From Parelaphostrongylus tenuis (Eukaryota; Nematoda; Chromadorea; Rhabditida; Metastrongylidae), in the NCBI GenBank assembly GCA_019055375.1, contig JAHQIW010007200.1:186001-250000 (forward strand): DNA of 64,000 bases. The letters run 5' to 3'. Shown in pieces: positions 1 through 64,000 of the stretch. The notes beneath the pieces were generated by a model. That model was not told the origin of the DNA and did not search any database. It worked only from the letters and a program-made list of their open reading frames with translations. Each line of letters opens with the position of its first letter. Within the stretch, counting starts at the first letter, position 1. Both the position numbers and the translations under genes were made by a program.

Positions 1-299
1 ACAAACAGTCGATTAAGGAAGGTATCATATTACAATGCAGAGATGTACATGCTGTGATATTGAAACCGATTGATCAAACAAATACATCTTTTGAAAATAA
101 TATTGGAGATATGGTGAGCTAAATTAGTACATAAAAACAGTGAAAAATGCAATAGAAATACGATTTTATATGATACCGAATAAAATTAAAGAATGTTTTG
201 TTTCTCATTGTTCCGTGTGCATCAATTCGGCTACTATCAAACACATAAACCCAACCTGATATTTCTGTAATATTTCAGTATCTGCTCAAGACTTTGTAG

Positions 300-535
300 T
301 TGAGCAGGCCGTGGCTGAGTGGTGTGATGGCCGCCGCGGCGCGGCGCGAGGCCTATCCCCACTCCCAACACTCTTCAGCAGTTATTAACGGACGCCCTAT
401 GGTACGCCACAGTCAGGCTGTCCTCGAGATTGTAATGAAGAAACAGACGTGCTCAGCCAGTAGTCTGCGACGTTCGAAAAGGCGACGAAAAACGAAGCGA
501 GTGCTAGGAGTTTTAAGATCCGCATATTGATTTAA
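300..535 (+). repeat. tRNA-derived SINE-like repeat, family S2, GC-rich copy
   Basis: It begins with a tRNA-Ser/Leu-like A-box region (GTGGCTGAGTGGTGTGATGG) and runs into a conserved body ending near a TTTAAGATCCGCATATTGA tail. The same body occurs in reverse at 4420-4600, 10385-10625 and 15105-15300. This copy has a short run rich in GCCGCGGCGCGG just after the head, which makes it stand out in the AT-rich surroundings. The open frame across it is not conserved in the other copies, so I do not call a gene. Confidence 0.55.
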
Positions 536-574
536 AAAATTATGAAACGGATCAAACGAATAATAAAAGAGGGC

Positions 575-1460
575 TTTTTCTGCTTAGGAGAAAAAAAAAG
601 AAAAAGCGATCTCAATCACTAGAGAGAAACTTTTTTTTAGAAGTGTTAGCAACTATTCGAAAGCTGAGATATGAAGCTACAACCCCACGTGACCGGTTTT
701 CCAAACATCCACGCTGTATCATTCAAATCAAAGTCATGTTCCATAGTACCACGTTTTCTTCTCTTATCTCGCTTACATTTCGCTGGACAAAACTTGAACC
801 CTAAAGTGAAGCAGTCCAACTGAGGCCCATGCTCTAACAAACTCAAAAGTGTGCTTGCTTTTTGAAAAGCTCTTTTGATCCTTGGATCTCCTTTGGTCTT
901 TTGATTTGTGCTTTAAGCCTCGCCGGACAGAGCACCTTCTTAAGACTATTAGTAATCATCTGATAGGGCAATGTTTCCTGATTCTGGTTATGTGCTTATT
1001 TCTGGAAATACGGTTAACGGAAGAACTAAGATCTAGTTTCATATTTTTGCAATATTGCATGGAGGCTATTTTACAAGACGAAGGCCGTGGTAAGGGACGT
1101 AGCAGAGACGGGCGAGGCAGGACGATCAATATTTTGTTATATATCTAGGAATTTTTCCTCCGCATTGAAAGAAACTCTAGATAAAACGATTTACTAAATA
1201 CTACAAAAATACCTCTACACAGTGATAAGCTTATATGCTTCGAGCGAATCATACGCATGATAAAAGTGAAGACAAAAGGCGAGTGTGAAACATAATTTTT
1301 GGTTTGGATGCTACAGCGCTATCAAGGAGTGTTTTGAAAAACCGGTGACTTGGAGCTGTAAATCCTAGTCTCAGCTTTTGAATGATAACTAACACTCCTA
1401 CAAAAAGTTTCTCCACAGCGAATCAAGTTGGACTTTCATTTGTCAACTCCCAATCAGAAA
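575..1460. mobile_element. Long-TIR MITE copy 1 (Mutator-like, non-autonomous)
   Basis: The ends are imperfect inverted repeats built on TTTCTGATTAG-type termini, here TTTTTCTGCTTAGG at the left and CAATCAGAAAGAACC at the right. The inner arms also pair (for example the GGTTTTCCAAA region near 700 with its counterpart near 1340). It is about 890 bp, the same size as the copy at 58348-59237, which has a clear 9-bp target duplication. No transposase is encoded. The central part carries a cluster of purine-rich and C-rich words (GGGCGAGGCAGGACG) shared by all three copies. Confidence 0.65.
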
Positions 1461-1464
1461 GAAC

Positions 1465-2000
1465 CTAAAAAAGCTGCGGATGAAAAGGTCAATACATGGT
1501 CCATTGTTAGATGATACCTATGCAGCAGATCAAAATCGAAATTATCCTAATTCAAACAAAATGAAGTTGTAGACCACCAGATTTTCTCTAATGTCCATTA
1601 TTATGAGTATTCCGCTTCATTATATGCATTTACCAGCATTCAACAGCTTTCTCTCTCCACACAATTTCGGTCATATACTTTGATTAAAAGCGTGACTGAA
1701 TCTAATATAGTTTTCAAAGGAAAAAAACCCACTATCATCGATTGGAACATAATCTATATCAATAGAGATGTTTTCAACATGTTATGGTCTTTATTTCCAT
1801 AATGAGATTTTAGCTGTGGAGCATTGAGCATTTGTAGTCTTTTTTCCGCCGAAGTTCCTATTTCAAGAGTAAGATGCAATGAACTATTCCGATTTTGTTT
1901 AGGAGAAAGCTACACTGTTACGGAACATATCTTCCATGTACATGGGTGCTGCGATTATGTTATATGAAACAAGCTAAACAAATAAATTGGTTCTATTAAC
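1465..2000. other. No gene recognised
   Basis: AT-rich sequence with no convincing open frame, repeat match in this window, or RNA signal. Confidence 0.5.
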
Positions 2001-2649
2001 CTAAAATTAGTTGTACGAATCTAAAGTTTCTTAATGTAGTGGTCGCAAATTTTGCTTCAGGGAAGCAAAATAAAGATCACTCCGCAAAATTACACACAGC
2101 CCTACTCATGTCAGGCAAGGCAGAATCTCTTCAATAGGTTTTCTCAGGTTCTTAGGAACCGGCTAAGGTCTCTATTGCCTATATTCTGTATTTCACAAGT
2201 AAAGCGACCATTTGTTATAGAAGTAGAATTGAGGGTACCGTCATAATTTTAGCCGCATGCTTGTTTCACAAATGAAAAATAAGCGGACCATTGTTGGATT
2301 ACCTATTGGATCGTTTTCGTTATGAAAAAGACAAATTTCGAACGTACTTTATATCTCGATTTCTGGATACAAAATTCCTTAACTGCTCTAGTGGTAGGTC
2401 CGAGACATTTCTTTATCCGCAGAATGTGAAACTATTAAGCATAGTATGCACTGTGAAGGAGAACACATTCGAAATTTTCGTTCTCCCCAAAGTGTAGATT
2501 TCAAAGAGGATGTAAAGTCAGTGTGTTTTCCGCAAATTTTATTTTTTTTTTCTTCAATCGAAAAATTTAGTCAATAATCTCCAATACTCCTTTTCATTTC
2601 ATTTGGTAGAAAACAATATCTCGTCAAGAATTGTTTTAGCACTTAAGAG

Positions 2650-2885
2650 CAAAACATAGCTACTAGTGAAGCCTCCTGTTATAAGAATTATCTATCAGAA
2701 CAAATTGGTATCTAAAAAAAGACTCCATTAGCAAAACATAGACATAAAAACCAAACACTCTTTGCAAAAAATCGTAATAAAACTCTGCTAAATTCTGTAT
2801 TATATCCACGCATTAAATCTTTTTCGACGCACCTCTGCAAAATCAATCCCTCTGCTGCACCACTGAGTGGAAAAAAGCTTTCTTC
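2650..2885 (+). repeat. Diverged direct repeat shared with 30085-30305
   Basis: Both copies carry the same ordered words, for example AGACTCCATTAGCAA against AGACTCCATCAGCAA, CGCATTAAATCTTTTTCGAC against CGCATTAAACCTTTTTCGAC, and TCTGCTGCACCACTGAG near the end. I see no coding frame common to both. It may be the edge of a larger duplicated block or an old non-autonomous element; its boundaries are not sharp. Confidence 0.6.
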
Positions 2886-3484
2886 TATCGCAATAATTAT
2901 GTTTTATCATCAGCTTATCCAACACAAATCATTACACAAACCATCAGTCAAGAAGGTTACTCTGTGTTTCAGATCCGTACATCAAATCTAGAGACGATTC
3001 GTTGTCTTACTGAAGTGATTTTCTATTTTATTACGCTATCACACGTATGTAAATAATGTTTAATTTTATGCTATTCACTCGATGAGATTTTTGTAAGAGC
3101 ATGTCAATTCTCGTCATTCCTCACATCATCATCGTTTCAATCATGTGTATAAGCGTCCTCCACTTTTTTTGTCAGAAACAATGAGAAAACGTCGTATTGG
3201 AAGTGCGAAGGCAAAGATATGTTTGTTCTCAGTCAGTTTTCTTTCCCCTGACTTTGTCACCCACTCTAAGATTGTCCGTTCCAAAATCTATTTAAGCTCT
3301 TGGAGGTGAAAATTAGTTCACCGGGATTAATCTACATAGCTTGTCAGGTAATTGATGCATTTCAGCAGGCTAATCAAAGCAGAAGAGACCTTCTATCTGG
3401 ATATGCAATGCAATAGATTTTTAAATACTCTTATCATTGACTGTTTATATACACCTCGCCCAAAAACACTAAAAAACTGATATT
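2886..3484. other. No gene recognised
   Basis: AT-rich sequence without a recognisable gene, RNA or repeat. Confidence 0.5.
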
Positions 3485-3785
3485 CTGATAACATGATAAC
3501 GTGTTTTGAGACTTTTATGGGGTCTGGTAAGGCAATTTTACAACTAAACGGCTGTTAGACTCTGGTCACTGCAGTGTCGGGGGATTTGTCACTCGACATG
3601 CGGTGGTCCAATAATTAGGCTCGATTTCTTCATAAGTAGTGGTATATCTCCAGCGATGGGTCGGTTGAGCCGAAAGGCACCGTGCTACTGATGGGCCTAC
3701 GAGGACGAAACAGCAACTGTTTAGCACTCTATGAGTGACGTACCAAACCTCATAAAAGCCTCAAAACATATTATCATGTTATCAG
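3485..3785. mobile_element. Hammerhead-bearing inverted-repeat element, family F1, copy 1
   Basis: A 301-bp element with terminal inverted repeats. It starts CTGATAACATGATAACGTG and ends with the complement of that (…AACATATTATCATGTTATCAG). The repeats extend inward through a TTTTGAG-CTTTTATG-GGTC block. The right arm contains a degenerate hammerhead motif at 3682-3727. The same family occurs at 56301-56647 (two opposed hammerheads), as a right half at 35111-35217, and as an interrupted copy at about 55358-55893. There is no coding capacity. Confidence 0.65.
3682..3727 (+). ncRNA. Degenerate hammerhead ribozyme motif (F1 copy 1)
   Basis: Stem I is intact (GTGCTA pairs with TAGCAC). The GAAA box, a CAG/CTG stem III and a GTT cleavage triplet are in place. 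The CTGATGA core box reads CTGATGGGCC, so the conserved A9 and one stem II base are lost. Probably inactive; recognisable by comparison with 35116-35161 and 56562-56609. Confidence 0.5.
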
Positions 3786-4375
3786 ATCCCTAATACTTTT
3801 CTAGATACACATCACAATATGCGTGAAATGCGAAGCAGCTTTTACTTACAGGAGCCATATTTGATACCGTTTTGCGTTTTTAGGGATCGTTTTGGACCCT
3901 TACATAATCTCTCTGAGCTTTCTACCGTGCACAGAGAGACTGTGTAAGTGCCCAAAACGAGCCTAAAGGGCAAAACAGCACCAAACATAGCTTTAGTAAG
4001 GAAAAGCAAGTATGTCAGCAAAAAGAACTCTCTTTTAGCAATGACCCAATTAGGGAAAAAGGGAGTGAAATATACAGAAGAAGTAGATCAAAGCACGCTA
4101 TATTATCTAAGTAGTACAGAGTGCACTTATCATATTTTGTTACTGAGGACAGTATCAAGAACTATGAAGTAAATGTACTGAATCTGACTGTAACAAAATT
4201 GGAATAAATTGAGTTCGAGAAATCCTTATGCTCTTTAAGCTTGTGATGGCTTCTGCTTCTACCGCTACGTGTGTACTGCCAAGTAGTTGCCATTGACACT
4301 TGAAAAACTGATCGCAATATGTCGTGGAAAGGCAAGATTACAAAATACATTGAAACTTGACGATTTTTATTTCCT
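3786..4375 (+). repeat. Segment duplicated at 35215-35760
   Basis: This 590-bp block follows the F1 element and matches, in the same orientation and order, 35215-35760. Examples are TTTCTAGAT-ACACATCACAATA, GCTTTAGTAAGGAAA, TATTATCTAAGTAGTACA and GCCAAGTAGTTGCCATTGACA. Short open frames in both strands are broken differently in the two copies. Because the F1 right half is also shared, the duplicated unit is larger than one transposon. Confidence 0.7.
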
Positions 4376-4419
4376 ATTTATTTCATTTGATCCGTCTCTC
4401 AACTATTCATCTTTTTTTC

Positions 4420-4640
4420 ACAGTGCTGATCCCAGTACTTCTAGTAATCAATCCGTTTCCTTGTCTTCTTTTTGAACGTCGTAGAATACTGATATTCCAT
4501 AGGGCGTTTAATGTTGGCTGCCGAAGGTGTTGTAAGGTGGGGAACAGCCCGTGTAACGGTAGCGAGCGTCACATTAACTCGGTCACGTTATCCTTCCTCT
4601 CCAATGTGACCATTGACGTGCATACCTTTGTATAAAATTC
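4420..4640 (-). repeat. SINE-like repeat, family S2 (reverse copy)
   Basis: The block from CTGATCCCAGTACTTCTAG through GAACGTCGTAGAATACTGA matches 10400-10460 and 15110-15200. In those copies it ends, on the complementary strand, at a tRNA-like head. The head here is worn (around 4560-4600). No gene. Confidence 0.5.
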
Positions 4641-6046
4641 TCTAAAGCACTGGAAGTCTCTTATATCATATTTTTCCAGGTATTCGTACTATCGTGCATG
4701 TATTGGTTTGATTGTATAGCACGCAATTGCTCCATCGATGCCAATACGGATTGCGAAAGACCATGCTAGACTTTGGATCTTTTTGCTGTTATACACACGT
4801 TTTGACTGTACATTTTACTTCTGCTCATTATTTTGGAAAACTTTGGTATGCGTCATTTTCAATTTATGTTTACGGACGCAGCATGACAGACACTTCCTCG
4901 TTAGTACGCCCTCTTGATCGCATAACTTTGCGACTTCAAAATATTATGGATCACTTTTATACATCCGCCCATGGAACATTGTTTGCTTAACTCGCCTTTG
5001 CGCAGCACTCTAAAATTGCTCATTTTCATCATCGCATGAGCAGCAAGTTATCTACATTGAAAACTAAAAACGCATTGATAACTTTTAGCCCAAAATTTCG
5101 TGAAGATCAAGACATTTGCAAGAAAGTTTTTTTCTTGCTTCTCCTTTTTCTTCTAGGATGTGTTGATTCCTCACTGTTTTGACCGTGAATCTGCACAGTT
5201 GTTCTGTCCTCATCATCTTTCTTCAATAAATAACCGTAAAAATTCTCTGAACTCACTTAATGGTTGTCTGAGGATATCTTGAAATTCACAGAGCTTTGTA
5301 TTACTAGAAATTAATGTATGAAGTCTTCTATGCCTTAAATGATGGCCATGCCTTTCTTTTGTATTTTTTGCCTACTTTCTTTTGTGCAGTTGTGCATATT
5401 CCTGCAATTGCGTTTTTTGTGGTCTACGTTTCGCCCATGTTCATCTGTGCTTTTCAGACAGCTCCATTCTTTGTAACACGCCTGAGAGAGAGGTGGCGCA
5501 AGCACCTCGATGGTACAGTAAAAGCGCACAGCCGCGTTAAAGATCGTCGCCGTATAAATTCATTAGTCCTCGATGTTTTTCTCGTCTCTTAGTATTCCTG
5601 TCGCTATATTTAACATCTCTCGCGGCTTCCAAAATCAACTACGCTGTAATAAATTTGACACTGTGAGCTCCCCTTTTCCCACCATTTACGGTGCTGTGCT
5701 TCAGCACCGTGTTTGCAAACACGACGGAATTTTTCCTTGGAATTATTTACTTTTTGATTTATTTACATTTTCGGTGAGATTATTTCATCGTTCCGCAATC
5801 GTTACCTTTGGGGTCGGAGAAAGGCGCCGCACAGCGCACAAGCATGACTGTTGGTTGTAAATATTGCACAATCGGTGAATTAGCAGTCAAATCAGAGCTG
5901 TGCTTCAACCCGAATGTTTCTTAGTGAATCGTGAAAATGAAGCACTCAAAAAATCAGCGAAACGATTGTAAATTGAAAAACTTTGAAGAGAGCTTCGAGA
6001 CTACCAAAACTAAAAGAAAGACGTGAAGTAATTTCTCACACAACAC
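4641..6046. other. No gene recognised
   Basis: Contains several short open frames on both strands, some with hydrophobic stretches (for example plus-strand 5314-5592). None has a family signature, splice context or a conserved counterpart elsewhere in the window. Confidence 0.45.
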
Positions 6047-6678
6047 TTGTTTCTAATCAATAATGAAATTGGCGCTGCACCAAAATGTAAAACGACACCG
6101 GAATTGAAAATGTGTTTGTAGCATGCAGGATCGGAGATCTGATGATGCCATAAATAATTTAAGACTCCAGAGAAGAGAAATATTTGGAATGATCACATCA
6201 GCAGCGGGAATTCGGCGCGGGCTAATCAGATAAGGCCCCGCTGAAATGTGTGTGGATGAAGGCATGCTTAATCGGCAGAGATTGCCTATAACGAAGAGAA
6301 TATTGCAAAGAAATGCGCCTTAAAAAAGGATGAGTCGAGCGGATTAACATTAACATACGTTGCATAATAGAAACACGATGATGATAAGGTGGATGATGAA
6401 ACTTGTAAAGTTCAGAAGTTGGTCGAAGTAGAAAGCCATAGAGCTAATGAAGATTGCGATTAAAGGTAATTCATCTGTAAAAAAATCGGTATTAGAGAAA
6501 TTTACTATAGCTTTAATTTATTTTAGATTCATCATGAGGAAATTCAAACCCTCTGATATACACGCGTCTGTTGGGAAGCACATGCTGCTCAGTGACACGC
6601 TGTTCAGTTAAGTGTATGAGACGAAATAACGGAGAGATTGTGCAGAAAAACTGCAATACAGTACTTAATGTAGGGCAT

Positions 6679-6727
6679 GGGTCTCTGACGAAGAGGACGA
6701 AACCTCCGAAACACCGGTGTATGTCCC
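6679..6727 (+). ncRNA. Hammerhead ribozyme motif, 5' repeat of F3
   Basis: The core CTGACGA, a stem II (GAGG/CCTC), GAAA and a loop-less stem III CACC/GGTG are followed by the TA cleavage doublet. Stem I (GGGTCT against TGTCCC) has two mismatches, so activity is doubtful. Compare with 6945-6992, where stem I pairs fully. Confidence 0.55.
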
Positions 6728-6944
6728 TGGCGTACAACCTCGCTTAAGCTTTAGGTATTTTTGTTCTGGAATTATTTTGAATGTTTATTGCGAGGTTTTG
6801 AAATACAGTCGAGCCATGAATCAATTTTGTTATACCAGGCGAGATCCATCGACTGAGAAGTGGATGGAGCGGTGTCATTGCACACGGTGCCATCACCACA
6901 TAAGCCTCCCTCCTTGCTACAATGCAGGGCTTAATGTGGGGCGT

Positions 6945-6992
6945 GGGTCACTGACGAGGAGGCGAGACCTTTGAAACACCTGTGTATGGCCC
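6945..6992 (+). ncRNA. Hammerhead ribozyme motif, 3' repeat of F3
   Basis: The order is stem I GGGTCA, core CTGACGA, stem II GGAGG-loop-CCTTT (two outer G-T wobbles), GAAA, stem III CACC-TGTG (partly mismatched), TA, and stem I' TGGCCC. Stem I pairs over six positions with one wobble. All core nucleotides are present, so this copy could fold and cleave between 6986 and 6987. Confidence 0.65.
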
Positions 6993-7134
6993 TGGAATAC
7001 CAACCTCGCTTAGGCTTCAAGCAATCTTCTCTAGAAAAACTTTCAAGTTTGCACTCTGAAGTTTTGAGATTTCATGTCAGTCATCTTCCACTTATAAGCT
7101 AGCACTTTTTTTGTTGAACTTACTTTAGAACCCG

Positions 7135-7215
7135 GAATCGGACATCCCATATAGATCCGACAGCAAATTTGGTGAGCTTCTACAATTGTTTATCAAATGG
7201 CAATTTTGTCCGCAG
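7135..7215 (+). pseudogene. Inverted fragment of receptor exon 2
   Basis: Plus-strand sequence GGAATCGGACATCCCATATA through GCAAATTTG, followed by the GTGAGCTTCTAC donor and intron start. It matches the 3' end of exon 2 and intron 2 in gene C (43130-43230). It abuts the minus-strand intron of copy A, so the locus has been rearranged by an inversion. Confidence 0.65.
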
Positions 7216-7219
7216 ACCT

Positions 7220-8660
7220 GCTTAGTGGTTTGTTCACATCATGAACCTTGGAGGAGACTTTCCTTCTGTTTTGTCCCTTCCTTTTGACGTCTACTGGTGA
7301 GGAAATAAGCTTGTGCGTGATAGCGCGATTGAATCGAAAACTAAATTTCGAACCGTACTTGGGTATTTGGTATCAAATGAGCTAAATGTGTTGCATGAGG
7401 ATCGAACTACAGCTTTCTTCGCTTTTCGAGCAACTCATTCGTGTTGTACAAGATGCAGTCGCCCCTTCTGGGTTGAGCAACTGAAGCTAACTCGGCGCAC
7501 CTTTTTACTCCTTTGACAAGCAGCTCGTAGTTTTAGGTCGGACCATCCTTCATCTGTCAGCCACGGTTGGATAAGATTTTGTCTAGAATGTTCTCGTCGC
7601 AGACGGTTTGACGATTCCTTTTTGATCGACGACATACTTTCTTTTCCAGCTTACGGCTGAATAGTATATTTGCTCGAAGAAAGCGGTGATCAGACCTAGT
7701 ACAGAATGATGGCACTCCGGTTGTGTCGAGCAGGCACCATCTTCGGGTGGTAAATGTCTGGTCGATTTCCGCATGCGTCGTGCCGTTAGGTGCCTCCCAT
7801 GTCCATCGGCGGTGTTCTTTGCTTTCAAAAAGTGGACTCCCGTGGAAGAGACGTGCCGAAGACAGGATTCCGGCAAAACTGTTTCCATTTTCGTTTCTTT
7901 CTCCTATTCCAAATTTTTCATTCCTGTATTTGCTCTCGTTAGTCATTCCTAATCTGGCACGGAAGTCTCCGACAACCAATTTGCAATATGCTTTAATATT
8001 GCGGATAACTTCTTCCAAGTGATGGTAAAAAGCGTCCTGTTCGTGCTCATCAGGTGCGCCAGCTGGTGAATAACAGTCAATGACAGTAATTTCAGTACTA
8101 CCATTTAGTTGTACTCTAAGAATAGCAGGCGAGGAGAAAGGATTTCGTATGAGTCGCTGAGATGGATGATGAACAAATGAACGACAAAGCCTACGCCTCC
8201 GACATTTCATCATGACACCTTTTCTCCGCGATGTACGAGTGTGCCGTTGTTCAGTTGATGTATGTCGTTCTTCCTGGTTTTCGTTTCTTGTACGGCAATT
8301 AGTGAAATTTCTTGCGATTTGCTGCTCTAAGAAATGCGTGAAATTCGGCGTCAGTGGAGAGTGTTCTTGTATTATACGTACAGAGTAGAAAGCAATCTTC
8401 GTGGCGTGTCGGTTGCGCATTTTACAGATCCGGCCCAATGGCGTCCAGAGTATCCTTCGAATCCTACGTACTTCGTGGTTTTGTGGTCTTTCACCGGTTT
8501 TTCTCGCTGCCTGACGCCGTAGACCGAAGCACCGAGTGTAGGGGTACTGAGACTGACCTTATAGCTGGTTGTGCAGATCCATATTCCTTGGATTCCTGAC
8601 TTAACGTTCCAAAGGCGTTTTCGCCTCTTCAGATCTTAATGATGTCGTTCCCTAAAAATT
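7220..8660 (-). pseudogene. RTE-type LINE, 5' part with APE endonuclease domain (family R2)
   Basis: Minus-strand remains of an RTE retrotransposon ORF2. The longest open piece (8438 to 7557, 293 codons) covers the apurinic-type endonuclease that nicks target DNA. Visible motifs are TVIDCYSPAGAP, the metal-binding VVGDFRARLG (GDFNA class), and RSDHRFL, with the catalytic SDH. The N-terminal part is in a scrambled frame. Downstream (7560 to 7230) it runs into the linker before reverse transcriptase, which matches 27995-28260. No reverse transcriptase remains. The sequence around 8600-8660 belongs to the 5' part of the same element. Confidence 0.75.
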
Positions 8661-9049
8661 TGTTCGGCATCCGGTCCTAGCAGTCGGAGTTCTTTGCAAC
8701 TGATTCGGAGATGGTGTTGAAACCGAATCAATAAACAAAGTAGGAATGAATGAACATAGCTGATTGACCGATCGGGAATGTTCTAGGGTCAAAAAGACGC
8801 TTATGGTTTTGACAGTGTCGTTACCAAGAAACATCTTTCTAGCAACGGATCCGTTGGTCAGAATTCCTAATAGTTGATTCGGAGAATAATAGAATATACG
8901 AACATAAGAGATGTATGAATCGAAATAAATAATCAATAGAAAGGAGAGAGTAGTTAACCGACAGCTCATGGGCGGTGCCGCAATTTGTGATTGAAGAAAA
9001 AGATGAAATTTGCGAAAAGCACACTGACTTTACAACCCCTTAAAAAACT
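8661..9049. repeat. Short repeated unit linked to RTE family R2
   Basis: Two related sub-blocks (around 8690-8780 and 8860-8960) share TGATTCGGAGA, a short GAAT-rich word, and a CGTTACCAAGAA/TCGTTCCC-type lead. The same arrangement occurs once at about 12310-12430 and in reverse at 27480-27560. It looks like a repeated fragment of an R2 element rather than a gene. Confidence 0.4.
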
Positions 9050-9544
9050 ACACTTTAGAACAGCGAAGATTTTAGACATGTTCTCTCTTCACAGTGCATG
9101 TTTTGCGTAATAATGTCAGATTTCTGCAGATAAAGAAGTGTTTCGGACCGTCCATTAGAGCAATTCAGAAATTCTGTATCCAGATTTTCAAATATGCAAT
9201 GCCTTCGAAATTTGTCTTTTTCAAATCAAAAACGATCCAATAAGTGGTCCAACAATGGCCCGCTTCTTATTCACTTGTGATACAAGCATGAGCTAAAATT
9301 ATGAGATATTCTCAATACCACTTCTTTAGCAAATGGTCGCTTCACTTATCAAATGGAGATTATAGAAAATAGAGGCCGTAATCATTTGACTTTTTAAGAG
9401 CCTGAGGAAACTTATGAAAGAGAATCTGCATGATGGGAGTAGGGCTGTACGTAATTTTCGGAGTGATCCTTATTCTGCTTCTCTAAAGAAAATTTGCGAT
9501 CAATACATTAAGAAACTTTAGTCAATCGAAAACTGACTAGACGA

Positions 9545-10345
9545 TACAGCTCCAAGTCACCGGTTTTCCAAAACACCATTTTATAAGGCTGTAGCATCTA
9601 GACCAAAAGTTATGCTTTCACACTCGCCTTGCTTTCATTGTTATTATACGTATAATTTGCTGGAAGCGCAAAAGCATATTAATGTGCCGAATTTTCGCAG
9701 TATCTTAGTAAATCTTTTTGTTTGGAGTTTTTTTCAAAGCGGAAGCAAAATTCACATTTGAATGATACTAAAACGATCGTCGTGCCTCGCCCCACCCCTG
9801 CCCACGCCTTCTGCCACGGCCTTCGCTCTGTCGAATAGTCGCTAAACAACGTTGCGTAAGATAAAACTCAGTGTTATTTTTCTTCATAAACCGGATTTCT
9901 AGAATGAAAGCGCATAGCTAGAATTCCTTAGAATGACAAAAAATTACGTTATTAGATGATTAGTAACAGTCTAAAGAAAGAGCTGTGCCCGGCGAGGTTT
10001 GAAGCACAGATCAAAAGACCAGAGAGATTGAAGGCCAAAAGAGCTTTTCATAAAGCAGACACATTTTTGAGCTCTTTGAAGCTTGTGCTACAGTTTGAGT
10101 ACTAGCACTCTAAGGAGCATGTTTTGTTCAGCGAAATATAAGCGAGACAAGGGATAAAACATGTGCTTTCATGGAATATGATTTTAATTTGAATGTTGCA
10201 GCTTTATAAGGGGGTGATTTGGAATACCGCTGACGTGGGACTGTAGCCTCATGTCCCAGCTTTCGAATGGTTGCTAACACTTCTGCAAAAATTTCCTTTC
10301 TAGTGTATGAGATCGGTTTTTCATTTGTCCCCTCCTAATCAGAAA
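9545..10345. mobile_element. Long-TIR MITE copy 2 (left end truncated)
   Basis: Reverse-orientation relative of 575-1460 and 58348-59237. The right terminus CCTAATCAGAAAGAAC is present; the left terminus is missing at about 9545. The central GCCTCGCCCCACCCCTGCCC block and the paired TGTCTGGCGAGGT-type words are shared with the other copies. Confidence 0.65.
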
Positions 10346-10384
10346 GAACTTTTCCGTTCTTTATTTAATCCACTTCACAGTTCT

Positions 10385-10640
10385 TTTTTCAATATGCGGA
10401 TCTTGATACTTCTAGTATTCCACTTCGTTTTTCATCTGCTTTTTGAACGTCGCAGAATACTGGCTTAGCACGTCTCTTTCTTCATTTGAATTTCGAGGAC
10501 AGCCTGGCTGTAGCGTCCTATAGGGCGCCCGTTCTCGACTGCCAAAGAGTGCTGGGAGTGGGGAACAACGCCGCGCAGTGCCGCGACGAGCATTACACCA
10601 CTCAGACGCGGCCTGTTCATCTACAAAGTTTCGAGCAAGT
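10385..10640 (-). repeat. tRNA-derived SINE-like repeat, family S2
   Basis: Read on the minus strand it starts with a tRNA-like head (GTCTGAGTGGTGTAATGCTC) and ends in the conserved tail AAGATCCGCATATTG. It is the IR1 partner of 300-535. Open frames on both strands are incidental. Confidence 0.55.
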
Positions 10641-11084
10641 ATTGAAATATCAGAGGAACTGCAAGCTAAGCTTGAACATTTGATAGTAAATGAATTGATG
10701 CAAAAATGTAATAGTTTAGAGTGAATGGAATCACTGCAAGGGTCAAGTGAATGATGCGAACTACGGAACATCCTTGATATGTTTTTATTGTTGAATCAAA
10801 TCGTATTTCTCCTCACTTTCTGTCGTAATTCAGCTCACCATATCTTCAATGTTATTTTTTGAAATGTATTTATTTGATCAATCGATCTGAATATCGCGGC
10901 GGACATACATCTTAAGCGGAGTTCACGTGATAGAACGATGCCTTCCTTAGTTGAGTGTTTGTTACAGACCTTGCTAGAACATTCATATCCCGTGAGCATG
11001 TTTTTAGCCGCTATGTCGAGGTTTGGTTACAAATTCGTCCGTGGCTACAATTCGGCAAGCACACGTGTTTCGGAGCTTTCTTAC

Positions 11085-11350
11085 TTACTTACTTGATACT
11101 TGAACGGCTCGTTTTCACAAATTGTGCGCACTCCAGCACATATTCCACTCGTCCCTTTGCTGCGCCAACAGTCGTCCATGACGGTGGGCAAATTTGAACA
11201 CGGCGGTTGGTGCGAGTGTCATACCGTGATCTGAAAAACTCGGGAGCTGCAAGTACAACTTCTTAATTCTTTTGACGAACACGTTTACCCAACGTCTAGG
11301 TGGTCGTCCCCGAGGACGCAACCGTTGCAAAGGTTGAATTTGCAACCAAA
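11085..11350 (-). pseudogene. RTE LINE family R2, 3' end
   Basis: The minus-strand frame reads GRPPRRWVNVFVKRIKKLY, the conserved C-terminal motif of RTE ORF2 beyond reverse transcriptase. It is followed by the RTE 3' segment (GTGCGCACTCCAGCACAT on the complementary strand) and a short tetranucleotide tail, (AAGT)n on the minus strand at about 11085-11100. 5'-truncated, as RTE insertions usually are. Confidence 0.75.
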
Positions 11351-12169
11351 CCTTGTTAAGCGGCTAAGAAGATTCTCAAAGGCTTTATATGAGTTCTCAT
11401 GGGACTGAAACATTGTTGTTTCCACCAATATCTTGAGAGCTCACCAGAGGTAATAGTTTATAATTCCAAAAGTTGTAAAGTTATTGCTCAAAATAGCCGT
11501 TATAATCCAACAGGAAGAGTTAATTTAGTAAAATAATCGACAGCAGATAATAAAAATCCAACATCTACATGGAGTGAAATGTTTTTTAAGCCTTAGGTTT
11601 CCATTACTACTGATTTTCCGTCGCAAATTACAAATCTATAGACTGCGTTCACAAAATCACTAAGTCTCCTATGCTTCTTGTTACTGCTCGTAATAGAGAG
11701 TTTAACTGCGCTTTTGATGCGGTGATGTTGTTTGTTCAAAATTTGAAAAGGTAACGCCCCTAATCAGAATTGTTTCCCTTAATTAATGGCGCAAGTGAAA
11801 TAATTACTATGAAAGGGAAGATTTAGTACACTCAGTACAAATATTTCATTATCTCACAAATATTTACAAATTCCTCACAAACCTCTACGTCATAGCCTCT
11901 CAGACTTTTCGTAAGCCCAAGAATCTTGTCAATTACGGAGCTCTCATCTTCAATGATTCGTGGGTTATGTAATTTCAGAAATAACTTAAGGGGAGAGCTC
12001 CAAAATTGAACTTAGGGGTCCGGAAAATTTTGCGCAACTGTGAACTACACTGAACAAATGTGCGCACAGCGAAGTCAGCTTGTTGAGTTTGATACTGCTT
12101 CGACTGAGAAAACGGTCCATTGAAAAAAGTTCACAGCTTAAGAAAATTTTCACACTTTGGACACTCTTG
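11351..12169. other. No gene recognised
   Basis: AT-rich sequence with no convincing gene. The last part (about 12000-12170) may be the outer edge of the IR2 arm. Confidence 0.45.
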
Positions 12170-14440
12170 GACATTTAGATGGACCGTCTTCACTGGATGT
12201 GCGGATTCCAGCACATATTCCAAATGATATTTTGCTGGTCGTGCATATGATATTTCTAGGTTTCCTGACGTAATTTGCAAAGGCGTTTTTTAGGTCTTCA
12301 CGATGTCGCTTCCAAAGAACGGATTTCGGCGATGGATTCTTGGCTGAGCTTTCTACTTGTTGATTCGGAGATGATTTTAGGCCGAAATCAAAAGCAGATG
12401 TATGAGAGAAAATCAACCGATCACGAATTATGTGGACTCCACAATCCTAGGGATTTTTCAATGAGGGGAATGTTAAAAATAAGAATTCTTTTCGTATAAC
12501 CGCTTTTTTAGAGGTTGTGTGATGATACAAATATGCCCAATTTTGTTCAGTGATATGCAAAAACGTTTGAGTCAAGCGGGACTCGAACTTGCATTTTCTC
12601 CCATCTGTGATAGGTTTACAACATCATACCACGGCTAAAAAGCGACTAAACAAAAAGAATTCTTCTCGCTAACAATTATATCCATCACTAGCGCAAATGG
12701 ATAAGCGCTCTCGAAAAGGTTTTAAATGCGGTTTTGAGTCCAATCTGACGCAAAGGTTTTGCACATCACTCAACATTGAAGAGGAAAATGTATTCGGCAC
12801 CTTTTTCATTTTCTGCGAAGTGTAGATTCAAAGCGTACGTCATCTGGCCTTACTTATGTATTCTTGAGGCTAATAATCAAGCAAATTTTTCAAGAGCGTG
12901 CTTTCGTACATTCATTTGCACATTACCTAGTAAAATTCAAATAGTCGGAGGACTTCATTCCCACGAAAAAACAGCATATTGCGGAGGAGATTTCAATGGC
13001 TACTAAGAAGAGTGCCTCAGCAATATGTATTTCCTAGTAGAAAAGCGGCATCATTTGAAACTGAGCATAATTTGAACTCTCATTGCGCTTTTTTGTTGCC
13101 TATTTAGTGAAAGTGAGACCGTCTTTTCCTACTTCCGATGGCCATATCTCCATGGGAAGCAAGCGGGCAGAAGAGATCTGTGAATTCCTGTCGGGCATTC
13201 ACAGCCACATTCACGTGGTCACACTGAAGTTGCTATAAAGGTTTAAAACTCGAGAGAGGCGAAAGGAGTCGCTTTGAGGGCAATCAAGTGAAAAGGTGCG
13301 TAGAATAAGCGAAATAAGAGGGCTGTGCAATGGCAACGGTTGCAACAACGAATAATGTTTATAATAAAGTGTAAGTGGACAATGAAAAGAGATTCTCATG
13401 GAACGATTGCAAAAAATTTTCGAAGAATCTATGAAGGTTCCACTGCTTAATCACATTAGTAAGTCAGAAATTATTGAGAGTTATCGACAACCGGAATCCC
13501 TTGCAGCATGCATCATTATTTTTGACGAAAGACTAATTGTTTTTTGATTTTCATTCAACAGTTCTAGTGACTTTTGAGTATTGTATATATTGAGAAATAT
13601 CAAGACTTGAAGATATATATATATACATTATATATATATATATATTGTAATAAACTTTGCAAAACCTATTACAATTAAATTAATGCCGGAACAGCATGAT
13701 TGTTAGCACTAGCGTTTTTTTCACACATAAGAGCTAGATATGCTATAAAGAAGGCATAGGAGCGTGAAAAAAATTATGATGTACTAGAGCAAAACAAGAA
13801 ACCCAAAAATTTCTCCAGAGCGGTGGAAAAAAAACCCAAATTAAATAGCGAAAATCGAATGTCGCTTTGAGATTCGCGCTCTACGCAGCGATTTCTATTA
13901 CCATTCAGAGGAAGATGACAATATCAATGCTACGAAAATATGAATTAAAAATGCGCACTTTCGCCACAAACGAATTCCACGAACTGATGAAAGTGTATCG
14001 CAGCTACAGCAATTTCTTTTGCATACCAAAATTACATTCACATAAGTTCTTTTTGATATATGTACATTGCAATAATCTCGCATTAAAATCTGATACGCAT
14101 GTGCTATCGAGCACTGAGTGACTTTCTCTTTTGTACGAATTTACAAACTGGTGGATGCATAGAGATTAATCAATCATGAGAAGCAAATTAATATCACGTA
14201 TGACAGCATAAACTGAAGTAGTTACTCCAGTGATCGTGTGTCTTCCATTGTCATTACATTGAATCCATCTACTTCAGCTATAAAAGCAATTTTGTGAATG
14301 GCGAGCGCAGAAAAAAAGCTGGAATATAATACTTTTATTTCGAGTGTTTTATTAGGACCACGCTCAAATTTCAATAAACATCATGATCGTTATCTGAGCC
14401 AGCATGTCATGGAGTCTGTTAATGGACTCTTGTACAGCCC
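12170..14440. repeat. Left arm of inverted duplication IR2
   Basis: Reverse complement of 24980-27725. Anchors are 12176-12260 against 27625-27725, 13211-13350 against 26560-26700, 13400-13600 against 25800-26050, and 14150-14440 against 24985-25180. The arm contains the RTE R2 3'-end remnant (12170-12270), a tRNA-like foldback (12535-12780), an AT microsatellite (13612-13645) and the beginning of an F2 element. It lacks the foldback insertion found at 26058-26558 in the other arm, which gives an empty-site comparison. Confidence 0.8.
12535..12780. repeat. tRNA-like foldback repeat
   Basis: Two opposed tRNA-like arms. The left (about 12550-12620) reads in reverse as a B-box-bearing head next to TTTGCAT; the right (12690-12775) runs from AAATGGATAAGCGCTCTCG to GACGCAAAGGTTTTGCACAT. 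The left arm contains GGACTCGAACTTGCA, the reverse of a GGTTCGAGTCC-like B box. The same design recurs at 15371-15505, 26058-26558, 27130-27400, 41395-41670 and 47790-48320. None is a usable tRNA gene. Confidence 0.5.
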
Positions 14441-14700
14441 GATACACGTGTTTCGACTTTGACAGTCCTCAGTCGGGCGGAACCCGTCGTCTCTAGTCTT
14501 TTGCCAATCCTCTCGGGAGCCTCCACTCTCCCTGTCTAGAGGGTAAGACGACAAATGATTTATACTGCGCTGCCGCCAAGTGAAAAATCACAAGATCGGC
14601 AATTTTCGATTCTCGATTGCTTCTGGCTGATAATTTTGTAATATCGGGCTGTACAGGGGGTTATTAACAGACCACATAACATGTTGGCTCAGATAATGAT
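14335..14700. mobile_element. Hammerhead-bearing inverted-repeat element, family F2, copy 1
   Basis: The left arm (minus sense) and right arm (plus sense) share the words GGCTGTACA, GTTATTAACAGACC, ATGTTGGCTCAGATAAT and their complements around a central non-coding stretch (14500-14620). The same centre and arms make up 35795-36262. A degenerate hammerhead lies on the minus strand at 14437-14478. The left arm is also the outer edge of IR2. Confidence 0.6.
14437..14478 (-). ncRNA. Degenerate hammerhead motif (F2 copy 1)
   Basis: On the minus strand stem I (GCCCGA with TCGGGC) is perfect. GAAA, the loop-less CAC/GTG stem III and the TA doublet are present. The core box has lost bases (CTGAGGAC where the intact copy at 36107-36149 has CTGACGAGAC), so it is probably inactive. 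Confidence 0.5.
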
Positions 14701-14729
14701 TACGAGAAAGGCTGGAATATTTCTAGAAG

Positions 14730-15010
14730 AGCGAACGAACGTGCATTTATACGCTTATGCGTTGATTTCTGTACTCATCATAAATGCCTTACTGTTGAAG
14801 TCAACAAAACTTATACAGCCACACTATATTGAACTGTGATACAATGAAATTCACCTTACATCCAGAACTCGGTTGTGATTCACATTTATATAATTTGAGA
14901 TCTAACCATGGTTGTCGCGATCCGTTATTGCCGTTTACACGTATTGAGATGGCTGCGATATGTTCTGAATAACCAAAATAACTTTTATCTATTTTAGCAC
15001 AACCATTGTC
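14730..15010 (+). pseudogene. Relic of an unidentified coding-like repeat (partner of 53950-54250)
   Basis: This region matches the minus strand of 53950-54250, for example TTATGCGTTGATTTCTGTAC, ACTCATCATAAATG, and TTGCCGTTTACACGTATTGA before GCTGCGATATGTTCTGAA. The frame that is open for about 100 codons at 54252-53950 is broken here by several stops. I do not recognise the product. Confidence 0.4.
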
Positions 15011-15104
15011 ATGATTTAATGTGTGAATCCTAGCACTTCATATATTCGAGTCGTTTTTCGCACACACTCCATAAAAGCAGACACACTACCCGTTTCACGG
15101 TTTT

Positions 15105-15300
15105 ACTGTACTGATCCCACTACTTTTAGCATTGAATTTGTCTCCACGTGTTTATTTCTTCATTGAGGATTTAAGTTCTTGCTCAGTGTCGTAGGGTGCC
15201 GGTTCGACAAATTTCCTGGCGTCTTCGAGGATAGCCAAGATAAACCGCAAGTTGCTTACTGATGCCCTGCAACGCTAACCACTTGGCCACACCCCGTCCT
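15105..15300 (-). repeat. tRNA-derived SINE-like repeat, family S2
   Basis: On the minus strand it begins with a tRNA-Ser/Leu-like head (GGTGTGGCCAAGTGGTTAGC). A B-box-like GTCGAACCGGCACC follows, then the S2 body, ending at GGGATCAGTACAG. The best-preserved tRNA-like head of this family. Confidence 0.55.
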
Positions 15301-15370
15301 CCACAGAGATTTTTGAATCTTTGGTCCGTTTTTTTTAGGTTACTGCTTGGGGTTTCCGTCTTTCTTATGA

Positions 15371-15505
15371 ATACCCAATATGTGGAGTGCTGTGCAAAAA
15401 CGTTTGCATCAGCCGAGATTCAAACCCAGATCTCATTCTTTCCGGAATCGTATGCCAACCGTTGCACTACCGACACTTTTGCACAGCACTTCACATATTG
15501 GGTAT
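15371..15505. repeat. Foldback element with a tRNA-like centre
   Basis: A 29-bp inverted repeat (15371-15399 against 15477-15505, ATACCCAATATGTGGAGTGC and complement) flanks a 77-bp centre. On the minus strand the centre carries A-box-like GGTAGTGCAACGGTTGGC and B-box-like GGGTTTGAATCTC. The compact layout makes it a clean example of this foldback family. Confidence 0.65.
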
Positions 15506-15510
15506 ACTAT

Positions 15511-16029
15511 AACATCATACCACTGCAAGTGGCAGTCAAAATGAAAAAAAAAATTCTTATGAATGTCGTAGAATGCTGGTCGACTCTTATTTGGCTGCAT
15601 ATTTCGATATAAGGTGCTCAAGTTGATTGATTAAAATGGAGTGTTGGGAAGGGGATTGAACTAGCTTTGCTTATCACTTTACTTCCTAATACATAGCCTC
15701 ACTAACCGCAGTGCTACTCCTTCACCTTCCACAATTTTTGAAATTACTAAGTATCTGTTTTAATCAAGATTCTCAATGAATATATGTTTAAACCAAGTTA
15801 CTTCTTAAAATTACTCTTTATATCAAAAAGTGCACTAGATCACCGGGCTCTTTACGTCCACCTGACAATGAACGCGCACCATCCTGATTACAAGAAGAGA
15901 ATTCCCTTCCACTATTGTGTTTTTCAACAATAATTGAGAGATGCGCCATACATTAACATTCCTTAGACATAGCTAGGGGTGATTAAATACATATCTGATT
16001 GTTATAAAAACTCGCCGTAGTCTGCAGAC
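15511..16029. other. No gene recognised
   Basis: AT-rich sequence ending in a TA microsatellite (about 16034-16075). Nothing supportable. Confidence 0.5.
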
Positions 16030-16031
16030 GC

Positions 16032-16061
<30 letters not shown>

Positions 16062-16066
<5 letters not shown>

Positions 16067-17348
16067 ATATATATATGTCATCCTAAACAGGATTGACAGA
16101 ACACTGGACGAAGGACAGCCATGCGAACAAGCAGGGTTCCGAAAAGGATTTAGTGCCATGGACCACATCCACACGATTACAAGACTCATCGAAGTTTCAC
16201 GAGAGTACAAACAACCACTCTGTCTCACTTTCATCGATCTGAAGAAAGCCTTTGATTCAGTGGAAACAGAAGCTTTTATAGAGGCTCTGGATAACCAGGG
16301 CGTCCCTACTCGGTACATAATGATCCTTCGTGAGCTTTATAAAGATTTAACGACCAAAATATCTCCATTCTACAACGATATCACCATTGACGTAAGAAGA
16401 GGGGATCGACAAGGCGATACAATTTCGCCAAGACTATTAACTCCCACCCTACAAAACGTCATGCGAACATTAGAATGGGACGAAATGGGAGTGAAAATTG
16501 ACGGTCGACAGTTAAACCATCCTCGCTTTGCTGACGATACCGTTCTCATAACACCAAACATCAGGCAAGCGGAACGAATGTTGACCGATTTTGATAACGC
16601 CTGTGGAAAGATTGGTCTTCAACTGAATCTAACGAAAACAATGTTCATGAGGAACGGATGGGTTCCTTATGCCCCATTCACGCTCAACGGAACGACAATC
16701 TCCGAATGCTCCAGTTACGTCTATCTAGGTCGCGAAATCAACATGATGAACGACCTAGCTCCAGAGTTAAGCAGGAGGAAACGAGCGGCTTGGGGAACGT
16801 TTAAAAGCATCGAAGATGTAGTGAAGAGAACAAAGAACATCCAACTCCGTGCCCACCTTTTCGACTCGACAATTATCCCTGCCCTGACGTATGCAGCAGA
16901 AACCTGGTCGTTACGTAAGCAGGATGAAAGATCACTTGCCGTTATCGAACGCGCAGTCAAAAGGTCGATGCTAGTAGTATCCCGTATCTCGCAAATGAGA
17001 GAAAGGATCCGAAGTACCGACCTATGTCGACGATCGAAAATCAGAGACGCCGTTCTACACGCCAGGATATCGAAAATAAGGTGGGCCGGACACGTGATGC
17101 GCTTCAACGACAACCGATGGACGAGAGCCGTTACCGACTGGATTCCTCGAGACGTCAAGCGCTCTAAAGGAAGACCACTGACCCGTTGGTCCGATTTCTT
17201 CACGAAAGCGATAGAAGAAAGATATGATGCTCAGCGAATCCCTAGAGCGAGGAGGACCCACTGGGCTACTCTTGCACGCGATAGGGAAAAATGGAAGAGT
17301 TTCTCGTACCCGCTCGAGTCACTCGACGATCAACGGGACAACAGGTGA
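16062..17348 (+). CDS. RTE-type LINE reverse transcriptase ORF, 5'-truncated (family R1)
   Basis: An uninterrupted reading frame of 428 codons covers the reverse transcriptase of an RTE retrotransposon, which copies its RNA into DNA at a nicked target. Visible motifs are GQPCEQAGFRKG (fingers), FIDLKKAFDSVE with a catalytic Asp, RQGDTISP, the catalytic box FADD at 16527-16538, and the RTE C-terminal region (KIRWAGHVMR, GRPLTRWSDFF, THWATLARDR). The endonuclease domain and 5' end are missing: the copy starts in a TA microsatellite, so the listed start codon is arbitrary. The 3' end is the short tandem CAGGTGATACAGGTGATA, typical of RTE tails. It cannot move on its own. The open frame suggests a fairly recent insertion compared with the other LINE copies here. 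Confidence 0.85.
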
Positions 17349-17720
17349 TACAGGTGATATATGTATGCATAATATATATATGCAACATATATGTATATAT
17401 GTAACCTTTGGATACGCAATAGATATGTGTTACTTTTTCAATCAGCTGTTCTTTTATGTCTCGTTTTAAATCTGCGACGTATTCTAAGATTTTCCAGGTG
17501 ATCCTCATCAGAGCCGAACGTCCACTGGTCACCTCTACTGTAACGATCAATCAGAGTTTCATAAAGAAGTGTTAAAAAAACAGTTGATTGAAAAGTAATG
17601 TTTAGATACATATATCAGCTTTGAACCATTTACTGAAAAATGGTTGAGAGAACTTTTCACGCTGTCTGGACCAAACATGCTCCCTTTTCCTACTGTCACT
17701 TGTGAAGACTAATGGGCTTA

Positions 17721-17765
17721 TGCTTCTGACGAGGGGAACGAGACCGTCGAAACGTACGTAAAGCA
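17721..17765 (+). ncRNA. Hammerhead-like motif downstream of receptor gene B
   Basis: Stem I TGCTT/AAGCA, core CTGACGA, a weak stem II, GAAA, a loop-less CGT/ACG stem III and the TA cleavage doublet are in order. It lies on the strand opposite gene B, about 160 bp beyond its last recognised exon. Stem II is the weak point (internal mismatch). Confidence 0.5.
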
Positions 17766-17802
17766 CTGCCATATCAAACCTCTATAAACTCAGAAAGTCT
17801 CA

Positions 17803-17845
17803 GATTATATATATATATATATATATACATATATATACACGTATA
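17803..17845. repeat. AT dinucleotide microsatellite
   Basis: A run of TA repeats interrupted by CATATATATACACG. Confidence 0.8.
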
Positions 17846-17921
17846 CATATCATAGAGCACTATTAACGATATTAGAATTCCGTAAACCAAAATCTGGTAA
17901 AAGCGTAGATTTGTATCGTAC

Positions 17922-20900
17922 CTGTTTGTCATCAAAAGTGAAATGGGTGATGCACCGAAGCGTATGATCATTAGGATATTAATTATGTGGCGATAGTGGT
18001 TGGAATCGGAAAGTGGTTGATGCCATAGATAAATATATAATGACGAAAATAGAAATATCTGACAAGAATTCACTAGCAGCGGAATTTCAACTCGACTGGA
18101 TGTGTTCAGATTCTTCTGAAATGTGCGCAAATGAAACTATCACGTTCCTTGGAGTATATCGTATTTCATCGAATACTTTAGGAGAACGAGCTGTTTGAAA
18201 ATAGATAAATGGAAGGTAGTAACATTGGCATACTTTGAACAGTATAAATACGATGATGATGAGGTAGATAACGAAACTTGTAGCGTACAAAAGTTCACCA
18301 AAGTATAAGTCCATAGAGCGCATAAAGATGGCAGTAATAGACGATTCGTCTGCAAAAACTGGAAATTGGAAAATTTTCACCATAGTTCTTACTGTTTTTT
18401 GTAAGCCTCAGCATCTGGAACATCAAACTATCAACCTAAATCTGTCTGCTGGTACGCTATTTAGCCAAGTGTATGCGATGCAAATCGTGCACAGATATAG
18501 TGTGCCAAGGAACCATCATAACAATAATCTACTAGAATTCATTATTTTTGATGCTTTATAGCAGTTTCGTAATGCCTAAGAGAATTGACTGATAGGCAAA
18601 AACACGCCTCAGGCGGGAATCGAGATCGCATTTTATCCACACTGGTGACGCGTGCTACTACCACTATACCACCGAGGAGCATTCGCGCCACCACTCATCC
18701 TTCAGCATCTAGATGTTAATTATGTTCTAGCCGTGCATGTGCTCACCACTCAATTCTCTTAGGTATTGAGAAACATTATAACACTGGGAAAATGCAATAA
18801 AAATACCAGGAAATTTGTGCCTTATAGCGGTGTTATAATACTGTAAATATACATCGAAGACTACTGAGACGTATAGAAAATATTGACTCCAAGCGGGAAT
18901 TGGACCCGCATTCACCCATACTGCCGCCTATGCTATCGCTATACCACGGGGCCACCATTTGCTACCATATTAGCTAGAAGCTTGGTTGCTAGCAGCTATG
19001 ATAGACTATATCGAAGAAAGAGTGGTAGCAAAGCGGCGACCTTAACGGATTAGTAAAAGATCTCGCCAACGGTAGGGGTAAAACGCGGGTTCACCTCCCG
19101 CCTGAGGTCCACTGTTTTGGATACCATTTAGTTCTCGTTAATGCAAAATTATTATCATAAGGTGTCTTTCAGACGTTGTAATTATAGGATTGTACGTCAT
19201 CTCACATGTTCAATCATAAATTAGTGGTAGCTTTGTTAAACTTACTTGTAAAATAGAAATTTACGTTATATGGATCCCATAACACTTTTATTTCTCCAGA
19301 AAGACAAAGAACGGCGTTTAGAACGCCAAAGAGGGTGCACAAAAATAAAAATATCTAAACGCCATTCATTAATATTGAGAACAACGAGCTTGTTCACATA
19401 AATAATCCCTAAAGTATCGTACCAGTGTTTTCTTTGTGTCGAATATAAAGTTCATCTTTTTTGGAAGAATCACTGCGATTAACCGATTGATGGAGAGGAG
19501 GAATATTGTTGGATACCCCACAGCATACGATGTTTGAAAGAGTACGCTCAACAACTGAAATTATTCCTTTTCCGAAGTTTTTACAAAACTTCTAACACAA
19601 ACATTCTAAAAAATATCCTTCATTCCCTCAATATTCTTCGGCGCAGTGTCACTCAAAAAAGAGAAAAGATTTTAGATATTCAATTCGTTCCTTTTTATTA
19701 ACGAAAGGAATCTTATGAAAAAGTCTTCATTCTTGTTAACATGTATCACTTGCTACGGCCGCAACACGAAAGTATTCTACGACGTTCAAGATGAAGAAGA
19801 AAAATGCTTAAATCTCAGAGGTAATGGGGTGCGCACAGGTATGCACTGTAGAGACCGACCAATAAAGTGCCAGAAAGAAGAATTTAATGTTTGACAAAAA
19901 ATCTTCATCAAATCTTTAGTATTCATTTGAAGGCCTAAATTTTGGAAAAATCAACAGTGGACTTGCATTTCAAAAACCATCCCGTAGCGTTGTAGCACTG
20001 AAAATAGATCTGCACTTCGCCTGCGTTGAGCTTTCTCGTGCATTTTCGTGCTCTTATTTTCCACCACAAGGCTGCGTAAAGCTCATGAATTTTAGAAGAA
20101 TATCTGTTTTGAAAAAGCCTTTTTACAGTTTTTTTACAAGAGAATGATCTTGTGTTCAACAGATACGCAATTTTCGCAAAGCAGAGCTCTTCCCTTAAAC
20201 TATTGGTAACCACTGGAATACGTAAATGTGGCGATTACAATACTGTGCTTCCCTTCTGAAAATCAGTTTTACTGGGCGACAGCAAGGAAAATCATATTGA
20301 GCTTGAAACGCGTTGTGCATTGCTTGTCGGTTAGAGTGTGTGAGGATTGTGCATCAGTACGCTATCGATAGACTGCGCAGACGCACTTTACACAAAGAGT
20401 GCGATATTTGCTATCAAATTAGCATTTTATTAGAGGACTTATCTGGTCACCTAAATTGAAAATAAAAGATTTTGACTTAGAAGAAAAGAATAACGTTCTC
20501 CTACAAAATTTTCTTTTCTTTATTCAATATTTGCACGAGTTTGGTACCTACTTTTCTTCAAAACTCGATATCTAACGTTTTGGCGGCAACGCCGTTGTCA
20601 GCCATATCTGATTATTCGCTCAATATTTTGCATGCATCATAAATCAAATAGGAAGAAAATTAACAGTCTAGTCATTCTGAAAACCCTCACATCATTTAGT
20701 TCTATGGGAGCGGTCACCGGTCTAGTGTGACAAAATTTGCAAAATGGGCTACACTCAGACTAGAAGATGAATTTGAGATAAGGTGCCTTGTCACTTGTTA
20801 TGTTTAGACCTGCTCCCTCTTATTCATTTCTGGTCTTTTGAGGTTTATTCAAAAAGCCGCAAGAGTTTTTCGAGCCGATGTTCGTGACTCCACTCCCAGG

Positions 20901-22469
20901 ATTCTCACTACCACGACAAAGCTCTTATCGCCATGTTTCTCCTCTCTGTGTACCTCCAGAGGCTTATTTGTTTCGCTGTTCGCCTTCCCATCCAAGTGAA
21001 CCCTGATGCGGATCCAAAGTGGTTATCTTATTTCGCCAATGTATTCGTCACCGCATGTTATTCAAGAGACCGACATATTGTACCCGAACACATGCAGTCT
21101 CCTTCTCTGCCGTCAAGACATACTTTAAATTGTCAGTCTTACTCAATGGTCGTACAAGCGGTTCAGAACCAATTGGCGGCGTAAGCTGTTAAAAGGAATT
21201 TCTTGAGTCTCAAGGAGTTTTTCCGGACCTCTGTTTCACAAACACCTTTTTATAGCAGCACTTATGTCATTCGTTATGAAGGGTAGTTTCAAAAGTATCT
21301 TTCCGTCTACGTTCGAAACAACATCGTTCTCGTTATTGATGTGATGGAGCATTACTCTTTTTACTAACCTAGCTTCAGTGGCTGCCCTTTCGTAGCCATC
21401 TAAAATGGCTATCATTCATACCAAGCGTAGTGGCTCCTCTCTGTTCTCACTCCCCGTACAAACACTTGTGGCCGTTCTGTACATGTTTCGGACGAACGCC
21501 CTACTTGTTTGTGAGGGGTGGGAAGAAAGGTAGTGGACTGATCTGTTTTTATTACTTGGTTTGCGATACCACTTTGTTATGTAGCCACAATCAGAAAGGT
21601 TAATTTGAACCTTCAAAAATCGAAGCCAGTTCTCCCTAAGTTTCTTCCATTCAGGGTGTACAGCACTGTATGTTCGGCGATATTTTCACTTAAGTTGCAA
21701 TGTAAATGGTTCGTCGTCGCTAGCTCTTAGTGTGAGGACTGGAGCACCCGCAGAGGACTGGATAAAAAGGCAACGAGCTCTGCCCGACTGATGAGACTGT
21801 AAGATCAAAAACACGTGTATCGGCCTCTATACTACTGTACTAAGAGCCCATTTAACAGACCACATAAAAAACTATCTCAAATAAAAATTATTAGTTCACA
21901 ATTGAACTGCGTTATCTCACGCATCTTGATTTCTCATTAGCAACCGTCAATGTGATAGCATAAAACGAGGAAAATTTCCTGCACGGTTGATATTGTGAGC
22001 AATTTGTTCAGATTGTCTGCAGACGAAATAGCTATTTAGCAAACAGTTTTAGAAGCTCACCAAATTCGTTGTTGGATGAATGTCAGGAGTTCGGAGAGTA
22101 GCAGCTACAACAGCAACCTGAGAAACGCAGTTTACCATGTCAGCAGCAGAGCCAAAGGCAATGATCCGGTAGGAGGGAAGCTTCCACAAAGATGTGGATC
22201 GTCGAATCACCTGCACATCGTGCGATATATTGTGAAAAGTTTCATAAAGACATAGCAATAATAATTTTAAAGTTACCGCAATTTCGACAATTTTACACAG
22301 GATAAACTGTTGCATTCTTACTACGTAACTTGTGAAGCCAAAAAGGGAAAAATGCTAATGCACTTATTCTTACCACTATCATCTGCGTATTCAACAGTAT
22401 GAGAGTAGAGCCTAAGATTATATAGAATATGAAGAACTCATCGTGAAACGGATAGTCATATTCGTTCAT
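17922..22469 (-). CDS. Seven-transmembrane chemoreceptor gene B (Srg-superfamily, class uncertain)
   Basis: Probable chemosensory G-protein-coupled receptor of the nematode serpentine type, acting in the membrane of sensory neuron cilia. Six exons are open with GT-AG junctions: 22469-22374, 22210-22061, 19554-19423, 19354-19246, 18349-18234, 18115-17922. They encode about 265 residues with seven hydrophobic segments: FFIFYIILGS in TM1, RIIAFGSAAD in TM2, TIFLLSINRLIAVIL at the end of TM3 (a DRY-equivalent NR), FLCTLFGVLNAV, ATSFVIYLIIIVFIL, IFLFSSLYIYLW, then FGASPISLLMTN in TM7. All six exon lengths equal those of gene C. The start ATG follows an AG acceptor by 8 nt, suggesting trans-splicing. 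The C-terminal tail is unresolved: a donor-like AACAG|GTACG ends exon 6. Intron 2 (2.5 kb) is full of repeats. The family is clear; the exact class (Srv, Srx or Srxa-like) is not. Confidence 0.8.
18598..18672 (-). repeat. tRNA-like sequence in intron 4 of gene B (1)
   Basis: On the minus strand CCTCGGTGGTATAGTGGTAG resembles an A box and CTCGATTCCCGCCTGAGG a B box with acceptor. A GTCAC anticodon-like loop lies between. The D and variable regions do not fold cleanly, so it is likely a tRNA-derived repeat rather than a gene. Confidence 0.4.
18893..18960 (-). repeat. tRNA-like sequence in intron 4 of gene B (2)
   Basis: On the minus strand it contains CCGTGGTATAGCGATAGCAT (A box) and GCGGGTCCAATTCCCGC (B box arm, well paired). 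A related tRNA-like sequence sits in the matching intron of gene C (46962-47030). Confidence 0.45.
19030..19112 (+). repeat. tRNA-like sequence in intron 4 of gene B (3)
   Basis: The plus strand carries a GCGGGTTCACCTCCCGCCTGAG B-box arm preceded by a worn A box. It lies opposite in orientation to the two above, so the intron holds an inverted set of tRNA-like repeats. Confidence 0.4.
20500..20790 (-). repeat. Repeat family F4, reverse copy
   Basis: Reverse complement of 60200-60480. Shared words include GGTGACCGCTC, TTTTCAGAATGA-TAGACTG, AATCAGATATGG and AAAACGTTAG. The hammerhead-like part here (CTGACAACGGCGTTGCC) has lost core bases. It lies in intron 2 of gene B. Confidence 0.6.
21060..21660 (-). 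pseudogene. Penelope-like element fragment in intron 2 of gene B
   Basis: Minus-strand remains of a Penelope-like reverse transcriptase/GIY-YIG polyprotein. The open piece at 21616-21416 reads INLSDCGYITKWYRKPSNKN and HYLSSHPSQTSRAFVRNMYR. The same motif is in the copies at 31417-31953 and 33590-33799. Further on (21060-21200) the EN zinc-binding part is recognisable at DNA level only. Heavily broken. Confidence 0.75.
21780..21885 (+). repeat. F2 arm fragment with decayed hammerhead
   Basis: Contains CCCGA-CTGATGA-GAC, a CACGTG-TA-TCGGCC segment and the downstream CCATTTAACAGACCACAT. It is recognisable as the right arm of F2, but the GAAA box reads CAAAAA and stem I has a mismatch. In intron 2 of gene B. 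Confidence 0.5.
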
Positions 22470-22480
22470 ATTGCTTTCTG
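22470..22480 (-). promoter_or_regulatory. Putative spliced-leader acceptor before gene B
   Basis: TTACAG immediately precedes an 8-nt leader and the ATG. The same arrangement, with the same 8-nt spacing, precedes gene C (42761-42771). Copy D keeps TTTCAG at the matching place. A cis-spliced upstream exon is the alternative. Confidence 0.45.
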
Positions 22481-22539
22481 TAATCAATTTGTATGCTTCT
22501 AGTCTAAATGTCCAAAAATTTTGCAAGAACCTTACTACG

Positions 22540-22900
22540 GTATCAGTTGCGTGAACATATTATTCCTTCGTAATTGTAGAGTAACACGTGCCGCACGAAG
22601 ATAATACAAAACGTAGGTAATTTTGAAAAAGGAATAGTTTCTCCTTTAGATGGATACCTAGTTAACAAGTTGCTTAGTCAGTTGGCTAGTTAATAAGCCA
22701 GCTAGCCAAGGAAAAATTTCTTAATTGCTGTGATTCAAAACAAGTGCGGTATGGACTGGATCTTGAATAGTTAAAGAAGATGAGCTCCAACTCTTTACAA
22801 CATTTCACTGATACAAGTGCAACTAGCTTCTACCTTTTCACAAAAATGTTGCGCTAATTAGATTATGTTACACAGTTGTGGCATAATATTAGTGTAGCTT
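22540..22900 (-). other. Upstream region of gene B with TAGC/TTAG short repeats
   Basis: Holds a cluster of short TAGTTAAC, GCTAGCC and TTAGTC words (22665-22710). A comparable AGCTAACTAACTAACTAAT cluster lies upstream of gene C (42538-42575). Possibly part of the shared promoter region of the two paralogues; no core element can be named. Confidence 0.35.
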
Positions 22901-24979
22901 AGACGTCCAACGGACACGGAAGAGAATAGAGGACGTGAATAGATAGAAAAAGGCGAGCAACATAAGCCAAATCCAGGCCCCTCAAAAATGCTAATGGCGA
23001 AATAACGGCACTCGAGACACCATGGTAGTTATACGACTTAACAACACATAGCATTCTGTTGTGAGGCAGAAATGAGGGCCAGAACTTCTGTTAAGTCAAG
23101 AAAACTATGCAGCACCTATAGATTTGGAAAAAATCTTTGCAACTTAAATTACCTAGGGCATTTAGGATATTACATATATGCATATATACGAACATATATA
23201 TATGTATATATATACATATATATATCCTTGCGGACGGCGTCATATACTGCTGGAGGGCTGGTCGGAAGCCTACGAAGATGTGGTGGAGGCAAACGCTCCC
23301 ATGCTAATGTGTTAGTATTCTCAGTGAATTCATATTTTTTCCATCAATAAATCAGGGGTAGAACAGACTCAAAAAGGTTGTTTTCAGTAGCAACAGCGTA
23401 AGAGCTCCTTCATAACTGCACTTTGAAGGGAAAAAGCATGTATTTACGAAAAGGCTATATCTAAAACCTTTATCTAACATTTTTATACTATTTTAACGAT
23501 ACCTATCCATATTCCAATCACGTGTACTTTCTAGTTCCTTCACTTTTGAAATATTCTTATTACATATAGTGCACAAAATTCGTCCTTGTGAGAAAACAGT
23601 GAATGACTTGTTGAAAATGGTGTTACCCATTGCGTGCTACCTCACTTTATTGATAACTCTAAATAATTTTTTGATTAATAGTGTGCTACAAAAGTTGGAA
23701 CCTTTATTAAATATAGAAAAAAGCTTTATGCTATCTTTGTAGGTAGCAGCTTTTTATTATCCGCTTATTCTGCTTTATGGGCACATTTTGTCGCCAGTAT
23801 TTTGACACTGGACATGACGCACTGACTTCACATGCTCTACGTAATTCTTCTTAGTCGAATGCCGGATTTGTGGTTTACTGCGCGTCGTCCAGTTTCAACC
23901 TCTCAAACAGTTTTGATAAGAACAATTCAGCCAGTTGCAGCCATCCGTCAGAACACCGAAGTCTTCCTGGTAAGTTATCTATCTACGACAGATTTCACTT
24001 TCATCTAATATCATTACAGGCAATTATAGGTAAAGGTGTCATTAAGGTATCATTATAGGTAGAGCAATGCTTAATTTCTGGTGATAGTGATTTAGACAGT
24101 GAAGTATAAGGAAATCGGCTCTTAACAGTGCAGTGGGTGCAGTAGATGACAGATAGAAGATTGTGGTGCCGCCCAATACTTCTTTTTCAGAGAGTTAGGG
24201 GCAGGTTTCTAAAGCGACTTTCTCTGCTACTGCGAAAAGTCAGTCGATTTCGACGAACTGTGGAAATTGAGTGTGAGGCGGACGAGAACCCATGCCCACC
24301 AGAAAAACGAAGTGTGGGAAAATACAACGATCGATGAGATGAAGAAAGTCATCGGCGTGTCCTGAAATGAGTGTAGTATCGTCGTCCGATGTTGGAGATT
24401 ACTGGAGCAGACACTCATGTTCTCATAACCCATTTTTGTGAGAATCTGCTTAAAGATGAGTTGAAAACGATGCAGAATCAGAGTGGTACAATGGTGCTTG
24501 AGTGCATGGTTAAAAGACGCTACAATAGTTTCGACAGCACGCGGCTCCGCCATCAATCTAGAGACGGGAGTTCCAAAAAACGCGAGCATATGTGTATGGT
24601 CAAAGTTGGCGAATGTATTGACACTACGTCTGAAAAATGAAACTCAAACCATTCATAATGGAAGTGTATGGCAACTACTTAACAATCGCCGTTCCTCCTA
24701 AGTCGACATCCAGCAGCGTTCTCGAAAGTCCATCAACATCACCACGCCGACGTAGGCGTTGTACTGAATGATATCGAAAGTTTGCAAATTGTGGACAATA
24801 TGATTCCGCCCAAAACGTCTAGAAAGTTTTTGCGAGTTGTAGAGACAATTTAAGAAGTACGTCTGTATATAGTTTTTCGTAACTTTGTCAAAATATGCTT
24901 TTAATTAGGGCAGATAATCCACTAGGGAATGTGTACTCCAGGTATGAGTTTCAAATTGTATATCGCAGATTGCAGTGGT
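22901..24979. other. No gene recognised; AT microsatellite at 23170-23225
   Basis: Several open frames of 60-120 codons occur on both strands between 24140 and 24700. They overlap each other, have no family signature and no counterpart elsewhere in the window. The TA/CATA microsatellite at 23170-23225 is the only distinct feature. Confidence 0.45.
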
Positions 24980-26057
24980 TTAAAAATGTGCAAGAGTCCA
25001 TTAATAGACCATATGACATGCTGGCTCAGATAATAATTATGATATACATTGAAATTTGAGCGTGGTCTTGACAAAACACTAGAAATAAAGGTATAATATT
25101 TTAGCCTCTGTCTGCACTCGCCATTCACGCAGTTGCTTCTGTAGACGGATTCATTGTAATGACAATGGAAGACACATGATCACGGAAGCAACTTCTTCAG
25201 TTTATGCTGTTATGCGTGATATTGATTTGCTTTTTTCAAAAAAATTACCAATCTCTAGAGATCCACCAGTTTGTGAATTTTCACAAAACGAGATAATCAC
25301 TCAGTACTCGATAACATACGTATCAGATTTTTACGCGAGATTTTTGCAATGTACCTATATCAGAAAGAACGTATGTGAATGTATATTTGGTATGTAAATG
25401 AAATTGCCGTAATAGTGACACACTTTCATAAGTTCGTGGACCACGTTCGTAGCAAAAGTATGCATTTTTTGACTTATTTCTTCGTAGCATTAATTTTTAA
25501 TCAATTTAACTTATATCTTCGCACCCTCTGGACGATAATAGAAGTCGCTGCGTAAAGCGCGAATAGCAAAGCGGCATGCGATTTTCGTCATATAATTTGA
25601 ATTTTTTTTCACCGTTTTGAAGAATTTGTGGGTTTATTGGTTTGCTCTAGTACATCATGATTTTTTACAGGCTTCTGTATCTTTTTTATAGCTTATATAG
25701 CACATATGTTAAAAAAAAATTAGTTTTCACAATCATTCTGTTTGAGGCATTCAGTAAATAGTAATAGTTTGAGCAAAGTAAATTACGAAATTTAGATAAG
25801 TCTTCAAGTCTTGATATTTCTCAGTATATACTGCACACAAAAGTCTATAAAAATATTGGATGAAAATCAAAAACCAGCAAATATTTCGTCAAAAATAATA
25901 ATGAATGCTGCAAGCAATTCCGATTACCGATAACTCTCAATAATTTCTGAATTACTAATGTAATTCAAGAGCTTAGACCTACATAGATTGATAGAACAAT
26001 TTTTTGTAATAGTTCAATGAGAATCCCTATTCATTGTCCACTTATAGTTTTTGTAAA

Positions 26058-26558
26058 CACTATTCCCATTGATGTACAGCAATGTGCAAAACTTTCGCAT
26101 CAGGTGGGACTAGAACCCTCACCTCACTCTTTCCGGGAATGCGTGCACCATCCGTTACACTACTGACGCCCATTTTGCACATCGCTCTTTCTACGCTTCA
26201 GCGCGCCTATCTGCCAGCCGCCAGCCGTCAACTGCTTGGTCACGTACCCACTCACGCTGACAGATGTTGGGTATCAAAGATCAAATGATATTCGTTTTTA
26301 TTTTACCGCTTATAGCGATGGGCCAGGCCGTTGACGGGTGGCGGCTGCGAGATAGGTGCGCTGAAGCGTAGAAATAGTGATGTGCAGAGTGGGCGTTAGT
26401 AGTGTAACGGATAGAGCACGCATTCTCGGAAAGAGTGAGGTGCGGGTTCTAATCCCTGCTGACTCGAAAGCTTTGCACTTTGCTTTACATCAATGGGTAT
26501 ATACTTGAAACATCATACCACCGCTATAAGCGGTTAATAAAAACAAATATCACTATAC
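26058..26558. mobile_element. Foldback element with tRNA-like arms, inserted in IR2
   Basis: About 500 bp with long inverted arms. The left arm has a reversed tRNA-like segment (26080-26175) and the right arm a forward one (GTAGTGTAACGGATAGAGCA followed by GGTGCGGGTTCTAATCCC). The arms also share CAGCCGCCAGCCGTCAAC against its complement around 26220 and 26330. The left IR2 arm is continuous across the insertion point (near 13350), so this is a true insertion. No protein is encoded. Confidence 0.7.
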
Positions 26559-27129
26559 ATTATTCGTTGTTGCAACCGTTACTACCGCAGTGCCCTCTTA
26601 TTTCGCTTATTCTACGCACCTTTTCACTTTACTGCCCTCAAAGCGACTCCTTGAGCCTCCCTTGAGTTTTTTAACTTTCATAGCAATTTCGGTGTGACCA
26701 CGTCAATGTGCCTGTGACTGTCCGCCAGAAAATCACAGATCTGTTCCGCCCTCTTGCTTCCCATCCCATCAGAGGTGGGAAAGGACGGTCTCACTTTCAC
26801 AAGTAGGCTGCAAAAAGCGCAATTAGAGTCGAGATTATGCTCAATTTTAGAAGATGTCGCTTTTTCACTAAGGAATACATATTGTTGAGGCATTCTCTTA
26901 GTAGAAAATCCATTGAAATCTCCTCCGCAGTATGCTGTTTTTTTTTCGTTCAAATAGAGTTCACCGACTTTCTATATTTAATACGTGATGTGCAAGTAAA
27001 TGTACGAAAGCCACGCTCTTGGAAAGAAAACTGCTTGATTATTAGCCTCAAGACTGCACAAGTAAAATCAGGTGGCGTATGTTATGAAACTAATTTCGCA
27101 AAAAATTGGAAAAAGTGCCGAGTACATTT

Positions 27130-27400
27130 CTCTCTTTAATGTTGAGTGATGTTCAAAACCTTTGCGTCAGACGGGACTCGAAACCGCATTTAACCCTTTT
27201 CGAGAGCGCTTATCCATTTGCACTACCGATGGATATATTTGCTAACGAGAAGAATTTCTTTGTTGAATTGCTTTTTAGTTGTTGATGTTACAAATCTACC
27301 ACGGAAGGGAGAAAAGCAAGTTCGAATCTTGCCTGACTCAAAAGTTTTGCATATCACTCAGCATGATTGTCATATTTGTAACCTCATAAAACCTTTGAAA
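27130..27400. repeat. tRNA-like foldback repeat (IR2 partner of 12535-12780)
   Basis: The opposed arms contain CAGACGGGACTCGAAACCGC and, on the other side, GAAAAGCAAGTTCGAATCTTGCCTGACTC, a B-box-like segment with paired flanks. Same design as the foldback family above. Confidence 0.5.
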
Positions 27401-27994
27401 AGTGTTTGAATAATTAACAATCTGCTCGTTAAAAATTCCCCTAGGATTTCGGCTTTTACATTATCCGTGAGCGGTCGGTTGATTTTCCTTCCTTCTTCTG
27501 CTTTTGATTTCGGCCTAACATCATCTCCAAATCAACAACTAGGAGGCTCTGCCAGAGATCCAACGCCAAAATCCATTCTTTTGGAAACAACATCGTGAAC
27601 ACCTGAAAACTACCTTGCAAGTTTACGTCAGTAAACCAAGGAATGTCATATGCATGACCAGCGAGATACCATTCGGAATATGTGCTGGGATCCGCCCAAT
27701 TAGTGAAGACGGACCATTTGAGTGTCTAAGTGTGTTTAAGGTGTGAAAACTTTTTAAGGTGTTAACTTTCTGCAGTGGACCGTTTTATTAGTCGCTGCAA
27801 TATCAAACCTCAACAGGCTTACCTCGCTGTGCGTACATTTTTTAGTGTACATCATATTTACATAAAATCTTTCGAACTCTATGTTTAGTTTTGAAGCTCT
27901 CGCTTTTAATGATTTCTGGAGTTATATAACCAGGGATCACTCGGAAAACAACCATATACTGGCCAACCGAAGATGGTGCATGCTCCGTCTACGG

Positions 27995-29990
27995 CGAGAA
28001 CATTCTAGGAAAAATCCAGTCCAACCATGATTGGAAGATTAATGATGATCCAACAGAATACTACGAGTTGCTTGTCGAAAGAGTAAAAAGATGCTCCGAC
28101 TTGTTCAGTTGCTCAACCCAGAAGAGCCAATCGCATCTCCTCCACCACGAGGGAGTCGATCGAACAGCGAAGGAAGCTGAAGCTCGATCCCAGTGCAATA
28201 CATTTAGCTTGGTTGATATCAAATACCAGCCGCAGAAGAACCATGCAGGAGGATCTACATTGGTACGACAGAAGAAACTGTTAGAAGAAGCACAAGAAAG
28301 ATTTAGTTTGAAGAAACGTCTTCGGAATCTATGTGGTTATAGTGCTCCGCTGTCAGCGTTGATGAACGAAGCAGCCAGGAATGCTGCCCTTTGAAGTTCG
28401 AGCCGCGTTAGAAAGCATGAAAGAAGAAGCATCTCGAGGTCCTGATAACATCTCTTCCGATTTGATTCGAGTCGGCATGACTTACATGTACTTTTCGAGG
28501 CACATATGACATCTTTTCTTCGAAAAGAAAAAAGTACAGACCGGTGGAGGACGTCGCGCACAGCCATCATTTATAAAAACAGTGATCAAAGGGATCTTCG
28601 CAACTATCGTTCAATCTGTTTGTTAAGCATACTTTGCAAGATTTTCTACGGAAATAATTCTTTTGCGCATATCAAAAGCATTGGATGAGGCATAACCAGT
28701 TGAGCAAGCAGGATCTCGACAGGGATTCTGCTACATGGACTACATTGAAACCGTATCAAGGTTATTGAAGTCTCTCGAGAATACCATCGCTCTTAATCCT
28801 AACTTTCATCGACTATGAAAAAGCATTTGATAGCGTCGCAACGATCGCAAGCTTATCAGCGCTTGTCGATCGAAGAGTGGATCAGTCCTGCATAGAAATT
28901 TTATCAGACTGCGATCGGAATAGTGCCACGAAAAATACAGCTCATTCATAGACTTTTGAGACAAAGTGATACGATTTCGCCAAAGCTGTTCACCGTCGCA
29001 CTGAAGTAGATAATGAGTCCATTTGATTGAGACGAGAAGGGCATGCGCATCGATGGAAAATTCTTATCAAATCTTCGTTTGCGGATGTCATCGTCTTATT
29101 CTCAAATAGCGCTACTGAAGCAGAGACGATGCTCAAGGAAGTCAACAAAGCGGGGAAGAAGATCGGACTATGCATAAATCACATGAAGACTCAGTTCATG
29201 AAAAACCAATGGTGCAATGATGAAAATGTCAGACTGGATGGATCTTTGATTACTGTGACTTCCTCGTACGTGTACCTTGGTAGTTCACTAAATATGGAAA
29301 ACACCATGAAGGAGGAACTTGACAGAAGAAGCAAAGCAGCGTGGGCTGCATTCGGGCCTCTCAAAGAAGCCACCGACCAAATAACGGACTCCAAATTGCG
29401 CGCTAACCTTTTTGATTCGAGCTGTTATGCAGCGGAGAAGTGAGGCTGGTTGCTTTGACCACCTTAAGACTACTGCGAACAGCTCACAGAGCGCTTGACG
29501 ATGTCTTCCGAAAATCGGTCGGCACTCACAACACCTAGCCGGCTTGCAAAGCTCAGATCTCGGGAACTTATCTCATCTTTGTGATCCAGAAAAATTCACA
29601 TCGATCGCGAAGCACGGATGGGCCGGTCATGCAGTATGGAGACCAGACGATGGATGAACGAAAAGAACTATAGAATGGACGTCACGAGAATACACCTTTC
29701 CCGAAGACGACTATATATATTGGGCGGATGTGTTCGTGAAAAGAATTAATCAGCTCTATTCATATCTGTATATGCATCAACTGTATTCGTACCTGCTGAT
29801 ATTCTACAGATGACGGGTATGAAACTCGCGCCAGTGGCCATGCTCGCATGAAACCGCCGCCATGGACGACAATCGCGAGAAGACGAGACAAATGGGAGAT
29901 GTGCTGGAGTCCGCACAATCATGAATGGGAGATGTGCTGGGGTCCGCACAATCGTGAAGAGGGTCCATCCAAGTATCTAGATAAGTTTCC
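27995..29990 (+). pseudogene. RTE LINE family R2, reverse transcriptase part, broken
   Basis: Plus-strand relic from the linker after the endonuclease to the 3' end. Recognisable pieces are the linker (28068-28394), the RT fingers (RNYRSICLLSILCKI near 28590-28645), and the palm to connection (29027-29443, with NSATEAETMLKEV and SSYVYLGSSLNME). The C-terminus follows (RSDDTW-type region and YWADVFVKRINQLYSYLY). The catalytic box reads FADV instead of FADD. Several frameshifts and stops interrupt it. The 3' end is a 33-bp tandem duplication (29892-29957) and a CCAAGTATCTAGATAAG tail. Confidence 0.8.
29892..29957 (+). repeat. 33-bp tandem duplication at the RTE 3' end
   Basis: ATGGGAGATGTGCTGG… is present twice with two differences. 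It lies in the 3' UTR of the R2 copy. Confidence 0.8.
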
Positions 29991-30084
29991 AGAAAATGGA
30001 GTCACTATTCTTCTCTAGTTTTTTGTTTCATTTGGTCAAGAAGGGAATCCGTTGAGGATTGTTTAACACGTAAAAATAAAACAT

Positions 30085-30305
30085 AAGTTTTATTGAAGCC
30101 TCCTCATATATCGAATACTTATGAAAACCTATCGCTATCTAGAAAAAGACTCCATCAGCAAGACATAGGCATAAAATGCAAGCACTCCTCACGAAAAACG
30201 GTACTGAAACTATGGCAAATTCTATATTCCATCTACGCATTAAACCTTTTTCGACACATCTCTTCAAAATTAATCCATCTGCTGCACCACTGAGGAAAAA
30301 AGGCT
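30085..30305 (+). repeat. Diverged direct repeat shared with 2650-2885
   Basis: Same ordered words as the copy at 2650-2885, ending in TCTGCTGCACCACTGAG. It directly precedes the terminal repeats of the Penelope-like element. Confidence 0.6.
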
Positions 30306-30364
30306 TTTTTCTATTTTTTCTTTTTTAAGCATAAACACGAGCTGTCCATTAAACTTTATTTCAC

Positions 30365-30400
30365 AGCTGACGTTTCAGCAGTTCGCCTTCTTCAGAGCCT
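30365..30400 (-). ncRNA. Penelope-type hammerhead-like motif (outer repeat)
   Basis: Minus strand: AGGCT, CTGAAGA core, AGGCGAACTGCT stem II (pairing weakened by one change), GAAA, a two-base-pair stem III (ACGT) and C cleavage site, then AGCT. Hammerheads with minimal stem III are known from Penelope-like elements; this assignment is by resemblance. Confidence 0.5.
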
Positions 30401-30628
30401 GGAAAGGTCAAATTGTCCGCAATCCAGTCAGTCAAACACCTCCATTACTTCTTTAGAATAAATTACCAGACCTAGATTTTGATCGCATCAAGCACAAAAT
30501 CAACACTCAACATACTTCTTCTAACAATTCCCAAGACCGACTGCCTATTAACCTCGGCATGCTTCAGTATGATTCTTGATTTTCTTCTATGAGCAGAACA
30601 CGAGGTGTTACATTAAACTCTATTCGAT

Positions 30629-30664
30629 AGCTGACGTTTCGGCAGTTCGCCTTCTTCAGAGCCT
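30629..30664 (-). ncRNA. Penelope-type hammerhead-like motif (inner repeat)
   Basis: Same layout as 30365-30400 with the stem II arms intact (GGC/GCC). Stem I pairs four bases (GGCT with AGCT, one wobble). Confidence 0.55.
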
Positions 30665-30887
30665 GGAAAGGTCAAAATGTTAGCAATACAATCAGTCAAA
30701 CACCTCCATTACTTCTTCAAAGAAAATCACCTGACCTAGATTTCAATCGCATCAAGCAAAAATCAACACTCAACATACTCACCGCTTTTTATATGTGTTC
30801 CACTGAATGATCCAAGTGGAGATCACCGGAAAGAGAGACACATAGGCTCGTAATGCACCCTACCCATCAAAACAACAGTCTTATATA

Positions 30888-32968
30888 CTAGCTCATATCA
30901 CGAGTGTTTACAAGGCATTCCTCCCTGCGGTTTATGGTTGGATTGGTCGTATTAATCCAAAATGCTTCCAAGATCTTTCGCGCTGATGTTTTTTGCTCCT
31001 GCGCAAGGATGGTGACTTCGATTTCAAAATCAACTCCGTCGTGCTTCTGTGCTCTATGCGTCCCTAGCGGGGTGTTTCGTCTATTAAGACGCTTGTCAGC
31101 TAGGTGTTCCTCTATGCGTGCATGAGAGCGGCCTACCCGTTTCGCCATATATTTATCACTACACACTTTGCAAGAGATTAGGTAGACTGTACCTACGCTC
31201 ATGCAATCACCGCCTCTGCCGTTAGGACATATTTTACAATCTTTCATTATGCAGAGACGGTCATATAAGCGGTTGCGAACTAGTTGGCGTTTCAGAGTAT
31301 TCGGTGGTATTTCAATAATGGCCACCGATTGCTCTAAACCCGCTCTTTTCAAACATCGTTTTATAGCTGTACTAATCTCATTTGAATAGAACGGGATGAT
31401 AAACGGGACTTTCCTTTCAACTCAAGTTTTCGTTCGGAGGCGCATTATTTCCTCTAAACCTAAGCCGAGGGGTTACGAATTCGTATCCATTATAAGTGGC
31501 TATTTCCTGCGCCAGTTTCACGGATTCTACTCTCTGCTCCTCCCCGGTACATACATTGGCTGCTGTTCGAAACATGTTTTTTACTAGCGCCTTTTTCGTA
31601 TGTGAGGGATGAGAAGAGAGATAGTGAACCAAGATATTCTTACTACTTGGCTTTCGGTACCTCTCTGTTATGTAGCCGCTCTCAGTTAAGCTTATTTGCA
31701 CGTTCAAGAATGGCAGCCAATCGTCTTTTGGTATCTCACGGGTGAATCTTATGAACTCTGACTGTTCATTCAGCAATCTGAAGCAATTATCCAGCTCCTC
31801 TTGAGTGGAACGGATAATCAAACAATCATCTATATACCTACAGTAGAGTAATGGCCGGAGATGCATTGCTGGTGCTTCCACTTTAGACATAAACGCAATG
31901 CGCCAGGCTAGGTGCCAGTCGCTGTCCCATTGCCAGCCCTCTCGTTTGAGCATAATAATTCCCGGGCCATCGGAAGATTGAGCAGTTCAGACTCTCTTTT
32001 AATAGGACCATGAACTGCCCAATCGACAAGCCATACATGTTTACAGATCCATGGTGTTGTATCAGAAGCTCATGTGTAGCTTGAAATGCGGAGTAATTCG
32101 ACACGATGGTATATAAAGCAGTGACGTCAAATGGCTCCATTACGTAGGCGTTGTTAGGGTTCGCGTTACGTAGACGATCCAGGAACATCTGAGTGTTTGT
32201 CAGATGGGCTGGAATGTGTCCTAGCAACTGAGATGTTATTAAAGTCAAGAACCATGCTATCCTATCCGTCGGTCCGCCTACACAACTGATGATAGGTCTA
32301 ACTTTGAATATAGATGGATCGTTAGACATCAGACCATCAGTGAATACTAACTTATGTGTTTTCATAAGAAGTATAAGACAGGAAATGTTAGTGACTGGAT
32401 TTTTAATTGAGAAATGTTAGATGGTCTTAAGCCTGCCGCTTTTACCGTATGGACTCACTCATTTTGAGTTTGCGGATTTTGCCTTTTGAATTCCTTCACA
32501 GAAGATGATCGGTAAAGAGAAGCATCCTCGAGATATTTGTTCGTTATTGCGATATCTAACTGTCGAGGAATCACAACACAATTCTCCACCCTCATCACTA
32601 ACTGATAGCCATATCCTTCCTTCCGCTTATCAACTCTTGAATCTCTTTCATGCCACGCTTTTGTAGTTCGGTGAGGTTCGATTGGAATCTTTTCGTACGA
32701 TAGTGAGTGAGGGTTCTATAAGTCTCGTCCGTAAATCTCCGGATTTATCTATCAATCTCCTCATTTGGGTCTTTTTGTCTATAGAACGGCTGAGGAAATG
32801 GTGGTATTGGTGCAACCTCCACTTGCTGTTCATCCCTATCAGTCTCTTCAGCTCTGGCCTTTTTTCGGAGTTGGTCTTGCAAATCATATGAGCTACATGC
32901 AACCTTACGCAAGGACACCTTAGAAATGGGTTGAGATGGTGAAAAAGAGGTAGTATCCTGATGATGAT
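30888..32968 (-). pseudogene. Penelope-like element 1 (RT plus GIY-YIG endonuclease), broken
   Basis: Minus-strand relic of a Penelope-like retroelement. The N-terminal region (32968-32400) is frame-scrambled. The reverse transcriptase follows: 32365-31883 with KVRPIISCVGGPTDRIAWFL and DVTALYT, then 31953-31417 with the catalytic RYIDD (codons at 31825-31836) and the thumb SSHPSHTKKALVKNMF. The GIY-YIG-type endonuclease (31352-30888) has CKIC zinc-binding cysteines, GTVYLISC and ARIEEHL. A one-base deletion turns the expected KYVGETG segment into another frame, and a frameshift near 31900 splits the RT. It lies head-to-head with element 2, with no intact polyprotein. Confidence 0.85.
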
Positions 32969-34440
32969 CCAATGTCTAACGACCCATTTATATTCAAAGT
33001 TCGATCCCTCATCAGCTGTGTAAGCGAACAGACGGATAGGATAGCATGGTTCTTAACGTTATTAGCATCCCAGTTGCTAGGACCACACCATCTGACAAAC
33101 ATTCAGATGTTCCTGAATCGTTTGCGTAACGCGAACCATAACAACGCGTACGTAATGGAGTCATCTGACGTCACTGCTCTATATACCAACGTGTCGAATG
33201 ACTCCGCATTGCTAGCCACACATGAGCTTCTCGTACAATACCAGGAAGCTGTAAACATGTACGGCTTGTCGATTGAGCAGTCCATGGTCCTATTGAAAGA
33301 GTGTCTAAACTGCTCATCCTCAGATGGTTCGGGAAATATTGTACTCAGATGAGAGGGCTGGCAATGGGACAGCGACTAGCACCTAGCCTGGCGATTGCGT
33401 TTATGTATAAAGTGGAAGCACCAGTCGATGCATCTCCGGCCATTACTCTACTGTAGGTATATAGATGATTGTTTGGTTATCTGTTCCACTCAAGAGGAGC
33501 TAGATAATTGCTTTAGATTGTTTAATGAACTGTCAGAGTATATCAAATTCACCCGTTAGACACCAAAAGAAGACGATTGGCTCCCATTTTTGAACGTGCA
33601 ATTAAGCTTAACTGAGAGCGGCTACATAACAAAGAGGTACCGAAAGCCAAGTAATAAGAATATCCTGGTTCACTATCTCTCTTCTCATCCCTCACATACG
33701 AAAAAGGCGCTAGTAAAATACATGTTTCGAACAGCAGCCAATGTATGTACCGGGGACGAGCAGAGAGTAGAAGCCGTGAAAACTGGCTCGGGAAAGTAGC
33801 CACTTCTAATAAATACGAATCTTATAACCCCTCGGCTTAGGTTTAGAGGAAACAATGCGCCGCCAAACGAAAACTTGAATGAAAGGAAAGTCCCGTTTAT
33901 CCTTCCCTTCTTTTCAAATGAGATTAAGTACAGCTATAAAACGCTGCTTTGAAAAGAGCGGGTTTAGAGCAATCGGTTGTCATTATAGAAATACCACCGA
34001 ATACTCTAAAACGCCAACTAGTTCGCAACCGCTTATGTGACCGTCTCTGCATAACGAAAGATTGTAAAATATGTCCTAACGCCAGAAACGGTGATTGCAT
34101 GAGCGTAGGTACAGTCTACCTAATCTCTTGCAAGCGTGTAGTGATAAATATGTTGGCGAAACGGGTCAGGCCGCTCTATGCTCGCATAGAAGAACACCTA
34201 GCTGACAAGCGTCTTAATACACGGCAACACCCCGCTAGGGACGCATAGAGCAAAGAAGCGCGACGGAGTTGATTTTGAAATCGAAATCACCATATTTGCG
34301 CAGGAGGAAAAAATATCAGCGAGAAAGATCCTGGAAGCGTTTTGTATCAATACGACCAATCCAACCATAAACCGCAGGGAGGAATGCCTCGTAAACACTC
34401 GTGATATGAGCCAATATACAGGACTGTTGTTTTGATGGGT
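32969..34440 (+). pseudogene. Penelope-like element 2, 5'-truncated and broken
   Basis: Plus-strand relic starting inside the RT (SNDPFIFKVRSLISCVSEQT) directly at the head of element 1. It continues with a YIDD box (33458-33469), the thumb (33590-33799) and the endonuclease (33949-34248 and beyond, with CKICPNARNGDC, GTVYLISC, then KYVGETG in another frame). Several frameshifts separate the pieces. Its downstream sequence (34440-34760) matches the terminal repeat of element 1. Confidence 0.85.
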
Positions 34441-34638
34441 AGGGTGCATTACGAGCCTATGTGATGTCCTCTTCGGTGATCTCCACTTGGATCATTCAGT
34501 GGAGCACCTATGAAATGCGGTGAGTATGTTGGGTGTTGATTTTCTGCTTGATGCGATTAAAATCTGGGTCTGGTAATTTTTTCTAAAGAAGTAATGGAGG
34601 TGTTTGACCGATTGGATTGCGGACACTTTGACCTTTTT

Positions 34639-34674
34639 AGGCTCTGAAGAAGGCGAACTACCGAAACGTCAGCT
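34639..34674 (+). ncRNA. Penelope-type hammerhead-like motif (element 2 end)
   Basis: AGGCT, CTGAAGA, AGGCGAACTACC, GAAA, CGTC, AGCT. Stem II GGC has lost one partner (ACC). Same position relative to the terminal repeat as in element 1. Confidence 0.5.
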
Positions 34675-34760
34675 GTGAATTAATGTTTCATGTAACGCTT
34701 CGTGTTTTGGTTGAAGAAGGAAATCAGGAATCGTATGAAGCATGCCGAGGTTAATAGGCA

Positions 34761-35110
34761 GTCTGTTTCGGGAAAAGTTTTTATTGCGAACCACAGACAA
34801 AGAGTTTGTCAGATGAAGCGCTACACTAAGCCTACGGTTACATAAAAATCTACGCACATAAAGATTTAAATTCGTAAACACAAAAAGTATCATGCGTAAG
34901 GAAGAGGATCGGCAAGATGATGGTCTAAAATAGATTCAACACAAAGAATTACTTCCTCACACCACATGGCAAAAATGTTCGAAGAATAAAAAGTGGCAAG
35001 TTCATCTTGCGATGGAAATGTAAGCACAAAGAACGTTTGCCAGCTGCGCGTTCGTTCGCAAACACCGACAACTTACACGAATTACAGTATTCCAAATTAC
35101 AAAATCCCAA
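34761..35110. other. No gene recognised
   Basis: Possible extension of the Penelope 5' region (PINLGML-type reading on the minus strand near 34740). Otherwise nothing supportable. Confidence 0.35.
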
Positions 35111-35217
35111 ACAGCGTACTACTGAGGAGCCTGCAAGGGCGAAACAGCAGCTGTCTAGTACTCTATGAGCGCCGTACGAGACCTCATAAAAGAGTCAAAA
35201 CATGTTAACGTGCCATC
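35111..35217 (+). mobile_element. Right half of an F1 element
   Basis: Contains the hammerhead at 35116-35161 and the terminal AGACCTCATAAAAGAGTC…GCCATCAG. The left half is missing. The flank continues into the block duplicated from 3786-4375. Confidence 0.6.
35116..35161 (+). ncRNA. Hammerhead ribozyme, complete core, GTC cleavage site
   Basis: The order is stem I GTACTA, core CTGAGGA (fits CUGANGA), stem II GCC…GGC with a short loop, GAAA, stem III CAGC/GCTG with a one-base loop, then GTC, and stem I' TAGTAC. Stem I is perfectly paired over six bases, and stem I differs from the GTGCTA of other F1 copies on both sides. That compensated change argues for RNA-level selection or an independent active lineage. 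Expected cleavage is after 35155. Confidence 0.75.
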
Positions 35218-35760
35218 AGATCTTTAATAATTTTCTAGATGCGTATCACAATAAGAGTGCAATACGAAACATCCGGAGTTCTTTTTACCATGCATAGAGA
35301 GATCGTACGAGGGTCCAAAACGAATTATAAAATGTAAAGCGGCATCAAATTTGGCTTTAGTAAGGAAAGCGAATATGTCAGTGGAAACGAGCTTTCTTTT
35401 AGCGAAAGACCAATTATAAAACACCTGCATGATTAACAATAGGGAAAAAAGGTGTGAAATATCCAGAAGAAGTAGAACAAAGTACGCTTTATCATCTAAG
35501 TAGTACAAAGTTTACTTATCATATTTTGTTATTGTGTTCAGTATCAACAGCATATGACGTAAATGTACTAAATCTGACTGAAACAAAATTGAAATAAATT
35601 GAGTTCGATGAGAAATCCTAATGCTCTTTACGCTTGTGATGGCTTCTGCTTTTACCGCTACGCTTGTACTGCCAAGTAGTTGCCATTGACAATTGAAAAA
35701 CTGAATCATAATATGTCCTGGAAAGATAAGATTACAATATACATTAAAACCTGACGATTT
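35215..35760 (+). repeat. Segment duplicated from 3786-4375
   Basis: Same order and orientation as 3786-4375 with many substitutions and indels. No open frame is conserved. It lies between the F1 half and the F2 element. Confidence 0.7.
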
Positions 35761-35794
35761 TCCTTAGAAGGGTTTAAATAAAAGAAATTTTACT

Positions 35795-36262
35795 TTCTCT
35801 TCATTATTATTTGAGCCAATATGTCATGTGGTCTGGTAATGGGCTCTTGTAGAACCCGATACGCGTGTTTTCGACCCTACTGTCTCGTCGTTATTGCACA
35901 TCACGTCGTCTTTCACTCTTTTTATTAGCCAGTCCTCTCGGGAGTCTGCTCTCCCTACAGAGAGGTATGGGAGACGAACGATTTACATTGCAAGTCAAGT
36001 GAAAACATCACCGAACTTCCAGTGTTTTACTCTCGATTGCTCTTTGGCTGCTATTTTTATCATATTATACCCTTATTTTGAGTGTTCTATCAAGACGACG
36101 GGTTTTGCTCGACTGACGAGACTGGATGCTCGAAACACGTGTATCGAGCTGTACAAGAGCCCATTACCAGGCCACGCGAGATGTAGAATCAAATAGTAAT
36201 GAAGAGATCTATTGAAGTTTGAACGTGGTCTCAATAATACACTCGAAATAAGGGCATAAAAT
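35795..36262. mobile_element. Hammerhead-bearing inverted-repeat element, family F2, copy 2
   Basis: The left arm (35795-35900, minus sense) and right arm (36085-36262, plus sense) share GGGCTCTTGTA, CAGACCACAT-type and ATTATTTGAGCC-type words. The centre matches 14490-14640. The right arm holds an apparently complete hammerhead and the left arm a decayed one on the minus strand (35855-35895, where the core reads AACGACGA). No coding capacity. Confidence 0.65.
36107..36149 (+). ncRNA. Hammerhead ribozyme, complete core (F2 copy 2)
   Basis: Stem I GCTCGA pairs perfectly with TCGAGC. The core is CTGACGA, and stem II is GAC…GCTC (first two pairs good, third mismatched). GAAA is followed by a loop-less CAC/GTG stem III, TA doublet and predicted cleavage after 36143. 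Confidence 0.7.
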
Positions 36263-36286
36263 GAGAAGTATTTTCTTACACAGCAC

Positions 36287-38010
36287 CTGTTTTGCAGTTA
36301 ATAACGATTTTGGTGCTGCTCCAAATTGGAAAACGACAAGGAAATCGAAAAAGTGTTTTGTAGCATGCAGAAGCGGAAATCGGATAGTGCCATAAATAAT
36401 TTAAGACTTCAGAGAACAGAAATATTAGGACGGAATACAACAGCAGCGGTAATTCGACGCGACTGATCAGATAAAGTCCCGCTGAAATATGTGTGGATGA
36501 AAGCATGCTTAATCGGCAGAGATCGCCTACAACGATTAGAATATTGAAGAAAAATACGGCTCACAAACAATTAAATAGAAGGGATTGACATGACATACAT
36601 TGCACAGTAGAAGCACGGTGGTGATAAGGTGATGAATGATGGAACTTGTAAAGTTCACAAATTGGTCAAAGTAGAAAGCAAAGAGCGCATGAAGATTGCA
36701 GCAAAGGAAAATTCATCAGTGAGAAGATCGATAAGAGAGAATTTTGCTGTAGCTTTTATTTGGCTTGAATTCACCAAATGGAAATTCAAAGCTTCCAACA
36801 TGCACGGGTCTCTTGGAAGACACATGCTGCTCAGTGATTAGCTAGTTAGTTTAGTGTATGAGGTGAAATAACGGAGAGATTGTGCAGAAAAATTTCATTT
36901 AAGTCCAAACCTGAGGTTCAAGAATTTCATAATAGTTATCCCCTAGATATAATCTAGCATTTTTCCTTGTTGAACGTACTTGTAAAATAGAAAGTTGTAA
37001 CAAATGGGTCCCATAGCAACCAAATTTTTCCAGTAAGACAAATAACCCCATTTGAAGCGCCAGAGAGCGCATAAAAATAGAGTTATCTGTAAAAAATTTA
37101 AGCCACCTAGGAATCTTTTTATCAAAGTTACTAACAAATCAAGGAAATGAAGCAAAATCGAACGGCAACCCTGAAATCTCGTGCAGTAGCCTTCCATCTG
37201 TCAAATATGAAATCCGTGTGCTTTGGGAAAGCCACCGCGACAAGCCGATTCACAGACAGAATAAGTTTGTTGAATATTCGTAGGCAGCACAAGCTTGCAG
37301 AAGTGCTCCCAACAACTAAAATTTTACTACAAAGATAAGAAATTCTGTATGAGGCTCCATTTCCATTTTTGCACTTTTACTTATCAGATTTATGGCGATA
37401 ATGGGTAGAGATGGAATCTAACTCGTAAAGAAATCTTAAACAAGATGGTAATTCACGATTGACTGCCAAGCAATACACAACATTTTACACAAGAGGGCCA
37501 GTCTAATAGCGTCATCTCATTGATGATTTTTTTTCCACAAAATTTTAGTAGAGAAGAAGAACGATTCATTCAGTGTATAATTTATACTCGTTATTGGATT
37601 AAGGGTGGGTGTGAGGAGAGTGACAGCCACGGCAGCAACATGAATTCCGCATGCTACAGCTTTAGCAGCGCAGTCCAAAGAGGATAAGACGATAGGCAGA
37701 AAGGATCCATAAAGATTTGGATCGTCGAATAACCTACAGATTACAGTATTCACTGTGAAAGGTTCCACAAAAAATTCAGAGGTGCAATGTGGGAATGTTT
37801 TCTTGCATTTTAGAAACGAGAGCAAGAACGACTGTTGTAATGAATCAATGTGACTGTTAAGAAAAGACCTTCAAACGTATCAAGGTAACATAGGCAAATT
37901 TTTGCCAGCATCATCTGCAAATTCATCAATAAGAGAATAGAACCCAAGAACATGTAAGAGATGAAGAAATTGGTCGTGAAAAGGATACTCGTGTTTGTTC
38001 CTGATATTTC
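36287..38010 (-). pseudogene. Chemoreceptor pseudogene D
   Basis: All six receptor exons can be traced on the minus strand. Exon 1 (from 38010, after a TTTCAG acceptor; NKHEYPFHDQF) comes first. Exon 2 (about 37735-37590; LDCAAKAVACGIHVAAVAVTLLTP) and exon 3 (LLGALLQACAAYEYST, then a frameshift before NRLVAVAFPKHTDFIF) follow. Exon 4 (TLFLCALW then LVAMGP), exon 5 (FAAIFMRS then broken) and exon 6 (LPLLLYSVLIFLFSEVLNYLWH then frameshift) complete the set. The expected start codon is changed and at least three frameshifts are present, so no receptor is made. It is closest to copy A, with which it shares the sequence downstream of exon 6 and intron 4. It lacks A's hammerhead insertion. Confidence 0.75.
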
Positions 38011-38110
38011 CTGAAACAGAATAACTCCTTCGACGAGTTCGAATGACGAAAATTCTCAAAAGCAACGTCACCATAAGATGATTCCACAAAGTTACATCAG
38101 CGACATTTCT

Positions 38111-39593
38111 GGGAAAAATGACAATTTCTCGACTTTCACTTACTGCCTACTCCACATTGGGGTACGGTGTGGAATATTTTTAAAAAAATGGACTTCACAT
38201 CGTACCCTGCTATGAAATAGGAGGGTAGCAGTAAATAGAAGCTATGAAATTGATATTTCGACAACAGCTTGTACTCACTTCTATTCAGCGCAGACGTGTG
38301 CTCTACAATTCAATCGCACCGATTGCTGATATGGCCAGAACATGGTTGAGAAAAAGGTAAAGCATGAACCTTGGTAGTGTAGTGAATAGCACGTGAGCAC
38401 TTCTCTCTAATCTAGGAAGACGTGATCGCGGCTTCGAGGATCACGAGAGGTTCCAAATTATGCAAGTATCTCAGCATTCTTGCATTTGTCCTAGATTTGC
38501 GAGGAAATCTGAAATCTGCTAAATCATCTTGAAAATGATATTACTGCCACGATCACAAGCATCATAAAAGAATCTCAAGGAACTGAGCTTATATGCGACA
38601 GATACTTAGCGATGTATACCGCCAATGTTTTTGCTTTCACGGACGAATCTGGTACAAATACATGATTTGTGAGGCACCTCTAAGCATTCTTCTGCACTCC
38701 CGATCGTTCCTCTTTCATACGAATTTTCATTCCTTTTGCACTGCTTTTGCCAAAATTTGGCCTTCAATCAGGTCTTGCTTCAACAAACATAGGACTAACT
38801 TTGAATACTGGCCGTCTTTGACCAATATTTCGCCGCGCACGATAAGCTTAAGAATTTTTTCAGGTTTCTTGTAAATTAGTAAGAGCAGAAAATAGCCTTT
38901 TCTGGACTACACCTGGCACAGTATCTGTGTTAGATAAGATAATAATGATAAGACAGAGGTGGAATGGTTAAATGGCTCTCTGTGGTAATTTGCACCGTTA
39001 GGATCAAAATGCATTTGAATCAATGCGTAGCACCCACCATGATGACCCTGGTTCGTGTTAACATCAACTAATATGGCCACCTACACATTGAGCTGTGCAG
39101 CAGCAAAACCTGTCTTCCGGAGAGCATGTTGAGGGAGTGACTATGATAGATCAATTGGTACTTTTGTTGTCAAAAAGCATGGCTTTTTGAAATGGATAGA
39201 AATTTTCCATTAGATTTTTAGTGAACATCCGAAAGATTGAATTTCTGCGACTTCAACGGGCTTTTGTTTGTTAAGAGAACCTTCTAACAGCATTGTAGCA
39301 GTATGAATATATTTAAGTTTAACACGTCGTGCAATTGTTTCGGCTAAGGGGTGTGAGTGGCTATAAATCGATCGCACCGCTGGATTCATATATGGCGCGT
39401 GATTTCTTTGAAATAAATCTAGAGTGTTTTTCTCCACTTTGAGAAAAATATATAGATGAAACGTAGGCTCTAATACGCCAGAGTTTCCTTAACTCGTTCA
39501 TATGCTTTTTCGCGCATGGACTTAGGTCGCTTAGGGTCAAGTTTATGAGTGGGTTTATTTGAATGTAAACTAATAGTTCAAAACTCTTATTGT
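38111..39593. other. No gene recognised
   Basis: Contains a worn tRNA-like stretch (38370-38455, ACCTTGGTAGTGTAGTGAAT and GCGGCTTCGAGG) and scattered short frames without signatures. Confidence 0.4.
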
Positions 39594-39875
39594 TGTTCAA
39601 TCCCTAAGGGATGCGTCATGCATTTATCCCCAATTTCTAACTTCGGTTGCAGTGATTGAATGCATATCTAGTCTTCACAGCGACTCGTGAGGGCCTGCCG
39701 ACGTATTAAGTCAGTGTTGCTATCTTTCAAGGCAGGTCTGGCACTAGTTACCGACCGCAGAGGGATGAAAGGCTTGGTGAACCATCTACGCGAGATTAAA
39801 ACATTGACCATCGATTGATCGATCATTTGTGTTCTTGAGCACCTTCAACCACTGGGCCACACAGCTCATTTTTTG
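39594..39875 (-). repeat. tRNA-derived SINE, family S1, longest copy
   Basis: On the minus strand it starts with a tRNA-like head (GTGTGGCCCAGTGGTTGAAG). It runs through a TTAATCTCGCG B-box-like region to the body AGATATGCATTCAATCACTG and the end ATCCCTTAGGGATTGAACAA. The body is shared with 50683-50925 and 61393-61615. Confidence 0.65.
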
Positions 39876-39967
39876 ACAGTATAAAGTGAAAATGAGAAGT
39901 GTAAGCTTACACCGCAACAGAACAGTGTTTATTCTATAATTCCAGCACGAAAATCTAGAAATCTCTA

Positions 39968-40520
39968 CTTACTTACTTGGATACTTGGCCGGCCCGTCTT
40001 CAGAAATTGTGCGGACCCCAGCACATCTTCCATTCATCTAGTCTTCTCTCGATTGTCGTCCATGGTGGCGGTTTCATTCGAGCATGGCCACTGGCGCGAG
40101 TTTCATACCAGTCATCTGTAGAATATCAGCAGGTACGAATACAGTTAATGCATATACAGATATGAATAGAGCTGATTAATTCTTTTCACGAACACATCCG
40201 CCCAATATGCATGGTCGTCTTCGGGAAAGGTGTATTCTCGTGGCGTCCATTCTACAGTTCGCTTCGTCCATGTGTCATCTGATCTTCTTACTATACGACC
40301 GACCCATCTGTGCTTCGCTATCGAAATGCCTACGGAATAGGGAAAAAATTCCAAATAACTCTCTTTGAATGTTCCTGGTGTCAGTTTCCACCAACAAAAT
40401 ATTGTGGCGCTCCATCTCAAGAATTTTCATTTGAATTGGGAACAGTCTAGTGAAGCAATAAGGACAATCGGGAGTACTGGGTTCGCGCAGTTTTACTAAA
40501 CCCACAAACACCTTACCTCG
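39968..40520 (-). pseudogene. RTE LINE family R2, 3' end
   Basis: The minus-strand frame at 40420-40145 reads HRWVGRIVRRSDDTWTKR and YWADVFVKRINQLYSYLY, the C-terminus of RTE ORF2. It is followed by the 3' UTR shared with 29770-29960 and an (AAGT)n tail (39968-39980). 5'-truncated. Confidence 0.75.
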
Positions 40521-41394
40521 ACGTGAAAAATCAATACGATTTTTCAGATTCTCCAGCTTACATGGGGCCTACAATAATTTTTAACTTGGTAACTTTTTGC
40601 TCTCTTCGTCTTCTTCAAAACCATGATTTTAGTGCTTACTTTCCGTTTTTTGCATTGGGTTTCTAGCTTTCGTGAGTTGAATCTTCTTAAGTAGACCTGC
40701 TCTAATAAATCAAACTCCATTGGAATATCCCTTTCAACACTGCGAATTGAGAAACATTACTTTTTCCTGTAAGACATTATGGAATAGCGACCGTTGCAGG
40801 ATGTCTGGAAAAAAAGCAAGTCAGTATCACCTGATAATCGCTAGTATCCTTCATAAAGCACTTTTATTGTACTGATACTTCACAGACTTCGACTCTACGC
40901 AGTTACAAATATAGACATCGAGAAAAGAAAGAATTGAGGACAATTGACCCTGAAGAATGCAGTTCTAAGAAGAAGAAGCCGCAACCTTTGAATAAAATTT
41001 CTCTCATCAATCTTGTGCCAGCATATCATCAAAAAAACATTATACATTTGCGTAGCATGGCTAAGGTGTTCCGGACGGCGAGCTTTTCCTTCCGACTCTA
41101 CAGAGCGATATTATATGCACTTGCTTCTGAGTATATCTTCTCTTGTACGAAAAAGGCGTCATGGAATGACCTGATAAGATAGCCATTCCATTTGAATGTT
41201 TCTAGACAGGAAAGAGGAAAAATTGCAAACCAGAAAAAGGAATAGTTGAAAAGCGAAATTTGATGGACTGTTCAACCATGCGTACACTACATTACGACTT
41301 CAGTGCCGTTCGAAACATCTTGGTTGAACTTCGAGTAAAAGGTTTTTGCGGAACTGTATTTCTATAGATTGAATGGAATCCTTTTTATTTGACC
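40521..41394. other. No gene recognised
   Basis: AT-rich, with one 82-codon frame at 40934-41182 that has no signature. Confidence 0.45.
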
Positions 41395-41670
41395 GCTTCT
41401 AGCGGTGGTATGACCTAATAATACTCAATATCTGTCAGCGTGACTATGTTCAATGTCGAAACTGACTACCCGAACCTGGCCGTTGGTGAGTGGCGGCTGA
41501 CAAGTAGATGCGCTGCAGCGTAGTAAGAGTGTTGTGCAAAATGGGCGTCAGTGGTGTAACGGATAGAGCGCCTCTCTCGGATAGAGTAAAGTGCGGGTTA
41601 TTGTTCCGCCCGACGGGAAAGTTCTGTACATCACTCTACATCAAGGAGTGTATTATTGTACTACTATGGC
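41395..41670. repeat. tRNA-like foldback repeat
   Basis: Contains CGTCAGTGGTGTAACGGATA (A-box-like) and AAGTGCGGGTTATTGTTCCG (B-box-like) in the right arm, with the GTGGCGGCTGACAAGTAGAT block shared with 26330-26370 and 48140-48180. Confidence 0.5.
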
Positions 41671-42537
41671 ATTGCCTACCTAACTGGATGCGTGAACGTG
41701 ATATCTATCTATATCGTCAGTGCAGTGCCCAACATAAATCCATGTGCTTCTCTCTCGGGAAGGTGTCATAAACGATGGTAGACTGTTTTGAACACAACGA
41801 TATTGCAAATATACCTTGATTCCAAAAGCGTTGCCATCTGCGAGTGTAGATGTGGATGTAAACCACGAACGCTCCAGCCTATCACATGTGTCGCCCTAGA
41901 GAAAGCTTGCATTCTCTTTGAGTCTATTCCACTCATCTTTTCATCTATCCATCACCTATTCTTCTGTGACCATCCCATCTGCGATTTTCTATCATACTTT
42001 TCCCAAATGGCAAAAATAATATTAGCTGCGAAAACTTTTTTGGCTACGTCATCTATATAGGCGTGGTGAGTGCTGATTAGACTTCAGAAATAGTACAAAC
42101 GCTCTCTATGTGCTGAGGTTATTTCTTGACTTGACTGAAGTATTAGGTCATATTTCTGCTTCATGACAGAGTGTTGAGAGAACTTTTAAATCGAGAAAGT
42201 GAGCACGGAGTTTCAAATCGCTATGTGATCAATGGCTCTTTTGAACGGTCAAAATGCGGCTTTATCCTCCTTTTTCTGTCTACTCACACATTTTGTTGAT
42301 GTCCGTGCTCACTGAAAGTCCAACGTACCCGTGAGAAGTGGTTTCTGTAGTGACATTATTGCCTAAAGCAATCTAATGAATAGTTCATTCTTAAGAAAAG
42401 TTCAAGCTAATAACACCTGCTAAGTGAAATGGTGTCAACAATTAGAAAAGCGCACATTCGTCTTTACTAGTTATGCTATCACTCACGTATGCACTTCGCT
42501 CTGAATTATGACATTTATGAGATTTTCTACTTGGGTA
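41671..42537. other. No gene recognised; likely upstream region of gene C
   Basis: No coding or RNA signal. The last part may hold gene C's promoter, but no core motif can be named. Confidence 0.4.
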
Positions 42538-42760
42538 GCTAACTAACTAACTAATCCACTGACCAGCCAACTAATCAATAAAGTATTGACTCAAAAAAAG
42601 CTATGATTTCTCTGAAAACTCCACGTTTTGCATGACCTCTGTGCATTATATCCCAGTCTTACTGTATAGTTCTATATGCTTACTTTACTGCTAGCTAGTG
42701 TAACACTTAGGTTTGTAGAAAATTCTCTAACATTTGAATTAAAAGTAGAAAATTTGATTC

Positions 42761-42771
42761 CAGAAAGCAAA
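42761..42771 (+). promoter_or_regulatory. Putative spliced-leader acceptor before gene C
   Basis: CAG followed by an 8-nt A-rich leader and ATG, as in gene B. Confidence 0.45.
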
Positions 42772-45700
42772 ATGAAGAAGTATGACTATCAGTTTCACGA
42801 CGAGTTCTTCGTCTTCTATATAATCTTGGGCTCTACTCTCATGATGTTGAATACGCAGATGATAGTGGTAAGAATAAGTGGATTAGCACTTTTCACTTGA
42901 TTGTTTTCACCAGTTACGTTGTGTAAGCGCAGTACTTCATCATGTGCAAAAATGTTGAAGGCACGACAGCAAAAACTTTTCTGGAATTTTTCACTATGCG
43001 TCATACGATGTACAGGTGATTCGACGATCTACATCTCTATGGAACCTTTCCGCTTACCGAATTATTGTCTTCGGCTCTGCTGCTGATAACGTAAACTGTG
43101 CAGCTCAGGTTGCCGTTGTAGCTGCTACTCTCCGGACATCTCATATGAATCCCACAGCAAATTTGGTGAGCTTCTACAGTTTTTTTGCTAAATGGAGATT
43201 TTGTCTGCAAATGTTCTTAACAGACTGTCCACAACGCCAGCCTTGCAGGTGCCCTTTCTCCTGTTCTACGCTTTCTTAGCCTACTTGAAAGAAATTAATT
43301 TCAACTTACATATTATAATATGCTTAAATTGTAAGCGTTGATTGCAAGGCGGTGTGACTGAAAAAATTGTGGATAGCAAGATTTAGTATATGAATTCTTT
43401 CCTTTTCAATTTCTTTGAGTACATGTAGGGCGAAGAATCACCTGTATCACCTGTCGTCCCGTTGGTCGTCGAGTGACTCGAGTGGATATCAGCAACAATT
43501 CCATTTTCTCTATCGCGTGCAAGAGTAGCCCAATGGGTCTTCCTCCTACTATGGATTCGCTGAGCATCACATTTATCTTCTATAGCTTTCGTGAAGAAAG
43601 CGGACCAACGGGCCCTGTAGAGCGCTTGATGTCCCGAGAGATCCAGTCGGTTACGACTCTCGTCCATCGGCTGCCGTTGAAGCGCGTCACGTGCGCTGCC
43701 CACCTTATTCCCGATTCCCTGGCTATCTTTTTTTTGGATATTTTCGATCTTTGACGTATGTCGGAACTTCGAATCCTTTCTCTAATTTGCGAGATACGGG
43801 ATACTCCTAGCATCGACCTTTCGACTGCGCCTTCGATGACTCCAAGTGATCTTTCATCCTGCTTACGTAGCGACCAGGTTTCTGCCGTATCGTTAGGGCA
43901 GGGATAATCGTCGAGTCAAAAAGGTGGGCTAGTAGTCGGATGCTTTTTGTCCTCTTCACTACATCTTCGATGCTCTTAAAAGTTCCTCCAGCCGCTCGTT
44001 TCCTCTTTCTCAACTCTGGAGTTAGGTCATTCATCATGTTGATTTCACGACCTAGATAGATGTAAATGGAGCATTTGGAGATTGCCGTTACGTGGAGCGT
44101 GAATAGGGCATTCAAAACCCCACCGTTTCTCATGAACATCGTTTTCGTTAGATTTAGTTGAAGGCCAATTTTTCCACAGGCGTTATCGAAAGTGGTCAAC
44201 ATTCGTTCCGCTAAGCTAATGTCGGTGTTATGAGGACGATATCGTCAGCAAAGTGAGGATGGTTAATTGTCGACCATCAATTTTCACTCCAATATCGTCT
44301 CATTCTAATGTTCGCATGACGTTATGTAGAGTGGCAATGAACAGATTTGGCGGAATTGTATCGCCTTGTCGAACCCCTCTTCTTACGTTAATGATGATAT
44401 TGTTGTAGAATGGAGATATTCTGGTCGTGAAATCTTTATAAAGCTCGCGAAGGACCATTATGTACCTAGTAAGGACACCCTTGTTATCCAGAACCTCTAT
44501 AACCGCTTCTGTTTCCACTGAATCAAAGGCTTTCTTCATATCGATGAAAGTGAGACGGAGTAGTTGTTTGTATTTCCGTGAAGCTTCAATCAGTCTTTTA
44601 ATTGTGTGGATATGGTCTATGGTAATAAATCTTATCCGAAACCCTGCTTGTTCGCATGGCTGTCCTTCGTCCAGTTTTGTCAATCCTGCTTAGGCTGACC
44701 CGAGTAAAGAGTTTATAGACGATGGGCAGCAAGCAGACTGGGCGATAATTACCTATGTCATAAAGGAAGATATTATTTCAAAGTGTTTTGGTCTAATCCT
44801 GCCTGGACCGGGTGTTGTTCTGTCTTTCACCGACGATATAGCATGTCGGATTTCGGAAGGGAGAACCGGTGGAACGACATATTCATCTCCTTCCAATTTA
44901 TACGACGGTAAGAGGACACGTCTAGAGAGGAGATCCGAGTAGTATTGGTGCATGACTTTTTCCATAGCCCTTCTGGAAGCTGTAAGTGTCCCGTCAGGGC
45001 ATCGGAGTTCAATCATCTTAGTCTCATAATTGGCGAAGACTGGCTGGGTTTTGCAAATGCTCCTACCAGCTGTTCATCTCTCTTTAACGACTTTCTTTAT
45101 CGCTTTTCTGTAGCGTTTCGCAAGTTCAGACGTAGGGTTTCGGTAGTGAGGCCTGTGATATTGTGAGTTACCATGGATTTTTTGGGTCGCCATGAGAAAT
45201 TTAGATAGCTTCTCACCCTGTTCATTTCATTCTAGTCCGTGGGTCCCAATGCGACGTTCTTCAGGCGTCCTTTTAGGTCCAGTTTTTGCCTTAAAATCTC
45301 CGGCAATGACCTTGAAGAATGCATGATCTTCTCTGAAGAATTTTTCTAGCTCCATATAGAACTCGTCGACTTCCTGTTCGCCATAGCTTGGTGTTGGTGC
45401 GTAAACAACGAAGATGGTTAGAGACGGCATACAACTACATCGTTTCAACCGTAATCGTCCAATACGGGTTGTTAGTTGTTCAAACGTGTGGATGTTCACG
45501 GTCAAATTTGATTTGACGAGGGCGCCAACACCGCCGACACCTCTGCTATCGCATGTTCCAATCAACAGTTCTTCTCCGGTGTCATAAGCAGCGTGAAAAG
45601 GATGGCGCCTTCTCGTATCAGCAAGACCAGTGGCGTAGTCACTTATCCTTCTTGCTTGAATCAATAGGTCTTCTACAACGGATTCGTGAGCAAGGGTTCT

Positions 45701-47569
45701 TGCATTTTAGGTACAGATCGTCATTTTAGTCCGTTCCGATCTTGGCTGCCTAGTTTGTTCCTGAGATTTTAGCAGCCTCTCCGTACTCGTCCTATTTGTC
45801 GCTGCCGTACCACGGGCTCTTTCGGGGTCAAGGTAATGTGACCCATATTTCTTACTGTTTCCGGCATTTTCATACCCAGAGCATAGCTTGCCAGGCCCTA
45901 AACGTGGGGGTTGGGTACTCACGAGTAGCTTGCCAGTCTCTCTCGGAAGAGCGGGAGGAGCTTATTTGTTGGAGGCGACTCCTAACCACCTCCCATGTAC
46001 TTCTCAGGCGCTTGATTGCAGGCTTTTGGCCGACTTGACTCGTAGAAATAGAGTTTTGTCAGGTCGACGCTGCAGAAGCAGGGAGCTCATCTCCTGAATC
46101 CACCTGCTTCTCTGGTAAGGACACGGTCGCTTTTGGTTTGCGTTTATTCCCCTATCCGCCACCTGGGACGCGCCACGTGCCCCGCTACTAACTGGGCGGG
46201 ATTCCTCAAAGAGGGAGGTCCGTGGAGGGCCAAACTTCATGGAAGATGAAATCGGCAAATCGGATTGAAAGGGCGAAGGATCTTAGTGGAAAATCAAGGT
46301 ATCTATATGATCCTCTCTGCAGAGAGTTTTGTTGTTAATTTTAAGAAAGATTTCAGCTGTTGAGCTCAATCTTTCAAACATCGTATGCTGTTGAATATCC
46401 AACAATTTTACTCCTTTCCATTAACCGATTCGTCGCAGTGCTTCTTCCAAAAAAGATGGACTTTATATTTGACACAAAGAGAACATTGGTACGATACTTC
46501 ATGGAATATATATGTGAACAAGCTTGTGTTCTTAATGTTAACGAACGGCGTTTAGATATTTTTAATTTCTTGCACCCTCTTTGGCGCCCTAAACGCTGCT
46601 CTATGTCTTTCTGGAGAAATTAAAGTGCTTTGGGACCCATCTACTCCAGCATTCTACTTTACAAGTAAGTTTGGCAGGGCTGCTACTAAATTATGACTAG
46701 ACATTTGACTGACGTGAAATATCAAAACTTCAGCGTCTGGGAAACACTTTACGGTAATGTAGTTATACATGCAAGAATACCCAGAGGTACAGAAAACAAT
46801 CGGCCCCAAAAGAAAGTTGAATCCACGATCCATCTACACAGTGGAAACGTGCTACCACTATTACACTGAGGTCACCGCTTTGCCACGTTTTTTTCTCAAG
46901 TATAACTCCTGGAGCTGTCAGGTACGAACCTTCAACGAGTTCGATAGCAAAGGGTGGTTTGGGTTGTGCAGTGGTAGCATGCGTCCAATATAGGTGAAAT
47001 GCTGGTTCAACTTCCGCTTGAGCCGCATGTTTCGTATATCATCAATATTCCCAGATTAGTGAATTACAACATTGCAACACTGCTATAAAAAGCAAATATA
47101 AAGCTTTTCTATAGATTACACTTTATAATGACTTTTTGCTTAGACGAATCGTCTACTACTGCCAACTTTATGCGCTCCATGGACTTATATTTTGGCGAAT
47201 TTGTGTACATTACAAGTTTCACTATCTACCTCATTATAGCCGTGCTCCTAATATCCAACGTATGTCATTGTTACTCTTCCTCTCATCAGTTTGTGAACAA
47301 TTCGTTTCTCTACAACAGCAGATAAAACAAGAGATACATCTGGGTAAGATATGTTTTTATCTGGGTATATTTCAGAAGAATCTCACCAGACCTACCCAAG
47401 TCGAGATTTCGCTCTTGTTGCATTCCTTCCAGATACTTATGTTCTCAGGCGTACTGCTTTATTTATGGCATCAACCGCTTTCCGATTCCACTCACTACCA
47501 TCATATCATAAATTTCTTAATTATTTTGCGCTTCGGTGTAACACCTATTTCACTTCTGATAACAAACAG
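42772..47569 (+). CDS. Seven-transmembrane chemoreceptor gene C (Srg-superfamily, class uncertain)
   Basis: Paralogue of gene B with exons 42772-42867, 43016-43165, 46357-46488, 46556-46664, 47144-47259 and 47376-47569. All are open, all have GT-AG junctions, and the lengths are identical to B (96, 150, 132, 109, 116, 194). The product has the same seven hydrophobic segments: FFVFYIILGSTLMML, CAAQVAVVAATL, ILLLSINRFVAVLLP, CTLFGALNAALCLS, YITSFTIYLIIAVLLI, ILMFSGVLLYLWHQP, FGVTPISLLITN. ESSTTANFMRSMDLYFGE forms the loop before TM5. Exon 6 ends at AACAG|GTATAG; without splicing the frame would run to a stop at 47646-47648. Intron 2 holds an antisense RTE insertion (43440-46269). The intact frames and conserved splice sites suggest it can still be expressed if the 3.2-kb intron is removed. 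Substrate unknown. Confidence 0.8.
43440..46269 (-). pseudogene. Nearly full-length RTE LINE (family R1) in intron 2 of gene C
   Basis: An RTE retrotransposon of about 2.83 kb in antisense to the host gene, flanked by AGGGCGAAGAATC (43427-43439) and AGGGCGAAGGATC (46270-46282). The 5' UTR is at 46269-46000. The ORF starts near 45922 and reads through the endonuclease (TLTIFVVYAPTP, VIAGDFKAKTG). It is interrupted by a TAA in the TICT-NARTL motif (about 45707) and a TGA for a conserved Trp (45227). The linker follows at 45016-44753 (PSEIRHAISSVKDRTTPGPG) and RT at 44683-44300 and 44202-43807. A CACTTTGCTGACGAT box (FADD) near 44230-44255 separates those two pieces. The C-terminus lies at 43813-43440, ending in CAGGTGATACAGGTGAT. 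At least three frameshifts make it dead. Confidence 0.85.
46962..47030 (+). repeat. tRNA-like sequence in intron 4 of gene C
   Basis: GTTGTGCAGTGGTAGCATGC (A-box-like) and GCTGGTTCAACTTCCGCTTG (B-box-like) match the tRNA-like unit at 18893-18960 in the same intron of gene B and in the same orientation relative to the gene. It was probably present before the two genes separated. Confidence 0.45.
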
Positions 47570-47789
47570 GTATAGTAGAACTTTTAGCAGTTCAGCGGAT
47601 TGCAGTATTGAAATATTGGTGGCATTACATATATTCGTAACTGCCTAAGCAAATGACTCGCTTTCACGAAATTCGTGGCAATAATGCAACCTAATATGGC
47701 TGATGTTTGACGGTTTCGTCTTCTTCTGGGACTGGTGAAGTCAGATTAACGAAATCCACTCAAATTGAATTTGTTCTATATGACGCTTT

Positions 47790-48320
47790 TAGCTGTGGTA
47801 TGATGTTATAGATATACCCGGTGATGTAGAGTAATGTGCAAAACTTCTGCGTCACTCTGGACTCGAATCCGCATCTCATCTATCCAGGTTTTGCCATCAC
47901 TTTTTTTACGCTACAACGCATTCATCTGTCACTAACCAACCGTGAACGGTTTGCCCCAGGTAGTCGGTATCGGTGTAAAAGTGCTGCGCATCATTCTACA
48001 TCACTGGGTATATCTCTAACATCATACCACCGCCTAAAGCAGCTAAATAAAAAAATTTATTTGATCATCCAATATTCTATATCTGTCAACGTGAATGGGT
48101 TTGATGCTGATACCGGCTCCGGTTACTTGGACCGGACCGTTAACGGATGGTTGTTGATAGATAGATGCGTTGTAGCGTAAAAAGAGTGATGGCAAAAGGA
48201 CGTCAGTAGTGCAGCAGTTAGATCACACACCCCCAGATAAGGTGAGGTGCGCCTTCGAGTTCAGCGTGACGCAGAGGTTTTGGACATCACTCCACATCAC
48301 TAGGGAATCTAACTCGAACA
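47790..48320. repeat. tRNA-like foldback repeat
   Basis: The inverted arms are around ATGTAGAGTAATGTGCAAAA (47825) and GTTTTGGACATCACTCCACA (48275). Both contain tRNA-like remnants, and the middle carries the CGTTAACGG…GATAGATGCG block shared with the other foldbacks. The 114-codon frame across it is not conserved elsewhere. Confidence 0.5.
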
Positions 48321-49856
48321 CAAATTTTTGCTTTATTCTTTGATAAGTGTTTATGTTAATGGAAAATAGGACCTAGAAAACTTATTGATGATGCCTCAAA
48401 ATTCATTTGAATGAAAATTTGCTGCATAGGAAAATGGATTTTCGTAAAATCTTATGGAAATGTGCAAGTTTTCTACGTTGTCAGCACCTGCCTTCTACCA
48501 ACTACGCTTGCGCTAAGTTGGCATCGCGTGCTGACATTTGAACGTTGCTGTGATCAGTAATCGCCCGCTTGTTGCGCTTGAAATCTGGCAGAAAGCGTTT
48601 TCTATGAATTACGTTATTCCCTAGATTGGCCATAGAAAAGTGTGTTCAAAGCAGTGCAGGTTCCTTTCGTAATCTTAAGTGGCTCAAAGATTGAGAACAA
48701 CATAAAATATGGATGATGTGGAAGACAGGGAACATGATTAGCAGTTTTGAAAAGACACGAACACTCACCTCTGAGGCGTCACCAGCCATCACTGTAACGA
48801 CTTAAATTTAAAAAATCGTTGGCAGACTGTTGCATCCAAACCGTTGCGTATTAAGCGAAAATTACATTCCAGGGAAATAGTCTATAGACCAGCCACTCGC
48901 TTAGAAAATCCTCTTATGCTCGTTTTAATGGAAAATGAAATATGTCATGCAAATTTCTTTGATGTAGGCTATCGAATGACTACTCAGGGTCTAAAAGCAA
49001 CCAAAAAATATGCTTTTTTCGAGTCGTGGAAACAGGGTACAGATAATGGAAAAGTACCATAAAAAGCACGAGAAAATCGATTTCTATGAGAAATTGTTCT
49101 AAAGAACACAACCGCCATTTACGATGATCACCAGGAAAGGTCCTAGCACTGCTTCGTCGTGATACTTCAAAAAATTGCATTCAATAAGGAGTTATTCCCT
49201 AATGACAAATACAATAGAGGAAATAATATTCAAATCATGATAACTGGGCCAGAAAACATCTTTATCAATCGAAATAAGAGTAGTCAGTACAAGCAACACA
49301 GATTTACCAAACGGAAACGAGTTTGTTTATTCCTATTAAAAATCTGTGCTTCCGAAGTTGACGAACTCTTGGAAACTTTTTTCTGCCTGCTGTTGACTGT
49401 GAAGGTGTTTTCGCCGCAAGAAGCTATCGAGTCATAAAAAGTAAGCTAAAGCTCTTTTCGGCTACCCAATGATGATACTGATGCTCTAATGCTTCAATCA
49501 GCACGAAAAAATGCTTGGAAAAATAGCAGTAGATGAACGCAAGGTGAGATGAATATGGAGGATGAGGAAAAATTCCGTATATCAATCTGTTGATCTTTTG
49601 GAGCGTTCAGTATGTGACATGTGGCTGACGACTGGTTATAGAAATTGCCAAAACCTCTGCATCAATCTTTTTGCCTTTCCAATTTGTTCCAAATGATGAT
49701 AGACAGTAGAGTGATCGGCATTGGGCTTCTTATAGCATCTCACACAGTCTCAAGAGTGTCAGCTTCTTGCTTTTCCCATGACTCTGATGAGGTAGCTAAA
49801 AATATAAATGCTGTTTGTGATTGCTAAAACGTATCCCTTCACGAAGCTCCTTAAAC
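48321..49856. other. No gene recognised
   Basis: Several frames of 60-92 codons (for example 48844-49062 and 49159-49437 plus). They are basic and unstructured in composition, with no recognisable domain or splice context. Confidence 0.4.
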
Positions 49857-49883
49857 CACCGGTGCACCGGTGCACCGGTGCAC
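49857..49883. repeat. Tandem 8-bp palindrome, three copies
   Basis: CACCGGTG repeated three times plus CAC. Each unit is its own reverse complement, so the run can pair in several registers. Confidence 0.85.
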
Positions 49884-50522
49884 GTTCGTTAGCAGTTCTT
49901 GGGGGAAATGTGCTTGCCAATTGTCTCTGCTGCTTTACGACCCTTTGAAATCGAATAACAAAAATTGGCTAAATTTTCTTTTGTATAACATTTCTTTGTT
50001 AAGTATAAAAAATTCAAGATAGACAGTGAATAAAACGTCATTAACAATCGAATGTAAAGCGAGAAGTACGCATCAAAATGATATATAACTTATCACATTG
50101 ATTGAAAATACATTCCATTATCAAACGGCAAATTCTAACAATGCATGAGCTGCAATGACTTTTTCACCAATGTAATAGATTCTGCTGTCGAGGCGCCTAA
50201 TAACTGCTATAGCATTGTTCCTCTTTTGAGTGATGGAGAAATACGCATTTGCTTCGTGTCTGACTTCCTTTTCTCAGTCTATAATAAATATGAAACAAAG
50301 AGTACGCCATTAGCAGCAAAACATAAAACGCGGAAAGCACATTAAAGCGATAATCAATACAACCACATTTAGTTGAAATATAATTCAATGTCAAGTAGTA
50401 AATTTCAGCAGCGCATAAATCGTAATTGAATTTGCACCAATGTAGTGACAGCTCTATCAGTATAGACCGTACATTTTTGCTATACATATAAATGCTGTAC
50501 ATAATTCTATATAGATATGATT
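49884..50522. other. No gene recognised
   Basis: AT-rich; nothing supportable. Confidence 0.5.
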
Positions 50523-50624
50523 TTGCTACTATTCATATATATATATTATATATTGTATATATATTGTATATATATCATATATACTATATATATTATATAT
50601 AATCATATATATTATATATATATT

Positions 50625-50667
<43 letters not shown>
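50523..50667. repeat. AT-rich microsatellite
   Basis: About 145 bp of TA/TATA repeats with interruptions. It creates a long tyrosine/isoleucine-rich frame that is not a gene. Confidence 0.85.
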
Positions 50668-50668
<1 letters not shown>

Positions 50669-50682
50669 AATTATACCCTCGC

Positions 50683-50925
50683 GCTCAAGGCTCACGAAGC
50701 CATCCATCCCTCTAGGGTCTGTTGGTACCAGACCGGTCTCAGACTTGTCTGGGAGGATGAGCAGCACTGACTCGGTTCAGCGGGAGGCCATCGCGAGTCA
50801 TTGTAAAAGCCAGATATGCATTCAATTCATCTCAAACGAAGTTAAATATTGGAGACGAAAGCATGGTCCATCCCTCAGGGATTGATCAATGCCGAGAGCT
50901 TCATCCTTTATATATACATATATAT
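50683..50925 (+). repeat. SINE family S1, 5'-degenerate copy
   Basis: The body GCCAGATATGCATTCAATTC, AACGAAGTTAAATATTGGAG and TCCCTCAGGGATTGATCAA matches 61500-61612 and 39600-39700. It starts right after the microsatellite and has no clear tRNA head. Confidence 0.65.
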
Positions 50926-53599
50926 ATATTTAAATTTGAGAGCTTAAACTTGAATATTTTAAAAGTGCACTTAATTTTTGAGAAGGAGTTCAAAATGCAT
51001 TCTAGCAGTGATGAAGAAATTGTGTTTGACAAGCGCCTCACGTAATCGCGTGTATTTTTCGCAGACACAGGACTTCCCTTGAGCTGTCATAAATTATTCA
51101 ATAACGTAAATCCTGGAGGTTTCAAAAATTCCACCTGTTTTCAAGCAAATTTTTTTTAAGGTTCATACACTGTTGTAACAGGAAAATATGTTGCATCTTA
51201 TTCATGCCTCGCATTATTGCATGCATTTTCGTTAATTATTCGAAAATTTAACCTACGTTTCGTGAAAATTTAGAGGTTTTCTATATTTTGATTGCAGAGA
51301 AGGCTTTGTTCTGTAGTTCTGTGGACTAAGCCTTTTCATTTCCGATTTACATTGCCAAATAAACGCGTTAATATGCCTGGACCTAAACAGTAACCCTGTG
51401 CAAAAAAGGCATATGAACTTGTAGAAAAAATTTAGAATATCAGAGTCAAATGTTTTATTTGGACTTTTTTCAAGGCGGGCAAAAACTTCAATTTTAATTA
51501 CAAGATTCAAGTTATGAACTGGCTGAACCATCGATCAGGTGTGCGATTGATACACAACCACTCACACACTCTAGCCAGCAATCGTAGCACGACATGTGTG
51601 GTACTCAATCTTCTTTTCAATCCTGCAGCTTAGTAAAAGGATCTTTTTAGAAAGCAAACAGAGTGTTGGAATCGTCGAGATTTACACTATCGAATAAATA
51701 TTTACAGTCTGAGGAGCGATCTCTTTTCTGCGAAAAATACACGCAATAACAGGCGACGCGTGTGAAACACATTTTTCTTTTCGCTGCCACAGTGTTGTAA
51801 GAAAGGTTCTTTTAGAGAACGAAGACGATCACAAAATCAACGGAATTCAAGCTTTCGCATGTTTATTAAACGTTTAGTGCAAAATTTCTGTTCGACAAAA
51901 AAGGTCCTTTCATGGAACCTTCCCGATATTGGAAAAGTATTTATGCACCTACGAATATATAAACATATATACATATTCTTATGTATTTCAATTTTTGTGT
52001 ACTCATTTCTCACATCTACGTTTCGGTTTCCAGCACTTCCTGAATTTTATTCGTTCCCTTGCATCCACCATCCATGAACGTCTTCGAACTTTTGGACTAG
52101 AGTACGGCTGCTGCATGAGGATTTTCCTTTCGCCATGATTTACCATAGTATTCCCACTTCTATTGTAGAATGAACATTTCCCACATGTGTAATGTCATTG
52201 TCAGCGATCAGAAGAAATCTTGATAGACTGGAAGCAGAATGGAACCAGAGTCGCGCCTGCAATAATCGCAATCATACCACGGCTATGCTTTTTCCACAAC
52301 AACATACAATTATCAACTCGTTTTCAAGCAAGATTTGATACACATTTAGTGCTAGATTATTCAACTCCATGCTTCATTATGAAAATCTATTTCGTATACT
52401 GATGCAAAGGAACTTTATCCTCCCTATTTTTCGCCTCTACGAGCTTCCAGTTTCCAGTATATAATTTAAATGGTGCGTGGATGATACAGTTGCTTGAGCG
52501 TACAGCTCAGGAGAGATCGTTGCTGCATCTGTATCCTGAAATTATTACTTTGGTCCCATCAACGATCTTCTATGGAGTGCCAACGGACGTGTTTACACAC
52601 TTTTACTATTTTGCTGCTACTTCTTGCGCTTAAATTCATTTGCCAAAATCTAATTTACATTTCTGATGAAATCTACACCTGCTGTGCACAGTTCGTATTT
52701 AAATGGCCGTAATGTAGGCAGTCCAAGCAAACCTGCTTGCCATGCTCACTACCAGTACAGATATGATTGGTATACCTTGCAGAATTTTCTGGTCGCTACA
52801 TTTTGACCATTCGAATCACCATCAATGTTTCCCCAGTTTTTTGCCTATGGTGTCTTCAACAAAACATGAGTAATGGATGAAAGAATTACCTTTACAGTGG
52901 TTCTGTTTATTGAGTTTTGTCTCCAGTTTTTCCCCATGTCCTAATTTAGTGATATTTTCCTTCCCTTTCTTGAAAGTCGCAAACAAGTGGATTGGGGCGT
53001 AGCATTCCACACGTCAACTACGGTAAATCAAGTCTCTGAACCTCCAAGCAGGCAAATATTGTCGTGATGAGTCATTGCATCTGCCGATTATGGTGTTTTT
53101 TCAAAGGCCAAGTATGCAATCAGTCACCTCCGACGATGCTTCACGAAGTCGTATGGATGGTGCAACTCTCAATTATTGTTGAAAAATGCAATGGCAAGCG
53201 CGAGTTCGCTTATTATAGTCAAAATAATGCGTGTCTATTTGTACGAAGACGTATAGAGCTCAATATTCTATCACTCTCTATGTATACGAAGTACTTATGA
53301 AGTTATTTAGTTTTATTGGCCTCAACTATTACAGATGCAAAGTAAATTTACCTGTGGCTGAAGGGGAAGGAGTAGAGCTATGGTCAGTGATACAGTGTAT
53401 CAGGAAGTGAGGTGATAAGTAAAAGGCAATCCCCTTCGCAACACTCTATTTCCATCAATCAACTGGAGCACCTTAGCTCGGCTGCTTTGCTAATAGCACG
53501 GAATTTTTTGTGTCGACCCGAATTCTAGGACATTTCTGGATGGTGTAATCTCCAAACAGCAGCCGAATGTACACAAAAAATATTCAAAGGTATCCATAG
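50926..53599. other. No gene recognised
   Basis: Short frames only. A 50-codon frame near 52482-52630 (MIQLLERTAQERSLLHLYPE…) and hydrophobic stretches at 52580-52700 have no family match I can defend. A worn SINE S1 body (GGCCAAGTATGCAATCAGTC) lies at 53105-53160. Confidence 0.4.
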
Positions 53600-53800
53600 A
53601 CGGCGGGGCAGTGGCCGAGTGGTTAGTAATGCAGATTATTAAGGAGCAAATGGCAAGCTCGACTCTTTTCCAGCTCCCTTTTGCGACCAATCAACAAACG
53701 CCATAAGAAACACTTAACTTGACTCTCCTCAAAACTGTAAGGTGACCTGCATACCACTATCCTACAATGCTGATGAAGTAAACAGATCATCAATTCAGCA
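53600..53800 (+). repeat. tRNA-derived SINE-like repeat, family S2 head
   Basis: GGGGCAGTGGCCGAGTGGTT is a clear tRNA-Ser/Leu-like A-box head. The B box (CAAGCTCGACTCTTT) is worn. It does not close into a full tRNA. Confidence 0.5.
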
Positions 53801-53949
53801 ATGAAAATGAGGAGACGAATTGAATGCCAAAAGTATTGAGATTCGTACAGTGAAAAACATAAAACGGGTCATGTGCCTGTGTTTGTGGAATGGGTGCGAA
53901 TAAACGAGTCGAATGTAAAGAGTGCTGGAATTCACACAGTAAATCGTCA

Positions 53950-54252
53950 TAGAGGTTGTTTAAAATTAGATAAGAAGTCATTTCGATCATTCAGAACATA
54001 TCGCAACCTGCTGTATACATGTAAACGGCAATAGATGATCACGACAACCGCAGTGAAATCGCAGAATAGTACTAGCCTGATGTGCACCCCGGATTTTTGG
54101 ACGAACTCCTCTAGGTGAAATGAATGTTGTATTAGAGTTGGATTTACTATAGTTGCATATGCTTTGTTACGTTGAACAATAAAGGATTTATGATGAGTGT
54201 ACAAGTCAATGCATAAGTGAATAAGTTTACTTTTCTGTCCGCTATTTTGCAA
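53950..54252 (-). other. Unidentified open frame with one hydrophobic segment
   Basis: A 101-codon frame on the minus strand contains HLCIDLYTHHKSFIVQRNKA and a hydrophobic stretch (LVLFCDFTAVVVIIYCRLHV) followed by basic residues. That could be one membrane segment of a receptor exon. The homologous sequence at 14730-15010 is broken by stops. I do not recognise the family; splice sites are unclear. Confidence 0.35.
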
Positions 54253-55357
54253 ATATTTCAGTCTTTTCGCCTACCATCGTCATTTACATAGATCTTTTTC
54301 TAACTGAAGTACTCGGATTCGGTGTAATGGCAGTGGAAAATACGTGACCACTGAGGCACGTACTTTAGTTTATGCTGACATGCGTGGTGTTGAATTGCTT
54401 CTCATGAACGACTATCCATCGTGCAGAATCGTGAATTCGCATATAATGGAAGATCGAGTGTTTATGTATGCTTTCCCATTTCAACGGAGTTTTAGTCTCT
54501 CTTCAATGGTCACAAAACGAGGATTTTGAACCATTGAGGCTTTGAGGCGATTGCAAACGTATGTGACCGTCAAGCTCTTACAACATGCACTGATCTCAAT
54601 GCGTAACGCTGCTGCACATATGAGCTGTACGTCTTGATTTCAATGCGTGTGCGTGTTTCTAACCTAATCGACAGCTCGACAAGCAAAGACTCATATTGGA
54701 GATGATCGACATATAGGTGCTCTTATGACGCTAGGGCACTGGGGACATGTACGACGTTTCACTTCGGAACTAAATGGCTCGTTGCTCAAAATTCTCGGAG
54801 TGTTCTTTCTTCATAGTAAACCTTAGACGTAAGAGGCACTTTACACTCACATAGACATTGTATAAAGGTGTTGGTAGTAGGCAGAAGGCCTATGAATCAA
54901 GAAAATTAACAATTTTCATAAGGACGGCCAAGTCTTTGACAAAAGAGAAAATTTCCAATGGAAATTACGCTCTTCTATTGCCGATGTTGTGCAGTTGTAA
55001 CTTAATAGAACTACTTCTGTAACTTGCAAAATTCGGAAACTTGGTGGAAGTATTTTTAGAATATAGCAATTATCATGATAGAGTATGCAACCATTAATGT
55101 TTCAAATACGCTCCGTAGAGAAAAATGCGCATTGTTAGCTTATATCTTTGAAACATTTCACAAGTATTGTACAAAATACGCTCAACAACATTTATTCGGC
55201 AGTGTAAGTCCTATATTCAGCACTCTTACAGAAGTCTACAAAGAAACGAATTTCCCAAGAAATTTCTATTTACTAATTATAGACGTCTCCTGATAGAATT
55301 TATGCCTATCCTTCTTTTCGAAAGTTTTTTTTTGTGATCTCGCTCATAATAACATAA
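54253..55357. other. No gene recognised
   Basis: 54300-54450 resembles 25130-25240 (TTTAGTTTATGCTGACATGCG-type words). Nothing else supportable. Confidence 0.4.
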
Positions 55358-55893
55358 GGTGATAACATTTTTCAAGCCTATCATGAGGTCCATTGGCACC
55401 CATACACTGGAAGAAGGTGTTTGAGCGATAAAGCCTCGCCATTAACACTTTACATGGTGCTTGTCGGTTCAGTCGGCCATGTGGGGAAATATCCCATATA
55501 TAGATGAATCGACGCCGAAATATTTACACGTGCCGCTAGGCGATAAAATCATCCAACGGGTTGTGTTGCACAGTTGATTGCTCGTAGCTGGTAAAAGAAA
55601 AGAAGATTAAAAAAAGGAAAGGGAGAATAGTATAATAGGTAAGGAAAGAAGGTATGACAATATGTTTTACTAGCCACAGGCAATCGGCTGTGCAACACTG
55701 TTAAGTGATTTTGTCATCAAACTACACGTTTAAATATTTAGGCATTGGTTTCTCTAGATGGGTGATATCTCAACGCGGAACTGATCGAGCCGAAAGGCAC
55801 CGTGCAACTGGACAGGCTATAAAGCTGAAACACATGTAACAAACTGTACAAGCGTCATAAAAAAGCTCATAAAAAGCTCAAAATATGCTATCA
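55358..55893. mobile_element. Interrupted, decayed F1 element
   Basis: The left terminal part (GGTGATAACATTTTTCAAGC…ATGAGGTC) and right terminal part (AGCCGAAAGGCACCGTGCAA…GCTCAAAATATGCTATCAG) match F1 ends at 3485-3785. They are separated by unrelated sequence. The hammerhead near 55785-55840 is destroyed (core CTGGACAGG). Confidence 0.5.
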
Positions 55894-56300
55894 GATTATG
55901 CCTATCCATAAAGGTATGCAAAATACTCCGCACAAAGTTCATGGTGATTATCACAGATCTTCCAAGGAATTCATAATTTTTGCTTAAAATTATACACAAT
56001 ATACAATTCCGACAAAGCGTCTGCAACTTACCTGAAAAGAGACTCTCTTACATACAGATATTCTGCAGGGCCAAGTATTAAAGTCATTAAAAATGCTCTG
56101 ATGAAGATTGGTTTGCCGAAACATCACTTAGCATTTTCCTCGTTAGCTTTTCCTGTAAATGTGCTGATTATTGTATTCCAAGAGGCGCTTTTTTCCGACT
56201 ACAGTGTTGGCATCTATGAGGTGAGGAATAAGTTCTGATAGTTTTTTTTCAGTTATTTCAACAGTAAGAAAGTAGTACGGAAACGAATGAATACTATATT
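55894..56300. other. No gene recognised
   Basis: Contains GATGAAGATTGGTTTGCCGA-AACATC near 56101, a terminal-repeat-like box with a GAAAC-like end but no hammerhead core. Confidence 0.35.
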
Positions 56301-56338
56301 CTGATAAGGATATAACATGTTTTGAGCCGTTAGATCGA

Positions 56339-56386
56339 GTGCTATACAAGCGTCTGTTTCGTCCTACCAGGACTCATCAGTAGCAC
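56339..56386 (-). ncRNA. Hammerhead ribozyme, complete (F1, left arm, minus strand)
   Basis: Read on the minus strand: stem I GTGCTA, core CTGATGA, stem II GTCC-TGGTA-GGAC (four perfect pairs). Then come GAAA, stem III CAG…TTG, the GTA triplet and stem I' TAGCAC (six perfect pairs). This is the closest to the textbook consensus in the window. Confidence 0.8.
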
Positions 56387-56561
56387 TTCCCCTCGGTTCA
56401 GCCGATCTCTTGGAGCTAAATAATCCTTTACAAAGGGAATCGACGTCGAGTAATAAATCACTGCAAGTCAGATGATTTAATTGCCTGGCATTTTGATGAC
56501 CTGGGTCGATTCCTTCATAGAGGATTTTTTAGCCTTAGGGGATCGTCTGAACCGAAGGAGG

Positions 56562-56609
56562 GTGCTACTGATGAGTCCCGGTGGGATGAAACAGGCGCCT
56601 GTATAGCAC
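56562..56609 (+). ncRNA. Hammerhead ribozyme, complete (F1, right arm)
   Basis: Stem I GTGCTA/TAGCAC (six perfect pairs), core CTGATGA, stem II GTCCC-GGT-GGGAT (one G-T wobble at the base), GAAA, a loop-less palindromic stem III CAGGC/GCCTG, and the GTA triplet. Predicted cleavage after 56603. The loop-less stem III suggests cleavage works best in a dimer or tandem transcript. Confidence 0.8.
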
Positions 56610-56659
56610 TCGATCTAACGGCACAAAACTTGTTAAATCCTCATCAGATTATATCATTT

Positions 56660-57745
56660 TGAGTGGATCTATAAGAAAGCGGTCAAAAGGAGAGACGAAT
56701 GACTGCATTTAGTTGAAAGAATAATTACGTTTATTAGATCAACATTCACGGCAATCAGCGTAAAAGCTTGTAATATACAGCGAAAATTGCCTTTTCTGGC
56801 CTTTAAAAATTTAGAGGCCGCTTGAGAAAATTTCCAACGATGCTCGTACACGGCCCCACTGTAATTTCGTCCCAAGCACATGTCAAAGTCGCTTTAAGTG
56901 CATCTGCACTAGTGTAATAAGAAACCAAAATTTCTTCCTGCAGTATGAATCATACCGAGTAATTGAATGAATTGAGGTCCGGCGAGTCTGACGAACAAAT
57001 GTTATTTTCCCAAAAGCTTCGAAACAACTCTTGACAGATGGCAATCGTTGAGAGGGTCGACGCGCACGAGTGCAGTCCTACTGAAACGTAAATCCGTGGG
57101 TGCCGAAGTGTTAAGTACGCCGAGGTTCCAGTATGTCCCGTTTGCTGATGATAACTGGCATCGTTAATTTTGACGTACCCGCTTATGAAGATCGATAGCG
57201 TCTCTCCGGTGTGCATATATCGGCCCAGAGCAGCACTCACAAGGGCCGGAAAATGACTACGGCCCATGATTTTGCTATGGCCGACGTCTACTGAGCTTTC
57301 TTGAAAAGTTGGCGTCGATTCTGACGATTGTAGAGTGGTTTACCATGTTTATTTTCTCATACACAAAAGCACCACTTTTAATAAACGAGCAACAGCTATC
57401 AAGCGAACCGTTAGGCGAGTCTTTAAAAACCGTTTTTCTTTCATCTTTGTGTTCAAAAAGTAAACACGAGCGATTTTGTAACTGCGCAGCTTTACCTTAT
57501 TCTTGACAATGTTTTGGATGCTCCACTCGCTCGTCCCTAAATTTCCGAGTCATTTTATGCGTCAAACACTCCGGATTTCGTTGAATCTGCAGAGTATCTC
57601 CTATATCTTTTACGGAGTAGACGTGGTGGTTGGAGGACCTTTTCAGGGGCGGTCCTCGATCCCTCAAGTTTTTTTGAAATGTTTCACAGCTCTGTAGACA
57701 CTTGATGGTTTGGTACCAGTCGATTTTAGGAATGTCGGCCATTTT
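56660..57745 (-). pseudogene. Tc1/mariner-superfamily DDE transposase relic
   Basis: Minus-strand remains of a DDE transposase. The N-terminal DNA-binding part (57742-57497) shows KDIGDTLQIQRNPECLTHKM, the RRNP-type linker of this group. The catalytic C-terminal part (57267-56950) ends in FWENNICSSDSPDLNSFNYS, which corresponds to the family's IWPPSSPDLNPLDYSVW segment with the second Asp in place. The tail (56881-56669) corresponds to the C-terminal region. Several frameshifts. It lies just beyond the F1 element but has no visible link to it. Confidence 0.7.
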
Positions 57746-58338
57746 TCATTCCCATTTTGTGCAACTCAGATACTGAGATGCGTTGATTTTTGCGATCCTT
57801 AACTAGAGCACACGTGAAAATAGATAAATATACAAAGCTGATTCAAGACCAAAACTGAACAAAGAATTTGAAAGAGTTATAAGAATTGATAAAAAGCATT
57901 ATGTCAGCGCTATAATTGAAAAATATAAAGTTATCATAATTTTTGCTACACCTTGCATATACACCCGTTCCATTTTTCGTAGGACCTTAAAAGAGGCATG
58001 ATGAACTGTTCTTTCCAAGCAATCATCCCGTTGTCCAGTTCTTAGAAAAGAACGATGAAAAAGAAAAATCAAAAAAATACAAGCAAAAAGGTACTTTTCA
58101 AAAGGCTATACTTAAGAACTGTTTAATTGTGTATGGACATTATATCGCTAACGCTGATGACAACGTGTTAAGAAAAAAATAAATAATTCGTCAGTGGCAA
58201 GGTCAATAGAAAATTGGTCTTGGGGATCATTAAAACGGCAACTGATAACCGACTAGATGAGGGCTTAGCGAGACTAATAAGTATCAACGAACATGACATT
58301 GCTAACGGCCAATGGTATAAAATGTTACATTCTTCTCA
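57746..58338. other. No gene recognised
   Basis: AT-rich; nothing supportable. Confidence 0.45.
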
Positions 58339-58347
58339 GATTATTGA

Positions 58348-59237
58348 GTTCTTTCTGATTAGAAGGGAGCAAATGAAAAACCGATCTCATTCGCTGGAGA
58401 GGAAATTTTTATAAGAGTGCTAGTAACCATTGGGAAGCTGAGATTCAAAGATACTGTCCCAAGTCGTTGGTTTTTGAAAACACCCTTTTATACGGCTGTA
58501 GCATCCAGATCAAAAATTGTATTCCAGACTCGCCTTTTGCCTCCATTTCGATCATACGTATAATTTGCTATAAGCAGAAAACCATAAAAATGTGTAGAGA
58601 ATTTTTTTGTAGTATCTTAGCCAATCGTTCTATCCAAAGTTTCTTTCGGAGGGGAGGAAAATTTCCCAATTGAATAGAAAAATTGCTATAGTTCCGCCTC
58701 GCCCGCCCCCTGCCACAGCCTTCGCCTTGTCAAACAGCTTGCAAGCAACGTTGCCAGTAATGTAGAACTCGATTTTATTTTTTTTCTAAACCCTATTTCC
58801 AAAAAATAAGCACATCGCTAGAGTCAGAAAACATTACCCTATCAGATGATTGCTAGTAGTCTTTAGAAAGAGTTCTGTCTGGCGAGGTGTAAAGCACAAA
58901 TCAAAGACCAGAGGAGATCAAAAGATCGGAAGAGTTCTTCAAAAGCAAACATATTCTGGAGTTATTTGGAGCTTGTGCTGTAGTTTGAATACTGGCACTC
59001 TAAGATAGGAGTTTTGTCCAGCGATATATAAGTGAGATAAGAGAAAATACATGCGTTTTTATGAAATGTGACTTTATGTTGAGTGTTAAAATGTTATAAA
59101 GCGATGATTTGAAAAACCGGCTGTAGGCTATAGACTCAAGTTTATGCTTTCGAATGGTTTCTAAAACTCCTATGAAATGTTCTTCTCCTACAAATGAGAT
59201 CGATTTTTTATTTGTTCCCTCTTAATCAGAAAAAACC
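58348..59237. mobile_element. Long-TIR MITE copy 3 (Mutator-like), best copy
   Basis: An 890-bp element with terminal inverted repeats GTTCTTTCTGATTAG… and …CTTAATCAGAAAAAACC. It is flanked by the 9-bp target duplication GATTATTGA (58339-58347 and 59238-59246). The inner arms also pair imperfectly over some 400 bp each. A 9-bp duplication with long inverted repeats fits the Mutator-like group. No transposase is encoded. Confidence 0.7.
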
Positions 59238-59246
59238 GATTATTGA

Positions 59247-60199
59247 ACTTGCAGGCACTGTTGTAATGTTCAAAGAAGTTTCTTGAAAAATTGGAGAAAA
59301 ATTTAAAAAAACATCATAGAGAAGAGATACTTATATGATATTCGCATAAGTTAAAGAAACATTGAGGGCAAGTGGTAGCGGTGATATACTAAAGTTATAG
59401 AACAGTTTATTGATAGTTTGATATACATTTTTGCTGTTGGCGGACACGAAAGTGTGATGATTTTACACTAAGATGTGAAACCTTCGAATTACCTAGTTTC
59501 GTTATTCAGTTCACAAAGTTGTATTAAAGTTCATAATTGCAGCTGCTTTTTTTTCACGTGTCACGCTGAAAGCTCAAGATTCAGCTGTTTTATTTCGCAC
59601 GTCATTCGACAACCTTATAAAGTCGGTTGGTTTGTTGCATGTGTTGTTTGATACAACGTTTTTGTAATAATGTTAATTATAGTGTATATGTTTTTTAACA
59701 GCGCTAATTATTACAAGTCTACTTTGACTTTTGAGATCGTTTACTATGGAAATACTGGAAATAAAATTATTGCTCTTCCGAACCTTTGGGGTAAGGAACT
59801 TCCGAGAGCGATTTTGCATTTGCATACACTGTTGCGTTCCACTGTTGCGTAATTGTGAATACTTCGCCCTTTTCTCATAGCCAGACCAGCAAAAAAGGTA
59901 TGAAACATCCTGGTTTATTCACGTGTTTGATAGCATTGGCGCGCGCGTTGTTCAGACGCCATGAATCTAAATCTACTTAGCTTTGGTGTAGGTTCGACAC
60001 TAAGCCAGAAACCCTGAGTATTGAGTATAGTATGAGTATTGAGATACCTGTATTTGATAGGATGTAGAGGCCACTTACGTACTGCCTCGTTAAATTTATT
60101 GCGCAAGTATCATTGTAGAAGTATTAATATCCTAAAAGTCCGACTATCTCAAACCTCGGCATTATTGAAGATATGCACAACTTCACGATCTGTCTTTCT
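59247..60199. other. No gene recognised
   Basis: AT-rich; only short frames. Confidence 0.45.
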
Positions 60200-60480
60200 T
60201 TTATTTGAAAACTTATGTGAGGTTGGACTTTAGACACTACACTAAACCGGTGACCGCTCTCATAAAACTAAATAACGTGGGGTTTTTCAGAATGATTAGA
60301 CTGCTGATTTCATTTCTATTGGATTTTCGATGCGCGCGAAATACTAACTTTAAGAATCAGATATGGTATGGTATATACGTCTAGGCTCTGACGAAGCCGT
60401 TGCCGCCGAAACGTTAGCCATCGAAATTTGTAGGAAAAAGTACCAACCTTGTGCAAATAAATAAAGAAGAGGACAGTTCG
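60200..60480 (+). repeat. Repeat family F4 with hammerhead-like end
   Basis: Matches 20500-20790 in reverse. The hammerhead-like part at 60383-60419 has the Penelope-type layout: AGGCT, CTGACGA core, GAAA, ACGT minimal stem III, and AGCC closing stem I with four good pairs. Its stem II (AGCCGTTGCCGCC) pairs poorly. Probably a terminal repeat of a Penelope-like element whose body is gone. Confidence 0.55.
60383..60419 (+). ncRNA. Penelope-type hammerhead-like motif (F4)
   Basis: Core CTGACGA and GAAA present; stem I GGCT/AGCC perfect; stem II doubtful. Confidence 0.45.
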
Positions 60481-60565
60481 TGAGAAGTATTATTAGATAT
60501 GAGACTGCCCAAGTCCGCCACTGTTCTTCACCTCATCTAAAACAGCGCAATATTGCATTCTCGGT

Positions 60566-60611
60566 CTTTGAACTTTGTTAAGTTACGACTTTGAACTTTG
60601 TTGAGTTACGA
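60566..60611 (+). repeat. 23-bp tandem duplication
   Basis: CTTTGAACTTTGTTAAGTTA… occurs twice with one difference. Confidence 0.8.
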
Positions 60612-61392
60612 TAGATCAAAATTTTTCTCGGGTTAATTTAGTGACATCAACCACAGAGTGATTTTGGGGTTTCAGTGAAGTGTACAGGAAGTGGAATGTT
60701 ATTTCCTCAGAAATTCGATAGTTCAAATAAGAATTAGATAATAGGCATGATATAGACTCACGCAGCAGATGAAATTCTCAGAAACATCTCAGGAGCAGAT
60801 GAATTTTGGTTCCCCCTTATAACGACAGAATCTGCTCTTAGCTTGCTTTCAATTAGACCCAATTGAGTGTACAGGAAGCAGTGACAAATGTGTAATATCC
60901 ATTCCACTACAATGTGCGATTTTCTATGAAGCAAATTCTCACTGTCATCAAATGTTTTCTTGAATTTCCATGAAATTTTGGATGGAACAAATCCATCTTC
61001 TGCGATGACGAATATTTCTAACTGTTTCATACACCGACGTGATACATTGTTCTCCTTTCTACCGAGGATCTATTGTAAGCGTCCCTTCATTCATGCTCAC
61101 AACAGCTGTTTTCTAATTGTTTACAGGACAAGTTCTCACACCTGGCTAGGGATTGTAAGCCTCAGCTAATTGCTACAAAATTGGATAAAATTGTACTTTA
61201 TGAGACTTAAAAATATTTTATTCATACTCTCTGTATCAGCTTGGCTAATCCATAATATTATTATGTAATCATATATGTATTCTCACTGCACTCCTTTTTT
61301 CCATTGAATCTGAACAAAAAACGACGCAGTAGAAAACTCAATAAGCATGTTCTTTTATCGCGATTGCATCTATGTTATATGTAAAACAGGTT
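60612..61392. other. No gene recognised
   Basis: One 90-codon minus-strand frame (61030-60758) without a family signature, supported only by its length. Confidence 0.4.
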
Positions 61393-61615
61393 CAAAAGCA
61401 CATGTGGCGCAGTGGTAAGTGGTGCTCTGCGCCACACACGAGGTCACTGGTTTGATTTTTCGCTCATGGCTGACCAAGTTATCCATCCCTTTGGGTCATT
61501 CTAAAAGTCAGATATGCATTCAATCACCTCAAACGAAGTCAAAAATTGAAGGCGAATGCATGGCACATATCTCAGGGATCGGTCAACGCCGAGAGCTTTA
61601 TTTTTTTTATTATAA
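61393..61615 (+). repeat. tRNA-derived SINE, family S1
   Basis: The head CATGTGGCGCAGTGGTAAGT (A box) and GGTCACTGGTTTGATTTTTC (B box) is followed by the S1 body (GTCAGATATGCATTCAATCA, AACGAAGTCAAAAATTGAAG, CTCAGGGATCGGTCAACGCC). It ends in a T-rich tail. The clearest RNA polymerase III-type promoter of the S1 copies. Confidence 0.65.
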
Positions 61616-63253
61616 AATAGGTTTACAACTTCCAAAATAATTCCAAGCAGAAAATTCTCGACTAGTATATGTGACACCTCAAAAGCAAAGCCTACTCTTC
61701 TAAAACCTCGTAGCGAAGTGGAGCAATATATGAGATTTTTTATCGTTCCACAAGTTAATAACAGCGGAACGAAGTAGGCAATTCACTAAAATTTGTAGAT
61801 AACGCTTCGCTTTTTGTGGTAGCTGCATTCATTCCATAACAAAAGCAATTGGCGCTCGGATTGTTGCAGTGGGGCTTCATTGTAGGGGAAACCATCACAG
61901 AATTTACAAGTCTTTTTCAGGTCACTTTTCCTGCATAGTGGTTACAACGAGGACGCACTAAGTCCAGAATTCAATAAAACGGTGAATTAACATACGTAAA
62001 CTCAGCGATATAACCCAACTCGCGCCAACCAACTTGTTGTCTTTCCGAGGTCGACAAATAGCATCAGAGCTTACTGCAAAGTCAAATCCGCAAACAGATA
62101 CGATGAAGGCTTCTGCTAAGAAACTCATCCGATTTAACGGAGTAATCTGAGCCAGATTTCCAAGGAGAATTGAATTTACGCGCACACAGCGACATTCATG
62201 AAGAGGAACTCTTTGAAGTGCACAGAAATTTAGTTTTCTGCATGACGACTGTAAAAAAGGAATCGAGTGGTCGAAGTGATGGCATACGTGCAATTGTCAT
62301 ATCAGTTGACAAAATGGATACTACTCGTACTGAAGTTCATTATTTTAGTTTTGCATTTTTATCAAGCAAGCGTTATCTTGTCAAAAAGTTAAATAAGCCT
62401 GATAGAAAATCACTGTAGATGCGTTGGATATCTCGAGAATTGGTCGAACGCTGAAGTGATTTAGATCAACTGGTATTCGTCGTGATTTTAAATTTCTAGG
62501 CGATATTGGCCATTATAATGTAGTTCGCCACTGGTTCTATGTACATACCTCTTTCAAAAAAAAATTGACGAACACTCCAGTACACTGAAGATTTTCTGTC
62601 ACAAAACCGAGTGCCTTCCAATAGCAACTATTTTTTTTTCTACTGCATTTCCCACTAATTAATTGCCTACTATGTAATATGTACTATGTATGTAATATAC
62701 ATGCTTCATTCGAAAAAGATCTAACTAACTTCTCTAAGTTTGGAATTTGATCATATCTAGAAAATTTCGCTACAAGTTCTAAAGACTACTGACCAAGATA
62801 CGTCTCCAGCATTGGTCTGGCTGACCCTACCAAGACCACGTGCACTTCATTAGTGCACGCATATTTATAGACGTTTTCGGCTGGACAGAGTATTTCACTA
62901 ACTGATTGCAGCCATCCAATAGCTTCGGTAGTACCAATTTTATACTAAGCTTGAAGCATGGCAAAGCTTTTACAATACGCTGCACCTTTCTTAGACAGTA
63001 ATTTCAACTTTACAACGGCTTTGTCAGCACTTAGATAGCAAAGTTCACTCACTAACTCTCAAAGCTCTCATTTTTGAGTGGTCAAACTATATTGTTGGTA
63101 TAAGAACATGTTGTCAGCTCTTAGTCAGCATTTATATTCGCAATGTAATCAGGTTAAAGAAAAAATTCTTAACATCCGCTAAAAATTCAAAGTTTATGCA
63201 TAAATCCATATAAAAACTTCAATAATTACTTTTCTAAAAAAGGCCATGATTAT
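61616..63253. other. No gene recognised
   Basis: The frames at 61958-62293 (minus, 111 codons) and 62170-62418 (plus) overlap and have no signature. Nothing else supportable. Confidence 0.4.
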
Positions 63254-63560
63254 TCACGATCTTCTGTTAACGATCTGTGAGCTTTCGGATCTGCTCAAAA
63301 TCGCTATTCCTTGGAGCTTTTCAAAAAACTCCTGACACACTTCCTCAGCTTGATGAAATGTCTCGAATCGTCGTCCACGCAGGAAATGTTCCGTTGAGCG
63401 CAAAAGACCATAATCGGACGGCGCAGCATCTGGACTGTAGGCTGGGTGCGGCAAGATCTCTACCCTCCAACATATCAAACTTCTCCTTAGCCATCTTTGC
63501 TGTGTAAGATTTAATATTGTCTTGCTTAAACAGCGCGCTTTCTACAAATCAGTGTCGGGT
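63254..63560 (-). pseudogene. mariner transposase relic
   Basis: Minus-strand C-terminal half of a mariner transposase. KQDNIKSYTAKMAKEKFDML lies in one frame (about 63530-63465), then after a frameshift ILPHPAYSPDAAPSDYGLL (63478 onward) with the third catalytic Asp in the PSD motif. EHFLRGRRFETFHQAEEVCQ follows. The N-terminal half and the inverted repeats are not seen. Confidence 0.8.
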
Positions 63561-64000
63561 ACCTTTTTGTTGACGCTACAACAAGGGCTATTTTTGGGAG
63601 TTTCTTATGAAAATACTCCTTAGATATTTCCATGAATTCACAAGACCGATACTGTGTGAATGAAAATAAAAATTAAATTTTTCGCAGGTGTTGAGGAACT
63701 TTTTTTCCAGCCTACCATAATAGTGTTGGTCGAAAATACAGATTCGAAAATGTACAGTTGCTAAAAGAAACATACATGTAAGTAATTTTTCATGTATATG
63801 GAGAAGGCGTAGAAAGGAAATGCGTATCAATGTTTAAAGTACCTCCTTTTCATTGACCCATTTAGTTACATCCTGATGGTGTTACAAACCTTGTATTTTA
63901 TTTAAATAGTAATCAGCAGCTCACATAAGCATCAATCATTAACAAAGTCGTAGTCAAAGTCAAATCAGCATCGATCGGTAAGAAAGTCACATCGACAGTA
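63561..64000. other. No gene recognised
   Basis: AT-rich. Short direct words (AAAGTCACATC, AAAGTCAAATC near 63950-63990) suggest a small tandem array running off the window end. Confidence 0.4.

Follow-up and report, generated by a model that had tools for sequence, protein, structure and literature searches.

Head-to-head insertions of a putative hammerhead retrozyme in Parelaphostrongylus tenuis resemble those of Penelope-like elements

Within the window (the whole 64,000-nucleotide stretch of Parelaphostrongylus tenuis DNA analysed here; C4878:186001-250000), a near-palindromic repeat with a hammerhead ribozyme in each arm is best explained, and in our judgement probably correctly, as an old insertion of a small non-autonomous retrozyme and not as a ribozyme designed to work from two strands. 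In this explanation, RNA of an animal-type retrozyme was likely reverse-transcribed from both cut strands of the target by the machinery of Penelope-like elements (PLEs). The inverted layout is most plausibly a trace left by integration, and as an insertion the element appears to work like a PLE. Although less exotic than a ribozyme designed for two strands, this reading bears as evidence on retrozyme movement. According to the accessible text of four papers (PMC7229834, PMC7761336, PMC8969392, PMC11722881), the mode of movement of animal retrozymes is open, and PLEs (or LINEs) are candidates only, on the basis of common features and co-occurrence; a young retrozyme and a young PLE that show the same unusual insertion anatomy in one genome make the helper proposal testable.

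The insertion spans 401 bp at positions 56291-56691 and is flanked by an 11-bp target site duplication with one mismatch (GAAACGAATGA at 56280-56290 on the left, GAGACGAATGA at 56692-56702 on the right); an equally good match arose in 4 of 300 trials in which the flanking letters were shuffled. The element is larger than the 347 bp (56301-56647) assigned to it in a preliminary description, and it is asymmetric. The arms of the near-palindrome (56290-56436 and 56512-56658) are 82% complementary, and the right arm runs about 40 nt further out than the left (hereafter, the tail). Described in positions of the 282-bp retrozyme unit (u; see below), the left, short arm (56291-56501, retrozyme sense on the minus strand) has its outer end at about u47, with a BLAST alignment to the unit over 56297-56501, and the right, long arm with its 3' tail (56505-56691, plus strand) has its outer end at about u89. 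The inner head-to-head junction lies at 56502-56504, where the left arm ends near u127 and the right arm begins near u186. Mapped in this way, the window copy appears to fit the pattern of the younger loci. No protein is encoded, as previously noted: the longest ATG open reading frame (ORF) has 36 amino acids, and the Penelope-type reverse transcriptase with GIY-YIG nuclease is absent from the element.

Both arms contain a hammerhead of type I fold, one at 56338-56387 on the minus strand (cleavage expected between 56345 and 56344) and one at 56560-56611 on the plus strand (cleavage expected between 56603 and 56604). They have CTGATGA and GAAA cores, a GTA triplet and a stem I of at least 6 bp, so that the six base pairs first counted hold as a minimum. 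Using a full-fold scan (stem I of at least 4 bp, CTGANGA, stem II, GAAA, stem III, UH), we found five matches in the window, including the element's pair, compared to a mean of 0.05 per dinucleotide-shuffled window (40 shuffles), which confirms two opposed hammerheads with intact core and GTA triplet, one per strand. The 5' end of minus-strand RNA had been placed at 56338, and cleavage at that ribozyme would instead leave 56344. An Rfam search of the window gave no match at the gathering score, and the covariance models recognised the element only below threshold (at E ≤10, type I with 17.9 bits and E 0.19 on the minus strand; type III with 13.6 bits and E 8.7 on the plus strand). Younger family members reached 29.5 bits with Hammerhead_1 (RF00163; E 5e-4), and the core, three helices and cleavage triplet fit this model even though 29.5 and 17.9 bits are both below its gathering cut-off of 34. 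Since the core and stems are kept, we accept the unit as carrying a type I hammerhead, judged from its sequence, despite these scores.

Arm-to-arm differences within the window ribozyme mostly preserve pairs when compared by eye, including an exchange of C-G for U-A in stem II. Across 49 old arms, 88.7% of the stem cells hold standard pairs, and the covariation score of 0.147 was reached by none of 500 shuffles; structures slid by 1-3 columns remain below the true structure in both respects (23-49% pairing, scores of 0.03-0.07). Two-sided changes fill 11 cells, compared to 4.9 ± 1.9 in shuffles, a count that is weak on its own because slid structures give 3-14 such cells, the two-column slide exceeding the true structure with 14. 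In these 49 arms, two-sided changes occur at 5 pairs, which does not exceed the shuffles. Thus, compensatory change, to which the preliminary description had pointed as a check, is present as some covariation, and the two-sided count adds little to it. No other 48-column stretch of the old arms is as well conserved as the ribozyme (rank 1 of 142), with a conservation of 0.916 in its core versus 0.833 in the rest of the arm. Both core motifs survive in 26 of the 58 old arms and not in the other 32.

A circular unit has a predicted fold of -83.9 kcal/mol, or -80.9 kcal/mol with the ribozyme enforced, and isolated hammerheads are predicted to favour another pairing by 0.1 (young) to 3.6 kcal/mol (window, right). 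For RNA spanning the whole palindrome, the predicted fold is a single long hairpin in which the ribozyme is buried, and given this prediction the earlier proposal, in which each strand gives rise to a ribozyme, probably does not describe a function. Rfam microRNA matches in the younger loci L042 and L072, all below their own cut-offs, were taken as artefacts of long hairpins.

To identify further copies, the 347 bp were compared to the assembly (481.5 Mb, 5105 contigs). All 40 places scored, of 3949 candidates, were family members including the window, and 39 of them were near full length on both strands. Dropping copies with shared flanks and one half copy left 29 loci, then 25 independent ones. 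The consensus of the 29 is a palindrome with nearly equal arms, and a tail is present on one arm only in 27 of them (the exceptions are L022, with tail-like sequence on both sides, and L004, which is cut by a contig end). Target duplications of these older copies were read without a chance control, whereas those of the younger loci described below have a cross-locus control. Two candidate explanations of the old arms were rejected: short (S) and long, tailed (T) arms are not two lineages (S-S 0.254, T-T 0.248, S-T 0.251), and neither arm has the A to G excess of RNA editing of a palindromic RNA.

Younger copies were found with the youngest old copy (L032) as the query (182 matches; 40 scored of 1498 candidates). 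Among them are palindromes of up to 98% similarity as well as single-arm matches (96-100%), many of which are arranged in direct tandem. From cleavage site to cleavage site the unit measures 282 bp, and direct tandem units of 281-283 bp occur up to seven in a row. A head-to-tail trimer of the unit has no ATG ORF longer than 18 amino acids, and GC content is 0.44 in the unit and 0.43 in the window copy. By its testable features (type I hammerhead, short non-coding unit, GC below 50%), the family is, as far as sequence can tell, an animal-type retrozyme; direct tandem copies of a short unit (about 150-450 bp) are a feature of the younger members and not of the single window copy. An inverted design of the element as such is not supported: the unit also occurs in direct tandem arrays, and inversion appears to be made at each insertion.

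The younger set comprises 35 non-redundant loci, and because these were picked by likeness to one head-to-head query, the proportions that follow need not match those of the genome. Twenty-nine loci are head-to-head (left arm minus, right arm plus, ribozymes outward), six have a single orientation, some of which may have an opposite arm because the end caller is blind to arms below 40 bp or 88% identity, and none of the 35 is tail-to-tail. Target duplications are present in 34 of 35 loci, 25 of them of 12-13 bp (12 bp, n = 18; 13 bp, n = 7; 14 bp, n = 3; 15 bp, n = 2; 10 bp, n = 2; 11 bp, n = 1; 8 bp, n = 1; lengths include nucleotides common to element and target). Duplication scores are at least 10 in 33 of 35 loci, compared to 9 for the best of 60 cross-locus pairings. 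One duplication pair brackets both arms in all 29 head-to-head loci (at least 10 bp in 28; 8 bp in L070). Inversion after insertion, by nested second insertions or by rearrangement of a tandem array, is the least credible reading that we weighed: tandem arrays can rearrange and 6 of 35 loci have a single orientation, but the single pair enclosing both arms in 29/29 and the constant orientation stand against it.

The outer ends of the arms form two clusters: 30 ends lie within u89-108 and 32 within u29-56, leaving a single end outside both. Twenty-six of the 29 head-to-head loci combine one end in u80-110 with one in u25-60 (near u90 and near u43, respectively); two of the remaining loci have two short ends and the third has one end elsewhere. 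Microhomology between end and target, measurable at 39 of 63 outward ends, averages 2.04 nt (26 ends) and 2.31 nt (13 ends) versus 0.37 nt at random unit positions, and reaches at least 3 nt at 11/26 and 8/13 of the measured ends (0.022 expected). With their preferred sites, microhomology and target duplication, the outer ends look like starts of reverse transcription. The marks of Penelope-type insertion, namely a head-to-head layout, a one-sided tail and a duplication of variable length, occur in 29 of the 35 younger loci and in the window copy.

Inner junctions differ from locus to locus: 28 are found in the 29 head-to-head loci, L043 and L044 having one in common. The palindrome therefore seems to be made at integration, and the inner ends look like free cDNA ends that were joined to each other. 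On the unit, the distance between the two arm stops exceeds 20 nt in 24 of the 29 loci and is within 20 nt in the other five, and u159 is the start of the right arm in 5/29 (including the query locus L042). Arm lengths are unequal as well, with seven and four hammerheads (in L072, seven on the minus strand followed by four on the plus strand) or one and six. These data bear on a palindromic foldback or MITE-like DNA element that transposes whole and has hammerheads in both arms, a reading to which the preliminary description was close. The 38 further near-full-length palindromic copies among the 40 places scored of 3949 candidates, the palindromic 29-copy consensus with its nearly equal arms and the junction common to L043 and L044 would all suit such an element. 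We nevertheless consider it very improbable, since the ends are asymmetric where terminal inverted repeats of a MITE or foldback transposon match, duplications vary between 8 and 15 bp where a fixed length belongs to that class, inner junctions vary by locus, numbers of direct units differ between arms, and the old short and long arms are not separate lineages. Of the genome-wide check proposed earlier, the many copies with both arms were found, with asymmetric ends and differing inner junctions in place of common ones.

In all 35 younger loci, the cleavage site of the unit is crossed by one or both arms (it is not crossed by the left arm of L087), so that the template was presumably not a linear cleaved monomer and would have been a circle or an uncut multimer. 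The state at u30 is the same in both arms in 19 of 19 scorable loci of 25 (by unit majority; L072 is tied on one side), and units inside one arm differ at u30 in L072 and L073, a difference that a single circle explains less well than template switching or a multimeric template would. Whole-unit differences (2.13 within an arm, 2.95 between opposite arms, 2.86 between loci) had first suggested that each insertion draws on two different RNA molecules, a suggestion weakened by the agreement at u30 and by another stretch of the unit, where differences within and between loci are equal (0.83 and 0.83; 18 loci).

The main rival to priming on both strands is snap-back self-priming, in which the cDNA end of the first arm folds back and copies itself into an inverted arm, as proposed for rotifer PLEs in the accessible text of PMC3846280. 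Agreement of the arms at u30 (19/19) would follow from it, as would the derived bases that both old arms of one locus have in common (110 versus 63 ± 10, the highest of 300 mismatched pairings giving 96) and the five of 29 loci in which arm stops are at most 20 nt apart. We consider it unlikely, because a preferred end site and target microhomology are found for the second arm as well, which lacks the tail, arm stops are more than 20 nt apart in 24/29 loci, and arm lengths differ as described above. Both-strand priming remains the preferred reading.

An old head-to-head pair of the candidate helper type occupies 30316-34774 in the window. Its inverted copies (30528-32339 and 32962-34774) are 89% alike, and we take them to be PLEs from the appearance of their ORFs; a Pfam search of these ORFs gave no match. 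Terminal repeats of the pair (30316-30502, 30513-30765 and 34537-34773) have hammerhead-like motifs near their outer ends, and no clear target duplication beyond a 9-mer was found. The genome also contains a PLE with open frames of 893 amino acids that is 93-94% like that of the window over the part searched. It occurs both as tandem arrays, whose units measure about 2985 bp, and as head-to-head pairs, and has a hammerhead-like motif in its terminal region. Among 150 places scored of 11537 candidates, read by eye, all 10 opposite-strand neighbours within 6 kb are in minus/plus order, that is, head-to-head. A pair on C1100 has a long end (AGAAGAAGTACC), a short end about 60 nt earlier and a 12-bp duplication (AATAATGAAAGG); another on C2303 has the same long and short ends, and no target duplication was found there. 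A small old head-to-head PLE pair in L067 has a 14-bp duplication with one mismatch, read without a chance control. When the PLE end region was used as the query, 8 of the 40 matches listed ended at position 254-256, which is the long end, and most others continued in tandem. The tail of the retrozyme (TAGCAGAAGTA) resembles the PLE end (TAGAAGAAGTA) by eye; the retrozyme and the PLE end region have no long common sequence, the longest match being 11 nt.

The young PLE of this genome thus has the head-to-head layout and the two end types seen in the retrozyme, with a duplication in one of the two pairs read. Another element could also have moved the retrozyme, for example the one represented by an RTE-like reverse transcriptase ORF at 16035-17348 (best protein match in P. 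tenuis, a strongylid nematode, 93% over 91%), presumably an RTE-type LINE. Its presence in the window speaks for such a helper, which we hold to be improbable given that the PLE matches in head-to-head layout, in its two ends and, in one pair, in a 12-bp duplication (a comparison that covers PLE ends only).

The insertion that we favour would proceed as follows. The type I hammerhead of the 282-nt unit would cut multimeric transcripts into units, which by analogy with other retrozymes, as described in the accessible text of PMC7229834, may then be circularised. Unit RNA, circular or still multimeric, would be the template for the PLE machinery. Staggered cutting of the target, by about 12 nt, would expose two 3' ends that both prime synthesis, one starting near u90 and the other near u43, each after pairing of a few nucleotides. 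Joining of the two cDNAs at their inner ends would give the head-to-head arms, which form palindromes when they are about one unit long and inverted tandem arrays when they are longer. Our confidence in this explanation is slightly lowered because two loci have one junction in common, near-symmetry is seen at five junctions, and only one PLE pair of the two has a duplication. We lean, by a narrow balance, towards a further generalisation, a paired PLE reaction in which a double cut leaves 3' overhangs of about 12 nt, one end primes at the inner and the other at the outer RNA start, the complete insertion is a head-to-head pair and palindromes are its footprint. If true, this would be sequence-level evidence for a retrozyme helper and for strand-specific choice of start sites in PLEs.

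Animal (non-LTR) retrozymes described by Cervera and de la Pena (2020; PMC7229834, accessible text) are likewise non-coding, with units of about 170-400 nt that carry a type I hammerhead and occur in direct tandem. Their GC content is low, their duplications, when present, are longer than 4 bp, and PLEs are named there as candidate helpers. The younger P. tenuis insertions differ from them in being mostly head-to-head and in having two distinct preferred outer ends; the terms 'inverted' and 'nematod' do not occur in the main text of that paper. In the available sections on Adineta vaga PLEs (PMC3846280), inverted pLTRs are mostly head-to-head with a short tail on one, and target duplications are 8-10 bp in the cases quoted; these PLEs encode a reverse transcriptase and an endonuclease, whereas the retrozyme encodes nothing, and self-priming is proposed for them where we favour both-strand priming. 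For PAc, an Anolis PLE assayed in vitro (PMC11167929, as far as its accessible text goes), both target strands are cut and extended, two internal start sites bound a tail, targets are AT-rich, and a hammerhead at the ORF start is dispensable for insertion. PAc start sites are reported to show neither homology to the cut DNA nor a strand difference, whereas the retrozyme mostly combines one of each site with microhomology. The insertions described here also bear on PLE integration, the later steps of which are 'yet to be validated' according to the same text. In the literature searched, mostly without subscription papers and in the parts accessible, we found no report of head-to-head retrozyme arrays.

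Other repeats with hammerhead-like motifs occur in the window. At 3484-3837 lies a related, more decayed palindromic copy, with arms at 3484-3529 and 3741-3786 and, near 3682 on the plus strand, a damaged hammerhead. An intact-looking hammerhead at 35116-35161 (stem I gtacta/tagtac, GTC triplet) belongs to the sister family of 3484-3837, 80% alike over 160 bp; the two sister loci have downstream blocks in common (35437-35761 with 4047-4367). The 3484-3837 family has a further decayed copy (70% alike) at 55787-55899, and a hammerhead-like remnant at 56098-56140 lies just upstream of the element. Inverted repeats of another family at 35796-36207 and 14386-14700, with decayed hammerhead-like motifs near 36113 (plus) and 14451 (minus), show that the inverted layout recurs, and this family also adjoins the PLE at C1100 (L093, by eye). 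Same-strand hammerhead-like motifs at 6685-6702 and 6945-6992 lie 266 bp from each other and belong to a direct repeat of about 100 bp; of the two, the full-fold scan accepts the second alone. An inverted repeat at 26061-26501 (179-bp arms, 87% complementary; partial copies at 41475-41644) had no hammerhead in the core scan. At L042, an additional Hammerhead_1 match (1297-1345, 28.5 bits) lies about 170 bp from the retrozyme insertion.
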